NCBI GenBank assembly: GCA_001549895.1
Contig: AP014719.1
Span: forward strand, 2,976,001-3,040,000
From: Arthrobacter sp. Hiyo8
Lineage (GTDB): Bacteria; Actinomycetota; Actinomycetes; Actinomycetales; Micrococcaceae
DNA: 64,000 bases
Reading direction: 5' to 3'
Shown piece after piece: positions 1-64,000 of the stretch. The position numbers were made by a program, and so were the translations under genes. The notes beneath the pieces were generated by a model. That model ran no database searches, was not told the DNA's origin, and saw only the letters and a list, made by a program, of their open reading frames with translations. Position 1 is the first letter of the stretch. Every line of letters starts with the position of its first letter.

Positions 1-299
1 AATTCCAGCGCTCCAGCAAGGGTACGGTGAGCGCCTTGCTGCGTTGGCGGGGGGGATCCGCAAGCCGCTCGCGATCAGTTTCCGCACAAGAATGCGCGCC
101 TCCACGGGGATGGCGCCTGCGGACAGGAGGTCCTGGTAGCGGCGTTCCGGGACGTCGTAGTGGTCGCCGTCGAAGGCGCGCCCGGGAATCCCGCGGCTTC
201 GGCGAAGGCATGCAACTCCTCGAGCGAGGTGTCCGAGACGAGGTGCGAAAACACGGTCCCGTGCGCGGGCCACAGCGGCGGATCAACGTAGACGGCCAT
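1..299 (-). CDS. DUF4031 family protein, 3' part cut by the window edge
   Basis: Reading leftward from the ATG at 299 the protein begins MAVYVDPPLWPAHGTVFSHL and continues through DGDHYDVPERRYQDLL, the pattern of small DUF4031 proteins. Function is unknown. The gene runs off the left edge. Two shifts are needed to keep the family sequence: near 181 (to enter DGDHYDV) and in the G run near 50 (to enter RSKALTVPLLERW). It starts 17 bp after the stop of the SRPBCC gene, so the two are probably cotranscribed. Confidence 0.75.
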
Positions 300-316
300 G
301 GCCCGCGCCAGAGAAC

Positions 317-790
317 TTAGGAGTTTTTCCGGGTGGCTACCGCAGAGAGAGCGGTTAAACCCTTTTCGAAGTCGCCGCCCACCATCTTCTCCATGTTCAT
401 GAACAAAGCGAAGATTTTGCCGAGGCCTTTGTTCTCGCCGGTCATGGTCCAGGTGACGCGGGTGCCGTCCCCTTCGGGCACGAAGGTGAACCCTGTGGGA
501 TTGACTGCCTTCATCGGCTTGGTGAACTCGAGGCGGATGTCGATCTTGCCGGGCTCCTCCGAGCCGACGATTTCCATGGTTCCGGTGCCGGCCTTGTTGT
601 TGCCGCTCCAGGCATACTTTGCTCCGACGCCGGATTCGTTGCCGGAATAGCTCCGGTTCAGCTTGGGGTCCACGGCTTCCCACGGAGACCACTTGGTCCA
701 CTCGTGGAAGTTGTTGACGAAGGGGAAGACGTCGGCGGGTGCGGCGGGGATCAGCGCATTGCGAGTCACTGTGAAGGGTGCCATGTGCAT
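317..790 (-). CDS. SRPBCC (polyketide cyclase/START-like) family protein
   Basis: An intact protein of about 157 aa beginning MHMAPFTVTRNALIPAAPAD. The N-terminal phrase PADVFPFVNNFHEWTKWSPWE is the usual opening of a START-like ligand-binding fold, and the later segment GDGTRVTWTMTGEN is also typical. No catalytic residues or ligand can be inferred. I chose the ATG at 790; the ATG two codons later is equally possible. It is followed at 17 bp by the DUF4031 gene and preceded, after about 100 bp, by a YCII gene on the same strand. Confidence 0.8.
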   Translation of the reverse strand: MHMAPFTVTRNALIPAAPADVFPFVNNFHEWTKWSPWEAVDPKLNRSYSGNESGVGAKYAWSGNNKAGTGTMEIVGSEEPGKIDIRLEFTKPMKAVNPTGFTFVPEGDGTRVTWTMTGENKGLGKIFALFMNMEKMVGGDFEKGLTALSAVATRKNS

Positions 791-890
791 ATCGTACGGC
801 GCTTTGCCGGGATCGTGGGCGCGGGCCGAGTGCTGCGTTCCGGCACGCAGCGCGCGGCCCGGACCCACGATTTCGACGGCGGGTGCTGCC

Positions 891-1229
891 TTACATGCCC
901 GGAACGTCGAGCGCTTCGTAGACGGTGATCGAGGCTTCGGGGGCCATGAGGAAATGCGGGTGGCCTTCGAGGAGCTTCAGCGCTCCGTCCATGTCTTCGG
1001 CTTGGAGGACGCTGTAACCGCCCACGCCGGTCTCTGCATCGGATACTCCAGAGTTCCCAACCACTTTGCCGCCACCGAGGGGTGTGCCAAGATCGGCAAG
1101 CCCAGCGCCAGCCTTCGCGGCCCAGTCCATCCACAGCTTCATGCCTTCGGCTGCTGCCTCAGGGGAGCTGTCAGCCATCATCGATTCCGCCGATTGTGGT
1201 GCATTGTAGAGAACTACGAACTTCTTCAT
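891..1229 (-). CDS. YCII-related domain protein
   Basis: An intact 112-aa protein starting MKKFVVLYNAP. It carries the compact ferredoxin-like YCII fold signatures, including MKLWMDWAAKAGAGLADLG and ending VYEALDVPGM. Members of this family accompany sigma factors or act as small dehalogenase-like or unknown proteins. Here no sigma factor gene is adjacent, so the role stays open. The start sits in a spacer of about 225 bp shared with divergent clpB. Confidence 0.8.
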   Translation of the reverse strand: MKKFVVLYNAPQSAESMMADSSPEAAAEGMKLWMDWAAKAGAGLADLGTPLGGGKVVGNSGVSDAETGVGGYSVLQAEDMDGALKLLEGHPHFLMAPEASITVYEALDVPGM

Positions 1230-1392
1230 TGCGTGTCCTTTTTCTCATGCGCGCCCGGGGGTGTTCCACCCGGTCACACCTGATCCTAGGGCCAGGGAAC
1301 GCAAACAGCGAGGGACTTTTCACCGTAAGCGGGGAAGGCTATGGACAGCAGTTTCGCCGTCGGCAAACATGGAGCAGGAGGGACGCTTCGCC

Positions 1393-1419
1393 AAAGTTGA
1401 GCATAGTAGACTCAACTTT
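1393..1419. promoter_or_regulatory. HAIR-type HspR operator upstream of clpB
   Basis: Perfect inverted repeat: AAAGTTGAG at 1393-1401 and CTCAACTTT at 1411-1419, separated by 9 bases. The core TTGAG-N9-CTCAA equals the spacing of the actinobacterial HspR-associated inverted repeat (CTTGAGT-N7-ACTCAAG). It lies 35 bases before the clpB ATG. HspR control of clpB and the dnaK operon is established in other actinobacteria, so heat-shock derepression of this clpB is the likely meaning. Confidence 0.85.
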
Positions 1420-1454
1420 GAGAAATAGTCATCTTTCCCGAGAGGAGCTCTTCC

Positions 1455-4123
1455 ATGGACGTCAAATTCACCACCAAGAGCCAGGAGGCTCTTTCCGCGG
1501 CGGCCATGAACGCCTCCACCGCCGGAAATCCGCAGCTGGAGCCAGCCCACTTGCTCAAAGCCCTCATGGATCAACGCGAGGGCGTCGCGGTGGCGCTTTT
1601 GCGCGCCACCGGAGCGGACCCGGATGCCGTGAGCGTCCAGGCGAGTTCGGCCATCAAGGCCCTGCCGTCGTCGTCGGGCAGTTCAGTGCAGCAAGCGCAG
1701 CTTTCCCGCCCTTCGATGCAGGCCATCCAGGCCGCCCAGAACGAGGCCGAGAAACTCGGCGATTCCTTCGTGTCCACTGAGCACCTCCTCTTGGGGCTCT
1801 CTGCCGGTAGCGACGCCGTGGGGAAGCTATTGCGCGACGCCGGCGCCTCCCACGAAGCGCTCCTCGCCGCCTTGCCGGGTGTCCGCGGTGACCGGAAAGT
1901 TACCTCGCAAGACCCGGAAAACACCTTCCAGGCGCTTGAGAAATACGGCACGGACCTCACCGCCGTCGCGCGCTCCGGCAAGCTGGATCCCGTGATCGGG
2001 CGGGACAGCGAAATTCGCCGAGTGGTCCAGGTCCTGAGCCGCCGCACCAAGAACAACCCCGTGCTGATCGGCGAACCCGGCGTCGGCAAGACCGCCGTCG
2101 TCGAAGGCCTCGCCCAGCGCATGGTGGCAGGTGACGTCCCGGAAAGCCTGCGGGGCAAGACCCTCATCGCGCTGGACCTCGCATCCATGGTGGCCGGCGC
2201 GAAGTACCGCGGCGAATTCGAGGAACGGCTCAAGGCCGTGCTGGAGGAGATCAAGAACTCCAACGGGCAGATCGTTACGTTCATCGACGAAATCCACACT
2301 GTGGTGGGCGCCGGTGCCACCGGTGAAAGCGCCATGGACGCAGGGAACATGCTCAAGCCCATGCTGGCCCGCGGCGAGCTGCGGCTCATCGGCGCAACCA
2401 CCCTGGACGAGTACCGCGAGAACGTCGAGAAGGACCCTGCCCTGGAACGCCGCTTCCAGCAGGTCTACGTGGGCGAGCCAAGCGTGGAGGACACCATCGG
2501 CATCCTCCGCGGCCTCAAGGAACGCTACGAGGCCCACCACAAGGTAGCCATCGCGGACTCCGCCCTGGTAGCCGCCGCCACGCTCTCCAACCGCTACATC
2601 TCGGGCCGTCAATTGCCGGACAAGGCCATCGACCTCGTGGATGAGGCGGCGTCCCGGCTACGCATGGAAATCGACTCGGCTCCCGAGGAAATCGACCAGC
2701 TCCGCCGTGCCGTGGACCGTCTCACCATGGAGGAATTGGCACTTGAGCGCGAGACGGATGCGGCCTCCATCGAACGCCTCGCCGCGCTCCGCGCGGACAA
2801 AGCGGACAAGAAGGAAGCCTTGGGTGCGCTGAACGCCCGCTGGGAAGCCGAGAAGGCCGGGCTCAACCGCGTGGGCGACCTCAAGGCAAAGATCGACGAA
2901 TTGCGGTCCGCCGCCGAAAAGTACCAGCGCGAGGGCGACCTTGAAGCTGCCTCGCGCATTCTCTACGGCGAACTGCCCGCGTTGGAGCGCGAGCTCAGCG
3001 CAGCAGCCGAGGAAGAATCCGCCCGGGAAGCGCGCGGTGAAGCGAAGCCCGCCCTGATGGTCGCGGACGAAGTCACGGCGGACGATATCGCGGAGGTTAT
3101 TTCGGCCTGGACGGGCATCCCCGCCGGCCGCATGCTCCAGGGGGAATCCCAGAAGCTGCTGCACATGGAAGAGGAGATCGGAAAGCGGCTGATCGGCCAG
3201 TCCAAGGCCGTGGCCGCCGTCTCCGACGCCGTCCGCCGCGCCCGCGCGGGCATCAGCGACCCCAACCGCCCCACGGGTTCGTTCCTGTTCCTGGCCCCAC
3301 CGGCGTCGGTAAGACCGAGCTCGCCAAGGCACTCGCCGACTTCCTGTTCGACGACGAACGCGCCATGGTGCGGATCGACATGTCCGAATACGGCGAGAAG
3401 CACTCCGTGGCCCGGCTGGTCGGTGCCCCTCCCGGATACGTGGGCTACGAGGAAGGCGGCCAGCTCACCGAAGCGGTCCGCCGTCGCCCGTACTCCGTGA
3501 TCTTGCTCGACGAGGTGGAGAAGGCCCACCCGGAAGTGTTCGACATCCTCCTTCAAGTGCTCGACGACGGCCGCCTCACCGACGGGCAGGGCCGCACCGT
3601 GGACTTCCGGAACACCATCCTGGTGTTGACCTCCAACTCGGGTAGCCAGTTCCTTGTAGATCCAACGCTGGACTCCACGGCGAAGCGGAATGCGGTCATG
3701 GCCGTGGTCAACGCCTCCTTCAAGCCGGAATTCCTCAACCGGCTCGACGAGATTGTGCTGTTCGATCCGCTCAGCGTCGACGAGCTCGCCAGGATCGTCG
3801 AATTGCACGTGGACGAGCTGACCAAGCGGCTGCACGACCGCCGGCTCACCCTTGAGGTCAGCGACGGCGCCCGTGCCTGGCTCGCGATGTCCGGTTACGA
3901 TCCCGCCTACGGCGCCCGTCCGCTGCGAAGGCTGGTTCAACGCGAGATCGGTGACCGCCTGGCCAGGGAAATCCTTGCCGGACAGATCGCGGACGGCGAC
4001 ACGGTACTGGTGGACACCGCGGCCGACGTCGACGAACTCACCATCGAGGGTCTCGAGGCTTTGACGGGTCCCGACGGCGGTGCTCCGGCGGGTAGCGGCC
4101 TGACGGTGAGGCGGAAGGAATAG
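1455..4123 (+). CDS. clpB: ATP-dependent chaperone ClpB, one frameshift
   Basis: AAA+ disaggregase that works with DnaK to rescue aggregated proteins in the cytoplasm. The order is: Clp N-domain ([13 protein letters not shown] onward), first AAA module with Walker A GEPGVGKT and Walker B ending FIDEIHT, coiled-coil middle domain around 2700-3000, then the second AAA module. A single missing G near 3294 (ctggccccacc where ctgggccccacc would give the second Walker A, GPTGVGKT) changes frame, and the rest continues in the next frame to 4123. Restored length is about 889 codons, normal for ClpB. A GAGAGGAG ribosome site precedes the ATG and a HAIR operator lies just upstream. The stop abuts the stop of the convergent gene with no spacer. 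Confidence 0.95.
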
Positions 4124-4837
4124 CTACTTCTGCAGCACGGATTCCTTGAGCGTGTTTCCCGAGTTCACCACGATGAAGCAGTCCACGCGGCGGTCGCCGT
4201 TGTCCCAGCTCGTGGCACTCGGGTACACGTTCTGCTGCAGGAGCGCGTACTTCGTGGAGGCCTCGTTGAGCACCAGGTCACGGCAGATTTCGCGGCCTTT
4301 GTCACGCAAGGCAGTGGCGCCGGGGAAGGTGTCGTCAGCCTTGTACCGGAAGATGGCGCCCAGCTGGGCCGAATGGTCGGTGGTGCAGTCCACCACCTTG
4401 GACTTGATGGCGTTGGAGTCGAAATCGGCGAAGCAATCTCCCAGCTGGTAATTCTTTGCCTCCACATCCGCCGGGAGGGGACCGCGGCTGGTGGACGTGG
4501 CCGGCGCGGGACGGGTGCGGCCGCCGGCGGTTGGCCAAGGCCCCGACGAGGACCCAGATCACTACGCCGATCAGGATCAGCACGGCCAGCACGATGCCGC
4601 CAATGATGAGCCGATACCGCGTTATGGCGTCCAGGGCAGTCCGCAGGGACGAGCCTTTCTCGGAGGGAGCAGGGCCCTCGGCCCGGTTTCGCCAGGCATG
4701 CCTGCATCGGGGTACGTGCCCGAAGTCCCGGAATACCAGGTCCCGGAACCAGGGTCTACCGGCGACTCATTGTCGCCCGTACCGTTGTTGCCCTGGATCA
4801 TGTTGTCCTGGCCCATGTCTGAGTTCGCGCCTTTCAT
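4124..4837 (-). CDS. membrane protein with septum-formation domain, two frameshifts
   Basis: Three adjacent minus-strand frames form one protein. The N-terminus (MKGANSDMGQDNMIQGNN...) is polar, Gly/Asn/Pro-rich and cytoplasmic. A single membrane helix follows (IIGGIVLAVLILIGVVIWVL). The exported C-terminal domain contains NYQLGDCFADF, VVDCTTDHSAQLGAIF and RRVDCFIV, the cysteine pattern of the Septum_form family found beside actinobacterial membrane proteins. Shifts fall near 4660 and 4520. Precise function is not known; a cell-envelope role is inferred from topology. It is convergent with clpB, zero bases between stops. Confidence 0.7.
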
Positions 4838-5057
4838 GCCTGCCGCCCCATATTAGGGCGACTCTACCCAAGTTTTTCATGCCAATGAATGGAGATACTG
4901 CCAGGTGGAACTGTGACGGCGCTTTCGCGAAGCAAGTGGCAAGCAGTTGCTCCAGAAAGCATGTAATCTAGACATACGACAAATTGACCAAACATTCCGG
5001 GGCCTCACCGATCGCCAAGGTGACCACCTCCGGTCCAAGTACAAAAGGGGTCACGCC

Positions 5058-5291
5058 ATGGGGCGCGGCCGTCAAAAGGCAAAAGCTACCAAGCAGGCTC
5101 GGGACATCAAGTACTACTCCCCGAACACTGACTATTCGGCCCTTCAGCGCGAGCTGACTGGGCCATCAAGTCGTGCGACGAGCCGATTCGCGGATGATCC
5201 GCCGGAGCCGGACTACTCGGCTTACGAGGACAAGTACGCACAGGACTTGGAAGACGATGACGACGAGGTAGACACCCGCCGTATCGGATAG
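5058..5291 (+). CDS. DUF3073 family protein
   Basis: A 77-aa highly charged protein, MGRGRQKAKATKQARDIKYY at the N-terminus and an acidic C-terminus (DLEDDDDEVDTRRIG). The basic N-terminus/acidic tail is the DUF3073 pattern, a small protein conserved in actinobacteria. Function is unknown. The ATG at 5058 is chosen because the family begins exactly there, after an AAAAGGGG ribosome site. It is monocistronic and followed by a strong terminator. Confidence 0.85.
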   Translation: MGRGRQKAKATKQARDIKYYSPNTDYSALQRELTGPSSRATSRFADDPPEPDYSAYEDKYAQDLEDDDDEVDTRRIG

Positions 5292-5387
5292 CTGTAGCAA
5301 CAATCAGGTGCCTTTCGGCATCGAGTTGCGTACCGCCGTCGTACACGAGGTCGTTTGGCATCCCCGGATGCCTCCCAAAACGATAGA

Positions 5388-5431
5388 GCCCGTAGGGCGC
5401 GCCATGATTGGCGTGCGCTACGGGCCTTTTT
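5388..5431. terminator. rho-independent terminator, probably bidirectional
   Basis: Stem GCCCGTAGGGCGCGCC / GGCGTGCGCTACGGGC with one G-T pair and a 6-base loop (ATGATT), followed on the plus strand by CTTTTT. It ends DUF3073 transcription and also lies just beyond the stop of the minus-strand GntR gene at 5448. Confidence 0.85.
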
Positions 5432-5447
5432 CGTGCCCTTTGGCCGG

Positions 5448-6082
5448 TCAGTCCTTCTCGTGGCACAGATCCAGCAGGGGGATCAGTGTTTCGAGGTCGT
5501 TGGCGCGCGCTGCGGCCAGGATCTTCCGGTGGGCGTCCGCCACGCGCTCAAGCTTGGCGTCGTCCAAGGGTACGAGCGGCTGATGAGCCGTTGAACAGGG
5601 TTGTCCCAGACGGATTCGAGGGTTTTCAGCAAGAATCCGTTGGGCGCAGGCGCCGCCAAGCCCAAATGGAACGCCCGCGTGGCGGTGAACAGTTCCTCCG
5701 GGTCGGCGCTTGCCGCACCCTCGGCGATAAGCAGCTCCAGCCTCGCAAGCTGAAGGTTGGTGTATTTTGCCCCACACTGCCTGATGGCCATGATCTCGAG
5801 GGCCTTGCGTACTTCGTAGACTTCCTCGACGGCTGATCGGGTCAGCGTCGTCGCGAAATACCCCGAGCCCGGGACCAAAGTGGCGAGTCCTTCGTGGACC
5901 AAGCGGTTCAGGGCGTCGCGGACCGGCGTCCGGGACACGCCGTATTCTTCGGCCAGCTGTTCCTGGACCAGGGGAGCGCCAGGCTCGACCACTCCGTTGA
6001 CGATCTCATTGCTGATCCTGTCGTAGACGTGCTCGCTCAGCGGCCTCATCCCCTTGGCAGCTTGCGTGGCCATTCGCCTCAT
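5448..6082 (-). CDS. GntR-family regulator (FadR/FCD type), one frameshift
   Basis: N-terminal winged helix-turn-helix (LSEHVYDRISNEIVNG, EQLAEEYGVSRTPVRDALNRL) followed by an all-helical FCD ligand domain (EEVYEVRKALEIMAIRQ). The frame changes near 5570, where one C is missing from TACCC(C)TTGG; the tail then reads PLDDAKLERVADAHRKI. It is divergent from the deacylase/ABC operon, and a perfect 24-bp palindrome lies between them, so it most likely autoregulates and controls that operon. The start could be 6082 or the next ATG at 6073. The ligand is unknown but is likely the substrate of the neighbouring importer or deacylase. Confidence 0.85.
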
Positions 6083-6131
6083 CCCCTTTTTCGTATCAAA
6101 ACTCGTTCAATCCTACGTGCTTTACATCACA

Positions 6132-6155
6132 GGATTCACTGTATACAGTGAATCC
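6132..6155. promoter_or_regulatory. 24-bp perfect palindrome, probable GntR operator
   Basis: Left arm GGATTCACTGTA and right arm its exact reverse complement, with no spacer, in the divergent region between the GntR gene and the deacylase operon. The central TGTATACA type core is typical of FadR-like GntR sites. It lies 30 bases upstream of the deacylase ATG and 50 bases upstream of the regulator start, so binding would block both promoters. A 12-base exact half match occurs upstream of uraD at 23299. Confidence 0.85.
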
Positions 6156-6185
6156 AATTCTACCAACCCTGAAGAAAGTTGCCCT

Positions 6186-7220
6186 ATGAGCCTGCGCATT
6201 CCACGCATACCCGGCATCGATTTTGCCGCCGTCGGCAAGCAGCTGGGTTACCTGGAGATCGAACATTCGGACAATGAGAATGACGCCGCTGTCATCCCTT
6301 CGCCGATCGCGGTCCTGAGTGGTGGGGACGGCCCCACGGTCCTCCTGATCGCCGGTACGCATGGCGACGAATATGAAGGACAGATCCTTCTCCAGGAACT
6401 CATCCGCACCTTGAACCCTGATGAGGTGACCGGGAGATTGATCATCCTGCCCGCCCTCAACATCCCTGCTGTCCGCGAAGGAAGACGTGTTTCCAGCGTG
6501 GACCGGGTCAATCTGAACCGTGCCCTCCCGGGCCGCGCCGACGGCGGACCGGCACTGCAGATCGCCTCGATCGTGGCCCAGGAACTCATCCCCATGGCCG
6601 ACTTTGTGATGGACATCCATTCCGGGGGGATCGCCTCGGAGTATGTGCCGTCCGCGTTCGTCTACCAAGGACCGACGCCGGAGCTATGGGCTGCGAAGGT
6701 GGCGGCGGTCGCCGCATTCAATGCCCCTTATTCCGTCGTGGTGAAGCCCATGCTTAAGGCGGGCTCCATCAGCGGCGCGGCCGATCGGGCCGGCGTGCCG
6801 ATGATCTCGACCGAACTCGGTGGGAGGGGAACCGTATCCCTGCCGATCCTCGCAAGGGCCCGGAAGGGACTTCGTTCGCTGCTTGGGCACTGGGGCGTGC
6901 TCAAGGACGCCGGCCTCTCAGGGATCGGAGAGCCGATCCAGTGGGTCGAACTCACGGCCCAGTCCGCAGTCCATTCCACCATGGCAGGCATCCTCGAGCC
7001 GGTGGTCGGACTTGGCCAGAAAGTCGCGGCCGGAGAGCTCGTGGCCCGCGTTCACTCAGTGGAAGAACTCGAGCGTCCTCCAAAAGACTTCTTTTCACCG
7101 ATGGACGGGGTGGTCGCAATCATTCGGCATCCCGCCCTCGTCAATATCGGCACCACCGTGGTCAACATCGCCGTTGACCATGGAACAAGCTATGCGAAAG
7201 GCAATCATGAACCGTCCTAG
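6186..7220 (+). CDS. succinylglutamate desuccinylase/aspartoacylase family deacylase
   Basis: Intact M14-type zinc amidohydrolase of about 344 aa. The zinc ligands are visible as GTHGDEYEG (His59 and Glu62) and the later MDIHSGG. The C-terminal segment with HPALVNIGTTVVNIA forms the usual barrel-sandwich cap. Relatives remove acyl groups from N-acyl amino acids, for instance N-acetyl-diaminobutyrate in ectoine breakdown (DoeB). No other ectoine genes are nearby, so the substrate is left open. The ATG at 6186 follows the operator; the stop overlaps the ABC binding-protein start by 14 bases, showing coupling. Confidence 0.85.
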   Translation: MSLRIPRIPGIDFAAVGKQLGYLEIEHSDNENDAAVIPSPIAVLSGGDGPTVLLIAGTHGDEYEGQILLQELIRTLNPDEVTGRLIILPALNIPAVREGRRVSSVDRVNLNRALPGRADGGPALQIASIVAQELIPMADFVMDIHSGGIASEYVPSAFVYQGPTPELWAAKVAAVAAFNAPYSVVVKPMLKAGSISGAADRAGVPMISTELGGRGTVSLPILARARKGLRSLLGHWGVLKDAGLSGIGEPIQWVELTAQSAVHSTMAGILEPVVGLGQKVAAGELVARVHSVEELERPPKDFFSPMDGVVAIIRHPALVNIGTTVVNIAVDHGTSYAKGNHEPS

Positions 7221-8151
7221 ATACATCTCCACAGCCGCCCTGCTGCTGGCCGCCGCCGTCGGGCTCAGCGGCTGCACCACTGCGTCACTCGACGCCGGCA
7301 AGGAAGCCGCCGCCAGTTCGATTCCCGGCAAGGACGCTGCGATTCCGGCGGCGCCCTTCAACAAGTCCGCCGCGAATCTCTTGCCCCCGGACGTCAAGGC
7401 CAAGGGGACATTGGTGGTCGGCACCGACCCCACCTTCGCGCCTTATGAGTTCTACGCGGCTGACAGCAAGACGGTTGTCGGCTGGGACGCGGACTTTGCG
7501 AAAGCAGTCGGCGAGACGCTGGGGCTCGAAGTCAAGATGGTTCCCGCGACCTTCGACACCATCCTCCCGGGCGTGAGCTCCAACAAGTACGACGTCGGCA
7601 TCTCGGGTTTCAATGTCACGGCCGAGCGTAAGATGAATGCCGATTTCGCCTCCTACCAAAGCAGCGGCTCCGGCCTTGCCGTCAAGGCCGGCAACCCCAA
7701 GAAGCTGGCCCTCGACGCGATGAAGCTGTGCGGCACGAAGGTGGGTGGCGAAAAGGGGACCACGCAAGGGATCGAGACCCTTCCGGCGTTTTCGAAGCAG
7801 TGCGTCGTCGCCGGCAAAGCGCCGATCGACATCCAGTTGTTTCCCTCCCAGAACGAAGCCAACCTGGCACTCATCTCCGGCCGCGTGGACAGCGTCCTCT
7901 CAGGCCTTGTTGGCATGGGTTACGCAAGCAAGCTTTCCGGCGGTGCCTTCGAGCTCGCCGGCAACCAGGACTTCGAACCGACGCCGGTAGGTATCGCCAT
8001 GCCCAAAGGCTCGCCCCTGACCAAGGCGATGGTCGCGGCGGTCAGGGCGCTGATCGCTGGCGACACGTACAAGGCGATCAATGCGAAGTACGGAATCCCG
8101 GACTCGGTGACCATCAGCGCTGATGCCGTGGACGCGAGTGGTGCGAAATGA
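7207..8151 (+). CDS. amino-acid-type ABC transporter substrate-binding lipoprotein
   Basis: Starts MNRPRYISTA, then a hydrophobic signal with lipobox LSGC (Cys23). The mature part has the periplasmic-binding-protein family 3 landmarks TLVVGTDPTFAPYEF, VGWDADFAKAVGETLG and YDVGISGFNVTAERK. It is intact, about 314 aa. The first gene of a binding protein-permease-ATPase set, cotranscribed with the upstream deacylase; a start five codons upstream (ATG 7192) is possible. It likely captures a small polar amino acid derivative that the deacylase then processes. Confidence 0.9.
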   Translation: MNRPRYISTAALLLAAAVGLSGCTTASLDAGKEAAASSIPGKDAAIPAAPFNKSAANLLPPDVKAKGTLVVGTDPTFAPYEFYAADSKTVVGWDADFAKAVGETLGLEVKMVPATFDTILPGVSSNKYDVGISGFNVTAERKMNADFASYQSSGSGLAVKAGNPKKLALDAMKLCGTKVGGEKGTTQGIETLPAFSKQCVVAGKAPIDIQLFPSQNEANLALISGRVDSVLSGLVGMGYASKLSGGAFELAGNQDFEPTPVGIAMPKGSPLTKAMVAAVRALIAGDTYKAINAKYGIPDSVTISADAVDASGAK

Positions 8152-9103
8152 GCACCGTGATCACCGTCCCCAAGATGGGAACAACGGACCGCGGACAGTT
8201 CACCGTGGTCTCGGCCAGGCACCCCTGGCGATGGGTGGCTGGCACTGCGGTAGGCGCCGTCGTGATCCTGTTGCTTGTTTCCGCGGTGAGCAATCCCCGT
8301 TTCGGCTGGGACAAGGTGGCCCTGTATTTCCGTGACGTTGCCATAGTCAACGGGATCGGCATCACCCTGTTCCTGACGGTTGTCTGCATGGCTGTCGGGG
8401 TGGGGCTTGGCGTAGTGCTTGCGGTCATGCAGCTTTCGGCAAACCCCGTGGTCAAGGCCTCGGCAAGCGCCTATGTGACGATCTTCCGAGGCACCCCCGT
8501 CCTGGTCCAGCTGTTGTTCTGGTTCAACTTGTCGGCGCTGTATCCGGAGATCACCTTTGGTATCCCGGCGTCAGCCTCGACGCCAACCAGATCATCACAC
8601 CCCTCGCCGCGGCGATCCTTGGCCTGGGCCTCAACGAGGCTGCCTACATGTCGGAGATCGTCCGGGCAGGAATCCAGTCCATCGATCAAGGTCAAGGCGA
8701 AGCTGCGGGTGCCCTCGGCATGTCCCGCATCCAGACCCTCATCAGGGTGATCCTGCCGCAGGCCATGCGCGTCATCATCCCGCCTACGGGCAATGAGTTC
8801 ATCGGCATGCTCAAGATGACCTCGCTGGTCAGTGTCCTGGCGGTCCCCGAGCTCCTGTACTCCGCCCAGATCATCTACTCGAAGAACCTGCAGGTTGTCC
8901 CGCTGCTCCTGGTCGCCAGTATCTGGTACATCATCGTCACCACGGTGTTCACGGTGGGCCAAGGCTACCTGGAACGGCACTTCGCCCGGGGAACGTCCCG
9001 TTCCGTCCCGCCGACCACCGCCGAGCGGTTGCGGAAATTCTTCAGGGTACATTCCGCGCAAGGCTCACGAAAACAAGGCTCAGGAAAGGAAGGCCAGTCA
9101 TGA
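8148..9103 (+). CDS. amino-acid ABC transporter permease (HisM/GlnP type), one frameshift
   Basis: Multi-pass membrane permease. The first part ends with VTIFRGTPVLVQLLFWFN; the second carries the EAA loop (EAAYMSEIVRAGIQSIDQGQ, then EAAGALGMSRIQTLIRVILPQA), which docks the ATPase. One G is missing near 8567 (cccggcgtc for cccgggcgtc, restoring GIPGVSLDA). An ATGA overlap joins it to the binding protein, and another ATGA joins it to the ATPase. The N-terminus has about 40 extra residues before the first helix. Confidence 0.9.
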
Positions 9104-9898
9104 CTATCGAGACGAAGGAAAGCCGCAAGGCGCCGGAGGCGCTTCCGCTGGTACGCGCGGAAGGCGTGCGCAAGAGTTTCGGCGACAATGAGGTCCTCAA
9201 GGGAATCGATCTCCACGTCCAGAGCGGCGAAGTGGTCTGCCTCATCGGCGCCTCCGGCTCCGGGAAAAGCACCTTCCTGCGGTGCGTGAACCACCTGGAG
9301 AAGATCGACGGTGGCCTGCTGTGGGTGGGGACAGGGCCGTGGGCTACCGGATCAAGGGGACAAGCTCCATGAACAGTCCCACAACGAAATCTGCGCCGAC
9401 CGCACGGATATCGGGATGGTCTTCCAGCACTTCAACCTCTTCCCGCACATGACCGTGCTGGAGAACCTGATGGAAGCCCCGATCAGGGTGCTCAAGCACC
9501 GCAAGGCGGATGTCCGCCGTCGGGCGTTGGATTTGCTGGAGAAGGTGGGCCTGTCGGAGAAGGCGGGGGCCTATCCACGGCACCTCTCGGGCGGGCAGCA
9601 GCAGCGGGTGGCGATCGCCCGGGCCCTGTGCATGCAGCCGAAGCTGATGCTGTTTGACGAGCCGACGTCGGCGCTGGATCCGGAGTTGGTGGGCGAGGTC
9701 CTCAGGGTGATGAAGGACCTGGCCCGGACGGGAATGACCATGCTTGTTGTGGCGCACGAGATGGGCTTCGCCCGCGACGTGGCTGATCGGGTGGTGTTCA
9801 TGCACGGCGGCCGGATCATTGAGGAAGGTCCCGCCGAAGAGGTCATCGGCAACCCGCAGCATGAGCGGACCAGGGCGTTCTTGTCTGCGGTCCTGTAG
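9100..9898 (+). CDS. amino-acid ABC transporter ATPase (GlnQ type), frameshifted
   Basis: Walker [11 protein letters not shown]-loop [13 protein letters not shown], signature LSGGQQQR, Walker [13 protein letters not shown] and switch VVAHEM are all present. The frame changes between about 9325 and 9350, where the homologous sequence would read GYRIKGDKLHEQ after restoring one G in AAGGGGACAAG; a second indel may be close by. It is the last gene of the deacylase-importer operon. Confidence 0.9.
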
Positions 9899-9924
9899 TT
9901 GTTGATAGTGCGCTCTCGGAAGTG

Positions 9925-9954
9925 GTTGACAGAATGCGTTAGTGACGGCTAACG
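9925..9954 (+). promoter_or_regulatory. promoter with overlapping inverted-repeat operator for the ArsR gene
   Basis: A consensus -35 TTGACA (9925-9930) is followed after 18 bases by TAACGT (9949-9954) as -10. The inverted repeat CGTTAG (9936-9941) and CTAACG (9948-9953) lies on the spacer and -10. Transcription would start within a few bases of the ATG at 9963, so the message may be leaderless. Autorepression by the ArsR protein encoded directly downstream is the simple reading. Confidence 0.7.
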
Positions 9955-9962
9955 TATTAATC

Positions 9963-10292
9963 ATGCTCGACCGACTGGAAGTTGCCGCGGAGCCGAACAG
10001 GCGGCGCCTGTTGCACCTGCTTGCGGCGGGCGAGCGCACCGTGACGGAGCTGGCTGGCGAATTCACGGTGAGCAGATCCGCTGTCTCGCAGCACTTGTTG
10101 TTGCTGGAGCAGGTAGGCCTCGTTGCGGCCCGCAAAGAGGGACGCAACCGCTACTACCGCTTGGATAACGACGGCATGAGAGAACTCCGGATGCTTTTTG
10201 AGCAGTTCTGGACCGCTGAGCTGGACATGCTCCTCGCTGACGCACAAAACTTCACCACCGACCGCCTTCAAACAACAGAGGAATCATCATGA
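9963..10292 (+). CDS. ArsR-family winged-helix regulator
   Basis: About 109 aa with the ArsR DNA-binding helices ERTVTELAGEFTVSRSAVSQHLLLL and the wing GRNRYYRLD. The metal-binding CxC motif of arsenic sensors is absent. That fits the subgroup that sits in front of SRPBCC/AHSA1 genes rather than metal efflux genes. ATG 9963 is preferred because the promoter elements end just before it. The stop overlaps the next start (ATGA), so it is translated together with the SRPBCC fusion. Confidence 0.9.
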   Translation: MLDRLEVAAEPNRRRLLHLLAAGERTVTELAGEFTVSRSAVSQHLLLLEQVGLVAARKEGRNRYYRLDNDGMRELRMLFEQFWTAELDMLLADAQNFTTDRLQTTEESS

Positions 10293-11269
10293 TTTACGAC
10301 AAGACCGTTCTTCTTCCCCTCAACGTCGACCAGGCGTTCGAACTCATCACGCAGCCCGCACGCCTCCGCCGCTGGCAGACCGTTGCCGCCCGCGTCGACC
10401 TCAAGGTTGGCGGCGAGTACCGCTGGACCATCACCCCGGGTCACCACGCGGCGGGAACGTTCACGGAAATCGAGCCCGGCAAGCGCGTCGTCTTCACTTG
10501 GGGCTGGGAGCAGCCCGAAGCGCCGGCGGACAACGTCTCCACGGTAGCCATCACCCTTGAGCCGGCCGACGGCGGCACCTCCGTGCGCTTGGTGCACGAA
10601 GGCCTTCCGACTCCGGAAGCCCTGGCAGGCCACTCCGAGGGCTGGAACCACTACCTCGACCGTCTCCTCGCCGAGGCTTCCACGGGCGACGCCGGTGCCG
10701 ACGAATGGGCAGCTGCCCCTGCCGACCTCAACGAGCTCACCTCCGCGGACGCCACGCTCGCCATCGTGCAACGCGTACTGGCGCAGGTGACCGAGGCCGA
10801 CGCGCAGACCCAGACTCCGTGCGCCGATTTCAACGTGTCCCAGTTGCTTGACCACCTTGCCGGCTCAATTGCCAACATCGCCAAGGCCCTGGGCGCCGAA
10901 GTAGCCGACGACGCCGGGAAGTCGCCCGAGGTGCGCATCGCCGACCTCGCCCAGCCGACGCTGGAAGCCTTCTATCGCCGCGGCCTCGAAGGCACCATTG
11001 ACATGGGCTTCGCCGAACTGCCGGCCACGATGGTCGCCTCCATCCTCAACCTCGAGTTCCTGGTCCACGCCTGGGACTTCTCCAAGGCCCTGGGCTTCGA
11101 GGTGTCGGTGGCGGATGAGCTCACCGACTACGTCGAGGTCCTCGCGCAGAACACCATCAGCGAGCAGGTCCGCGCAAGCGGCAGCTTCGCCGCGGCCCGG
11201 GAAGTCGCCGAGACGGCATCCAGCCTGGAGCGCCTGGTCGCTTTCACCGGCCGGACTGTTCACGCATAA
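10289..11269 (+). CDS. SRPBCC (AHSA1) domain fused to TIGR03086/mycothiol-isomerase-like domain
   Basis: Residues 1 to about 140 form an AHSA1/START-like domain (MIYDKTVLLPLNVDQAFELI, GEYRWTITPGHHAAGTF). From about 165 a DinB-like four-helix domain follows (CADFNVSQLLDHLAGSIANIAKALG, LEFLVHAWDFSKALGF), as in TIGR03086 and mycothiol-dependent maleylpyruvate isomerase-like proteins, where His residues bind metal. The reading frame is continuous across the junction, so this is a real two-domain protein. Substrate unknown. It is coupled to the ArsR regulator by a 4-base overlap. Confidence 0.85.
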   Translation: MIYDKTVLLPLNVDQAFELITQPARLRRWQTVAARVDLKVGGEYRWTITPGHHAAGTFTEIEPGKRVVFTWGWEQPEAPADNVSTVAITLEPADGGTSVRLVHEGLPTPEALAGHSEGWNHYLDRLLAEASTGDAGADEWAAAPADLNELTSADATLAIVQRVLAQVTEADAQTQTPCADFNVSQLLDHLAGSIANIAKALGAEVADDAGKSPEVRIADLAQPTLEAFYRRGLEGTIDMGFAELPATMVASILNLEFLVHAWDFSKALGFEVSVADELTDYVEVLAQNTISEQVRASGSFAAAREVAETASSLERLVAFTGRTVHA

Positions 11270-11299
11270 GCTCGAGGCATCATCAACGAAGGGATAGCA

Positions 11300-12085
11300 A
11301 TGCCGCAGGTTGATAGCTACAAGCAGGGAACCCCGTGTTGGGTGGACCTGTCGTCGTCGGACATTGAGGCCTCCAAGGCCTTTTACAGTGATCTGTTCGG
11401 CTGGGAATTGGACGCGATGGATGCCGGCAACGGCATGACCTACTACATGGCCAAGCTGCAGGACCGCTACGTGGCGGGCATGATGCAGCAGATGCCGGAC
11501 ATGGCCGCGGCCGGCGCACCGTCCTTCTGGGCCAACTACCTCGCCGTCGATTCGGTAGATGACGCCGCTGTGCGCGTCACGGCGGCAGGCGGCAACGTTC
11601 TCTTCCCGCCGGACAGCGTCCCCAACGGAAGCGGGCGGATGTTCTTCGCAGCCGATCCCACGGGTGCACAGATTGGCTTCTGGGAGGCCGGAACCCACCA
11701 CGGCGCCGGGCTGGTCAATGAACCGGGCACGGTGGTCTGGAACGAACTGCAGACGAACGACGTCCCCAAGGCCGTCGCCTTCTACGAATCCGTGACGGGA
11801 TGCTCCAGCGAGACGGCCGCGGCCGGAGACCTGCAGGAATACACCCAGCTCGTAGTGGACGGGAAGTCCGTGGGCGGCGCCATGAAGCAGCCCGTCGAGG
11901 GAATGCCGCCGTTCTGGATGACCTACTTCAATGTTGCGGACGTGAACGAGTCCGTGGCGAAGGCCGTCGAGCTCGGCGCCCAGGTCTTCGCGCCTGCCTT
12001 CGACGTCCCTGGCGTCGGCCGCATGGCAGTCCTCGGTGATCCAGCCGGAGCAGCCTTCAGCGTCATGGCCGCCGAAAGCAACTAG
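11300..12085 (+). CDS. two-domain VOC (glyoxalase/bleomycin resistance) family protein
   Basis: Intact, about 261 aa, two tandem VOC units: the first from PCWVDLSSSDIEASKAFYSDLFGWEL, the second from VWNELQTNDVPKAVAFYESVTG. This resembles the CFP-30-like actinobacterial proteins. The substrate is unknown. It follows the SRPBCC fusion after 30 bp in the same direction and ends in a strong terminator, so it closes the ArsR-controlled operon. Confidence 0.85.
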   Translation: MPQVDSYKQGTPCWVDLSSSDIEASKAFYSDLFGWELDAMDAGNGMTYYMAKLQDRYVAGMMQQMPDMAAAGAPSFWANYLAVDSVDDAAVRVTAAGGNVLFPPDSVPNGSGRMFFAADPTGAQIGFWEAGTHHGAGLVNEPGTVVWNELQTNDVPKAVAFYESVTGCSSETAAAGDLQEYTQLVVDGKSVGGAMKQPVEGMPPFWMTYFNVADVNESVAKAVELGAQVFAPAFDVPGVGRMAVLGDPAGAAFSVMAAESN

Positions 12086-12094
12086 GCCTCAAAC

Positions 12095-12142
12095 AAAAGT
12101 GCCCACCCAACTGCCTGATCGGCAATGGGGTGGGCACTTTTT
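12095..12142. terminator. bidirectional terminator between the VOC gene and purM
   Basis: Outer stem AAAAGTGCCCACCC (12095-12108) pairs exactly with GGGTGGGCACTTTT (12128-12141), with a small inner TGCC/GGCA stem in the loop. T runs lie on both strands, suiting the convergent VOC (+) and purM (-) genes. Confidence 0.9.
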
Positions 12143-12155
12143 GCGTGAAGAACGC

Positions 12156-13315
12156 TTAGGCGTAGGCGTTCACGAGGCGCACGGCGCCGCCGTCGACGCC
12201 CTTGGCGCCCTGGACGTAGTCCGGACCGCTCTTGATGACCGAGTCGGAGTCCGCGCCACCGTACCCATGACCCACGACGGCAAGCCGCGCTCGTTGAGGC
12301 GGGCCACGGCGGCGTCGGCGATTTCGGGAGACACGATGGCCACCATGCCGACACCGAGGTTGAGCGTGCGCTCGAGGTCGGCAAGGGGAACATTGCCGAG
12401 CTCGGACACCAGCTTGAAGATGGCCGGCAGTTCCCAGGTGGCGCGGTCAACCGTGGCCACGAGGCCCTGCGGCAGGACGCGGGCCAGGTTGGCTGCGAGG
12501 CCGCCGCCGGTGACGTGGCTGAAGCCGTGCACGGCGCCGGGCGCAGTACCCAGGCCGCTGACCGGGAACGCGCGGGCGAGGTCCAGGCAATCGGCGGCGT
12601 AGACGCGGGTGGGCTCCAGCAGTTCTTCGCCCAGCGTGCGGCCGAGTTCGGAGACCTGGCGGTCAAGGGCCCAGCCGGCGTGGTTGATAACGCGACGGAC
12701 CAGGGAGTAGCCGTTGGAGTGCAGGCCCGAGGAGGCCATGCCGATCACGACGTCGCCGGCGCGGACGCGGTCCGGGCCAAGCAGGGCGTCGGCTTCGACA
12801 ACACCGGTAGCTGCACCGGCGACGTCGTACTCGTGCTCACCCAGGAGGCCCGGGTGCTCAGCGGTTTCGCCACCCACAAGGGCAGTGCCCGCCACGGAAC
12901 AAGCGGCGGCGATGCCGCGGACGATGTCCGCGATGCGCTCGGGGACAACCTTGCCGCACGCGATGTAGTCGGTCATGAAGAGCGGCTCCGCGCCGACTAC
13001 GACGATGTCGTCCACCACCATGCCGACCAGGTCGAAGCCGATGGTGTCGTGGATGTCCATGGCCTGGGCGATGGCCACCTTGGTGCCGACGCCGTCCGTG
13101 GACGTGGCTAGCAGGGGCCGCTTGTACGTGAGCAGCTTGGAGACATCGTACAGGCCGGCGAAACCGCCGACGCCGCCGAGCACGGAGCTGTTGTGGGTCG
13201 CCTTGACGGCGTCCTTCATGAGTTCGACGGCGCGGTCACCCGCTTCGACGTCGACGCCGGCGGACGCGTAGGTGATGCCGGTTGTGTTCTCAGCGGCGGA
13301 GGATGCGGAGGTCAT
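12156..13315 (-). CDS. purM: phosphoribosylformylglycinamidine cyclo-ligase, one frameshift
   Basis: AIR synthetase, the fifth step of purine synthesis. Clear landmarks are ITYASAGVDVEAGDRAVELM, TDGVGTKVAIA, GGETAEHPG and ASSGLHSNGYSLVR. The frame shifts near 12262, after VMGTVA; in the next frame it ends DYVQGAKGVDGGAVRLVNAYA with a TAA at 12156-12158. Restored length is near 386 aa. It lies 25 bp downstream of purF on the same strand, the usual actinobacterial purF-purM pair. Confidence 0.95.
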
Positions 13316-13340
13316 ACAGACTCTTTCTTATCGGCGTCGG

Positions 13341-14928
13341 TCAGCAGGTTCTCAAACTCGGCGTCGGGTCCGGGATCGCAGCCCGTGGCGCCGGCTTGTT
13401 GGCCGGGTCGTCCGAGTCCGCGGTTACGGCTTCGGCGGAGATGCCCGACGTCGGCAGCCCGCCGAGGTCGGTGCGCTCCAGGAGGTTCTTGCCCAGTTTG
13501 TCCGAACCCGGAAGTGCGATGGGGTACTGGCCGGTGAAGCAGGCGGTACAGAGGCGTTCGCGCGGTTGCTGGGTGGCGCCGATCATGCCGTCTTCGGAAA
13601 TGTAGGCCAGCGAATCCGCTCCGATGGCCTGGGAGATTTCCTCGATGGTGGCGCCGTTGGCGATCAGTTCAGCGCGGGACGCGAAGTCGATGCCGTAGAA
13701 GCAGGGCCACTGGACGGGCGGGGAGGAGATCTTGACGTGGACGGCTGCGGCTCCGGCCTCGCGGAGCATCCTGACGATGGCGCGCTGGGTGTTGCCGCGG
13801 ACGATCGAGTCATCCACTACCACCACGCGCTTGCCGCGGATCACGGATTCGAGGGCGTTGAGCTTGAGCCGGATGCCGAGCTGGCGCAGGGTCTGCGAGG
13901 GCTGGATGAACGTGCGGCCCACGTAGGAGTTCTTGACGAAGCCGTGCGCGAACGGGATGCCGGATTCTTCGGCGTAACCGACCGCTGCCGGGGTTCCGGA
14001 TTCGGGGACCGGGATGACGATGTCCGCTACCTGGGTGTTTTCGCGGGCCAGCTGGCGGCCCATCTCCACGCGGGACTCGTACACGGAGCGCCCGGCAATC
14101 GACGCGTCGGGGCGCGCAAGGTAGACGTACTCGAAAACGCAACCGGCCGGCGTCGCTTCTGCGAAACGCTGGGAACGGACGCCGTTTTCGTCAATGGCGA
14201 TGAACTCGCCAGGCTCGATCTCGCGGATGAAGCTGGCCCGACGGTTGCCAAGGCGGACTGTTCCGACGCGACGACCCAGCCGCGCTCGAGGCGGCCAAGG
14301 CACAAGGGGCGGATGCCGAAGGTATCGCGGGCCGCGTAGAGGGTGCCTTCGTCCATGAACACGAAGCAGAAGCCGCCCGGATCTTGGGAAGCAGCTCAAG
14401 CGCGGTCTGTTCGAGGGTCTTGCCCTCTTCGCCTTCGAGGAGGGCAGTGACCAGGGCGGTGTCCGAGGTGTTGCCCTGCTTCATTTCGCCGGTCAACTGA
14501 CCGCCGTTGAGTTCGAGGATCATTTCCCGGAGCTCAGCCGTGTTGGTCAGGTTGCCGTTGTGCGCGAGGGCAACGGTGCCGGTGGCGGTTGCGCCCAGGG
14601 TGGGCTGTGCGTTGGCCCAGTGGCTTGCTCCGGTGGTGGAGTAGCGGCAGTGGCCGACGGCAAGGTGCCCGGTGAGGGTGTTCAGGGTTGTCTCGTCGAA
14701 GACCTGGGACACGAGGCCCATGTCCTTGTAGACATTGATGCGCTTGCCGTCACTGGTAGCAATACCAGCCGATTCTTGTCCGCGGTGCTGCAACGCATAC
14801 AGCCCGTAATAGGTGAGTTTTGCTACTTCTTCGCCCGGCGCCCAGACCCCGAAGACGCCACAAGCGTCCTGAGGTCCTTTTTCGTCGGGGAGAAGATCAT
14901 GAGAAAGTTTTCCGTCGCCACGTGCCAC
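13341..14928 (-). CDS. purF: amidophosphoribosyltransferase, two frameshifts
   Basis: First committed enzyme of purine synthesis. The N-terminal glutaminase domain has nucleophile Cys23 in DACGVFGVW after a short propeptide, then ALQHRGQESAGIA. The phosphoribosyltransferase domain has the PRPP loop VVVVDDSIVRGNTQRA. The C-terminal part has CFYGIDFASRAELIA. Three frames are needed, with breaks near 14388 (before FVFMDEGTLYAARD) and 14245. Start MARGDGKLSHDLLPDEKG at 14928. Confidence 0.95.
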
Positions 14929-14990
14929 TGGTCAATTGTCGCATGATGTTGGCGTGGTACTTTCCCTCACGCGACATTGTGACCGGGATC

Positions 14991-15373
14991 CTATGCCCCG
15001 GCGTCGTCCTCTGTGGGGCTGGGCACGGACTCGACGACGGCACGCTGGGAACGCCGCACGCTGACTTTGTCGAGGACGAGGGCCGCGACGGCGCCCAGCA
15101 GCACGCCGCCCGCGGCGAAGGACACAAGGAAAAAACCGAAGACCGCCCCCGTGTCGAAACTTTGGTCGCCGGGATCCCGTAGGCAACGAACGCGGCAACA
15201 ATGATGCCGAGCACCCCGCCCAGTCCCATGAAGGGAACGAACTTCGGCGCACGGCGGACCGTGATCCCGCGGCGTTCCGGAGTGCCGTTGTCTGCCGCGG
15301 CGTTGCGTGCCGGGCTGTTGTGTGACGTGCTGTTTTGCGATGTGCCGTCGGCGTTCGCGCCCTCAGAAACCAT
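14991..15373 (-). CDS. small two-helix membrane protein, one frameshift
   Basis: After a polar Asn/Ser-rich N-terminus the first helix is FMGLGGVLGIIVAAFVAYG. One base is missing near 15178; the other frame then reads GDQSFDTGAVFGFFLVSFAA and a second helix before ending SPTEDDAGA at 14991. Total about 127 aa. Similar two-helix proteins occur upstream of purF in related actinobacteria; function unknown. It lies 62 bp upstream of purF on the same strand and is divergent from the permease at 15509. Confidence 0.7.
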
Positions 15374-15508
15374 GCCTTCCAGCTTACCGTTCCGAAGAGG
15401 TTGGTTTGTGGTCTGAAGTCAGACCATTGACAGATTGATGTGAAGTGGGTCACTATCGATGCGAGCGGTGTCGGCCCGTTCCCCCTTCCGTTTAGAAAGA
15501 GAATAATC

Positions 15509-17052
15509 ATGAGTGATCGTTCTACGGCAGCGAAGGTGCAGGCTGTGCAAGACGCAGATGCTGCGGCCCTCGCCGAGCTTGGCTACAAGCAAGAGTTACA
15601 TCGCGGCATGTCCGGCTTCTCCAACTTCGCAGTCTCGTTTTCCATCATTTCGATTTTGGCTGGCTGCATTACCTCCTTCAGCATTGCGCTCAAGTCCGGC
15701 GGTCCGGCTGCCATCAACCTGGGTTGGCCGCTGGTTGGCGTTCTGGTCCTGTGCGTGGCGCTCTCCATGGCCGAGGTTTGTTCGCGGTACCCGACCGCCG
15801 GTGGCTTGTATTTCTGGGCCGGCAGGCTCGCCAAACGCAACAAGCGGGCCTGGGCCTGGTATGTCGGGTGGTTCAATTTCCTCGGTGAAGTGGCCGTCAC
15901 GGCCGCAATCGACTTCGGCTGCGCCACAACAATGATGGCTTTCGCGGCGCTGACTTTCGGCGTTGAGCCCACCCCGGGCGGTACGTTCGCGCTGTTCGTC
16001 GTCCTCATGGTTATCCACGCCCTGCTCAACAGTTTCGGCGTCAAGATTGTCAGTTTCCTGTCCAATGTCTCGGCCTGGTGGCACATCGTGGGTGTTGCGA
16101 TCATTGTGGCGGCGCTGTGGCTCATGCCCACGAGCCACCAGTCCTTTGACTGGACGATGACCGCGTGGCACAACGAAACCGGCTTCACTTTCGGGCCGTA
16201 CGTCTTCCTCATGGGCCTGCTCATGTCGCAGTACACCTACACCGGCTACGATGCTTCGGCCCACGTTGCCGAGGAGACCAAGAACGCAGCCATTGCGGCT
16301 CCCAAGGGGATTGTCATGAGCGTCGTCATCTCCATCATTGGTGGCTGGATACTGCTCTACTCACTCGTCGCGGCGATCCCGGACGGCTCAGAGGAAGGCC
16401 TGACCACTCTTGGCGCTACGGCAACAGGCTTGCCCCCGGCGCAGATTTTCCTGGATGCATTGGGCAACCCGGCGTAGCGAAATTCCTGCTGGCCATCGTG
16501 GTGGGCGCACAATTCTTCTGTGGCATGGCCTCAGTGACCGCCAACTCACGCATGACCTACGCTTTCTCCCGCGACAATGCACTGCCAGGCTCCCGCATCT
16601 GGGCCAAAGTCAACGCCCGGAGCGGCACCCCCACAAATTCCATCTGGCTCTGCGTTGGCTGCGCGATCGTGCTCGCCTCACCAGCCCTGTTCAACACCAC
16701 CGCGTATTTTGCCGTGACGAGCGTGGCCGTCATTGGCCTCTACATCGCGTACATCACCCCCGTGTTGCTCCGCAGGCTCAACAAGAACTTCGTACCGGGC
16801 CCGTGGCACCTGGGGAAATGGAGTCCCGTCATCAACTGGGTAGCGATTGTGTGGGTCGCCATCATCGTGATCCTCTTCGTTCTTCCGCCCGTCGCAGACA
16901 TCACCATCGACACGTTCAACTACGCGCCGATCGCCGTCGTCGTCGTGTTCCTCCTTGCCACCGTGCTTTGGTACACCACGGGGCGCCGGACATTCATGAC
17001 GAGTGCCGAACAGGAGCACCTGACGATCGACGCCGATAAGCTGCTCAACTAG
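15509..17052 (+). CDS. APC superfamily amino acid/polyamine permease, one frameshift
   Basis: About 12 membrane helices. Diagnostic are GMSGFSNFAVSFSIISILAG at the start of the core and YTGYDASAHVAEETKNA in the middle, as in the GABA/choline/amino acid permease branch. One G missing near 16474 (cccggcgtagc for cccgggcgtagc) introduces a stop after ALGNPA; the next frame continues GVAKFLLAIVVGAQFFCGMA to 17052. Start MSDRSTAAKVQ at 15509. It heads a Puu-like cluster, so its cargo is probably an amine or polyamine. Confidence 0.85.
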
Positions 17053-17111
17053 CAACACACGCGGGCCGCCGGCGATTCTCCGCCGGTGGCCTCCCACCAA
17101 GGAAGGCCACC

Positions 17112-17843
17112 ATGTTGTTCGCCGAACCGATTGAATCCCCCCTCCTGGAGACGGTCTTGCTTCCCGTGCGCGGACACATGGCGTTCGAGTCATGCGTTGA
17201 GCACTTGGGATCGGCAATCCAGTTGGGGATCTTCAAAACCGGTGAGCGCCTCCCGCCCGAGCGCGACTTGGCCGAGCGCATGCAGGTCTCCCGGGCCACG
17301 CTGCGGGAAGCGATCAGCGCGTTGCGAGCCGCGGGCTTCGTCACGACCGTCCGGGGGCGGGGCGGCGGAACCATCGTGGAACCGGTCGGCAACGCCCGGC
17401 CGCCGGAGCGCCTCGACAACAAGGACAGGCAGGGGGAAATCAGCGACATCCTCATCTTCCGTTCCGTGATTGAACCCGGGCTTGCCAGCGGGCGGCCTCG
17501 ATGCGGCTCAGCGAGGATCAGCGTCAGCTCCTGATTGATTCCTTGGCCGAGGTTGAAAACGCGGGTTCCCGGTGGAATACAGGCAAGCCGACGCCCGCCT
17601 CCACCTGGCTTTCTCCGCTGTTGCGGGTCGTCCGAACTCAATAAAGCCAGCACCACCATCCAGACAAAGATCCACGAGTTCCTCGCGGAAATCCCCTTTC
17701 TGCAGCGGAACATCGAACATTCAAACCAAGAGCATCGATTGATAGTGCAGGCCATCCTCGACGGCGAGCCTGCAGCGGCCCGAAGCGTCATGGAATTGCA
17801 CTGCGAGTCCACTGCCGCACTACTCAAGGGACTACTGAAATGA
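17112..17843 (+). CDS. GntR-family regulator (FadR subgroup), several frameshifts
   Basis: Helix-turn-helix GERLPPERDLAERMQVSRATLREAISAL is clear, followed by VRGRGGGTIVEP. The FCD domain is split over three frames between about 17490 and 17640 and resumes at ELNKASTTIQTKIHEFLAE; it ends LKGLLK at 17843. It probably senses the amine pathway substrate. An AAGGAAGG ribosome site precedes the ATG. The stop overlaps the ligase start (ATGA). Decay rather than sequence error cannot be fully excluded here because several shifts cluster. Confidence 0.75.
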
Positions 17844-19250
17844 GCAGCACTATGAACGACATTTCGAACACCGTGAAAACTACCGTTCACCCTCGCAATG
17901 ACCGCATGCTCACCGTTGAGCAACTCAAGGCGCGGATTGGCGACGGCGCCATAGACACCGTGATTCTCGGCTTCACCGACATGCAGGGCAGGCTTCAGGG
18001 CAAGCTCCTTCACGCGCAATTCTTCCTTGATTCCGTCCTGGAGCACGGCACGGAAGGCTGCAACTACCTCCTCGCCGTTGACACCGAAATGAACACTGTC
18101 GACGGCTATGACATTTCCTCGTGGGAAAAGGGCTATGGAGACATGGTCTTCGACATGGATTTGGACACCATCCGTGTCCTTCCCTACCGCGAGGGGAGTG
18201 CGCTGATCCAGTGCGATCTGTCGATGACCGACGGCACTCCGGTCTCTGTTTCGCCCGCGCCATGCTCAAGCGCCAGACGGCCAAGGCGGCCGAGCGCGGT
18301 TGGAAGGCACTTGCCGGAACCGAGCTTGAGTTTGTGGTCTACAACGACTCCTACGAGCAGGCATGGGACCTGGACTACAAGCACCTCACTCCTGCCAATC
18401 AATACAACGTGGACTACTCGCTCCTGGGATCGGGTCGCGTGGAACCCCTGCTTCGCCGGATCCGGAACGAGATGTACGCAGCGGGCATGACCGTGGAATC
18501 CGCGAAAGGTGAATGCAACTTCGGCCAACACGAGATCGCGTTCAAGTACGACGAAGCGGTCACAACGGCGGACAACCATTCCGTCTACAAGACCGCGGCC
18601 AAGGACATCGCCCATGACATGGGCCAATCCATTACCTTCATGGCCAAGCCCAACGAGCGCGAGGGCAATTCCTGCCACATCCACCTGTCCCTTCGCGGAC
18701 TCGACGACGAGCTGGTCTTCTGGGACAAGGCCACCGGAGCCCGCACCAAAACCTACGATCACTTCATCGCCGGAGTGCTTGCCACGATGCGGGAATTCAC
18801 GCTCTTCTACGCTCCCAACATCAACTCCTACAAGCGGTTCGTCAAAGGCTCGTTCGCTCCGACGGCGGTGGCCTGGGCCTCGACAACCGCACCTGCTCGG
18901 TGCGCCTCGTGGGCCATGGTCAAAGCGCGCGCCTGGAGAACCGGCTGCCCGGTGGCGACGTGAACCCGTACTTGGCACTGTCGGCCATGCTTGCCGGCGG
19001 GCTCTACGGAATCGAAAACGAGCTCGAACTCGAGCCCGCAACCCTTGGCAACGCCTACACCTCGGGTGCTCCCACCGTGCCGACGACGATGCGGGAAGCG
19101 CGGGATCTGTTCGCCAACTCCGTGATCGCCAAGGAAGTCTTCGGCGAGGAAGTGGTGCGGCACTACGTGAACTACGCCGACGTCGAACTGGCAGCTTTTG
19201 AGTCCGTCATCACGGACTGGGAGCTCCGCCGCGGCTTCGAAAGGCTGTAG
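17840..19250 (+). CDS. glutamine-synthetase-family gamma-glutamylamine ligase (PuuA/GlnA-like), two frameshifts
   Basis: Glutamine synthetase fold: beta-grasp N-domain (VILGFTDMQGRLQGKLLHAQ), then catalytic domain with GTELEFVVYND, KGECNFGQHEIAFKY, GNSCHIHLSL and, after a second shift, NRTCSVRLVGHGQSARLENRLPGG restored across frames. Shifts are near 18243 and 18868. The family puts glutamate onto putrescine, ethanolamine or related amines using ATP. The genes that follow (hydrolase, aldehyde dehydrogenase) match that chemistry rather than ammonia assimilation. Restored length about 470 aa. Confidence 0.85.
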
Positions 19251-19253
19251 GCG

Positions 19254-20054
19254 ATGACTCAGAATCAGACACAGGCTCCAGGTTCAAGCCGGCCTCCTCG
19301 CATCGCGTTGACCACTTATCTTCAAAACGCGAAATGGGGGATTTGGGACGCGCGGGCAGCGGTACTGCCGGCAACGTATTTGGAAGCCGTGGTGGCGGCA
19401 GGCGGCACCCCTCTCCTGCTGCCGCCCATCGGCACCGATACTTCCGTCCTTGACCTCGTGGATGGCCTCGTTGTGGTGGGAGGCGCCGACGTCGACCCCG
19501 GAAATTACGACGCCGAGCCCCACCCGAGCACACGCAGCCAGCCCGAGCGGGACGAGCACGATATCTCGTTGACGCTGGCGGCCTTGGAGAAGGGCATTCC
19601 GCTCTTCGCGATCTGCCGCGGCGCGCAAATCCTCAACGTGGCCCTGGGCGGAAACCTCATCCAGCACGTGCCGGACGTGCTGCCCGAGGCGAACTACCAA
19701 CCTGCTCCCGGAGTCTACGGGGAGGTTGAGTTCGATACTCGGCCGGGCAGCATCAGCGCGCAACTACTAGGTGAAAAGGCATCGGCGCCGGTCTATCACC
19801 ACCAGATTCTTGACCGGGTTGCCGAAGGCCTTTGCGTCACCGCGCGTGCGGCGGACGGGACGGTCGAGGCCGTCGAATCGACCCAAGGAAGTTGGGCGTT
19901 GGGCGTTCAGTTTCATCCTGAACAAAATCGTTCCGACGTGCGGCTCTTCGAAGGATTCATTGAGGCTGCCAGAAGGTACCGGGACGGGGAACTCTACGCT
20001 GAGCGCCTCAACCCATCGACGGAATTCACAGCGACAGAAAAGAGCTGGGCGTGA
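19254..20054 (+). CDS. gamma-glutamyl-GABA hydrolase family protein (PuuD-like)
   Basis: Intact class I glutamine-amidotransferase fold (peptidase C26), 266 aa. Nucleophile Cys121 in FAICRGAQILNVALGGNLIQ, catalytic His in GVQFHPEQNRS. Predicted to release glutamate from gamma-glutamyl carboxylic acids such as gamma-glutamyl-GABA, the last step of a Puu-type pathway. It begins 3 bp after the ligase stop and overlaps the next start (GTGA). Confidence 0.9.
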   Translation: MTQNQTQAPGSSRPPRIALTTYLQNAKWGIWDARAAVLPATYLEAVVAAGGTPLLLPPIGTDTSVLDLVDGLVVVGGADVDPGNYDAEPHPSTRSQPERDEHDISLTLAALEKGIPLFAICRGAQILNVALGGNLIQHVPDVLPEANYQPAPGVYGEVEFDTRPGSISAQLLGEKASAPVYHHQILDRVAEGLCVTARAADGTVEAVESTQGSWALGVQFHPEQNRSDVRLFEGFIEAARRYRDGELYAERLNPSTEFTATEKSWA

Positions 20055-21413
20055 GTGCCACAATTTTTGACATCATCAATCCGGCCACAGAAGAGTTCCT
20101 TCAAACCGTTGAGCTGGCATCCCTCGCCGAAACGGACGCGCTGATTGCCCGCGCGGCCGCTGCCTTCGAGACCTGGCGGAACGTGTCGCCGTCGGACCGG
20201 GCACTGCTCCTGCGCCGGTTCGCGGCCGCCGTCGACGCCGATCTGGAGAACCTCGCGCAACTGGAAGTCCGCAACGCGGGGCATACGATCGGCAACGCCC
20301 GCTGGGAAGCGGGCAATGCGCGCGACGTCATCAGCTACTACTCGGCGGCTCCTGAGCGGCACTTCGGGCGGCAGATCCCCGTTGCCGGAGGCCTCGATGT
20401 GACGTTCCACGAGCCATTGGGCGTTGTCGGCATTATTGTGCCGTGGAACTTTCCGATGCCGATCGCGGCGTGGGGCTTCGCTCCGGCGCTCGCGGCGGGC
20501 AACACGGTGGTACTCAAACCCGCGGAACTTACGCCGCTGACCGCGATGAGACTCGGGGAGCTGGCGCGCGAGGCCGGCCTGCCCGATGGCGTGCTGACTA
20601 TCATCCCCGGGAAGGGCTCCGTTGTGGGGGCGCGCTTCGTCACCCACCCTGCGGTGCGAAAGGTCGTCTTCACCGGGTCCACCGGGGTTGGCAAGCAGAT
20701 CATGGCCGGTTGTGCCGACCAGGTGAAGCGCGTGACGCTCGAGTTGGGGGCAAGAGCGCGAACATCGTGTTCGCCGACGCCGACCTTGAGGCCGCTGCTG
20801 CCGCAGCACCAGGCGGCGCGTTCGACAACGCCGGCCAGGACTGCTGTGCCAGGTCCCGGATCCTGGTGGAAAAATCGGCCTACGACAGCTTCTTGGAGCT
20901 TCTCGAGCCCGCCGTTCGGGCTGTCAAAGTCGGCGACCCGGCGGATGAAAGTACCGTCATGGGCCCTTGATTTCCGCCCGGCAAAGGGAAACCGTTGCAG
21001 GCTTTGTGCCCTCGGGAGCGCCCATAGCCTTCCAAGGCGACGTGCCCGAGGGGCCGGGATTCTGGTTCCCGCCCACGGTCCTGGCTCCCGACTCCTTCGA
21101 CGACCCGGCAGTGCGGGAGGAGATCTTCGGACCGGTCGTCGTCGTCGTTCCCTTCAACGACGAGGCGGACGCCGTCCGGATTGCCAATGACACCGAATAC
21201 GGCCTCTCCGGATCGATCTGGACCCAAGACATTGGCCGGGCCTTGCGCGTGGCCCGCGGGGTGGAAGCCGGAAACCTCTCGGTGAACTCCCACTCTTCAG
21301 TCCGGTATTCGACGCCGTTCGGCGGCTTCAAGCAATCGGGCCTGGGCCGCGAACTGGGTCCCGATGCCCTCGATTCCTTCAGCGACGTAAAGAACGTCTT
21401 CATCGCGCACTGA
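20051..21413 (+). CDS. NAD(P)-dependent aldehyde dehydrogenase (PuuC-like), two frameshifts
   Basis: Rossmann and catalytic domains of the ALDH superfamily: VGIIVPWNFPMPIAAWG, FTGSTGVGKQI, LELGGKSANIVFADADLE (general base Glu), catalytic Cys in NAGQDCCARSRI, and EEIFGPVVVV. Shifts lie near 20752 and 20968; both restore the conserved text. A GTG start overlaps the PuuD-like stop. Expected to oxidise a gamma-glutamyl-aminoaldehyde to the acid that PuuD then cleaves. Confidence 0.9.
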
Positions 21414-21456
21414 ACCCACCAACTTTGGAAGCCCCATCATTCAAGGAGAGATCACC

Positions 21457-22238
21457 ATGACCGAATTCATTTCACACCGACTCAAGGACCGCACTGCCGT
21501 CATCACGGGCGGCGGCAGCGGGATCGGCCTGGCCACCGCAAAGCGTTTTGCCTCGGAGGGTGCCAACGTGGTCATCGCCGATATCGATCCGGCAGCCGGA
21601 GAAGCAGCCGCGGCCGCCGTCGATGGCATCTTCGTGAAGGTCAACGTCACAGACGAGCAGGAAGTCATTGACCTCTTCGCCGCTGCCAAGAGCCACTACG
21701 GCAGCGTCGATATCGCGTTCAACAACGCGGGCATTTCGCCGCCGGACGATGCATCCATCCTCGACACCGAATCGACGCCTGGCGCCGGGTCCAGGAGGTC
21801 AACCTGACGAGCGTCTACTACTGCTGCAAATACGCGCTGCCGTACATGTTGGAGCAGGGCAAGGGCTCGATCATCAACACCGCGTCCTTCGTGGCCGTGA
21901 TGGGTGCGGCGACCTCGCAGATCTCCTACAGCGCCTCCAAGGGCGGCGTGCTGGCCATGACCCGTGAGCTCGGCGTCGAATTCGCGCGCAAGGGTGTGCG
22001 AATCAACGCGCTGTGCCCGGGACCGGTCAACACTCCGCTGCTGAAGGAACTCTTCGCCTCCGATCCGGAGCGGGCCGCGCGGCGCTTGGTCCACGTGCCC
22101 TTGGGCCGCTTCGCCGAGCCCGAGGAACTGGCCGCTGCGGTCGCCTTCCTGGCGAGCGACGACGCCTCGTTCATTACCGCTTCGACCTTCATGGTTGACG
22201 GCGGAATCTCCGGAGCCTACGTCACGCCGATCGACTAG
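21457..22238 (+). CDS. short-chain dehydrogenase/reductase, one frameshift
   Basis: Classical SDR: cofactor motif TGGGSGIG near residue 18, NNAG, and the catalytic YSASK (Tyr-x-x-x-Lys). One base is missing near 21772 (ILDTE then DAWRRVQEVNLTSVYYC in the next frame). About 261 aa. It closes the Puu-like cluster. Standard Puu pathways use an FAD oxidase (PuuB) to make the aldehyde, and none is seen here; this SDR could act on an alcohol-type amine product instead. That role is inference. Confidence 0.85.
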
Positions 22239-22253
22239 CGGAAGCTTCCAGGT

Positions 22254-22286
22254 CGGTTCCCCACTCCAGTGGTGGGTGGGGAACCG
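22254..22286. terminator. hairpin between convergent SDR and uraH genes
   Basis: CGGTTCCCC (22254-22262) and GGGGAACCG (22278-22286) form a 9-bp perfect stem with a 15-base loop, directly between two converging stops. No T run follows, so termination efficiency is uncertain. Confidence 0.6.
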
Positions 22287-22291
22287 ATGGG

Positions 22292-22632
22292 TTAGCTGCC
22301 CCGGTACGTGGAGAACGCGAAGGGCTGAGCAGGAGCGGCACGTGGTAGTGCTCACCGGCGTCGGACACCGTGAAGCTCAAGTCCACCTCCGGGAAAAAGG
22401 TGTCAACGCCTTGTGCCTTGTAATACGGACCGGTCGCGAAGTTCAAGCGGTAACTGCCGCCGTCGACCCTCTCAGGGCCAAGGTCCTTGATCCGGCCGTC
22501 CGCGTCCGTGGTGCCGCTAGCTACGTGGCGCCAGTTGTCGCCGTCGCGCACGGAGAGAACGACGGCGACGCCGGCCGCCGGGCGCCCGGAACCGGTGTCG
22601 AGGATGTGGGTGGTGATCTGGGAAACACTCAT
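22292..22632 (-). CDS. uraH: 5-hydroxyisourate hydrolase, frameshift at the C-terminus
   Basis: Transthyretin-like enzyme that opens 5-hydroxyisourate made by uricase. The start MSVSQITTHILDTGSGRPA has the conserved His9 region, with GPYYKAQGVDTFFPEV in the middle. The hallmark C-terminus YRGS is recovered in the next frame (PFAFSTYRGS, stop at 22292) if one C is restored near 22323. About 113 aa, normal. The gene overlaps uraD by 4 bases. Confidence 0.93.
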
Positions 22633-23159
22633 TTGCTGGGCTCTCCTTCGCTGCTCCCGCTGTCTTCGCTGATCACGCCGGCAAGACGCAGCAGGGCGAT
22701 TTCGCGCAATTGTCCGGCCACGATCAGGTCTTCTTCTTCCGCGGTATGGGTCAGGCGCTCGTGGAGGGAGGCCAGGATGTCGTTGGCTGTCCGTCCTGCT
22801 GCCCGGATGAGGAAGACGCGGCCGAACTTGGCCTCGTACTCTCGGTTGCCTTCGGCCAAAGCGGTGACGACTCCGTCATCGCCGGGGTCGACGCCCGTCT
22901 GTTCGGAGCGGGACATCGCGGCTTCGGTGGTCTGCGCCTTGGGTCGTTCGCCGATCCGCGGGTGATGGGCCATCGCGGCCGCCACTTCGTCCGACGTGAA
23001 CGGCTCGGCGGTTTTCCGGGCGAAATCGAGCAAGGAGTCCAAGCCGCTGAACGGACGCGCATCTGCGATGTGCTCCACCCAACGCTGGATGTCGAGGCAT
23101 GGGCGGAGGACGTCGATGGCGTCCGCACGGTCCACGCTGTTGAATACTTCAAGCTGCAT
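22629..23159 (-). CDS. uraD: OHCU decarboxylase
   Basis: 2-oxo-4-hydroxy-4-carboxy-5-ureidoimidazoline decarboxylase, the last step from urate to (S)-allantoin. Intact, 176 aa. The active site motif HPRIG contains the catalytic His66; SRSEQTGVD follows. It is transcribed first, then uraH via an ATGA overlap. A partial copy of the GntR operator lies about 140 bp upstream. Confidence 0.93.
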   Translation of the reverse strand: MQLEVFNSVDRADAIDVLRPCLDIQRWVEHIADARPFSGLDSLLDFARKTAEPFTSDEVAAAMAHHPRIGERPKAQTTEAAMSRSEQTGVDPGDDGVVTALAEGNREYEAKFGRVFLIRAAGRTANDILASLHERLTHTAEEEDLIVAGQLREIALLRLAGVISEDSGSSEGEPSK

Positions 23160-23298
23160 GCTTGTTCATTCCTCGTGCGAGTGCTGGCATCCATGGTGTT
23201 GGCTATGCGGAACTCCGGCGATTCCTGCCGGATGGACCTGCGCGCCTCCGCACTCCAGGCCTTCCACATCATGGAACTGTTATTTCAGCATACGTAAT

Positions 23299-23310
23299 AG
23301 TGAATCCAAT
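23299..23310. promoter_or_regulatory. half-site matching the 6132 GntR operator
   Basis: The 12 bases AGTGAATCCAAT are identical to 6147-6158, the right arm of the perfect palindrome plus flank. The other side (near 23285-23297, TCAGCATACGTAA) is a degenerate arm. The position, about 140 bp upstream of uraD, suits an operator. Which GntR protein binds is inference. Confidence 0.5.
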
Positions 23311-23378
23311 GACAGCCGTGGTGTCAAGAGAATACCGCACCCCGGTCCTCCCTCCTTCCCGCTTTGGCCTCTCTGCGA

Positions 23379-23453
23379 CGCTCGCTCACTTATGCCGCCG
23401 TCTCCCGAAACGCTCGCTCACCTTCGGTGGGTTCTACCGAAACGCTCGCTCAC
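23379..23453 (+). repeat. three units of a 32-bp-period repeat (core CGCTCGCTCAC)
   Basis: The core CGCTCGCTCAC occurs at 23379, 23411 and 23443, exactly 32 bases apart, with a partly conserved remainder (ends CCGAAA). The same core family fills 24594-24844 at the other end of the aminotransferase gene. Confidence 0.85.
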
Positions 23454-23502
23454 CTTCGTCGCCTGGTGGACAATGTCAGCAACAAGCCAAAGGAGTTCCG
23501 TC

Positions 23503-24593
23503 ATGCCAGAGGTCCTGACTTCCCGGTATCTGTTCGGGCCGGGTCCCAGCAATTGCTATCCGGAAGTGACGGCCGCATTGGCGTATCCGGTGATCGGGCA
23601 CCTGGATCCCGTGTTCATCGAGCGACTGGACCGGACATGCGCGGGGCTTCGGACGGTGTGGGGACCCGGAATGCCCGCACCCTGCCGTTGAGTGCCACTG
23701 GTTCCGGCGGCATGGAGGCTGCCTTTGTTAATACAGTGTCCGACGGCGACGTGGCAGTCATTGCCGTCAACGGGCTTTTCGGGGAGCGCATGTGTGAGGT
23801 CGCCCGGCGGTGCGGTGCCACGGTGGTCCGCGTCGACCATGAATGGGCCAACCGGTGGATGCGGAGCGGGTCCTCGCCGCGCACCCCCATCCCAAGGTGA
23901 TTGCCGCTGTCCATGCCGAAACCTCCACGGGTGTCCTGTCCGACGTCGCGCCCCTTGGCGCCGGCAAGGGCGACGCCTTGCTGATCGTGGACGCGGTGAC
24001 GTCCATCGGCGGACTGGAACTCCTGGCTGACGACTGGGGGATCGACGTCGGGTATGCCGGGACGCAGAAGTGTTTGGGAGCGCCCCCTGGCTTGTCCCCG
24101 TTCACAGTGTCCGAGCGCGCTTTCGAGCGGCGCATCAAGGAGCCGCGTTCGTGGTACCTGGATATCGGCCTTCTGGGTGGGTATGTTGGCGCGGCGAGTG
24201 GCAGCCGAACGTATCACCACACGGCGCCAGTGACCATGATCGCGGGGCTAGAGGCGGGACTTGACCGCATCTTGGCCGAGGGGCTCGCGGCTGTTCAAGC
24301 GCGGCACCGTGCCGCCGGGGCCGAGTTGCGCGACGGCCTCGAAGCGATGGGGCTCGAGCTGTTTGCCGCGGAGGGCTCGCGATTGCCAAGCCTCACCACG
24401 GTCAAAGTGCCCGACGGCGTGGACTCGGCCGCCGTCCGCGCCTACCTTCTGGAGAACTTCAGTATGGAAATCGGCTCCGGGCGGGTGCGTTTACGTCGAC
24501 CGTTTGGCGGATAGGCATGATGGGCCGAATGCCAACAGGGCGTCGGTGAAGCTCGTGCTTGGCGCGCTGGAAGAAGCGATCGCGAAGGCCTGA
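23503..24593 (+). CDS. alanine/serine-glyoxylate aminotransferase (PucG-like), several frameshifts
   Basis: PLP aminotransferase class V. Start MPEVLTSRYLFGPGPSNCYP; SGGMEAAFVNTVSDGD is the cofactor loop; LLIVDAVTSIGGLEL holds the PLP Asp; AGTQKCLGAPPGLSP contains the Schiff-base Lys. Shifts near 23663, 23848, 24485 and 24520 each restore conserved text (the last gives MMGPNANRASVKLVLGAL). It would transfer an amino group to glyoxylate released by ureide breakdown, or act as ureidoglycine-glyoxylate aminotransferase as PucG does in Bacillus. Both ends are bracketed by repeat arrays. Confidence 0.8.
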
Positions 24594-24844
24594 CCCTCGC
24601 TCACATATCGACGCTCAAGCCATGACGCCCGCTCACATATCGACGCTCATGCCGTGACGCCCGCTCACATATGAAGGCAATTCCGAAATGCCCGCTCACT
24701 CCTGGCCGAAAATAGAGAGTCCTCCTGCAGATCATGATCTGCAGGAGGACTCTCTATTTGGCCTCATAGGTGAGCGAGCGTCGACCCGGGAGTCGTCATA
24801 GGTGAGCGGGCGTCGGCCCGGGAGTCGTCATAGGTGAGCGGGCG
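24594..24844. repeat. composite inverted repeat array with 32-bp period
   Basis: Four left units with core CGCCCGCTCAC or close variants start at 24594, 24626, 24658 and 24689. Three right units in opposite orientation (GTGAGCGAGCG or GTGAGCGGGCG) start at 24770, 24802 and 24834. A 50-bp perfect palindrome sits between the two sides. The array begins on the base after the aminotransferase stop and ends on the base before the peroxiredoxin stop, so it is the entire spacer. Confidence 0.9.
24710..24759. terminator. 50-bp perfect palindrome, bidirectional terminator
   Basis: Left half runs AAATAGAGAGTCCTCC through GCAGATCA and the right half is its exact reverse complement, 25 bp each. GGCC at 24704-24707 and 24760-24763 extends it imperfectly. 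ATTT/AAAT ends give a short T stretch on both strands. It lies between the convergent aminotransferase and peroxiredoxin genes. Confidence 0.85.
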
Positions 24845-25312
24845 TTACAGGCCGAGTTCGGCCTTCAGGGCTGCTACGTGGCCCTGGGCCTTGACCTGGT
24901 ACTGGGTCAGCTTGACCTTGCCTTCGCCGTCGAGCACTACGGTGGAGCGGACCAGTCCGTCGACTACCTCGCCGTTCACGAGCTTCTCGCCCCAGGCGCC
25001 GTAGGCCAGCGCTACTGCGTGGTCTTCGTCGGAGAGGAGCGGGAAGGTCAGGGAGAAGTCGCCGGCGAAGTGTGCGATCTTTTCCGGGGCGTCCGGGGAG
25101 ATGCCCAGGACTTCGTAGCCGGAGGACTGCAGGCTGGCAAGGCTGTCGCGGAAGTCGCAGGCCTCTGTGGTGCAGCCGGGGGTGGCGGCTTCCGGGTAGA
25201 AGTACACGATGACGTTGCGTCCGCGGTAATCGGACAGGGAAACTTTCTGGCCTTCGGAGTTAAGCAGCGCGAAATCGGGGGCCTGGGTTCCGGCGAGGAG
25301 TTTCTGGGTCAT
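24845..25312 (-). CDS. bcp: thioredoxin-dependent thiol peroxidase (Bcp/PrxQ)
   Basis: Intact 155-aa peroxiredoxin of the Bcp/PrxQ type. Peroxidatic Cys47 and resolving Cys52 lie in TPGCTTEACDFRD, the five-residue spacing typical of PrxQ, with DYRGRNVIVYFYPEAATPG before it. It reduces hydroperoxides in the cytoplasm. The stop codon touches the end of the repeat array. Confidence 0.93.
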   Translation of the reverse strand: MTQKLLAGTQAPDFALLNSEGQKVSLSDYRGRNVIVYFYPEAATPGCTTEACDFRDSLASLQSSGYEVLGISPDAPEKIAHFAGDFSLTFPLLSDEDHAVALAYGAWGEKLVNGEVVDGLVRSTVVLDGEGKVKLTQYQVKAQGHVAALKAELGL

Positions 25313-25379
25313 GTTGCGATCCTTGACTTGTCGGGCAACCGCCGTGGCCGGCGATCAATCTAATGGTGTAACGGGCTGC

Positions 25380-26086
25380 CTAGATGCAGTATTCCGCAGG
25401 TCCGCGGACGGTGGAGCCTGGTCCGGGCACGAACTGGTAGCCGCCTCCACGCACCGTGGCGATGACATGGCGGGCTGAGCCCAGCTTGCGCCGGACGCGT
25501 CCAACATACACGTCGATCGACCGAAATGCCGCGCCGGGACAGTCAAGTGACTCCAAAAAGCGTTGCAATTCTTCACGTGGGATGGGGCGGGACAGGTTTT
25601 CCACGAGGTAGCGGAGGAGGCTGTGTTCCATCGCGGTGAAGCTGACAGGCACACCGTCGAGGAGGACGGTATTCGCGGCCAGGTCTACTGCCACGGTGCT
25701 GCGTCGTCCGGCCAGGGAGACCGGCGACGGAGCGGTTGCGCGGTTTTCGGCGTCGGGCACTTCCGACGCCGAACCGCCGTCGGACGCGGCGCCGGACGCG
25801 CCGGAAGAATCACAGGACGTTGCGGCTCCGGCGGCGGGCCAAAGGAGGACTTCCGCCCCGGAGCAAGTTTGCGGGCCCGGGCCAGGACCGCTTCCGCGGC
25901 CCGGCCCAAACCTCGGGATCGATCTCGCGGCCTTCGCCGGGCTGTACCCACACGGCGAGTCCGCGCGGAAGCATCCCGGGCCGAACCAGTCCGGGCCGAA
26001 GCCCGGAAGGTCGGGGGCGGGCTGGTGCCGCGAGCGTTGAGCCGTGCGGGCAGTTGCCCGTACGGGGCATGGACGTTGACGGCCAT
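25380..26086 (-). CDS. OmpR/PhoB-type winged-helix protein, frameshifted N-terminal half
   Basis: The C-terminal 125 residues are a clear Trans_reg_C winged helix: VDLAANTVLLDGVPVSFTAMEHSLLRYL, then SIDVYVGRVRRKLG and IATVRGGGYQF. No receiver domain is present. Upstream the coding text changes frame at least twice: MAVNVHAPYGQLPARL at 26086 and GLAVWVQPGEGREIDPEVW around 25950 appear to belong to the same protein. It starts 10 bp beyond the allantoinase stop, so it may be the last gene of the ureide operon. Confidence 0.65.
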
Positions 26087-26095
26087 GGCTTGGCC

Positions 26096-27455
26096 TTACA
26101 CGCCGCCGCGGCGAATCAGCTTGCCGCTGGGCGTCCGGCCGTCGATCTCGCTGCCGCGCAGGTACGTTTTGCGTACGACGCCGGAGAGCGCCTTGCCGTC
26201 GTACGGCGTGATCGGGTTCTTGTGCTTGAGCTTCTTGACGTCGACGACGAACGCGTCGTCGGGCGCGAAGATGGAGAAATCAGCGTCGTACCCGAGCGCC
26301 AGCTGGCCTTTATTGTGCAGGCGGGCCAAGGCGGCAGGCTTCTCGGACATCCAGGAAACCACCTGCTCCAGGGTGATGCCGCGGTGCCGGGCTTCGGTCC
26401 AGATCAGAGAGAGCCCAGCTGCAACGAGGAGACCCGCCCCAGGCCACGGCGAAGTCGCCGTTTTCCAGGTCCTTCAGGTCAAGCGTCGAGGGCGAGTGGT
26501 CCGAGACGATGCAGTCGATGGTGCCGTCCTGTAGGCCCTGCCAGAGCAGCTCGCGGTTGGAGGCCTCGCGGATGGGCGGGCAGCACTTGTACGCGGTGGC
26601 GCCGTCGGGGATTTCCTCGGCCATGAGGGTGAGGTAGTGCGGGCAGGTTTCAACGGTGAGGTGCACGCCGTCGCGCTTTGCCGAAGCGATCATCGGGAGG
26701 GCGTCCGACGACGAGAGGTGCAGTATGTGCGCACGTGCACCGGTCCAGCGGGCACGTTCGATGACCTCGGCGATGGCCTTGTTCTCGGCGCCGCGCGGGC
26801 GGGAGGCAAGGAAAGTGGAGTAGTGCGCGCCGCCGGGGTGGGGTGCGTGGTCGATCGCGTGGGAGTCTTCGGCGTGGACGATCATGAGGGAGTCGAAGGA
26901 CTTGAGCTCCGCCATGTCCTCTTCCATCTCGTCCGCGTCCAGGTGCGGGAACTCGTCCACACCGGAGTGGAGCAGGAAGCACTTGAAGCCGAAGACGCCC
27001 TCGTCATGCAGCGGGCGGAGGTCCTTCTTGTTGCCCGGGATGGCGCCGCCCCAGAATCCGACGTCCACGAACGCCTGGTCCTCGGCAACTTCGCGCTTGA
27101 GCTTCAGGCCTTCCACGTTGGTGGTGGGCGGAATGGAGTTCAGCGGCATGTCGATGATGGTGGTGACGCCGCCGGCTGCCGCAGCGCGCGTGGCGGAGGC
27201 GAAGCCTTCCCATTCGGTGCGGCCGGGCTCGTTGACGTGAACGTGGGTGTCAACGAGGCCGGGGATGAGGGTTTCGTCGTCGCCGAGCTCGATGATTTCG
27301 GTGCCCTGCAGGCCGTTGCCCAAAGGCTCGATAGCGACGATCACGCCCTTGCGGACGCCGACTTCGCGAGCGGTGATACCGGCGGTGGTGAGGATGCGCT
27401 GGCCGCGGATGACCAGGTCAAACGGGCCGTGTGCCGTGGTGGTTTCTTCAGACAT
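26096..27455 (-). CDS. allB: allantoinase, one frameshift
   Basis: Zinc amidohydrolase that opens allantoin to allantoate. [20 protein letters not shown] carries the HxH metal ligands, [10 protein letters not shown] the carbamylated Lys, then [22 protein letters not shown] and [10 protein letters not shown]. One base is missing near 26425; the next frame ends [19 protein letters not shown]. Start [18 protein letters not shown] at 27455 overlaps the end of the glycerate kinase by 8 bases. Confidence 0.93.
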
Positions 27456-28684
27456 GGAGTTGCTCCTTGGTCTCGGTTCGCGCTGCGTCTTGGGTGGATA
27501 CCGCTTTTTCAGAGAGGCGCACGCCGATGTGCTTACCCAATTCTTCAAGCAGCGGCCCTGCTTCAGCTATACATTTCTCTACATTGGATTCGAGCTCGGT
27601 CAATGCGTGGACCGACTCGAAACCGGACTCCGAAAGTTGTTCCGGGCTCAGCGTACTGCGGCCGCAGACGGCAATCACAGGGATCCCCGATCGCGCCGCC
27701 GCCCGCGCCACGCCATCGGCGTTTTGCCGAGCAGGCTTTGTTCGTCGAGGCTGCCTTCGCCGGTGATCACCAGGTCCGCGCCGGCCAACCGCTGCTCGAG
27801 TTCAGTGAATTCGAGCACGACGTCGATGCCCGGCCTGCGTGCCGCGCCCAGCGCCGCGATGGCGATGTAGCCGACGCCGCCTGCCGCACCAGCGCCCGGA
27901 GCCTGTGCGGCGTCCTGGGCTTCGGAGCCGATCTCGTTGGCGAGGACCTGGACGAAGTGGGCCAGAGCCGCGTCGAGCGAGGCGACATCGTCCGGCGTCG
28001 CGCCCTTCTGCGGTCCGAAGATCGCGGCGGCGCCGGTGCGGCCCAAAAGGGGATTGTCGACGTCGGACGCCAGGACGAACTCGGTGACCTCCAAGCGGAC
28101 GTCGAGGTTCGAGAAGTCGATCCGGTCCAGGCGGGCCAGGGCCGCGCCGCCGCCGGGGAGTTCGTTCCCTTCGGCGTCGAGTAGGACGGCGCCGAGGGCC
28201 TGCAGGACGCCGGCGCCGCCGTCGGTGTTGGCACTCCGCCGACGCCGAGGATGATGTGCCGGCAGCCGAGGTCCAGGGCGGCGCGGATGAGTTCGCCCGT
28301 GCCCAGGCTTGTGGAGCTCTTGGCCGTTTCGGTATTCGGGGCGCTGCCGTCGCCGAAGCCCGGCAGCACCGCAAGCCCGGAGGCCGCAGCCATTTCAATG
28401 ACGGCTTCCTCGCCGCGGACCGCGAACTCGGCCGTGATCGGCTGGCCCGTGGGTCCGGTGACCGTCGTGCTGCGGCGGGTGAAGCCGGAGCCGACGGCGG
28501 CGTCGAGAGTCCCCTCGCCGCCGTCGGCCACTGGAATGAGAGTGGTTTCAAAGCCCTCGGCTGGCAAACTCGCCGCTGCGCGGCCAGCGGCAAAACCTGC
28601 CCGCAATCCGGCGCTCAAGCGGCTGGCGACCTCGGGAGCTGACAGCGATCCCTTGAACTTGTCCGGGGCTATGACCACACGCAT
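27448..28684 (-). CDS. glycerate kinase (GarK/GlxK family), two frameshifts
   Basis: Starts [20 protein letters not shown] with the family's PDKFKGS motif; [20 protein letters not shown] and [17 protein letters not shown] are also diagnostic. Shifts lie near 28230 and 27720. It phosphorylates D-glycerate at the end of the tartronate-semialdehyde route from glyoxylate. Position between glyoxylate carboligase and allantoinase ties it to ureide catabolism. A second, distinct copy serves the tartrate operon at 41221. Confidence 0.9.
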
Positions 28685-28706
28685 TCCGTACCTCCTTCAG
28701 TACTTA

Positions 28707-30483
28707 CTAGTCCAGCATCGAGATGATCGAAGTGGGGCGTCCGCCCCGCGCTCGGCCAGATCTTCGAACTCGTTCACACCGTTGATTTCAACGCCCATGG
28801 AGATGTTGGTGACCTTTTCCAGGATCACTTCAACCACCACGGGAACCTTGAACTCGCCCATGAGCGCCTTGGCCTTGTCGAAGGCGGCAGGCAGGTCGGA
28901 CGGGTTTTCCACGCGGATGGCCTTGCAGCCCAGGCCTTCGGCGACCTTGACGTGGTCCACGCCATAGCCGTTTGTTTCCGGGGAGTTGATGTTCTCGAAC
29001 GCCAGGGACACGTTCTGTTCCATGTTGAAGCCGCGCTGCGATTGGCGGATCAGGCCCAGGTACGAGTTGTTCACCACAACGTGGATGTACGGCAGGTTGA
29101 ACTGTGCGCCCACGGCCAGCTCTTCGATCATGAACTGGAAGTCGTAGTCACCGGACAGGGCAACAACGGTCTCGTCCGGCTTGCCGCGAACGACGCCGAG
29201 GGCGGCCGGGGCGGTCCAGCCCAGGGGGCCTGCCTGGCCGGCGTTGATCCACTTGCGCGGGCCGAACACGTGCAGCAGCTGCGCACCGGCGATCTGCGAA
29301 AGGCCGATGGTGGACACATACGTGGTGTCCTTGCCGAAGGCCTTGTTCATCTCTTCGTACACGCGCTGCGGCTTGATCGGCACGTTCTCGAAGTGGGTCT
29401 TGCGCTGCAGCGATCCCTTGCGGGCGGTGCACTGTGCGACCCAAGCGGAGTAGTCCGGCAGGGACTTGGCTGCCTGGCGCTCGCGTGCCAGCTCGATCAG
29501 CCCGTCCAGCGCCGCACCGGCGTCGGACGCGATACCGAAGTCGGGCGAGAACACGCGGCCGATCTGCGTGGGCTCGATGTCGATGTGCACGAACTTGCGG
29601 CCCGCGGTGTACATGTCCAGGCCGCCGGTGTGGCGGTTGGCCCAGCGGTTGCCGATGCCGATCACGAAGTCCGAGGCCAGCATGGTCTCGTTGCCGTAGC
29701 GGTGCGAGGTCTGCAGGCCCACCATGCCGGCCATCAGCACGTGGTCGTCCGGGATGGTGCCCCAGCCCATCAGGGTGGGGATGACCGGAACGTTCAGCAG
29801 TTCGGCCAGTTCAACCAGCTGCGCGGAGGCACCGGCGTTAATGATGCCGCCACCGGCGACGATCAGCGGGCGCTCAGCCGCGGTGAGCATGTCCAGCGCC
29901 TTTTCCAGCTGCTTCCGGCTGGCCTTCGGCTTTTCGACGACGATGGGCTCGTAGGCGTCGATGTCGAACTCGATCTCGGCCATCTGCACGTCGAACGGCA
30001 GGTCCAGCAGGACCGGCCCCGGACGGCCTGAGCGCATCAACTGGAAAGCCTTCTGGAAGGCGCCCGGAACCTGGCCCGGTTCCAGGATGGTCATGGCCAT
30101 CTTGGTGACAGGCTTGGCGATGGACTCGATGTCCACGGCCTGGAAGTCTTCCTTGTGCAGCTTGGCAACGGGGCCTGGCCGGTGATGCAGAGCATGGGGA
30201 TGGAATCTGCCCAGGCTGCGTACAGGCCGGTGATCATGTCCGTTCCTGCAGGGCCCGAGGTGCCGATGCAGATACCGATGTTTCCGTCCGCCGCACGGGA
30301 GTAGCCGTCAGCCATGTGGCTGGCGCCTTCAACGTGGCGGGCCAGGGTGTGGCGGATGCCGCCGTGTGCCCGCATCGCGGAATAGAAGGGGTTGATTGCC
30401 GCGCCTGGCAGGCCGAACGCCTCGATGGCGCCTTCCTTTGCCAAGATGGCGACGGCTGCGTCTACAGTGCGCATCTTCGTCAT
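28707..30483 (-). CDS. gcl: glyoxylate carboligase, two frameshifts
   Basis: ThDP-dependent enzyme joining two glyoxylates to tartronate semialdehyde and CO2. [35 protein letters not shown] (Gcl has no usual catalytic Glu here), [21 protein letters not shown] and the ThDP site [29 protein letters not shown] split by function. Shifts near 30172 and 28725; the true C-terminus in the other frame is [17 protein letters not shown] ribosome site before the ATG at 30483. About 592 aa restored. Confidence 0.95.
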
Positions 30484-30614
30484 GGTGTGCTCCTTGAAAA
30501 GTCTGTTTTTGCCCGCTTCGGCGGATTTTTGGGTGTGTCTGGGGGAGCCGGCGTCGGAAATGCCCGACGCCGGCTGCTGGTTTTCGCTTGTTTCCGCCCT
30601 TTGGGGCGGGCGGC

Positions 30615-31491
30615 TTACTTGCGGCCGCTGAGCTGGATGACCTGCTTGAAGAGGCCGGAGTGGTCGAGTCCGCCGTCGCCCTGGTTGACAGTGGCGGCGA
30701 CGAGCTGTGCGACGACGGCGCCGAGCGGGATTGCGACGTTGGCTTCGCGGGCTGCGGAGGTGACGATGCCGAGGTCCTTGTGGTGGAGGGCAAGGCGGAA
30801 GCCGGGTCGAAGTTGCGGTCGAGCATCTTCTGGCCCTTCTGGTCGAGGACCTTGGAGCCGGCCAAGCCGCCGCCGAGGACTTTGAGGGCTGCGTCCGTGT
30901 CCACGCCGTAGGCCTCAAGGAAGGCGATAGCCTCGCCGAGGACCTCGATGTTGACGGCCACGATCAGCTGATTGGCTGCCTTGACGGTCTGGCCGGAGCC
31001 GGAGGGGCCGACGTGGACGATGGTCTTGCCGACGGCGTTGAGGACATCCTGTGCTGCTTCGAAGTCGTCTGCGTCGCCGCCGACCATGATGGAGAGGACG
31101 GCGTCGATGGCACCCTGTTCGCCACCTGAAACCGGGCGTCGAGCGGGCGGATGCCAGCGGCGACGGCGTCTGCCGAGAGGCGGGCCGCGACGTCCGGGCG
31201 GATGCTGCTTGCGTCGATCCAGAGGGTGCCCTTCTTCGCGTTGGCGAAGACGCCGTCCGGGCCGCTGACGACACCTTCGACGTCGGGGGAGTCCGGCACC
31301 ATGGTGATGACGACGTCGGCGTCCTTGACGGCGTCGGCGATGCTCGTGGCACCCTTGCCGCCTTCGGAGACGAGCTTGTCGATCTTGTCCTGGCTACGGT
31401 TGAAACCGGTGACGGAGTGGCCGGCCTTGACCAGGTTGATGGCCATGGGGAGGCCCATGATTCCGAGTCCGATAACTGCAACGTTGCTCAT
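30615..31491 (-). CDS. glxR: 2-hydroxy-3-oxopropionate (tartronate semialdehyde) reductase, two frameshifts
   Basis: Beta-hydroxyacid dehydrogenase family. NAD(P) motif [15 protein letters not shown] at the start, [11 protein letters not shown] substrate motif (restored across the shift near 31137), [15 protein letters not shown] with the catalytic Lys, and an end [18 protein letters not shown] after a second shift near 30805. It reduces the Gcl product to D-glycerate. It lies between gcl and hyi, with a dispersed inverted repeat between it and hyi. Confidence 0.93.
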
Positions 31492-31531
31492 GATTTTCCT
31501 TACTGAAGTCTTTTTTAGCTCAAGTGTGCTG

Positions 31532-31601
31532 GACCCAACTAGCTCGCAGTTGATGTCGTTTTGAGGGCTCTAAACGACATCAACTGCTACTCAGTTGGGT
31601 C
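31532..31601. repeat. 70-bp inverted-repeat element, copy 1
   Basis: Outer arms GACCCAACT (31532-31540) and AGTTGGGTC (31593-31601); inner arms GCAGTTGATGTCGTTT (31546-31561) and AAACGACATCAACTGC (31572-31587), both perfect; 10-base loop. It begins 10 bp past the hyi stop, between co-directional hyi and glxR. A related copy is at 61745-61806. Confidence 0.9.
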
Positions 31602-31611
31602 GTGGGGTTCG

Positions 31612-32415
31612 CTAGTGGGAGGTGGCGCGCTGGCGGATGGCCCAGCTGAAGGCCGTTTCCTGCGGTTCCTTGTATTCGAGGCCGATGTAGCCTTCGTAGC
31701 CGAGTTCGCGGCTGCGGGCGATCCATTCGCCGAGGGGAAGCTCGCCGGTTCCGGGAGCCCCGCGGCCGGGGTTGTCGGCGATCTGGATGTGGCCGAAGTC
31801 CTTGGCATGGTTTTCGATGACGGCTGCGACGTCGTCCCCGTTGACTGCCAGGTGGTAGAAGTCGGCGAGGAGCTTGACGTTCGTGGCGCCGGATTCTTCC
31901 TTGACGCGGGCGATCACCTTGAGGGCGTCGGCGGCCTTGAGAAGCGGGTACTTGGGGGCGCCGCTGACCGGTTCAAGGAGGACGGTGCCGCCGATGCGTG
32001 CGACGCCTTCCGCGGCACTGGCCAGGTTCTCGGCGCCGATGGCGTCCTGCTTCTCGGCCGATTCGCCGTCCACGCGGTTGCCGTAGAGCGCGTTGAATGC
32101 CTTGCAGCCCAGACGCTCGCCGATGCCTGCGACGACGTCGATGTTGTCCAGGAATTCGGAGGAGCGGGCGGGCCAGGAAACCAGGCCGCGGTCACCGCCG
32201 GGCATGTTGCCGGCGTTGAAGTTCAGGCCGGTGAGCTGAACGCCAGCGTCCTTGATGGCGTTCTCGAACTCGGTGACCTGGGCGTCTGACGGGACGGAAG
32301 TCTCAAAGGGCCACCAGAATTCGACGGCGTCAAAGCCGGCAGCCTTCGCGGCTGCGGGGCGCTCGAGCAGGGGCAGCTCCGTCAGGAGGATGGAGCAGTT
32401 CACTGTGTACGTCAT
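31612..32415 (-). CDS. hyi: hydroxypyruvate isomerase
   Basis: Intact TIM-barrel enzyme of about 267 aa: MTYTVNCSILLTELPLLERP, FWWPFETSVPSDAQV, LEPVSGAPKYPLL, KLLADFYHLAVNG, HIQIADNPGRGAPGTGEL and YIGLEYKEP supply the metal and substrate residues of the Hyi family. It interconverts hydroxypyruvate and tartronate semialdehyde. First gene of the hyi-glxR-gcl-glycerate kinase-allB run. ATG 32415 is preceded by GGAAGGA. Confidence 0.93.
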   Translation of the reverse strand: MTYTVNCSILLTELPLLERPAAAKAAGFDAVEFWWPFETSVPSDAQVTEFENAIKDAGVQLTGLNFNAGNMPGGDRGLVSWPARSSEFLDNIDVVAGIGERLGCKAFNALYGNRVDGESAEKQDAIGAENLASAAEGVARIGGTVLLEPVSGAPKYPLLKAADALKVIARVKEESGATNVKLLADFYHLAVNGDDVAAVIENHAKDFGHIQIADNPGRGAPGTGELPLGEWIARSRELGYEGYIGLEYKEPQETAFSWAIRQRATSH

Positions 32416-32918
32416 CGTAGGTGTCCTTCCGGGGGAGGGCTTGGGATCCATCTTCCGCTTGGCTTGTTCTCTTGGGCTAGTTCGCCTTTGTCGATTTCCG
32501 CTTTGTGGAATTTAGATTCTGCTTTATGAAAAGTTTAGGGAAGGAGGGGGTGGGAGTCAAGGGGTGTTCTGCGTGGAGGTGGTTTGGGATACCAGGTGGC
32601 GGGGTTGGGTGGGCTGGGAGGGGGGCTGGCTGGCTGCGGCTCCTGGATTCACGGCGCTGGAATGCAAGGGGGAGTCGACACATACGAGGTTCGGAGGACG
32701 TGAGGTTGAATTTACGTTGGCCTGAGCATAAGGAAGCTTCGTGTGCCCGTCTACGTGTTGCCACGTTTCCGTCTACGTGTTGCCATGTTTGACCACTGAG
32801 ATTCGTCAACGGCACCACTTAATTCGTCGATTCCAGCACTGAGTCGCGATTTTCGCCCTTAGTCTTCCTGCACGGGTTCCGAACTCGGATCCGAACCATA
32901 GAAGACATTGGGGGATTC
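32416..32918. other. intergenic region upstream of the peptide/ABC locus
   Basis: About 500 bp between divergent operons. An open frame at 32505-32792 is G/W/R-rich and matches nothing, so I do not call it. The notable content is the pair of 22-bp iterons at 32747-32790. The last bases carry a GGGGGATTC ribosome site for the 32919 ATG. Confidence 0.6.
32747..32790. repeat. two tandem 22-bp iterons upstream of the peptide operon
   Basis: CCGTCTACGTGTTGCC then ACGTTT, followed without gap by the same 22 bases with one change (ATGTTT). Each unit contains ACGTG and, in unit 1, CACGT as an inverted pair. The spacing equals two helical turns, and the ATG at 32919 is 128 bp downstream, so a protein-binding site is plausible. 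Confidence 0.65.
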
Positions 32919-33221
32919 ATGGAAAATCGCGTAACGGTTGCTCGGAAAGTCCTAGCAGCAACCTCAGCCCTCGCTATTGCGGTCATCGGAATAACGGTCG
33001 CGTCTCCGGTCGCTAGCGCATCGACCACCCAGGACCAGAGCGCGCTAGATCAGGTTCTAGCATCTTCTGGATCTCCGGTTGGCTTGAGCGCCTGCGCGGT
33101 GTCTGCTGTGCAGATAGCGATCCAAGCGACAATTGCCCACGCCAGAGGAGAATGCATTCGCCTGGCACCCGCCCCGATTGGTGCGATGGCCTTCCGTTAT
33201 ACCGGCGGATATTGCCGCTGA
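32919..33221 (+). CDS. secreted small peptide, bacteriocin-like precursor
   Basis: 100 aa. Basic N-terminus, hydrophobic stretch (ALAIAVIGITVASPV) and an ASA cleavage site predict signal peptidase I cutting after residue 34, leaving about 66 aa. The mature part is Ala/Ile/Gly-rich with three Cys at 59, 79 and 99, evenly spaced. No homology is recognised. It heads a run of membrane, ABC and small exported genes, the layout of Sec-exported bacteriocins with dedicated immunity, but activity is inference. Confidence 0.6.
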   Translation: MENRVTVARKVLAATSALAIAVIGITVASPVASASTTQDQSALDQVLASSGSPVGLSACAVSAVQIAIQATIAHARGECIRLAPAPIGAMAFRYTGGYCR

Positions 33222-33245
33222 GGGCGGCCATTAGAGAGGAGGGGC

Positions 33246-33488
33246 ATGCTCTACTACCTAGATGAGCTCAGGACGGCGATGAATGCGACTCCGGGCCGCC
33301 GTCGTTACAACTTGATCAGCGGCGTCGTCTTCATCGTGATCGCGGGCGCCCTTTTCGTCGCTGGAGCACCGTTTCCCGCCTTTGTTGCCTACTTTTGCGC
33401 GTCTTTCGTCCTCGACATCGCTCTTGTTGTCAGGTGGGCCCGCAAAGACGCTTTGGCAGCCTACCGGCAAGGAGAGCGCGAACTCTAG
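33246..33488 (+). CDS. small two-helix membrane protein
   Basis: 80 aa starting MLYYLDELRTAMNATPGRRR after an AGAGAGGAGGGG ribosome site. Two hydrophobic helices (LISGVVFIVIAGALFVAGAP and FVAYFCASFVLDIALVVR) with a basic end. The family is unrecognised. Its size, topology and position right after a secreted peptide gene suggest an immunity protein. Confidence 0.55.
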   Translation: MLYYLDELRTAMNATPGRRRYNLISGVVFIVIAGALFVAGAPFPAFVAYFCASFVLDIALVVRWARKDALAAYRQGEREL

Positions 33489-33544
33489 ACGCAGCATGTT
33501 GATGACAGCCGCCGCGTCCTCTGAATCCTAGAAAGGGTCCGACA

Positions 33545-33904
33545 TTGATTTATTCATCAACTATCCGCAGGATCGCCACCGTTATTGTACTCGCGTGTAT
33601 CGCCGGCAGCATCGTTGTTGGACTCCTGCACGAACCGAGGACTCCACTTCTTGCATGGACGTCCTTGACCGTTGGAGCGATCTCCCTGGTGGTTGTGCTC
33701 GCAACAAAACGAAAGCCCAAGCGCGATACGGTTCTGTTCATCATCAGTGGGATGAGCGGAGGCATGTTCATAGGAGCCGCGAAAGTGGACTTCCCGGGCA
33801 CGCTTCCGGTATGGCTCTGGACGATAGGCGCCATGTGTATCGGAACGGCAGCCCTCATCGTCGACGCGGAGTCTGCCCAAAGCAAATCCGTCAATCGACT
33901 CTAG
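33545..33904 (+). CDS. small polytopic membrane protein
   Basis: 119 aa from a TTG start (33545) preceded by GAAAGGG. About four hydrophobic segments: ATVIVLACIAGSIVVGLL, LLAWTSLTVGAISLVVVLA, VLFIISGMSGGMFIGAA and PVWLWTIGAMCIGTAALIV. No family recognised. It lies between the first small membrane protein and the larger one, in the same direction. Confidence 0.55.
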   Translation: MIYSSTIRRIATVIVLACIAGSIVVGLLHEPRTPLLAWTSLTVGAISLVVVLATKRKPKRDTVLFIISGMSGGMFIGAAKVDFPGTLPVWLWTIGAMCIGTAALIVDAESAQSKSVNRL

Positions 33905-33913
33905 GCGCCGGTA

Positions 33914-34719
33914 ATGGGAAGTCTGAGAGCGGCTTACAAATTCTCGGGAGTGCGCATACTTGCGGTCACAGGATGGCCGATTTCCATTCGCACACTCGTG
34001 GTCCTCGGCGTAGGCAGTGGGGTTGCTTTGGTCTCTGCTGTCCTGGCCGGATCGCTATTTGTGATGCGGCTGCTGCATGAGGCGTTGTCCTTCGACGGCG
34101 CACACGCCCATGCGGGCAGCGCTGCAACGATGGCAATCATCCTGTTGGCATTCGCCGTCTGCCTCTATATCTGCGTCGGTGCGCTCGCACGGGAAGCCCT
34201 CAGCAGCCGGAGATTTGCAGTCCGGTTCAACCCAAACAGGGAGCTCTTCCGGGCGACCGATGTTTCAATGCACCATGTGTTTCTGGCCGAGGCAGTTCCT
34301 CGGGCTGGCATCTTGTTTGGTTTGTCGGGAGCCGTCTGCACCGCGGCATGGGTTGTTGTGCAAGAGGAAAGTGGAAGTGGCGGCACATTGGCACTGGCCC
34401 TCTTAGCTGTCCCGTTCGGCTTGACTGCGACCTGGCTTGCCTGGAGTTCCAAGCTGGCCGCAAGTGATCCTCGCATTCCGAGTCTGGCCGTGGGATGGAC
34501 CGTCTTCGCCGGGGGTTGCCTCCTGGCCGGGTTGCTAGGGCCATCCTCGCCCGAGTGCTGCTGGCATTGACCTCGGCACCGCCCGGGTTTGACCTGGGAC
34601 CCAACGCAACCGGCGCGGCAGGCGGCTGGATCGCGACGGCGGTGGCGATCGCCGTCGTCGTTTTTCCCTTCTCACAATCCGGAACGTTCGAGCGATCAGG
34701 AGGCAATCGTTTCACGTAA
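33914..34719 (+). CDS. polytopic membrane protein, one frameshift
   Basis: About 268 aa restored. Six or seven hydrophobic segments, for example [39 protein letters not shown], and after the shift near 34540 [20 protein letters not shown]. Cytoplasmic loops are basic ([20 protein letters not shown]). The layout resembles an ABC-2-like transmembrane subunit, though no signature is seen. It probably pairs with the next permease and the ATPase at 35396. Confidence 0.55.
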
Positions 34720-34778
34720 ACGCCCGGGTCCCGCGGCGCGTCAGGGAGTTCGTATGGAAGACGACGACGCCGGTCGCC

Positions 34779-35429
34779 ATGCTCTGGCGGGTCCTCACAG
34801 TTAATCTCGTCAGGGACAGGTCGTTTGCCCTGTTCCGTGGAATCGGAATCTGCCTGCTTCTGGCTGCTGCTACTGCGATCGGCTTTCGCGGGGGCAGGAT
34901 CGGGCCGGACTTCCTTCCTGGAGTCCCCGGAATTCAGAACGCTGGCGCCTGCATCGTTTTCATGGTGGGAGTCGTCGGGAATGAACTCATGTGCAAGGCG
35001 AACAACCCGATCGGACTTCTTCCGCAGCTGAGATACAGCTGGGAATCCGGGTTCGGCCTCAATTCTCTTGCATGGGGCGTGGCCCTGACGCAGTCTGTGC
35101 TCCTGGCGCTGCTTGCGGCACCAGCGATGGGAGTCATTGTCTGGGCTGCAACCGGCGTCCTTCCCGTGGAGACTCTCCTGATTCCGTGGTCGATTGCGAG
35201 CAGCAACATTATTGGAAACGCCTACAGCAAGGTCAAAGTCCGGCAGGCCGACGGCTCGATGGAAATGTCCCTCGCGGGAGCGTTCATTGGCTTACTGCTT
35301 GCTGTTCCGGTGCTCGGCCTTCTCCTCCTGGGCAACGTCCCCGCAACCATTGCCGCCATCATGTACACGGCTCTTCTCACTGGAGGTGCAAAGATTTGCC
35401 TGCAACGCAGAATTCTCTCCCAGAAATAG
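34779..35429 (+). CDS. membrane protein, probable ABC transporter transmembrane subunit, start uncertain
   Basis: About 216 aa from ATG 34779. The open coding-like text extends upstream to about 34716 ([18 protein letters not shown]) behind an AGGAGG at 34698, where no ATG/GTG/TTG stands, so the true start may be hidden by a sequence error. Hydrophobic segments include [36 protein letters not shown] and [20 protein letters not shown]. The C-terminus overlaps the ATPase start by 34 bases. Confidence 0.55.
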
Positions 35430-36076
35430 TCTTCGACCGCGTGTTTGCCGGATACTCCGCCGAACGTCCCGTCTACGAAAACGTGTCCTTCGCGTTCACC
35501 GGACCCGCCTTGATCCACTTGCAGGGGAAGAACGGATCCGGAAAATCGACCTTCGTCGAACTGGCCAGTGGTTATCTGTCTCCGTGGGCCGGAACGATCC
35601 TTGTCAACGGAGCCAGCGCCGATGACCCTGGAAGTAGAAGCAGTCGGAGGGTATGCCGGTCCGAAGCGGCGCTCTTCGCTCAGATGACCGCCCGTGATCA
35701 CCTGGTGTTTGCCTGCATTGCCCGAGATCTCGATCCTGGTCCCGAAATACTCCGGGCGACCGCGCTGGGGATGGAACCGTGGCTAGGCGAGAACGCGGGG
35801 AACCTGTCGACAGGAAATGTGCGCAAACTCTGGTACGTCATGAACACCGTCGGCCAGTTCGATTGCGTAGTCCTCGATGAACCGTTCAACGGGACTGACA
35901 CCGAGGGCGTGGCCTACATGCTTGAGGAGATCAGAGGCTGGGCGGAGTCCAAGCTCGTGGTTATCGTGACGCACTCACTTCAGGACTTGTTACCGGAAGC
36001 GGTTACGGTCCGGCTGGAGGACCTCAAGTCCCAGGCCGCCAACGGGCCGGGCGATGAATGCGTGGGGGTGAAATGA
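35396..36076 (+). CDS. ABC transporter ATPase with degenerate signature
   Basis: 226 aa from a TTG start chosen because GGAGG ends 9 bases before it. Walker A GKNGSGKST, Walker B CVVLDEPFNGTD and switch VIVTHS are good. The signature is NLSTGNVRKL instead of LSGGQ. The protein is short and lacks accessory domains, as in ABC-2 type exporters for lantibiotic or bacteriocin self-protection. Likely partners are the preceding membrane proteins. Confidence 0.75.
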   Translation: MPATQNSLPEIVFDRVFAGYSAERPVYENVSFAFTGPALIHLQGKNGSGKSTFVELASGYLSPWAGTILVNGASADDPGSRSSRRVCRSEAALFAQMTARDHLVFACIARDLDPGPEILRATALGMEPWLGENAGNLSTGNVRKLWYVMNTVGQFDCVVLDEPFNGTDTEGVAYMLEEIRGWAESKLVVIVTHSLQDLLPEAVTVRLEDLKSQAANGPGDECVGVK

Positions 36077-36153
36077 GAATCGTGATTAATAGTGCCGGTG
36101 CGAGCTGCGGTGCTAAAGAGGTCCTTCTAACATCGAATGGAGCGGAGAAATGA
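36073..36153 (+). CDS. 26-codon ORF coupled on both sides by ATGA overlaps
   Basis: ATG at 36073 overlaps the ATPase stop (ATGA); its own TGA at 36151-36153 overlaps the next ATG at 36150 (ATGA). The product begins MRIVINSAGASCGAKEV and ends NGAEK: small, with one Cys, no membrane segment. It may be a real microprotein or a translational relay that passes ribosomes to the secreted protein gene. No homology can be claimed at this length. Confidence 0.45.
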   Translation: MRIVINSAGASCGAKEVLLTSNGAEK

Positions 36154-36698
36154 GAAGTTTGAGAATTGCTCTTGTCGGGGCGTTGACGATGGCTCTGTTT
36201 TTGACCGGAATGAGCCCTGGTTTAGCAGTTTCGAAGGAGTCATCCAGAGGCCTCGAGCTCGCCTCTGAAACTGTTGTCGAAACTAAACTCGGCGCGATTG
36301 ACCCGACTATGACCCTGGCAGACCAGGCGCGAGTGCTTTTTCCGGCTGAACCGATGGCGCAGTTTGCTTTCATGACTCAAGCCATCGCAGTCGACCTGCG
36401 GGCAACTGGCGCCCAAACAGACGTCCATCCGCGTGCGCTTCCCATTGTGCTTGCTCCCTTTGCAGCCGTTCTGGCGCGCTGCGTTTGGGGCGCATTGGGA
36501 GGCGCCGTGGTTAACGAAGTCATCACCCTGGTACATCAAGGCAAGCAAGCGGACGCTCAAAGCCGCGTATATGCCCTGGTTGGCGGATGCATCAGTTCTG
36601 TTTTTCCTCCGTTTCTCAAACCTCTAGCGCAACGGGTGCAAAATGAGCTTGCCGGTGCAGTTTTATGGGTCATCGTCCAACTGGGTCCGAAGAGGTAA
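36150..36698 (+). CDS. secreted protein with hydrophobic C-terminal domain, toxin-like candidate
   Basis: 182 aa. Sec signal (LRIALVGALTMALFLTGMSPGLAV), then a polar stretch, then a hydrophobic Gly-rich region containing Cys111 and Cys147 (RCVWGALGGAVVNEV, VGGCISSVFPPF) and ending LAGAVLWVIVQLGPKR. Two Cys and amphipathic/hydrophobic segments at the C-terminus resemble pore-forming peptides. The first 60 bases are only about half G+C. Family unknown. Confidence 0.55.
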   Translation: MRSLRIALVGALTMALFLTGMSPGLAVSKESSRGLELASETVVETKLGAIDPTMTLADQARVLFPAEPMAQFAFMTQAIAVDLRATGAQTDVHPRALPIVLAPFAAVLARCVWGALGGAVVNEVITLVHQGKQADAQSRVYALVGGCISSVFPPFLKPLAQRVQNELAGAVLWVIVQLGPKR

Positions 36699-36701
36699 TC
36701 G

Positions 36702-36923
36702 TTGGAAAACTTGAGAGACGCCGACAAGAAAGTGTGGATCTCACGCTTCGGAAGGGCCGGGCTCTTGACGATCGTTGTGATGATCGCAAACAACAGTTGG
36801 TGGACTGGCAGAAACCCAATTCGGGAGATACTGACGGTCATCCTGGCGTTTGCCGTTTCGCTTGCCGTCGTAGCCGTAATTGACTTCGCGAGACGCTGGC
36901 TTGGGTCTCGTCGGAAAAGGTGA
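36702..36923 (+). CDS. small two-helix membrane protein, possible immunity protein
   Basis: 73 aa from a TTG start 4 bases after the preceding stop. The start reads ENLRDADKKVWISRFGRAG; two helices follow (LLTIVVMIANNSWW and ILTVILAFAVSLAVVAVI) and a strongly basic end RRWLGSRRKR. Placement right behind a secreted hydrophobic protein is the classic immunity-gene position. Assignment is by context only. Confidence 0.5.
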   Translation: MENLRDADKKVWISRFGRAGLLTIVVMIANNSWWTGRNPIREILTVILAFAVSLAVVAVIDFARRWLGSRRKR

Positions 36924-36950
36924 ATTGGGTGTCCATTGATCTGGGGCCGG

Positions 36951-37836
36951 ATGCGGCGGGCACTGGCTACGAAACTCAAAACCTCCTTTCACACTGATCG
37001 TGATTGTGCTTGGCCTGGCTGCCTGCGGCGCCGATCCTGCCGCGCCGACCAACGACGTCTCCGCCGTCAAAGAAGACCTGACGAAGCTCCAAGGAACCAA
37101 CGGCCTCATACGGATGCCCGAGTCATCATCTCTCGCCAACGGCTCGGTCCACGGGACGTATCTTGCCGCGAGACTCCTCGACACGAGTTTTCCCGCGGTC
37201 GCAAGTGAGCGAACCCGAGGTGAACTGGAACGGGTGCTGAAGTCGGCCGAAGCGGACTTAATCACCCAACTCAAGGCACTTGTGGCACTGAAACGCTCTG
37301 GGTCTTCATCCTGGGCGAGCTACGGTTCGATCATCGAGCAGGGTACGGCAGCGCTTCCGGCCACCGTGACATTCGCAAATCTCAGCGGGTACATCGACCT
37401 GGTGGATGTTCTGGTGCAGCTTGAGCCTAATGCCCGGTTGGCGCGACTGGAGACGTTCGACGCAGAGCCCGGGGTTGAACATCTACTTTCCGGAGCGCTA
37501 ATGGCGTTCTCCAACTCCATGTACTTCTCAAACAGCGAAGAAGTGAGATCAATGTTTCCGGCCGTCCAGTCCGCTCTCCCGCAGCTCATCGGTTCATCCA
37601 GAGGAAAGGGCCTGAACTACTTTCGGGCGTTGACCGCCATGACGAACGCAAGTCGGTCCGGACTTGGATCAAACGACTTCGACAAGGCGGCCGAGGAACT
37701 GCGGACTCTGAAAGGCTGTAAAGAATTCCCGTCTCTGTATCGGATGGAACCAGACAAAGCGTCACCATGCAGCCTCTCGATTTCAGCTGCCATGATCGCG
37801 GTCCCGGGTGCCTACGATTTCGGGGAGAACAAGTGA
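36951..37836 (+). CDS. putative lipoprotein, one frameshift at the signal peptide
   Basis: ATG 36951 gives MRRALATKLKTSF; after one base is restored near 36986 the text continues TLIVIVLGLAACGADPAAP, a textbook lipoprotein signal with lipobox LAAC. The exported domain (about 270 aa) is mostly helical and unknown. Its stop overlaps the GTG of the next ATPase gene. The fit of a lipoprotein + MacB-type ATPase + FtsX permease suggests it is the extracellular partner of that ABC module. Confidence 0.65.
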
Positions 37837-38495
37837 CTTCGGTACTTCGTCTTGAGAACATCACCAAGTCTTTTTCAGATGAACGCGGGACCCGACAGTT
37901 GGTCCTTTCTGGAGTCAGCCTGAACGTCCAGGCAGGTGAAATCGTCTGGCTGCGAGGTGAATCGGGTTCGGGGAAGTCAACCATCCTGAATATCTCCGGA
38001 CTTCTATCGACCCCCGATGCCGGCAAAGTTTGGATCAACGGTAACGACAGAACCGATGCATCGTCCCGGACGGCTAGTCTTGTCCGCTCAAGCGAAATTG
38101 GAATGGTGTTTCAGAGCAGCAACCTACTTCCCGAACTCACGGCATTGGAAAATGTTCTCCTTGCTAGCAGCCAGCCCATGACACGTGCAACGATTACGGA
38201 GCAGTTGGAACGCTTCGGCCTTGCGGCGGTCGCTGACCGGCAAGCGAAGAGGCTTTCCGGTGGGCAGCAACAAAGAGTCGCGTTTTGCCGCGCACTGATC
38301 AACGAACCGTCACTGCTTCTAGCGGACGAACCAAGTTCGGGTCTTGACGCGCCAAATACCGAAGCCATCCTGGAGGCCATGCGAACGGGTGCCGACGGCG
38401 GGTGTGGTGTCCTCGTCGCTTCGCATGACGAAGTCTTCCGGCATGTGGCCCACCGTCAGCTTCCGATGAAGGAGTTGCTCCTTGAACAGAAATAG
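37833..38495 (+). CDS. MacB/LolD-type ABC transporter ATPase
   Basis: Intact, about 220 aa from a GTG that overlaps the lipoprotein stop (GTGA). Walker A RGESGSGKST, Q-loop MVFQSSNLLPELTALENV, signature LSGGQQQR, Walker B LLLADEPSSGLD, switch LVASHDE. This is the subgroup that pairs with FtsX-domain permeases for peptide efflux or resistance. Confidence 0.9.
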   Translation: MTSVLRLENITKSFSDERGTRQLVLSGVSLNVQAGEIVWLRGESGSGKSTILNISGLLSTPDAGKVWINGNDRTDASSRTASLVRSSEIGMVFQSSNLLPELTALENVLLASSQPMTRATITEQLERFGLAAVADRQAKRLSGGQQQRVAFCRALINEPSLLLADEPSSGLDAPNTEAILEAMRTGADGGCGVLVASHDEVFRHVAHRQLPMKELLLEQK

Positions 38496-39695
38496 GGTCT
38501 TTGCTGCAAGGTCTGTGCGGCTTTCCCTGTCGAAATTGAGGCCACTCGCGGTCCTGATGAGTCTTGGCATCGCGGTATTCATATTCGCTGACAGCATCGT
38601 AGGGGCCGGAATAGGCTCATACTCAAACAAGATCAGCACCAATTCCGCACTGAATTATGTGGAGGTGACTTCAGTAGGCCCAGACTCAGCTCGCGAGATC
38701 ACTGACGACTCGTTGTCCCGGTTCGACCAAATCGATCATGTGGTGGGATCCTTCGGCTGGGCACAAATTGACCTCGCCATAGAGGACCCAGCGAACTGGC
38801 CGTCACCGAACAACCCAGGCGCGTTCATGGGTACGCCATTCATCAGCGGCATCACCTCGAAAATACTGCTCGGCGACGTCTCCGAAGACGGCCCTGGGGA
38901 AGGCCAGATCCTGCTCCCCGACAAGGGTCAGGGCCAGAAATACACCGAGCTGCTCGGCAAGGAAATGAGCTTCGCGTACACGAAGGAAATCGGCCCGGCA
39001 ACGGCGAACCCGTTTCCATATCGCTCCGCGTCTCAGGTATCTATGACAACTCGTCGCCGCGTACGGATGGCGCACAAGCTGCCTACGTCTCCAGCAAGGT
39101 ACTTCAGTCAACACTCGCCAATGCCCGGCCAGCCACCAAAACGCTGGTCTATCCCCGCGCATATGTGCGCGTTGACTCAGCGGATGAAGTGGTCAACGTG
39201 CAAAACCAAGTCCGAGCCCTCGGGTACTCCGTGAACAGCGTAGCGGGCCAAATCCGGTCCCTGTCAGGCCTCTTCGCTCTTCTTGCCCTTGTCAGCTGGG
39301 TGATCGGTGGCTTCCTGATCATCTTTTGCCTCGGCGTCGGGGTGTCCGTTGGCGGCAGTTGGATCAAGCAGCGGGCCCGCGAAGTGGGTCTCCTTAAAGC
39401 CATCGGCTGGTCGGGGGCCTCGATAGCAGGGGTTTACATGGTCGAGTTGGCTGCAGTGGGCCTCATCATTGGCGTGACGGGGGCGCTCCTGGGAACTCTT
39501 TGCTCCGTCATAGGAACGGCGGTCTTCAACGGACTGCAGCTCGACCTCCTGCCGGTGACCGCATGGGCCATGCCCAACTGGCTGCTCGTGCTCGGAGCAC
39601 TCCTCTGCGTTCCTTTGTTCTTGTGCCTTGGAGCCCTCGGCCACGTCGCAAGACTCGCCCGGCTCGACGCGGATTCCTCGCTGAGGGACCTGTAG
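38482..39695 (+). CDS. FtsX-like (MacB) ABC transporter permease, one frameshift
   Basis: TTG start at 38482 inside the ATPase end (14-base overlap). One N-terminal helix (LRPLAVLMSLGIAVFIFAD), a large extracytoplasmic domain, then three C-terminal helices with the FtsX landmark WIKQRAREVGLLKAIGWSG. One base is missing near 39028 (next frame VSGIYDNSSPRTDGAQAAYV). Restored about 405 aa. It forms a mechanotransmission-type ABC module with 37833 and probably the lipoprotein 36951. The operon ends at the terminator at 39724. Confidence 0.85.
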
Positions 39696-39723
39696 ATCCC
39701 CTAGTGCCCCAGACTCCGAGCAA

Positions 39724-39760
39724 ACCGCCCCCGACCGCGTTTTCCGCGGTCGGGGGCGGT
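39724..39760 (+). terminator. strong terminator closing the peptide/ABC operon
   Basis: 16-bp perfect stem ACCGCCCCCGACCGCG (39724-39739) and CGCGGTCGGGGGCGGT (39745-39760) with a TTTTC loop. It comes 28 bp after the FtsX permease stop. Confidence 0.85.
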
Positions 39761-39831
39761 CCGAATACTTCGGTTTGGCGCGAAGTGTCCGCGACGTATT
39801 TGCCGGTCTTGAACCAGACGAAGCATGGAGT

Positions 39832-40035
39832 TCATGTCCTTGACCATAGGGACACCGAACTCGAAGCCAGGATCTCGTCCAGATCTGCCCGGAATATCTC
39901 ACTGTCCACGCGCGGCAGGTGCCGGCGGCTGGCGATCAGTCGTTCTGTTTGGCGGCTGCGTCGACGCACAGGCTTGAGCTCTGCCACCTCGTGGCCGTCG
40001 CGGGTAACGATCGGCGCCGCCACCCAGCCGACAGC
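39832..40035 (-). pseudogene. Phd/YefM-type antitoxin remnant, N-terminus missing
   Basis: PIVTRDGHEVAELKPVRRRSRQ and SEIFRADLDEILASS are the C-terminal two thirds of a Phd/YefM antitoxin. The DNA-binding N-terminus (consensus ISQRELRN...) is absent; the frame runs instead into the end of the HsdR-N gene. No toxin partner is visible; the DNA downstream is the terminator. It looks like a scar of a lost toxin-antitoxin pair. Confidence 0.6.
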
Positions 40036-40037
40036 TG

Positions 40038-41129
40038 CTACAGGTAGCCCTTCACACTGGCGCGAAGAGCGTCAGCGTGTTCGTAGATGTCTTCAAGGGA
40101 GTCGATGGGAACACGCCGTTCCTCTTTGTGTTCGTCGAAGAGTCCGATGTACTTCTGTGTTCGGTTGAAATGCAGGCGTGCTATCGGCCTGCGGTTATTG
40201 TCATCCAGAAGTACGGCGAAGTACGACTTGGCATCGCGTTGGAAGACCCTTGAGGGCTTTACGTCGCTGCATACGATCGCCCGGACAATCTGGTAGCCCT
40301 CGATTTCTTCGAGTGTGGTCGCAATACCATCGGCCTCGGCGAGGTCGGATTCAACCACCGGCTCACTCGTCACCTTCGGAAGAATTGCCGAATCGTCGAT
40401 CTGCGTAAAGGTCTGAGAGCCGAGGGCCTTCTTAAGACGTTCATTGGCCTGATCGTTGAGAAACTGCTTCGATGCCTTTTTGACGAGCGAAGTGAACTGC
40501 TCGCGCACACGCTGCGTATATGGGCCGGTGTACACCCGTGTGGTCAAGAACTTGACCCACTCGTCTTCAGGCTCGCGGAACTGGGCGGCGAGTGTCCGTT
40601 TTAGCTCGCCGATGTATTTCAGTTCGCCAGCTGCGTTGATGATCGAGTCAAGATCGAAGACATCTTTTGAGAGTTTCTGGAGTTCAGGCAGGAGCGAATC
40701 ATCGATGTCATTGAGATCCAGCACCAAGAACGGCTTTTCGTCCATACGGTTCGGAGCATCGAGATCAGTGAAGAACTGATACACCTCGCCATTGGTGAGT
40801 ATGGCAATCCGCGCATTTGTGACTGCAAAGTAGCGGAATAGTTGGGAAGCGTGTTCGATCCTTACCGGTCCAATGGACTTCTTGCACTCGATGAGGATCT
40901 GTATCTCGCCATCCTTCACGATGGCGTAGTCGATCTTCTCGCCTTTCTTGATTCCCACATCCGCTGTGAACTCCGGCACGACCTCAAGAGGGTTGAAAAC
41001 GTCGTAGCCGAGGATCGTTGAGATGAACGGCATGACGAATGCGTTCTTCGTTGCTTCCTCGGTCTGAATAGCCTCGCGCTGCTGACGCACCTTTGCGGCA
41101 AGCGCCGAGAGCCGTTCTGCGAATTCCAT
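40038..41129 (-). CDS. stand-alone HsdR-N domain nuclease-like protein
   Basis: Intact, about 363 aa from MEFAERLSALAAKVRQQ. The type I restriction HSDR_N fold has a PD-(D/E)xK nuclease core: KIDYAIVKDGEIQILIECKK supplies Asp and Glu-x-Lys. No helicase domain and no methylase or specificity gene is near, so this is the solitary type seen in islands and prophage-like regions. It has clearly lower G+C than its neighbours. GGGGG ribosome site before the ATG; the preceding ATG at 41162 is less likely. Confidence 0.85.
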   Translation of the reverse strand: MEFAERLSALAAKVRQQREAIQTEEATKNAFVMPFISTILGYDVFNPLEVVPEFTADVGIKKGEKIDYAIVKDGEIQILIECKKSIGPVRIEHASQLFRYFAVTNARIAILTNGEVYQFFTDLDAPNRMDEKPFLVLDLNDIDDSLLPELQKLSKDVFDLDSIINAAGELKYIGELKRTLAAQFREPEDEWVKFLTTRVYTGPYTQRVREQFTSLVKKASKQFLNDQANERLKKALGSQTFTQIDDSAILPKVTSEPVVESDLAEADGIATTLEEIEGYQIVRAIVCSDVKPSRVFQRDAKSYFAVLLDDNNRRPIARLHFNRTQKYIGLFDEHKEERRVPIDSLEDIYEHADALRASVKGYL

Positions 41130-41220
41130 GTGTCCCCCTTGACCAATCCGACATTGAGCCAACCGTAGACCCGCGGCAGCAAGAGATCACGGAAGTCGGG
41201 CGTGTCTGTTTACATGCCAC

Positions 41221-42350
41221 CTAAGCGCCCAAGCCCTCCCCAATCTCCCGCCCGATCCGCCGCAGCAGTTCCACCGAAAGCCCAGGATCCTTCGACGAGT
41301 CCAGATCCGTGTAGTCCGTCAGCGTGTAGACACGCGAGAGCGACATCTCGGGCCACCGCTCCCGCGGCAGCAACGAGCGGCCCGCGACGGCGATGATCGG
41401 CCGGGTGCCCGAGCGGCGCGCGACGGCGGCCGGCAGCTTTCCGGCGAGGGTCTGCTCGTCGATGCTGCCCTCGCCCGTGATGACGACGTCGCAGCCGTCC
41501 TTGCGGGTGTCGAAGTCCAGGAGGTCCAGGAAGTAGTCCGCCCGGATACTTGGGAAGCGCCAAGCAACAGGCACGCAAAGCCGATCCCGCCGGCGCTTCC
41601 GGCGCCGGGATGCTCGGCAAGGGAAGCCGCATTCTCAAACCCGCCCGAAGTGAGCACAGAGACAAAGTGCGTCAGACCGGCGTCGAGCGCTGCAACATCC
41701 GCAAGCGATCCGCCCTTCTGCGGACCGAAAACCGCCGGCGCACCGTCCGGCCCGCAGAGCGGGTTATGCACATCGCTCGCGACAATCAGCTCCACACCAA
41801 TCAGCCCAGGAGGCGCATCCACAGAATGAACACGGCCAAGGTTCCGCCCGTTGCCCTCCAAAGAATGGCCGGAAGCATCGAGGAAGCGGAAGCCCAGGGC
41901 GGTGAGCATGCCCATTCCTCCGTCGGTGCTCGCGCTTCCGCCCAGCGCCAGCACGATCCGCGCCGGCCTCAACGAAAGGGCAAAGAGAACAGACTCGCCA
42001 AAGCCTCGGCTCGACGCATCAAGCGGCAAGAGCCGCCCGTCCGGCAACAGTCCCAAACCGCAAGTATTCGCCACCTCCACAACAGCAGTGACGCCGTCGA
42101 ACGCGATGCTCGCCTTGACGGGTTGTCCGGTCGGCCCCGGGACCACCAAAGCGTGGCGGGCGAACCCCGAGGCGACGGCGGCATCCACGCTGCCGTCACC
42201 TCCGTCCGCCAGCGGCAGCAGCTCGCACTGCACCGCTCCGGCGGAACGGAGCCCTGTTGCCAGGGCGTCCGCCACCTCGCCGGCGGTGAGGCTGCCTTTG
42301 AACTTGTCGGGCGCGATGAGGACGCCCATCGGGGCAGTTGCGTTGCTCAT
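41221..42350 (-). CDS. second glycerate kinase (GarK family), one frameshift
   Basis: [50 protein letters not shown] and FGPQKGGSLADVAAL, then GEGSIDEQTLAGKLPAAVARR after a shift near 41556. It starts 1 bp after the dctA stop, so it belongs to the tartrate operon, where it would trap the D-glycerate made by tartrate decarboxylation. Divergent in sequence from the 27448 copy. Confidence 0.92.
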
Positions 42351-42351
42351 G

Positions 42352-43760
42352 TCAGATGGATTCTGAGTAGGCGGGACGGCGGTCGGCGGGCTGAAAAGGC
42401 TCGACGGCGGCAGCGGGCGCGGGAACTTCAGCCACCTGAATCGGCTCCACAAGTTCGCCCGCGAAGACGCGGCGGACACGGTCGGCGTCGAGGGTGCGGT
42501 CCCACCAGGCGATGAACAGCGTCGCGACAGCGTTGCCGGTGAAGTTTACGAGGGCGCGGCATTCGGACATGAACTTGTCGATGCCGAAGATGAGCATGAT
42601 GCCCGCGGCCGGGATGGTACCGATGGTGGCCAACGTTGCGGTGAGGGCGATGAAACCGCCGCCCGCGACGCCCGCAGCACCCTTGGACGTAAGCAGCATG
42701 ACGGCGATGAGGCCCAACTGCTGGCCGATGCTCAGGTGCGTGTTGGTGGCCTGGGCGATATATACCGCGGCCAGGGAAAGGTAGATCGCAGCGCCGTCGA
42801 GGTTGAAGCTGTAGCCGGTAGGGACAACAAGCCCCACGGTCTCCTTCTTAACCCCTGCGTGCTCAAGTTTGCGCATCAGTCCCGGCAGTGCCGGTTCGGC
42901 GGTCGAGGTGCCCAGAATGATCAGGTATTCCTCTTTGAAGTGCCTGATCATCGTGAAGATGTTCAGCTTCAGGAACGCCATGACGGAGCCGAGGACCACC
43001 ACCACAAAGAGGATCGAAGTGACGTAGAAGAGTGCGATCAGTCCGCCCATGCTGGTCAGGGAGGACACGCCGTACTTGCCGACCGCGAAGGCCATGGCGC
43101 CGAATGCACCCAGCGGCGCGGCCTTCATGATGAAGCCCAGGATCTTGAACATGACACCGGTGAGCCGCTGCACGCCGTCGAGCACGGGCGCGCCAAGCTT
43201 GCCCATCGCGTTCAACGCGATGCCGAAGACAACCGCGATGAAGATGATCTGGAGGATATCGCCCGCAATGAAGGGCTGGACGATGCTTGTGGGGATGATG
43301 TTGGTCAGGAACTGCCACCATTCCTGGTGCGCACCGGCGTCGATGAGCTTCGCGGCGGCATCAGTGGTCTTGATGGTGTGCCGGCCACGGCGTTGACGCC
43401 CTCGCCCAGCCGGAAGATGTTGATCGCGACAAGGCCGAACACGAGCGCACAAATGGTGCCGAGCTGGAAGTACGTGAGGGCCTTCAGCCCCGTCATCCCG
43501 ACCTTCTTCAGGTCCGCTACGCTCGCGATCCCGCCGACGATGGTCAGGAAGACGATCGGGCCAATGAGCATCCTCATCGCATTGACGAACGTGGTCCCGA
43601 TCGGTTCCATGGCGATGCCCGCGGTCGGCGCGAGCCAGCCGAGCAGGACGCCAATGAGAATGGCGGTCAGAACCCAGAAATACAGTTGCCGGTACCACGC
43701 TGTTTTGACGCGCCGGGTCTTGGGTGCCGGAGCTGCGCCGGCTTTGTTGATGTGTTCCAT
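42352..43760 (-). CDS. dctA: C4-dicarboxylate:cation symporter DctA, one frameshift
   Basis: DAACS family transporter. YRQLYFWVLTAILIGVLLGW, MRMLIGPIVFLTIVGGIA, ALGTSTAEPALPGLM-type motif (here LGTSTAEPALPGLMRKL), VVPTGYSFNLDGAAIYLSL and AGGGFIALTATL are diagnostic. The frame shifts near 43378. It probably imports tartrate, malate or related dicarboxylates for the dehydrogenase encoded upstream. Confidence 0.92.
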
Positions 43761-43798
43761 GATTCCTACCTCATTGTGGAATGTCTCTGGAGAAAGTT

Positions 43799-43931
43799 GG
43801 AGGGACCTCCGCGGGAGGTACGACGGCGGCCGGCCAGCCGCCGTCGTACGTCACTCATCGAAGGCTGGCGCTAAGCGGCGTCCCGAGGGTCCCAACGCGA
43901 GCTCGCGAGTGTTGGGGAGGGACCTCCGCGG
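43799..43931. repeat. hairpin-rich segment between 16-bp direct repeats at the ttuC end
   Basis: GGAGGGACCTCCGCGG occurs at 43799-43814 and again at 43916-43931. Between them lie the 13-bp perfect hairpin GTACGACGGCGGC / GCCGCCGTCGTAC (43818-43849) and, inside the ttuC 3' end, CCCAAC...GTTGGG around the palindrome CGCGAGCTCGCG (43896-43907). Confidence 0.7.
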
Positions 43932-45000
43932 CCTTGATGATCGCTTCGGTGACGTCGTCCGTGGTGGCTTCGCCGCCGACGTCGCGGGTCAAGAATCCGG
44001 CGGCTGTGGTCTGTTCGATGGCCGCCTCGACCAGGCGCGCTTCTTCGTGCAGGCCGAAGTGGTCCAGCATCAACGCGGCGCTGGCGATGGCCCCGATGGG
44101 GTTGCTGATGCCCTTGCCTGCGATGTCCGGTGCGGAACCGTGGACCGGCTCAAACATCGACGGGAAGCGGCGCTCCGGGTTCAGGTTGGCGCTCGCGGCG
44201 AGGCCAAGGCTGCCGGCGAGTGCCGAGCCGAGGTCCGAGAGGATGTCGGCGTTCAGGTTGGACGCGACCACCACCGACAGTTCCTCCGGGTGGAGGATGA
44301 ACTTGGCGCTCATGGCGTCAACCAGGACGCTCTCGGTCCGGACGTCAGGGTAATCGAGGGCGACCCGGTTGAAGGTTTCGTCCCAGAGGACCATGCCGTA
44401 CTGCTGGGCGTTCGACTTGGTGACGGACGAGACCTTCTTGACCGTGCGAGTCCGTGCGAGATCGAACGCGAAACGCATGATGCGCTCGCAGCCCTTCTCC
44501 GTGAACAGCGCGGTTTGCAGCGCAACTTCGTTGCCCGGGCCGCGACCGCTCAGGTTGCGTCCGCCAAGTCCGGCGTATTCGCCTTCGCTGTTTTCGCGGA
44601 CAACGATCCAGTCGAGCTCGGTGTTGTCAGCCTTGCGGAGCGGGGACTCGATGCCGGGGAGGAACTTGACCGGGCGGATGTTGGCCCACTGGTCGAAGTT
44701 CTGGGTGATGTTCAGGCGCAGGCCCCAGAGGCTGATGTGGTCCGGGACGTTTTCCCAGCCGACGGCTCCGAAGTAGATGGCGTCGAAGTCCTTGAGGGCG
44801 TCCAGGCCCTTGGGGTCCATCATCTGGCCGGTCTTCTCGTAGTAGCCGCAGCCCCACGGGAACTCGGTCCATTCAAAGGCGAACTTCCCGTTGGAGTTCG
44901 CGGCCAGGGCGTCCAGGACGCGGCGGCCTGCCGAGACAACTTCCTTTCCGACGCCGTCCGCCGGGATGGATGCGATGCTGAATTTCTGGGTGGCGCTCAT
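43855..45000 (-). CDS. tartrate dehydrogenase/decarboxylase or D-malate dehydrogenase
   Basis: Intact, 381 aa, isocitrate/isopropylmalate dehydrogenase family. IASIPADGVGKEVVSAGRRVLDAL, VVRENSEGEYAGLGGR, SVTKSNAQQYGM and FEPVHGSAPDIAGKGISNPIG mark the TtuC/DmlA branch. Uses NAD and a divalent metal to oxidise and decarboxylate D-malate or tartrate; the tartrate product is glycerate. The last about 20 residues (VPPQHSRARVGTLGTPLSASLR) look like an extra tail encoded by a repeat element. Confidence 0.9.
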   Translation of the reverse strand: MSATQKFSIASIPADGVGKEVVSAGRRVLDALAANSNGKFAFEWTEFPWGCGYYEKTGQMMDPKGLDALKDFDAIYFGAVGWENVPDHISLWGLRLNITQNFDQWANIRPVKFLPGIESPLRKADNTELDWIVVRENSEGEYAGLGGRNLSGRGPGNEVALQTALFTEKGCERIMRFAFDLARTRTVKKVSSVTKSNAQQYGMVLWDETFNRVALDYPDVRTESVLVDAMSAKFILHPEELSVVVASNLNADILSDLGSALAGSLGLAASANLNPERRFPSMFEPVHGSAPDIAGKGISNPIGAIASAALMLDHFGLHEEARLVEAAIEQTTAAGFLTRDVGGEATTDDVTEAIIKAAEVPPQHSRARVGTLGTPLSASLR

Positions 45001-45102
45001 GCCTACCTCCTCGTTGAGTTTGTTAGCAGAGTCACACTGCCTTCCTCTTCAAGTAGACGGGCGGCCGGTAGGTGGCGTCCAAGACTTAGTTTCGATACGG
45101 CT

Positions 45103-45119
45103 GATAGGCAGCGCCTATC
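45103..45119. promoter_or_regulatory. LysR-type operator near ttuC, copy 1
   Basis: GATAGGC-AGC-GCCTATC, perfect 7-bp arms with a 3-base spacer, fitting T-N11-A. It lies about 100 bp upstream of the ttuC start and 22 bp past the LysR stop. A near-identical site is in the LysR promoter. Confidence 0.75.
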
Positions 45120-45140
45120 TTTTCTCTGCAGTAGAGCGCG

Positions 45141-46031
45141 CTAATCTTCGGTGTGCTCCGCAGCGACCTGCAAGAACGCCTTGGCCGCGGGAGTGAGGTT
45201 GTCCTTGCGGCTGAGCACCGCGACGTCCAGGTGGCTCACTGGTTCGATGAGCATTGTGCGCAGGCCGGCTTTGTGCGCGGTAGGAGCCCACGACGACGGC
45301 ATCACCGCGTGCCCGACGCCCGCCAAAACGAGGGGCAAGATGGAGGTCCGGTGGGCGACTTCGACGACGATCTCCACCTGTACGCCGTGCGCCAGCGCAT
45401 CATCCACGAGCCAACGCATGAGGGAGCCTCGCTGGCTCGCAATGATGCGCTGTCCCCCGAGATCCTCACGTTGGATGGCCGATTGCTCGGCGCCGAAGGT
45501 GTCGGCCTGCGGGTTGACGATCAGGATGAGCGGTTGTTTTTCGAGTTCGAGGACCTCGACGCCGGGGACCAAGATGGGCGTAGGCGAGCCGGCCAGCCCG
45601 ATTTCGGAGCTGCCGTTCCGGACCGATTCGATCACTTCTTCGGGCGTGAAGGCAGCACTGACGTTGAGCCGGACTGCGGGGTAGACCTTGGTGAAGGCGG
45701 CGATCATAGACGTCAGCGGCTCGATGCCCGGCGAAGGCATAGTGATGATGTCGAGCCGGCCGCTCCTGATGCCTCGGAGTGACTGAACAGCTGATTGTGC
45801 GGCGTCGAGGTCCCGCATGACGAGTCTGGCCGGCCCGACCAATTCCTTGCCAGCTTCGCTGAGGACCGCCCTGCGGCCGATGCGGTGGAACAGCGGAACG
45901 CCGACTTCCTTCTCGAGGCTCGCGATGGTTTGGGAAAGCGACGGTTGTGCGATCAGCAGATGCTCGGCGGCGCGGTTGAACCCGTCATGGTCGACGACGG
46001 CGAGGAAGTACTTTAGTTTTCGTGTGTCCAT
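45141..46031 (-). CDS. LysR-family regulator of the tartrate/D-malate operon
   Basis: Intact, about 296 aa from MDTRKLKYFLAVVDHDGFNRAAEHLLIAQPSLSQTI, the LysR winged helix. The ligand domain begins SGRLDIITMPSPGIEP. It lies directly upstream of and co-directional with ttuC-dctA-glycerate kinase, and copies of an inverted repeat flank it on both sides, so it probably controls itself and that operon. Start 46031 fits the family N-terminus. Confidence 0.9.
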   Translation of the reverse strand: MDTRKLKYFLAVVDHDGFNRAAEHLLIAQPSLSQTIASLEKEVGVPLFHRIGRRAVLSEAGKELVGPARLVMRDLDAAQSAVQSLRGIRSGRLDIITMPSPGIEPLTSMIAAFTKVYPAVRLNVSAAFTPEEVIESVRNGSSEIGLAGSPTPILVPGVEVLELEKQPLILIVNPQADTFGAEQSAIQREDLGGQRIIASQRGSLMRWLVDDALAHGVQVEIVVEVAHRTSILPLVLAGVGHAVMPSSWAPTAHKAGLRTMLIEPVSHLDVAVLSRKDNLTPAAKAFLQVAAEHTED

Positions 46032-46066
46032 GATGGGGCTCCTCTGGCTGGACTTCCGAATCGATC

Positions 46067-46083
46067 GATAGCCTACGCCTATC
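46067..46083. promoter_or_regulatory. LysR-type operator upstream of the lysR gene, copy 2
   Basis: GATAGCC-TAC-GCCTATC: the same element as 45103 with one arm mismatch, 36 bases upstream of the LysR ATG. Indicates autoregulation. Confidence 0.7.
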
Positions 46084-46218
46084 AGTGGCCCTGGCGACGG
46101 CCGGGCTGTCTGGGTGTTCGACGTGCTGGGCTCCAAAAGTCCGGCCGCTTCTCAAGATCTTTGGCCGGGCGCGGTTCTCGGGCCTAATAATGTCAGACCC
46201 CTTTGCGAAGCTTTTCCT

Positions 46219-47753
46219 ATGGATGGCAATCGGGGAACACAGCTGATCGGAGCGGTCGCGCCAACCGGCGACGCGGTTCCGGAGGCTGCTGGCCCGTGCC
46301 TCCGGGTGCGCGAGTTGATCGATGCCGTGAGATCGCTTCGCCCGGCCGCTGCCTTTGCGCCGTCCGGCGGCACCGAACATGGCGGCTTCGCTGAACTTGC
46401 CGACACGGCCGAATTGATTGACCTGTTGCGTGGCCTGGAGGATCTGAAGTCAGCGGCCTCAGCCGCGCAGGCCCGGATCGCTGTCACGTTCGATGCCGCC
46501 CAGCGCAGCGCCGAGGCGGCGGCAGGTGTGCCAACCGACGAACGCGGCCGCGGCGTGGCCGCCCAGGTGGCTTTGGCCCGGCGGGAGTCGCCCGCCCGCG
46601 GATCCCGGCTCTCCGGACTGGCGAAGGCGTTGGTCACAGAGATGCCGCGCACCCTGGCCGCCTTGGAATCGGGACAGCTGAACGAATGGCGCGCCACCCT
46701 GTTGGTGAAGGAAACAGCCTGCCTGTCCGCCGAAGACCGCTACGCCGTGGATGAGGAACTCGCCGCCGACACCGGAGTCTTCGACGGCGCCGGAGACAAG
46801 GCCATCATCTCCGCGGCCCGGGCCGCGGCCTATCGGCGGGACCCGCGTACGGTCACCCAACGCGCCAGCCACGCCGCCACCGAACGGCACGTCAGCCTGC
46901 GCCCGGCACCGGACACCATGACGTATCTGACCGCGCTGCTTCCCGTCGCCCAGGGTGTCGCCGTGCACGCGGCCTTGAGCCGGCACGCCGACACCCTGCG
47001 CTCCGGCGGGGACACCCGGTCCCGCGGGCAGATCATGGCCGACGCCCTCGTCGAATGCACCACCGGCACCCCCGGCGGGATCAGCGGGGTGGAGGTCCAG
47101 CTCGTCATGACCGACCGCACCCTGTTCCAAGGCGAGAGCGAACCGGCCCGGCTCCCCGGCTACGGGATCGTGCCCGCGGGTTGGGCGAGGACACTGCTCG
47201 CCGAAGGACCCGGCAGCAGGCGCGGCCAAACCGAACCCGGGCAGGACCTAGCTGGCGGGTCCGGGACCCCGATCTCAAAGTCTGGCTCCGCCGCCTCTTC
47301 ACCGCCCCCGGGACCGGGGAACTTGTCGCCGCCGATTCGAGGGCACGGCTCTTCCCGCCCGGCCTGCGGCGCTTCATCCAAGCCCGCGACGAGACCTGCC
47401 GGACACCCTACTGCGACGCACCGATCCGCCACTTCGACCACATCATCCCCTGGCACGACGACGGCCCCACCAGCCCGAACAACGGGGCGGGCCTGTGCGA
47501 AGCCTGCAACCACACCAAAGAACTCAACGGCTGGACAGCACAAACCAGACCAGCAAAAACCAGGACAGCAACAACCAGCCCCGGCGGGCGGCATGTCCTC
47601 GAAATCCGCACCCCCACCGGACATACCTACCGATCCACAGCACCACCCCTGCCAGGAACGCGTTTGAACGGAGACCCGCCCGTCATGGCGGCACACTATT
47701 TCGGGGACCTGTTTCGTGGGCGCCACCAACGAGGACTCCGCCAACCAGCCTAG
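46219..47753 (+). CDS. DUF222 domain protein with HNH endonuclease domain, one frameshift
   Basis: DUF222 helical region ([23 protein letters not shown] onward) then, after a shift near 47265, the HNH domain: [23 protein letters not shown] and [10 protein letters not shown] give the metal-binding Cys/His set. Such genes are numerous in Micrococcaceae and often repeated in the genome; the role is unknown but nuclease activity is expected. About 511 aa restored. Confidence 0.85.
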
Positions 47754-47785
47754 GCAAACAAACCCGGCAGAAGGATCGTAGGGTC

Positions 47786-48257
47786 TTGTTGGAACAGCCT
47801 CAGCTGATCAAGCAGGTACATCGCGACTATTTCGACGCCGGCGCCGAAATCGCCATCACGTCGAGCTACCAGGCTACGCCCCAAGGATTTGCCGGGCGCG
47901 GCATTGCCGAGGCGGAAGCCTTGGAGCTGGTGGCCTTAAGCGTTCGCTTGGCCGACGAGGCCCGGGGAGAGTTCTTGGTGGAAAACCCGGATGCGGGGCC
48001 TTTGCTGATTGCCGGATCTGTCGGCCCCTATGGAGCGTATCTCGCGGACGGTTCCGAGTATCGGGGCGACTACGTCCTCACCCAGCGCGAGTTCAAGGAG
48101 TTCCACCGGCCGCGCATCGGGGCGCTGGTGGAGGCCCGGGTGGGCTTGCTGGCCTGCGAGACGTTGCCTTCCTTCGCGGAGGCTGAGGCCCTGCTGGCGC
48201 TCGTGCCGGACGACGCCGCGGGATATCGCTGCTGTGGCAATGTCGATGAAGCGCTAG
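47786..48257 (+). pseudogene. mmuM: homocysteine S-methyltransferase remnant with internal deletion
   Basis: LLEQPQLIKQVHRDYFDAGA, AITSSYQATPQGFAGRGI, AGSVGPYGAYLADGSEYRG and LLACETLPSFAEAEALLALV match the middle of MmuM. The N-terminal 45 or so residues, including the start, are missing right after the DUF222 stop. After LLALV about 110 codons are gone and the frame jumps to RTTPRDIAAVAMSMKR and a TAG, which is the normal C-terminal end; the Zn-binding Cys region is lost. It cannot be functional. Confidence 0.85.
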
Positions 48258-48270
48258 CGAGCAGATCCGG

Positions 48271-49967
48271 TCAGAACGTGCCGCCTCCCGTTTCGCCCAG
48301 TGGGTACTCGCGTTGGAGTTGGGCAACCTTGGGATCGTCCTCGTCAGCCCCGTAGTCCGAGTTCCGGGTGATGTCCTTCCCGTCGGGGAGTTTCATCGCG
48401 CGGAAGACAAGCGATAGGACGGCAGCGACAATGAGGTTGATGGCAAACGCGACGACCGCGATGTAGACCTGCACATTGGTGCCCGGGATGGCGGCGATGG
48501 AGCCGCCGAAGTTGGCCTTCGTCACGGGGTTGACCACGTTGTATGCCGCGACGGTGCCGTAGATGATCCCGGCGACCCACCCTGCGAACAGCGCCCAGCG
48601 GTGGAACCATCGGGTGTAGAGCCCAGCCACGATCGCCGGGAAGGTCTGCAGGATCCATATACCGCCGAGGAGCTGCATATTGATGGCGGCGGACTGGTCC
48701 ATGGCGATGACGAAGATCAGGGCCCCGAACTTCACCACGAGCGAGGCGATCTTGGAGACCTTCGCTTCCTGCCGCGGGTCGGCGTCGGGCCGGATCAGGT
48801 CGCGGTAGATATTGCGGGTGAACAGGTTGGCGGCAGCGATCGACATGATGGCCGCCGGGACCAAGGCGCCGATGGCGATAGCCGCCAAAGCGATCCCTGC
48901 AAACCAGGCGGGGAAATTGTCCAGGAACAACTGCGGAACTACAAGCTGTGGATTGACGGCACCGTTCAGGTCAATCGGCTTGGTGCCCGCAGAGATGGCC
49001 GCGTAACCCAGGAGGGCAAGGAATCCCAGCATGAGCGAATACAGCGGAAGGACCGCGGCGTTCTTGCGGATGGTGTTCCTGCTCTTCGTCGCCAGGACTC
49101 CAGTGACCGAGTGCGGGTACATGAACAACGCCATGGCCGAGCCAAGGGCCAGCGTCCAGTACGCGGAATAGCTGGCGGCACCCGGGATGAAGACGCCGGC
49201 GGGCTTGCCTGTGGCCGGGCTGACGGCGTCGAGTTTCGTCTGGGCTGCACCGAAGATGTTGTCCCAGCCCCCGAACTTGATCGGCAGGTAGATCACAGCG
49301 ACGATGACCGCGAGGTAGATCAGGAGGTCCTTCACGACGGCGATGAGCGCCGGCGCCCGAAGGCCCGAGGTGTAGGTGTAGGCGGCCAGGACCACGAATG
49401 CGATGATCAGCGGTAAGTCAGTCAGCAGCACATTCTCAGCGCTCCCGAGACCCAGCACGGTGAGCACCGCCTTGATGCCGACCAGTTGCAGCGCGATATA
49501 GGGCATGGTCGCGACTATGCCCGTGAGGGCCACCGCAACCGTGAGTGCCCTGCTGCCGTAGCGCCCGCCCACGAAGTCCGCCGGTGTGACGAAGCCGTGC
49601 CGGTGCGAGACCGACCACAAACGGCTCATCAACAGGAAGACGATCGGGTAGAGCACGATCGTGTACGGCACCGCGAAGAAACCACTCACGGCGCCGGTGG
49701 CCCACATCGCGGCCGGCACAGCCACGAAGGTGTAAGCCGTGTAGAGGTCCCCGCCCAGGAGGAACCACGTGACCCAGGTTCCGAAACCGCGGCCACCGAG
49801 GCCCCACTCATCGAGACTGTGCAGGCCCGTTTCCTTGCCCGCGCGCCAACGCGCCGCGAAGAAGCCCAGCACCGCCACCAGGATAAAGAGCACGACGACG
49901 ACGGTGAGCGCGACGCCGTTGACGGCCGATCCCCCGTGGTCGCCAGAGGGACGGCGAGCCCGCTCAT
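48271..49967 (-). CDS. SSS-family sodium:solute symporter (MctP/ActP-like), one frameshift
   Basis: About 13 helices. Start MSGLAVPLATTG, one base missing near 49928, then GSAVNGVALTVVVVLFILVAV. Motifs SLDEWGLGGRGFGTWVTWFLLGGDLYTAYTF and GALVPAAIMSIAAANLFTRNIY are typical of monocarboxylate-type members. Paired with a DUF3311 membrane protein through an ATGA overlap, the usual arrangement for this subgroup. Substrate likely a short organic acid. Confidence 0.88.
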
Positions 49968-50245
49968 TGTTCTTCCTCCCGAGTGCGTGCGCCCCGCGCG
50001 ACCTCGCGGCGGCGACGGTCTTCCTTGGTTACCAGCCGGTAGGAGACGCCCACCATGGCCGCGGTGATCGGAACCCAGAGCATTTGGTACCAGTAAAAGA
50101 ACGGCATACCTGCGAGCCGCGGCTGGTCAATCGAATACGTCGGGACGAACAGCGGAACCAGAATGGAGATGGCCAGCAGGATTCCGGCCGCAATATACGG
50201 ACCGGGCCTTGCGGGCCCCCGGGTTGGCACATCGGGAGTTGACAT
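49964..50245 (-). CDS. DUF3311 family membrane protein
   Basis: 93 aa, two helices (YIAAGILLAISILVPLFVPTY and FFYWYQMLWVPITAAMVGVSY), and a basic tail. DUF3311 proteins are small partners encoded just before SSS symporters. The ATG at 50245 follows GAGGAGGCGTCC; its stop overlaps the symporter ATG by 4 bases. Confidence 0.88.
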   Translation of the reverse strand: MSTPDVPTRGPARPGPYIAAGILLAISILVPLFVPTYSIDQPRLAGMPFFYWYQMLWVPITAAMVGVSYRLVTKEDRRRREVARGARTREEEQ

Positions 50246-50415
50246 GGACGCCTCCTCGTAGAGACGGCCCCCGGAGCGGGATGGGCTTCCCGGGACGTGC
50301 CGGTGGCCTGGCGGACCATATTTGTACCGGTCCATCAACAGAATAGATTCTGGACTAATTCTTTGACAGGGGAGTGTGCCCGTTTTTTATCCAAGGCTCA
50401 GCGCAGGCGCGGCGA

Positions 50416-50446
50416 AGGGCGGCCACCCGATTCTGGTGACCGCCCT
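50416..50446. terminator. hairpin after the phosphoesterase gene
   Basis: AGGGCGGCCACC (50416-50427) and GGTGACCGCCCT (50435-50446) form a stem with one mismatch and a 7-base loop, just past the minus-strand stop at 50463. No clear T run follows. Confidence 0.55.
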
Positions 50447-50462
50447 GCCAAAGAGGATCTGG

Positions 50463-52950
50463 CTAGCCGTCAGGATCCTTCGCAGCCGGCTGGCTGCTGG
50501 AACCGGAGCCGATCACGCTGTGTTGGGGTTCGGGCATCTTCGAGTCAGCACCGTTCACTGACTGCCAGATGGACTTATTGAACAGCTGCTCATCGATCTT
50601 GTCTTCGGTGGCAGTGTCCTGGGTGGCCACCTGCGGGCCATCGGAGCGTTTGCCCCGTTGACGGTGGTCATGTCGTAGCTGGGCTTGAGCGCGGTGTACG
50701 GCGTGTTGTCAGGCTTGGCCGTGAACGATGCGTTCATGGGAGTGGCGAACGCGTCGAACTGGGTCAGCGGACCGATGCCGGCAATGAGGCCGATGGTACG
50801 GACCATTGACGCCGTGCTGTAGAAGGTCGAATCGACTTTCCCTGTCTGGGTGTAGGGGCTGATGGCCAGCGCCAAGGTGCGGTGCGCATCCACATGGTCC
50901 GGGCCGTTCTGAGCGTCATCCTCCGTGACGAAGATGGCGGTGTCCTTCCAGGCGGAAGAGTGGGACACGGTGTCCACCAGCTTGCCGAGCGCGTAGTCGT
51001 TGTCCGCGACATAAGCCTTTGGCGTGGGGCGCCAACACGGGTGGCTTGGGTGTGGTCATTCGGCAGGCGCACGAACTGGACCGTGGGAACCGTTCCGGAT
51101 GTCACTTGGGACTGGAAGTCGTTGGCCCATTCTTCAATACGTGGGGTACCGCAGCCAGGCTTCAGCGGCGCGAACGATCCCGCCGAATCAGGGCAGTTCA
51201 GGTCGTAACCGTGGTAGTTGTGGTCGGTCTGCGCATCCAGGACGGGGTCCGCGGCGTTGAACGTGCCGGCATTATTGGAAACGTAGAAGCCGTAGTTGCG
51301 GAAACTGACGCCTGCCTTGGCGAGCCGCTGCCAGACATACGTGTTGTCAGGCTGTTGGGCCGCGATTTCAGGGGCATTTCCTTCGCTGGGATACGGTGCC
51401 TTGCGACCCGAGTAGTTGGCCGGCCACATCTGCTCGGCGTACGGGTTCGAGTTGGCAGAGGCCACCCAATTCCATCCGTTGGCGCTCACTTCAGCATCGG
51501 CGTAGAAGTTGTCAATGGTGGTGAACTTCTTGGAGAGGGCCCGCATATTCGGTGCGGACTCATCGCCGAAGAGGTTCAGTGAGGGATCCCCGTTGCCCTT
51601 GCCGAGGCTCCCAAGCACCTGGTCGTAGGTGCGGTTTTCCTTGACCACGTAGATCACGTGTTTGATGGGACTCTCTTGACCCGGTTGGCGCGGGATGATG
51701 TTGCCGCCGGCGGTGTCCGGGCGATTGTTGTTTTTGACCTGCTCGGTGGCTTTCTGCAGCTGACCGCCCTCCGGCACGCTGAAACTGCTCAGTGTGCCAA
51801 AGATCATCGATCCGCTGTACTGGTTTTCGGCGGCCGGAGCGGTTGACTCGGGGTTTGGGTGGCCAGGTCCGTTGTTTGGCCCGGCGCCTAGCCCTTTCGC
51901 GTTGGTGACATGCAATGTCCCGTCGCTGAAGGCCAGCGAACTCGGGTACCAGCCCACGGGCACCACACCAGCGACTGCCTTCTGGGCGAGGTCGACGACG
52001 GCGACGTCGTTGTTACCGGAGTTGCTCACGAACAGGCGGTGGCCGGCTTCGTCCAAGGCCAGTCCGGTGGGATTGGTTCCCACCGGTGCGCCCTTTTCGG
52101 GTGCGACGCTGATATTCGCGCTTGTACCGGCGGCGGTGTCGACAACGGAGACGGTGTCGTCGTCGCCGTTGGCAACGTAAAGCGTGTGGCCGTCCTTCGA
52201 CAGGACGGATTTGTTGGGATGGAGACCCACCGTGACGGTGCGGGAAACCTTCGGTTCGGCGCCTGTAATGTCCACCGCGGAGATGTCCGAGGCGCCCTGG
52301 TTGGTGACGAACGCCGTCGTGCCGTCCGGGGAAACGGCGACCGAAAGCGGCCGGTGACCGGCCGGCGTCGTCGAGACGTTTCCGGTGGCGAGGTCGACGA
52401 CGGACACGGCATCAGCGAGCTGATCTGCGACAACCAGCCGCTTGCCGTCGGGCGTGATCGCCAATCCGGCCGGAAAGAGATTGACTGCCTTGCCCGCGGG
52501 CGTCGTGGTGGGCAGCTGGATGGGCGCCCCTTCGGCCAGCTTGCCGCCGGAGTAGCCGTAGGTGCGGATTTTCGAGTTTGCTGCCGCGCTGGCGTAAAGC
52601 TTGGTGCCGTCGGGGCTCCACGCCAAGCCCATGTAGAGGGATTCCGGGGACTTGTATGAGATGGTCTGGTCTACCTCGTGGTCTGCGAGATCCACGAGTT
52701 GCAGCGACTGCGTACCTTGACCGTTGTTCGTGACGGCGAGCCGCTTGCCGTCGGGGGAGATGGCGGAGTTCAACGGGAGGTCCCCAAGTGAGGTCTGCTG
52801 TCCGGTCGGCGTGACGCGCATGCCGATTGAAGTGACTGCCGTTCCGTCCTCGTGGGGGCCGGCGAAGGTGGAGACCGCCGCGAACGCAGCGCTGCCGACC
52901 AGCACACAAGACAATGTTCCGATGATGACCGGGATTGTTTTGAATTTCAT
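50463..52950 (-). CDS. secreted YncE-like beta-propeller/phosphoesterase bifunctional protein, two frameshifts
   Basis: Start MKFKTIPVIIGTLSCVLVGSAAFAA is a Sec signal. Residues about 50-390 are beta-propeller repeats (SPDGKRLAVTNN, TPDGKRLVVADQ, SPDGTTAFVTNQ, SKDGHTLYVANG). The C-terminal half is of the alkaline phosphatase/phosphoesterase superfamily: VIYVVKENRTYDQVLGSLGKG with the catalytic Thr region, TIDNFYADAEVSANGWNW and IFVTEDDAQNGPDHVDAHR with metal ligands. Shifts near 51030 and 50640; the true end is QPAAKDPDG at 50463. About 829 aa restored. Confidence 0.88.
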
Positions 52951-53066
52951 GGTCCCAAAGCTAGGAGCCCCGAAACACGTTGGTCCGACTCGCAGGGAAC
53001 CATCAGCTAAATCATCAGTGAACTGATGAAGCGGGGCGGGGGTCGGCGTCGGGTCACCGCCCGGAC

Positions 53067-54261
53067 TCAGCCCGCCAGCTCTCCTCTCCGGAACCTCAAC
53101 TCCCGCAGGGCGCCTCGGAGCGGTGACCCAGTGAACGGTAGGTCCTCCAACTTGACCTTCCCAGAGGCTGACAGGGCCAATGTATTTGCGGCGGTTGCGG
53201 CGCGTTGTGGTAGGCCGAGGGCGAACGCGAAATCGGCCCAGTGCTTCGCCTTGAGGTTTTTGGTTTTCCCGGACAACGGCAACGCGAGCGAGTCGTCTCC
53301 GTATAACAGCGTGCATGGAATGTCATAGATCGGGGCCATAACGAATCCTCCGTGCCGGTCCCCGAGGATCGAGAGATTCTTGGCATGGAGATCGCCGTTC
53401 CCGGTCAGCCAGGCAAAGACGAACTGCAGGTACAGATTGCGGCTTGCCACGAGTGGGCCTTGCACTGCCCGGCCAGCGCAGCAGCGACGTCCTCCGACGT
53501 CACGGAATACTTGGAAGCCGGTGGCAGGCCCATGACCTGGGCTCCGTCTTCCATGGGTAGGCGCACCCAGGAGCGATCCTTGTCCTGCACGCGGTCGAAG
53601 CGTTCCACCAGCAACCCAGGCAGCCCGTGCATGTCGGCGATGATATGGCTCTTCGCTACAGGGATCTTGAGATCCTTGGCGGCGGAAAGGTGCAGCGCTT
53701 CGTTTACCAGCAAGTGTGCGTGGTTGGGCGGGTCGAGTTTGAGCAGATACCGCTGCCCCCGGAGAGACAGTGGTGTGGTCAGCATGGAGGCACTTGCCTT
53801 GTCCTGTACTCCGGGGATGGCATGGCGGTCCACTGCATTGGCGAGGGCGGCAAAGTCCAGTTCCTCGGGCCTGGATGTGTCGGCAAGGGGTGCCGGTTCG
53901 GTGGGAATTTCGCCGCTAGGGACCACTTGGACGTCTCCTGGCACGTCGGCGCCGACTGCGAGCAGGAGGGTGAGTTCGTCGTCGAAGCTGGTTTTGGTGG
54001 CGTCCCTGAGCACGCTCAGCCGATGCCCCTCCGGCAGCAGGCCCGCGAAGAACGGCGGAAGAGCGCCAGCGGGAGTCTCGACGGGATGGTCCGTCACGGG
54101 CAGCGAACTGGCAACCGCGGGCAAACCGGATGTCAGGTACTCCGCCGCGTAGGAAAAACTGACCCCGCCCTGGCCAGTGCGGGCAAGGTGGCCGCCAGGA
54201 CGCCGCCTTTGTGAACGTCCGCTGCACGAACGAACTTCAACTCCTCGAAATCGTCGGCCAT
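53067..54261 (-). CDS. hipA: HipA-type serine/threonine kinase toxin, two frameshifts
   Basis: N-terminal HipA domain (GGVSFSYAAEYLTSG, PPFFAGLLPEGHRLSVL) and kinase domain: ALADTSRPEELDF, VQDKASASM, LVNEALHLSAAKDL, then the catalytic loop NGDLHAKNLSIL. Shifts near 54165 and 53465. HipA phosphorylates a translation factor or aminoacyl-tRNA synthetase and causes growth arrest. ATG 54261 overlaps the hipB stop by one base (TGATG). Confidence 0.88.
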
Positions 54262-54478
54262 CAGACTGCTGCCATGCGCAGGCCGACGGCGTTGGCTACG
54301 GCCACGACGGCCCCCAGTGAAGGATTTCCGGTTGCAGTCTCAATCGCCCGCACGGTCCTTTCGGAAGTCCCGGCAAGGTCGGCAAGGTCAGCTTGCGTGA
54401 TTCCGCCTCTTTGCGTGCTTTCCGGATGGTGGCCGCAATCGCCGCTAGGTCCTCCACGAGTCTCCGATGATCCGGCAC
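54261..54478 (-). CDS. hipB: HipB-type XRE antitoxin, one frameshift
   Basis: About 72 aa from GTG 54478 (VPDHRRLVEDLAAIAATIR). After one base is restored near 54408 the helix-turn-helix reads GITQADLADLAGTSERTVRAIE and the end is VANAVGLRMAAV. Partner of HipA; expected to bind the palindromes upstream and repress the pair. Confidence 0.82.
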
Positions 54479-54480
54479 GA

Positions 54481-54609
54481 TGTTGCCGATTTGACAGTAT
54501 TCTTGGTCAATTCTGAACCATTTTGCCAAAATCGGCAAGATGCTGCCGAAAGTAATGATTTTGGCTGCTGTGAAGCCGTCAAAACCTCATTTCGGCAAGA
54601 TCTTGCCGA
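54481..54609. promoter_or_regulatory. hipBA operator array
   Basis: Perfect palindrome TCGGCAAGA-TCTTGCCGA at 54592-54609; near-palindrome TCGGCAAGA-TGCTGCCGA at 54532-54549; inverted pair TTGCC / GGCAA around 54525-54538; half-site TTGCCGAT at 54483-54490. All lie just upstream of hipB. Confidence 0.8.
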
Positions 54610-54639
54610 TCTCCACCCAACGCGCCTCGCGTCCGCCAG

Positions 54640-54962
54640 CTACGTCTCCGCCAGCCATTCCGGTTCGAAGTCCGGATGGTCCGAATAGGGCAGCGCGAGG
54701 GCATTCAGAGATTTCGTGGTCCATTCGATCGATTCCGGGATCCACTGGGGGTGTCCCCAAGCGTGCCGCGAACCATCGTGGCCAAGGCCGTTTGCCGCGC
54801 GGATTCCACGATCCTGAGCAGTCTTCTTTTTGATTCGCATTCCAGGAGAAGACGTCGCTCGTACCATTTGCCCGCCTCGGAGACGGAACGGTCGCCAAGG
54901 AGTTTCCGCGCCGCAGCCTCGTCCTCTTTCAGGCGGTCCGAGAGGAAATCGACGATATCCAC
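54640..54962 (-). CDS. DUF6221 family protein, one frameshift
   Basis: About 107 aa. MDIVDFLSDRLKEDEAAARKL at the start, LLLECESKRRLLRIVE in the middle, and after a shift near 54765 LNALALPYSDHPDFEPEW at the end. This is the layout of DUF6221, small proteins of unknown function in actinobacteria and some of their phages. It is co-directional with hipBA but separated by the operator array. Confidence 0.7.
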
Positions 54963-55009
54963 AAATTGAGCGTACGCGTCCCTTGCAGTGGCGGAAATGC
55001 CCGCCTCGC

Positions 55010-56406
55010 CTAAGCCGGGTCGGTTTGCTTTTCGCGCTGGAGCTCGACGGCGGCGGCGGGCGACGAGGCGACGGCGGCGGCACGGGCTGAAACCGGGACT
55101 GCCGAAGCGGCTCGGGCCGTGACGGGGATGTTGACGTGGGGGAGGGCAGCAACGTGAGGGATGGCGTTGAAGTGGCTCCGGGACATGCTGCCGAACTCGT
55201 AGGCGGTCTCGGCGTGCTCTGACAAGTCCACGCCAGCCACCTCGGCTTCGTGGCTGACCCGGAATCCAACGGTTTTATGGATGACCAGGGCGATGATCGC
55301 CGTCATGATTCCAGATACTGCAAGGGTGACAAGAATGGCGACGATCTGCGCCACGAGCTGCTGGAGTCCGCCTCCGTAAAACAGTCCTCCGCCCTTGCCG
55401 CTCACCGGCAGCGCAATGAATCCGAGCGCGAGCGTGCCCACGAGCCCGCCACCAAGGTGGACGCCCACGACGTCGAGGGAGTCATCGAAGCCGAACTTGT
55501 GTTTCAGGTCGACAAACACGGCGCAGGCTGCACCGGCCACCAGACCCAGGCCAAGGGCTGCGGCAGGAGCCACGTTGGCGCAGGCCGGAGTGATAGCCAC
55601 GAGGCCGGCAACGACGCCGGATGCGGCGCCCAAGGATGTGGGGTGGCCGTGCCGGATCTTCTCGGTGACCAACCAGCTGAGCATGGCACCAGCCGGGGCT
55701 ACAAGGGTGTTGACCCAGATCAAGCCGGCCTGCGCCGACGTCGTGGCCGCGCCGGCATTGAAACCGAACCAACCGAACCACAAGAGGCCGGCGCCAAGCA
55801 TGATGAAGGGGAGGTTGTGCGGGCGGTGGTTCGGGTCTTTTCCAAAGCCGTGCCGCTTGCCCAGGATCAACGCTAGGACAAACGCGGCGGCGCCGGAGCT
55901 GATTTCCACCACTGTGCCACCTGCGAAGTCAATCACCTGGCCGAAGACCGAGCTGATGGCTCCGCCGGGGCTGAGCAGGCCGCCGCCCCAGACCATGAAA
56001 GCCAAGGGACAGTACACGAGGGTGATCCAGATGGGGACGAAGATGACCCAGGAAGTGAATTTGGCGCGGTCGGCGATAGCGCCGCTGATCAAGGCCACGG
56101 TGACGATGGCGAACGTAGCGCTGAAGCCGAGCTTGATGAGATCGGTGGAACCGACCAAGTCCGCCGAGCCGAAGCTGCTGAACGGGTTACCGAAGATCCC
56201 CAGTACGCTCTTGCCGCTGATCATCGAGTAGCCCACAGGATCCACACGGCGCCTACGATTCCCGCGGAGATGAAGCTCATCATGATCATGTTGAGGGAGG
56301 CCTTGGCCCGGGTCATGCCGCTGTAGAAGAGGCCAAGTGCCGGGGTCATGAGCAGTGCAAGTGCCGCCGACACCATCACCCAAACGTTTTCCGCAGTGAT
56401 ATCCAC
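55010..56406 (-). CDS. amt: ammonium transporter Amt, one frameshift
   Basis: Eleven-helix Amt/Rh channel. GTG start at 56406 (DITAENVWVMVSAALALLMTPALGLFYSGM), then after a shift near 56228 FGSADLVGSTDLIKLGF, GGTVVEISSGAAAFVLALILGKR, WFGWFGFNAG and DVVGVHLGGGLVGTLALGF, covering the pore His pair region. The C-terminal tail is long and Ala/Val-rich. No glnK/glnB gene is seen beside it, unlike many actinobacterial amt operons. Confidence 0.92.
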
Positions 56407-56789
56407 GTGCGTTTCCCTTCTTATCGGAATGCCTAGGAGGGCCGCCGTAGCGTGGCCCCGTTCTTCCCCTGCCCAATATTTCCGGTTCCGTGTTTCAAGC
56501 AATGCGAGGAAAAATTGCGGGGACGTTACATAACTTGCCTCGGCGTGAAGAACGCATGACGGGCATGTTTCGGGAATGTTAACGGCCCCCCGGCGGGGAC
56601 GCGAGGCTACCTGGAGAGGGTGGCGAGGATCCCCGTGATTCCGCGGATTCCCGAGTCAACGGAGGTGAAATCCTTTCACCCGGCCGGAATTCGGGACATT
56701 TCTCGCACGTGAACGGCGGCTCACCGCCCCGAAAAGGATGTTTCAGCCGAACGCTGGCGCGTCACGGGTACCGGGCGCACACTTAGCCT
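56407..56789. other. divergent intergenic region between amt and the GATase
   Basis: About 380 bp without a supported gene. GTTACATAAC near 56525 and GTTAAC near 56578 are loosely like nitrogen-regulator half-sites but do not form a clear box. Confidence 0.5.
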
Positions 56790-57526
56790 GTGAAGCCGTT
56801 TCTCCTGCTCGCATCTCGCGCCGAAGACGCCGCCGCCGAGGAAGAGTACCAGGCGTATCTTCGTTTTGGAGGGCTCGCTCCCGAGCAGCTACAGCGCATC
56901 CGAATGGAGGCGGCGCCCCTGCCGCCGCTCAGGCTCTCCGACTATTCCGGCGTGATCGTGGGAGGCAGCCCCTTCACTTCGAGCGACTCGCCGGAGCACA
57001 AGAGCCCGGTCCAGAAACGGGTGGAGAAGGAACTCGCGCAGTTGCTGGACACGATTGTTGCCGCCGACTTTCCCTTCCTGGGGCCTGCTACGGAGTGGGA
57101 ACCTTGGGACTTCACCAGGGGGCCGTGATTGACCGTACCTATGGTGAAGGACTCGGCGGGGTAACCATCAAACTCACAGCGGAGGGCATCCAGGACCCGC
57201 TCCTCCAAGGCATATCCGAGCGCTTTGTCGCCTTTACCGGCCATAAGGAAGCCTGCACGGTCCTGCCGGGGCACGCGGTGTTGCTGGCTGGTTCGGCCGC
57301 CTGCCCGGTGCAGATGTTCCGGATCAAGAAGAACCTTTATGCCACTCAATTCCATCCGGAGCTCGACGCCGAAGGCCTCGTCACACGGATCGACACCTAT
57401 CGCCACGCCGGATACTTCCCGCCTGAGGCTGCTGAGCAGCTGATGGCCGACGCCCGGAAGATCACCGCGACCGAACCAATGAAGATCCTCGGCAACTTTG
57501 TCCGCCGGTACGCGATTCCCCAATAA
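56790..57526 (+). CDS. class I glutamine amidotransferase (GMP-synthase-like GATase), one frameshift
   Basis: GTG start (KPFLLLASRAEDAAAEEEYQAYL). SGVIVGGSPFTSSD then, with one G restored near 57083, FPFLGACYGVGTLGLHQG, which holds the nucleophile Cys; ATQFHPELDAEG carries the catalytic His. Stand-alone GATases of this kind act on various substrates. About 245 aa restored. Confidence 0.85.
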
Positions 57527-57554
57527 CGTCGGAGGAATGAAGCACAATGGGCCC

Positions 57555-57860
57555 ATGACTTTTGCAAACGTAGGAAGCCTCGGCACGAAACCCGGCCAAC
57601 GCGACGCCGTTGTATCCATCCTGCTCAGACCGAAACCGGAGCTCCGGGGCGCGGGCTGCCTCCTCTACGAGGTGGGCGTCAACGAAGAATCGCCGGACAC
57701 GGTCTTTGTCTGCGAACTCTGGGAATCGGCGGAAGCACACCAAGGTTCGCTGAAGCTGGACAGCGTCCGGGCCGCGATAAGTGAGGCAATGCCACTGCTG
57801 TCCGGTGAGATGGGCGGCACCCGGTTCACGGTATTGGGCTCGCCGATCCGTGACGCCTGA
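57555..57860 (+). CDS. antibiotic biosynthesis monooxygenase (ABM) family protein
   Basis: Intact, about 101 aa from MTFANVGSLGTKPGQRDAV. The ABM dimeric alpha-beta barrel signature is VFVCELWESAEAHQGSL. Members include quinol monooxygenase YgiN and heme-degrading enzymes; the substrate here is unknown. It follows the GATase by 28 bp. Confidence 0.8.
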   Translation: MTFANVGSLGTKPGQRDAVVSILLRPKPELRGAGCLLYEVGVNEESPDTVFVCELWESAEAHQGSLKLDSVRAAISEAMPLLSGEMGGTRFTVLGSPIRDA

Positions 57861-57940
57861 TATTCACCCAGGCGACACGTGGCTGATGGACAGGATTTTC
57901 ATAGCTCTCACATAGCTGCGGTAGCTACGGTTGGTTCATT

Positions 57941-58982
57941 ATGGAAGAGCGAGAGCCCCGCCGTCCCGGCCAAGGGTCCGGACGAAAGAGAAGTCGGTGG
58001 AACAGCTGGAGTCCCCGCCGACGTCGATCGGCCTTGCTGACAGCCTTCGCCGCCATTCTGGCCTTGACCCTGACGGCCACGGTCTACTCGGCTGCGCACG
58101 CCCGCTCATCCGTCTCCCGAACCGTATCGGCGGTAGCCAGCGCCACGCCGTCGGCAGCTGTTCCAACCGCCTCCCCGACGGCAGCGGCCCGACGACGGCA
58201 GCCGCCGCACCGCCGTCGACCGCGGCCGAGACTCCGAGCGCCGCCCAGCCGTCGCCGCTCCCGCAGCCGCAGCGCCGGCCGCGCCGGCTACCGGCGTGAC
58301 TCCCGCGTTGGACTCGGAGATCAACGCCATCATCGACGCGAACAGCCAGTACCAGATCGGCGTCACCCTGATCGACCTGTCCGATGGCTCAAGCCATCAG
58401 TACGGGGTCCAGGCGTCGTTCGAGGCAGCAAGCACCGCAAAGGTCCTGGCTGCCGCCGCGTACTATCACCTCGTCGAAACGGGCGCAGTGTCCCTTGACG
58501 ATCCCTTGGGCGACTACACGGCTGGATTCCAGATCAAAGAGATGATCCAGGACAGCGACAACGACTCCTGGTCCTTGATCATGGACGCGGTTGGCTTTTC
58601 GGAACTCCAGTCCTATGCCGCATCGATCGGCGTCAGCTATGACCCCATGAACAACACGCTGACTCCAAGCGAAATGGCAAGCATCATGGCCGGGCTCTAC
58701 GGCGGGAAGCTGTTGAACCAGCAAGACACCGCACAGCTTTTGTCCTACATGCAGAACACAAACTACGAATCGCTCATCCCCGCCGCGGTGCCAGCCGGAA
58801 TCACTGTTTTCCACAAGTACGGACTGCTCGACGACGAACTCCACGACGCCAGCATCCTCACCAACGGGACCAACTCCTACGCCTTCGTGGTCTACACCAA
58901 AGGCCAGGACGAGAGCGATATCCCGGCCCGCACCGACATCTTCCACCAGCTCACCCAGGCTGTGGTGAACGCCCTATTCTAA
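57941..58982 (+). CDS. membrane-anchored class-A-beta-lactamase-like serine hydrolase, frameshifted linker
   Basis: N-terminal basic segment and one helix (LLTAFAAILALTLTATVYSAA), an Ala/Pro linker split over frames between about 58180 and 58290, then the penicillin-binding fold: STAK (SxxK nucleophile) in FEAASTAKVLAAAAYYH, SDN in QDSDNDSW, and KYG in place of the usual KTG (FHKYGLLDD). An extracellular serine hydrolase of this kind may act on peptidoglycan or beta-lactams; which is not clear. About 347 aa restored. Confidence 0.8.
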
Positions 58983-59010
58983 AGGGAGGCGTTCCTACCT
59001 TCAGCATCAT

Positions 59011-59051
59011 GACGCCGGCCGTGCAGTCAGATTGACTGCGCGGCCGGCGTC
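59011..59051. terminator. terminator after the serine hydrolase gene
   Basis: GACGCCGGCCG-T-GCAGTCA (59011-59029), 3-base loop, TGACTGC-G-CGGCCGGCGTC (59033-59051), then CTTGTTCCCTT. It lies 30 bp past the stop. Confidence 0.8.
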
Positions 59052-59278
59052 CTTGTTCCCTTATGGGCGCTGAGCGCCTGTCGCGATGCTATCTATATAC
59101 CTCCCTTCTGCATGGGGTCGGGCCAATTTCCTATGATCCGGGCGGTTGATGTCTTCGTGGCCCGGATTGCGTGGTTGCTACTGGTTTGGACTTGCATTGT
59201 CTTTCTCCTGACTGAGACTTGGTCCCGCGCTGTTTAGCGCGGATGGTCGTGCCTGCCACGGGGACAGGGTTGACCTGT

Positions 59279-60177
59279 TCAGTCGGGAGTTGACCCCGGA
59301 TCGAACGCAGGTTCGGCTGCGGGGACTTGCCCACCGTCGGGGACGGGGCTGCCGTGGAGCGGTGGCGCCAGTGCACGTTGTTCAGGGAGGTCCGCCGCGC
59401 CGTTGGCGGCCGAGCCGCCTTGCGATTCCGACGTCGAGCCAGACTCTTGGGGCGGTGCCACCGGAGGGACCTGTTTGCCGGGCGGAGGGCCGCCCGGAAG
59501 CTGAGGCATTTCCGTCGTCGCCAGCACTGCCGGGGCAGGACAACAAGGTCGGCCAGAATGAATCCGGGGATCCGCATGCTCGTCGCCGCTCCGCGTCCGG
59601 GGATTGGCAAAAGCGTGGGATATGCCAACGCGTGTTCGCTTTCGGCCCGAGCCCTCAACGGAACGCCCGGGACGGCGCCGATTGGAAGGCCTCGTCCCGG
59701 AGGATCCAGGACACCAGGCAATGGCGGCAATGTCGGCGGCAAGGCCGGCCCTGGAGGCAGTTGGGGTACCGAAGGCAGCCCGGGCAACGCCGGAATTGTG
59801 CCGACCACCGTATCAACCAAGGAGCTCGCGGGATCAGTGAGCGCGGTCACAAGGGGAGTCGCCGTGGAGCCGGGCAGTTGGCTGACCACGGTTCCGGGAA
59901 GGGCAGACACTTGCGTCGGACTAGGAATGGCGGACAACAGGCCGTGGGCCACTGGCCCGATCGGATCGGGCAACGGGGACGGGAGCAGGGAGGATGAAAG
60001 GGGAATGGTTGGAGCTGAGGGAACGGCAGGGACAGCCGGAATCGTCGGCAGGACGCTAGCTGCCTGCGAAGGACCGGCCAGCCATAGCAACCACGCCAAT
60101 GCGCCAAAAACGGCGAGAAGAACGGGGCGAACCAAAGAAACGCGACGGCACCCCAGAGACCCAGCCAAACACGCCAC
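59279..60177 (-). CDS. exported proline-rich protein, one frameshift
   Basis: Signal peptide (VSLVRPVLLAVFGALAWLLWLAGPSQA) then long Pro/Leu/Ser/Ala repeats (TIPAVPAVPSAPTIPLSS, PALPGLPSVPQLPPGPALPP). After a shift near 59540 it ends ATTEMPQLPGGPPPGKQVPP...GSTPD at 59279. No domain or sorting motif is seen. Probably a cell-wall-spanning or secreted low-complexity protein. Confidence 0.6.
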
Positions 60178-60244
60178 CTCCCCAGTGCGGTGTTTGGATA
60201 TTAAGGTACGCCCGTCCGGGGCGACAGTAAATAGCTAAGCACGC

Positions 60245-61707
60245 TTAGTGACCGAGCTCCGGAAGGATCGCCAGGTGGGACGCGGCATCGACGTCGGGGC
60301 GGAGATCCCGGTCCTGCACGTCGGCGGGCAACGATAGACCGGCGTCGAGGGCTTTTCGGAACCGAGGACTCGTAAATTCTCCTTGTGTCCTGCCCTGCAG
60401 CCTGAGCGCCCGCGATGCGCAAAGGAGTTCGATGCCAACCACTGTAGAAAGCGCCCGCACGGTGGAATCCATGCGGGAGCTGGCCACGCTCGCGAAGCTG
60501 GCATCCTCTTCGGCGCCCAACGAGAGCACCACGGTTTGCAGGCTCACGGGCTGGGCATTGGCCCGAATTCGGCCCACCGCCGCGGCTGCCACGTATTCCA
60601 GCATCATGACGCCGGACTGGCCGGCGTCGTCGCCCGCAAGGAATCGGTGCAGCCCCGTGTACGCCGGGTCGCAGAGCAAGCTGATCCTCCGAAGGTTCGT
60701 GGCGCACGCCGCACCGATGGCCAGTTCCAGGGCATCAATGCGGCGGGCGAGGCTGGTCATCTGGAAGAGGCCGTGGTGGGCTACTCCATTGCTGCCCTCC
60801 TCTGCGGAACCGAACACTAGGGGGTTTTCATGACCGGCCACAACCAAGCGTTCCAAAAGGGTACCGAGCGCGTCCAACTCCTCGACCACCGAGCCGAGGG
60901 CCTGAGGCAGGGTGCGCAAGCAGTACGGGTCTTGGATCCTCGCCGGCGCACCGCTGCCTTCCACGAGGCCGAGCAGAACCCCAGCCACCTCGGTGACGGC
61001 GGGCGAATCAGCTGCCCGCGCGACTTCAGGGCTCAATGCCTCGGGATTCCCGGACATTGCAGCGAAGGACAAGGCGCTCACCGTGGTCAGGTTTTCCACG
61101 AGCGTGGCGAGTCTTTGGTGGGCGAGTGTGGCCTGGGCGATAGTGAGCGCGCTGGAGCTGATGAAGGGAAGTGCGTCCTCGGTGGCCCAGCTGTCCAGAG
61201 GCGCGGGGACGTCCTGGCCCTCCATGGTGGGGCGCTCGCCGAGGAGGGTGAGCGCCGTTCCCGCCAGCGCGGCCAGGTCCGCTGTGCCGATTCCGCCGAA
61301 TTCCCGCACCTCCGGCAAAGCGTCGGCGTTGAGCATGTTCACCACTGCGTCGGCCACAGACGGGCTGATGCCGGACGAGCCGCGGCAAGCTGGGAGAGCC
61401 TGATGACAAGCATGGCCCTGACGGTTTCCCGGTCAAGGACCCGTCCGGCGTCGACGGCATGGCTGCGCAAGAGGTTCAAGCCGTGGACGTTGGCGTCCTT
61501 GTTCGCGGCGTCCAGTGCCACGGAGCGGTTGGCCCCGACGCCTGTTGACCGCCCATAGACGGGTCGGGACAGTGCCGTCGCACGAGCGGACCGTTGGGAT
61601 GCGGCCATCCGGTCAACCGCCGACGGCGTCAACGTCACCTTTGTTCCGCCCCCTGCCACGGCCACGATGTCGCTCAGGTGCAGCCGTTTGCCGTCGATTT
61701 CGATCAT
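60245..61707 (-). CDS. HutH-like aromatic amino acid lyase without the MIO triad, one frameshift
   Basis: About 487 aa. MIEIDGKRLHLSDIVAVAGGG, then PVYGRSTGVGANRSV, matching the Tyr-bearing YGxxTGFG loop of histidine ammonia-lyases. A shift near 61382 restores LARGSSGISPSVADAVVNML. Where lyases have GSVGASGDLAPL (the Ala-Ser-Gly that cyclises to MIO), this protein reads GGIGTADLAALAG, one residue shorter and lacking ASG. It follows hutU, so histidine breakdown is the context, but activity is uncertain. Confidence 0.75.
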
Positions 61708-61744
61708 GGAAGTGATCCTTCCTCAGATGTGCAGTTGACCTTCT

Positions 61745-61806
61745 CAACTAGCTTGCAGTTGTTGTCGTTTTGGGGTCCCATAACGACATCTAATGCGAGT
61801 TAGTTG
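61745..61806. repeat. inverted-repeat element, copy 2
   Basis: Left side CAACTAGCTTGCAGTTG then TTGTCGTTTTGGGG closely matches copy 1 at 31536-31566. Outer arms CAACTA (61745-61750) and TAGTTG (61801-61806); inner arms are 12 of 15 complementary. It lies between the hutU stop and hutH start, the same kind of place and the same orientation as copy 1. Confidence 0.8.
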
Positions 61807-61834
61807 GGGGTGTGGGGTCTGGTTAGTTGGTTTC

Positions 61835-63571
61835 TTACTTGCTTTCTTCCATGGGGATGCGGACGCCGCGTTCGTGGGCGACTTCGATGGCTCGGTCGTA
61901 GCCGGCGTCGGCGTGGCGGATGACGCCCATGCCGGGTCGTTGGTGAGGAGGCGTTCGAGTTTCTGGGCGGCGAGCTCGGTGCCGTCGGCGACGGAGACCT
62001 GGCCGGTGTGGATGGAGCGGCCGATGCCCACGCCGCCGCCGTGGTGGATGGAGACCCAGGTCGCCCCCGAGGACGCGGCGGTCAGGGCGTTGAGCAGGGC
62101 CAGTCGGCGATCGCGTCGGAGCCGTCCTTCATGGACTCCGTTTCCCGGTACGGGGAGGCCACGGAGCCGGAGTCCAGGTGGTCCCGGCCGATCACGATCG
62201 GGGCCTTGACCTTGCCCTCGGCGACGAGCTGGTTGAACAGCAGCCCGGCCTTGGCGCGTTCGCCGTAGCCCAGCCAGCAGATCCGGGCCGGGAGGCCTTC
62301 GAACTCGACGCGTTCGGCGGCGGCGTCGAGCCATTTGTGCAGGTGGGTGTTCTCCGGGAACAGTTCCTTGATCGCCTTGTCGGTGACGGCGATGTCTTCG
62401 GGGTCCCCGGAGAGCGCGACCCAGCGGAACGGGCCCAGTCCTTCGCAGAACAGGGGCCGGATGTAGGCCGGGACGAAGCCGGGGAACTCGAACGCCCGGC
62501 CGTAGCCGCCCTTGCGGGCCTCGTCGCGGATCGAGTTGCCGTAGTCGAAGACCTCGGCCCCGGCGTCCTGGAACTCGACCATGGCCTGGACGTGGCGGGC
62601 CATGGAGGCCTGGGCTTTCTTGGTGAACCCTTCCGGGTCCGCTTCGGCCTCGGTGTGCCACTCGTCCACGGTGATGCCTTCGGGCAGGTAGGAGAGCGGG
62701 TCGTGCGCGGAGGTCTGGTCCGTCACGACGTCGATGGTCAGTTCCCCGGCCCGGTGGCGGGCCAGGAGTTCGGGGAAGACTTCGGCGGCGTTGCCCACGT
62801 AGCCGACGGACCAGCCGCGGCGCTCGGCCTTGGCTGCCTGGACTTTGGCGATCGCGGTGTCCAGGTCGGTTTCGACCTCGTCCAGGTAGCGCTTGCCGAC
62901 CCGGCGGCGCAGCCGGGACTCGTCGACGTCCACGATCAGGCAGGCCCCGTCGTTCAGGGTCACCGCGAGCGGCTGGGCCCGCCCATGCCCCGCACCCGCC
63001 GGTCAGCGTCAGCGTCCCCGCCAACGGCCCTCGGTGGAACCCTCCGGGGCCGGGCCAGGTGGCGGGCAGTGTCATGCCTTGCGGCCCTGAGTTTGTTCCC
63101 GACGGCGGCGAAGGTTTCGTAGGTGCCCTGCAGGATGCCCTGGGTGCCGATGTAGATCCAGGACCCGGCGGTCATCTGCCCGTACATCATCAGGCCCTCT
63201 GCCTCCAGGCGGCGGAACTCGGGCCAGGTCGCCCAGTCCCCCACGAGGTTCGAGTTGGCCAGCAGCACCCGCGGCGCCCACTCATGGGTGCGGAACACGC
63301 CCACGGGCTTGCCGGACTGCACCAGCAGCGTCTCGTCCTTCTCCATGGTCTCCAGGGTCCGGGTGATCGCGTCGAACGCGGCCCAGGACCGGGCAGCCCG
63401 GCCCGTGCCGCCATAGACGACCAGGTCATCCGGACGCTCGGCGACCTCCGGGTCCAGGTTGTTCATCAACATGCGCAACGGCGCTTCGGTCTGCCAGCTC
63501 TTCGCGGTCAGCTCCGTGCCGCGCGCGGCCTTGACCGGACGGGCTCCGGTAGTGAAATCAGCGGGTGCCAT
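61835..63571 (-). CDS. hutU: urocanate hydratase, about four frameshifts
   Basis: Second step of histidine breakdown, NAD-dependent. [142 protein letters not shown]. The ends of consecutive frames meet near 63040, 62985, 62105 and 61935; the C-terminus is [14 protein letters not shown] precedes the ATG at 63571. Confidence 0.95.
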
Positions 63572-63616
63572 TCTTCGTACTCCTTGGTGAGCGGGACTAG
63601 TTGCTTCGTGCTCGAA

Positions 63617-64000
63617 CTAGGCCAAGTTCTTGGACTTGAGCCAGTCCTGGGCGATCTGTCCCATGTCCTCGAACTTGGCGGTCCTGCCGTTCATCTGGAT
63701 CAGGTCATCGGTGGTCAACGCGGCAGATACCTTGTCCAGCACGCCCTTGACGGTGTCGCTGGCCTTCTTCTGGTTGATGACGGGAACGATGTTCTCGGAC
63801 AAGAACAGATTCTTGTTGTCTTCCAAGGCAACCAGGTTGTTGGCGGCGATGGCGGGATCGGTGCTGAAGAGGTCGGCAACCTGTACCTGACCGGAAAGGA
63901 GGGCGTTCAGCGTGAGCGGACCGCCGGCGTCGAGCGCTGAGAACTCCTTGAAGTCGAGGTTGTAGACGGACTTCAGGCCGGCAACGCCGTTAATACGGGT
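63617..64000 (-). CDS. OpuAC/HutX-type ABC substrate-binding protein, C-terminal part
   Basis: The open frame enters from the right edge (TRINGVAGLKSVYNLDFKEF) and ends DWLKSKNLA. Segments ALLSGQVQVADLFSTDPAIAANNLVALED and INQKKASDTVKGVLDKVSAAL are typical of glycine-betaine/choline/histidine binding proteins of the OpuAC fold. Its place beside hut genes favours histidine or a related substrate, by analogy with rhizobial HutX, but betaine cannot be excluded. Confidence 0.8.
   Translation of the reverse strand, partial: TRINGVAGLKSVYNLDFKEFSALDAGGPLTLNALLSGQVQVADLFSTDPAIAANNLVALEDNKNLFLSENIVPVINQKKASDTVKGVLDKVSAALTTDDLIQMNGRTAKFEDMGQIAQDWLKSKNLA

Follow-up and report, generated by a model that had tools for sequence, protein, structure and literature searches.

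A convergent-gene spacer of Arthrobacter sp. Hiyo8 is a member of a genus-specific family of phased, oriented gene-end arrays

The window, a 64,000-nucleotide stretch of the Arthrobacter sp. Hiyo8 genome, contains an aminotransferase gene and a thiol-peroxidase gene in convergent orientation, and the spacer between them consists of repeat array throughout, from stop codon to stop codon. The array (24592-24846) comprises four left units, a 50-bp perfect palindrome, and three inverted right units. The features of the locus are as follows.

22629-23159: UraD-family gene of the ureide pathway, near the aminotransferase gene
23377-23453, + strand: second array of three units, lacking an inverted arm with the exact core, in the spacer 5' of the aminotransferase gene
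23503-24593, + strand: class-V aminotransferase gene, left neighbor, placed from tblastn pieces, with the family taken from an intact orthologue
24592-24699, + strand: left arm, four units; a similar arm lies 3' of the orthologous aminotransferase gene in other species
24592-24604, 24624-24636, 24656-24668, and 24687-24699, + strand: 13-nt heads of the left arm, the first overlapping the aminotransferase TGA
24710-24759, no strand: central 50-bp perfect palindrome (25+25 bp), a hairpin module with CTCCTGCAGATNATCTGCAGGAG at its heart; pairing computed
24770-24846, - strand: right arm, three inverted units; arms lie at the same gene end in relatives
24770-24782, 24802-24814, and 24834-24846, - strand: heads of the right arm, the last overlapping the peroxidase TAA
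24845-25312, - strand: thioredoxin-dependent thiol peroxidase gene (bcp type), right neighbor

Re-reading the window confirmed the layout given in an earlier, sequence-only reading: left cores start at 24594, 24626, 24658, and 24689 (spacing 32, 32, and 31 bp), right cores start at 24770, 24802, and 24834 (spacing 32 and 32 bp), and the 25+25 bp palindrome is perfect. This reading took an 11-bp core to be common to all units; the left 11-mers are, in order, CCCTCGCTCAC, CGCCCGCTCAC, CGCCCGCTCAC, and TGCCCGCTCAC, with two of the four departing from the core as it was quoted, and the first right core has GAGCG in place of GGGCG. The array had also been described as flush with the two stop codons, which are TGA at 24591-24593 in the left gene and TAA at 24845-24847 in the right gene (TTA on the + strand). 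The cores do start directly after the TGA; however, the unit head is 13 nt long (RACGCNCGCTCAC) and has bases in common with both stop codons, and because of this overlap the feature is 24592-24846.

The aminotransferase gene is split over several frames in the Hiyo8 assembly, and overlapping broken frames were observed in the window at 20051-21413, 23503-24593, and 27675-28684. These broken genes suggest indel errors in the assembly, and some of the 31- and 33-bp spacings may be errors of this kind. An assembly join as the source of the palindrome, a possibility raised in the sequence-only reading, was rejected, since this palindromic centre is found again in further arrays and in other species and its hairpin covaries. 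A scan of the window array found neither a promoter nor a T-run terminator. The array folds strongly (RNA z -12.4; DNA z -12.1) because its cores and centre pair, and in an Rfam analysis of 22000-27000, MIR538 matched the palindrome (E 0.15) and Scr6925 another site (E 0.93), both under the gathering score.

The genome search for the core at 32-bp spacing proposed with the sequence-only reading was run, and random spacing was not found. The pattern CGCTCAC-N12to42-CGCTCAC has 192 matches in the Hiyo8 genome (111+81), and its reversed control has 0. Across 824 kb of contiguous Hiyo8 chromosome, 26 of the 30 same-strand CGCTCAC pairs lying ≤60 bp apart are spaced at exactly 32 bp, whereas no control word of the same composition gave more than 7 such pairs in total or more than 4 at 32 bp, the latter in an overlapping word. 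The fetched Hiyo8 stretches, of which those below 3.0 Mb were picked for holding matches, contain 73 clusters of at least two cores; 66 include a same-strand pair at 31-33 bp, and the distance between neighboring same-strand cores is 32 bp in 160/191 cases and 31 bp in 15/191. An exact-core partner arm is lacking in 21 of the 73 clusters. A period of 33 bp throughout was observed in a few arrays (G112:C54:191946-192155 and G076:C1:3396850-3396927), from which the lattice can shift as a whole array. A chromosomal strand bias of the arrays was considered and dropped, as arrays are also present on the reverse strand.

Facing arms are in phase (12+32k bp): the start-to-start distance is 12 ±1 modulo 32 in 34/48 convergent pairs of Hiyo8 itself and in 41/59 from named species, and a second class at 20 ±1 accounts for 3 and 11 pairs, respectively. 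Divergent arms are separated by 26-31 bp in 4/12 Hiyo8 cases and 8/13 named-species cases. Among arrays spelled CTCTCAC (L374-L403 and genus-scan rows), the commonest facing distance is 20 bp (7/20; 11/20 when 52 and 84 bp are counted with it), the next are 30 and 9 bp, and it is not 12 bp. Dyad geometry thus seems to go with the spelling of the core, or dialect.

The unit is oriented and 32 bp long, with a core of 12-13 nt and W-tracts at set positions; units within an arm are nonpalindromic direct repeats, and a palindrome occurs only at the junction of two arms. In Hiyo8 units, W occupies positions 15-17 in 91-99% and positions 24-27 in 56-76%, and W-runs of at least 3 at positions 22-29 were found in 67/95, 111/165, and 38/46 arms or units, compared with about one third in shuffles. 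W-tracts about 10 bases apart, together with a period of 32 bp (about three turns), fit a putative protein lying on one face of the helix. Runs of T only, which are most frequent in the G dialect (CGCTCAC), outnumber runs of A only (45 vs 4, 68 vs 12, and 15 vs 5), and because of this excess a strand-neutral reading of DNA shape is not clean. The unit middles are alike within an arm (identity 0.83 in Hiyo8, 0.75 in named species) and are not the distinct spacers of a CRISPR array, which was rejected as a candidate. Identity of the middles is 0.36 and 0.39 between opposite arms, 0.47 and 0.40 between arrays, and 0.16 and 0.19 against the reverse complement of the opposite arm, where random letters give 0.25. 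Because the middles are unpaired across the dyad, neither are the arms an inverted duplication nor is a full-length duplex under selection, and a two-arm duplex was rejected as the primary feature.

At the 12-bp spacing, the centre is CGCTCAC-5nt-GTGAGCG; at a spacing of 76-77 bp, the CTCCTGCAGATNATCTGCAGGAG module is frequent. All of the distinct related centres compared (13/13), several of which represent a single locus across related genomes, keep the 8 pairs directly flanking CTGCAG, and pairs 3-6 show compensatory changes. Pairing in the Hiyo8 window centre extends to 50 bp. An intrinsic terminator would pair a GC-rich stem with a T-run after it; here the stem is present and covaries, several centres carry a short T-run some bases past it, and the scan of the window array gave no T-run match.

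Outside the genus, 2/240 sampled genomes of the order match the strict double-core CGCTCAC pattern, with one match each. In the same draw, the pattern was matched by 2/8 genus members (Hiyo8 included), so the strict pattern misses other spellings. Among named species, a scan returned at least 104 stretches, and among the 80 matches listed, all titles are Arthrobacter, Paenarthrobacter, or Pseudarthrobacter. The array family was seen only in Arthrobacter sensu lato, with the strict CGCTCAC spelling as the probe outside the genus. Viral contigs gave 0 exact matches to either dialect pattern, and plasmids gave no match to the window array.

Within the genus, at least one loose pair occurs in 106/150 genomes, and counts range up to 330; low counts may reflect chance or coding repeats, as the control also gives a few and the rows of one genome (G121) are a coding-like short repeat. 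A second, stricter pattern covers the H dialect, in which A, C, or T replaces the G of CGCTCAC (e.g., CTCTCAC), and H-dialect pairs occur in 91/150 genomes. At least 90% of pairs belong to one dialect in 46 of the 58 genomes with ≥20 pairs in total, and the other 12 are mixed; at a threshold of 20 pairs, 24 genomes are rich in one dialect and 28 in the other, with 1 genome counted in both groups. In 41/150 genomes, neither spelling reaches 3 pairs. The two patterns differ in strictness and the genomes are not independent, and Fisher values for these counts are indicative only. That most array-rich genomes have one main core dialect suggests a trans factor that reads the core.

The spacer following the same peroxidase gene can be aligned across eight related species, together with its downstream flank, and the core spellings differ: CGCTCAC in G039 and G008, CTCTCAC in G034 and G023, and other or decayed forms in the rest. 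We read these differences as a probable change in place. Counts of CGCTCAC- and H-pattern pairs are 9 and 2 in G039, 15 and 6 in G008, 17 and 43 in G034, and 2 and 0 in G023; because the eight genomes are array-poor or mixed, the comparison shows no clean dialect switch, and the change in place is not cleanly tied to genome-wide dialect.

The same gene end bears on the history of the window array. In G012, G054, G043, G045, and G022, the gene opposite the peroxidase array is a different one, and the aminotransferase gene lies 15-23 kb off on the same contig. The aminotransferase gene of named species has an array of its own that faces a regulator gene (clear at 3/4 loci; only the far side at L066), and among the three relatives shown, its end carries an array in G012 and G022 and none in G045. 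In Hiyo8, the left arm is similar to the aminotransferase arm, and the rest of the array, centre and right arm, is similar to the peroxidase array. A search of the Hiyo8 genome for the other gene flanking that array in relatives found nothing; an empty search alone is weak, and tblastn does find the gene in G012. From these comparisons, the window array is probably chimeric, the product of a deletion that removed about 15 kb between two arrays, an event whose direction we infer. The array at the peroxidase gene end is kept in the six closest relatives, and among close relatives its unit number ranges from one or two to eight per arm. The sequence-only reading had proposed that a mobile element replaced the spacer. 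Dispersal of the family and abundance that differs strongly between species speak for mobility; however, a search for a REP-type transposase was negative, all six closest relatives have an array at this gene end, and a deletion fusing two older arrays fits better than a fresh insertion.

With genes called by a simple codon-statistics caller, no array lies >30 nt inside a called gene (0/125 named G-dialect loci, 0/14 in G012, and 0/38 H-dialect loci); without the 30-nt margin, 3/126 arrays are flagged inside genes. A different clustering of 800 kb of G012 gave 16 arrays, 0 of them coding, and 134 single coding copies of the core. The end unit pointing away from a 3' end starts ≤20 nt from the stop codon in 48/81 named, 9/14 G012, and 22/36 H cases, and an array lies ≤20 nt from a gene start in 2/62, 1/9, and 1/21, respectively. 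Flanking genes at named loci are arranged +- in 32 cases, ++ in 23, -- in 15, and -+ in 12 (14, 13, 4, and 2 at H loci). The named and H loci were fetched for holding arrays, and the even sample is the 800 kb of G012 alone, where divergent spacers of ≥60 bp (82/351, 29% of bases) hold no array. Where both neighbors were called, divergent spacers account for 12/82 named and 2/33 H arrays; arrays are absent from the divergent spacers of G012 but present in those elsewhere, which indicates depletion and not exclusion. In tandem spacers, units running along vs against the upstream gene number 82 vs 59 and 28 vs 14, a weak bias, and 33 vs 30 at H loci, where there is none. Apart from orthologues at a single locus and a handful of regulators with loose similarity, no protein family recurrently flanks the arrays.

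The gyrase sites of E. coli BIMEs are repeats placed where positive supercoils build up. They likewise lie behind genes and between convergent genes, and relief of supercoils by gyrase behind genes would fit the placement of the arrays; however, gyrase is a conserved enzyme, and by this comparison the dialects would be hard to explain.

Placement at gene ends also raises the possibility that the arrays act as RNA, either as C-rich Rho-dependent termination sites in 3' untranslated regions or as long mRNA hairpins that terminate or protect transcripts. The sense strand has C over G in all three sets (0.37 vs 0.25 in Hiyo8, 0.39 vs 0.23 in named species, and 0.38 vs 0.18 in the H dialect), which agrees with such a role, as do units that often start at or near stop codons, the strong fold of the window array (z -12.4), and the covarying central hairpin. 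Rho sites are loose, however, and would cover the C-richness only, leaving the 12-nt core, the 32-nt spacing, and the dialects unexplained; moreover, the unit middles are unpaired between arms, and the 21/73 Hiyo8 clusters without an exact-core partner arm are at odds with a long hairpin. We consider an RNA element unlikely.

Dialects are also known from the DNA-uptake sequences of the Neisseriaceae. According to passages of PMC3630211, a single core spelling predominates in each genome and varies from species to species, and the sequences form terminator-associated inverted pairs near gene ends. Uptake sequences driven by natural transformation could thus account for short cores, species dialects, and inverted pairs at gene ends. 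In the same passages, however, the Neisseriaceae sequences number in the thousands and are common within genes, and the passages on uptake sequences contain no phased tandem arrays, whereas the arrays described here are phased and tandem, far fewer, and found in no gene (0/177 coding). Single core 7-mers are not in excess either: with array copies counted, 824 kb contain 105 and 116 copies of the core on the two strands, and the control words listed have 104-242. An uptake function would explain the dialects and not the phased arrays, and we regard it as very improbable.

Four Hiyo8 arrays lie directly behind 5S genes and a hairpin (5S and 23S genes identified by Rfam). We then extended the comparison to 60 rRNA operon ends in 12 genomes, chosen by dialect and mostly for a single-contig assembly. 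Lattice pairs occur at 32/43 operon ends in nine array-bearing genomes, which include both dialects, and at 1/17 in three array-poor genomes (the one in G047); shuffles gave 0/1200. The counts are uneven between genomes (1/4 in G042, 2/4 in G055, and 6/6 in G107), and 11/43 ends in the array-bearing genomes have no array. Because the array follows an ordinary hairpin at these ends, it would be at most a backup there. The rRNA-operon arrays of G012 and G107 (L314-L324) often have a core variant of their own, GGCTCAC; a leader rich in C and poor in G separates them from the operon hairpin.

The closest known counterparts are the REP and BIME elements of the GTAG and CGTC superfamilies, which, in passages of the survey PMC3733652, are dispersed and extragenic, lie 3' of genes and between convergent open reading frames, form species-specific families, and include foldable facing copies. 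By analogy, the arrays could be a selfish or neutral extragenic repeat that was spread by a mobilizer or by recombination, grew by slippage, and has no host function; it would pile up behind genes, where insertion is least harmful, and the dialects would be founder effects of separate bursts. Abundance between 0 and 330 pairs in species of one genus, arms homogenized internally (0.83 and 0.75) and not between opposite arms (0.36 and 0.39) or arrays (0.47 and 0.40), and the probable origin of the window array at a deletion breakpoint are all in keeping with such a repeat, as is the placement it shares with REPs in that survey. Compared with RAYT-type REPs, the arrays have the extragenic, mainly 3' placement, but they have no palindromic 20-40 bp unit and no Y1 transposase was found: PF01797 matched in 0/28 genus genomes at E ≤ 0.001 and in 5/14 control genomes. 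As CGTC REPs, too, are described in passages of the survey as lacking a dedicated transposase (PMC3733652), the missing Y1 enzyme separates the arrays from the GTAG kind alone. A CGTC-type REP, which is one palindrome bearing an unpaired CGTC tag, was considered and rejected: the head ends in CGTC on one strand (GTGAGCGNGCGTC), yet the unit is not a palindrome. Further points against a selfish repeat are the tandem arms on a strict 32-bp lattice with its dyad phase, which dispersal and placement do not explain; flanking genes that share no recurrent protein family apart from orthologues and regulators of loose similarity; arrays at rRNA operon ends in both G- and H-dialect genomes; and orthologous arrays with different cores at one location, although in array-poor or mixed genomes. 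We treat a REP-like repeat as a serious possibility, if not the one we favor.

Five observations have to be explained jointly, namely the unit spacing, the phase across the dyad, the core dialects, placement at gene ends, and the covarying hairpin, and we infer that a stacked protein that reads the core, together with a hairpin, would cover all five. The explanation that we tentatively prefer, with a probability of roughly 0.4, is that the arrays are oriented, helically phased, predicted protein-binding sites that, with the hairpin, mark the ends of transcription units. A sequence-specific DNA-binding protein would occupy one unit after another along a single face of the helix (three turns being about 32 bp), and the bound protein and central hairpin would together form a boundary that halts or blocks RNA polymerase from either side, both between convergent genes and downstream of rRNA operons. 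An arm would act for the gene with the adjoining stop codon, arms would grow and shrink by tandem duplication, arrays would recombine with each other, and dialects would track changes in the preference of the protein. The sequence-only reading had likewise suggested phased sites for a DNA-binding protein; the lattice, the fixed dyad phase, the core dialects, and the positional W-tracts give this suggestion indirect support, although no protein was found.

Such a boundary would resemble the eukaryotic rRNA-gene roadblock terminators (Reb1 and TTF-I), which are oriented protein sites behind rRNA genes. The comparison concerns how the two might work and claims no homology; the arrays are known from sequence, and they also lie behind many protein genes. 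Roadblock termination that depends on an RNA hairpin and a roadblock protein is described in PMC12366685. That the arrays are a previously undescribed, genus-specific transcription-unit boundary system, a functional analogue of these terminators with protein and sites co-evolving into dialects, is a proposal that we think rather unlikely. We found no description of such arrays in the openly licensed literature, although a prior description elsewhere is possible: Arthrobacter is not mentioned in the main text of the REP survey (PMC3733652), and a table in the RepRanger paper (PMC12306157) gives a generic REP count for one Arthrobacter.

If a protein reads the arrays, they would represent a new bacterial way of marking the ends of transcription units, and the dialects would be a natural experiment in which a protein co-evolves with dozens to hundreds of sites. 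Even if selfish, the arrays would form a REP-like family that lacks the usual transposase and shapes chromosomes, as the deletion of about 15 kb probably marked by the window array illustrates. In addition to the arrays, a lone hairpin with a AACGCCCGCTCAC-like head was observed upstream of the start of a response-regulator-like gene (L216-L218, L220-L223, and L230), where it is conserved even when the core of the nearby array differs.
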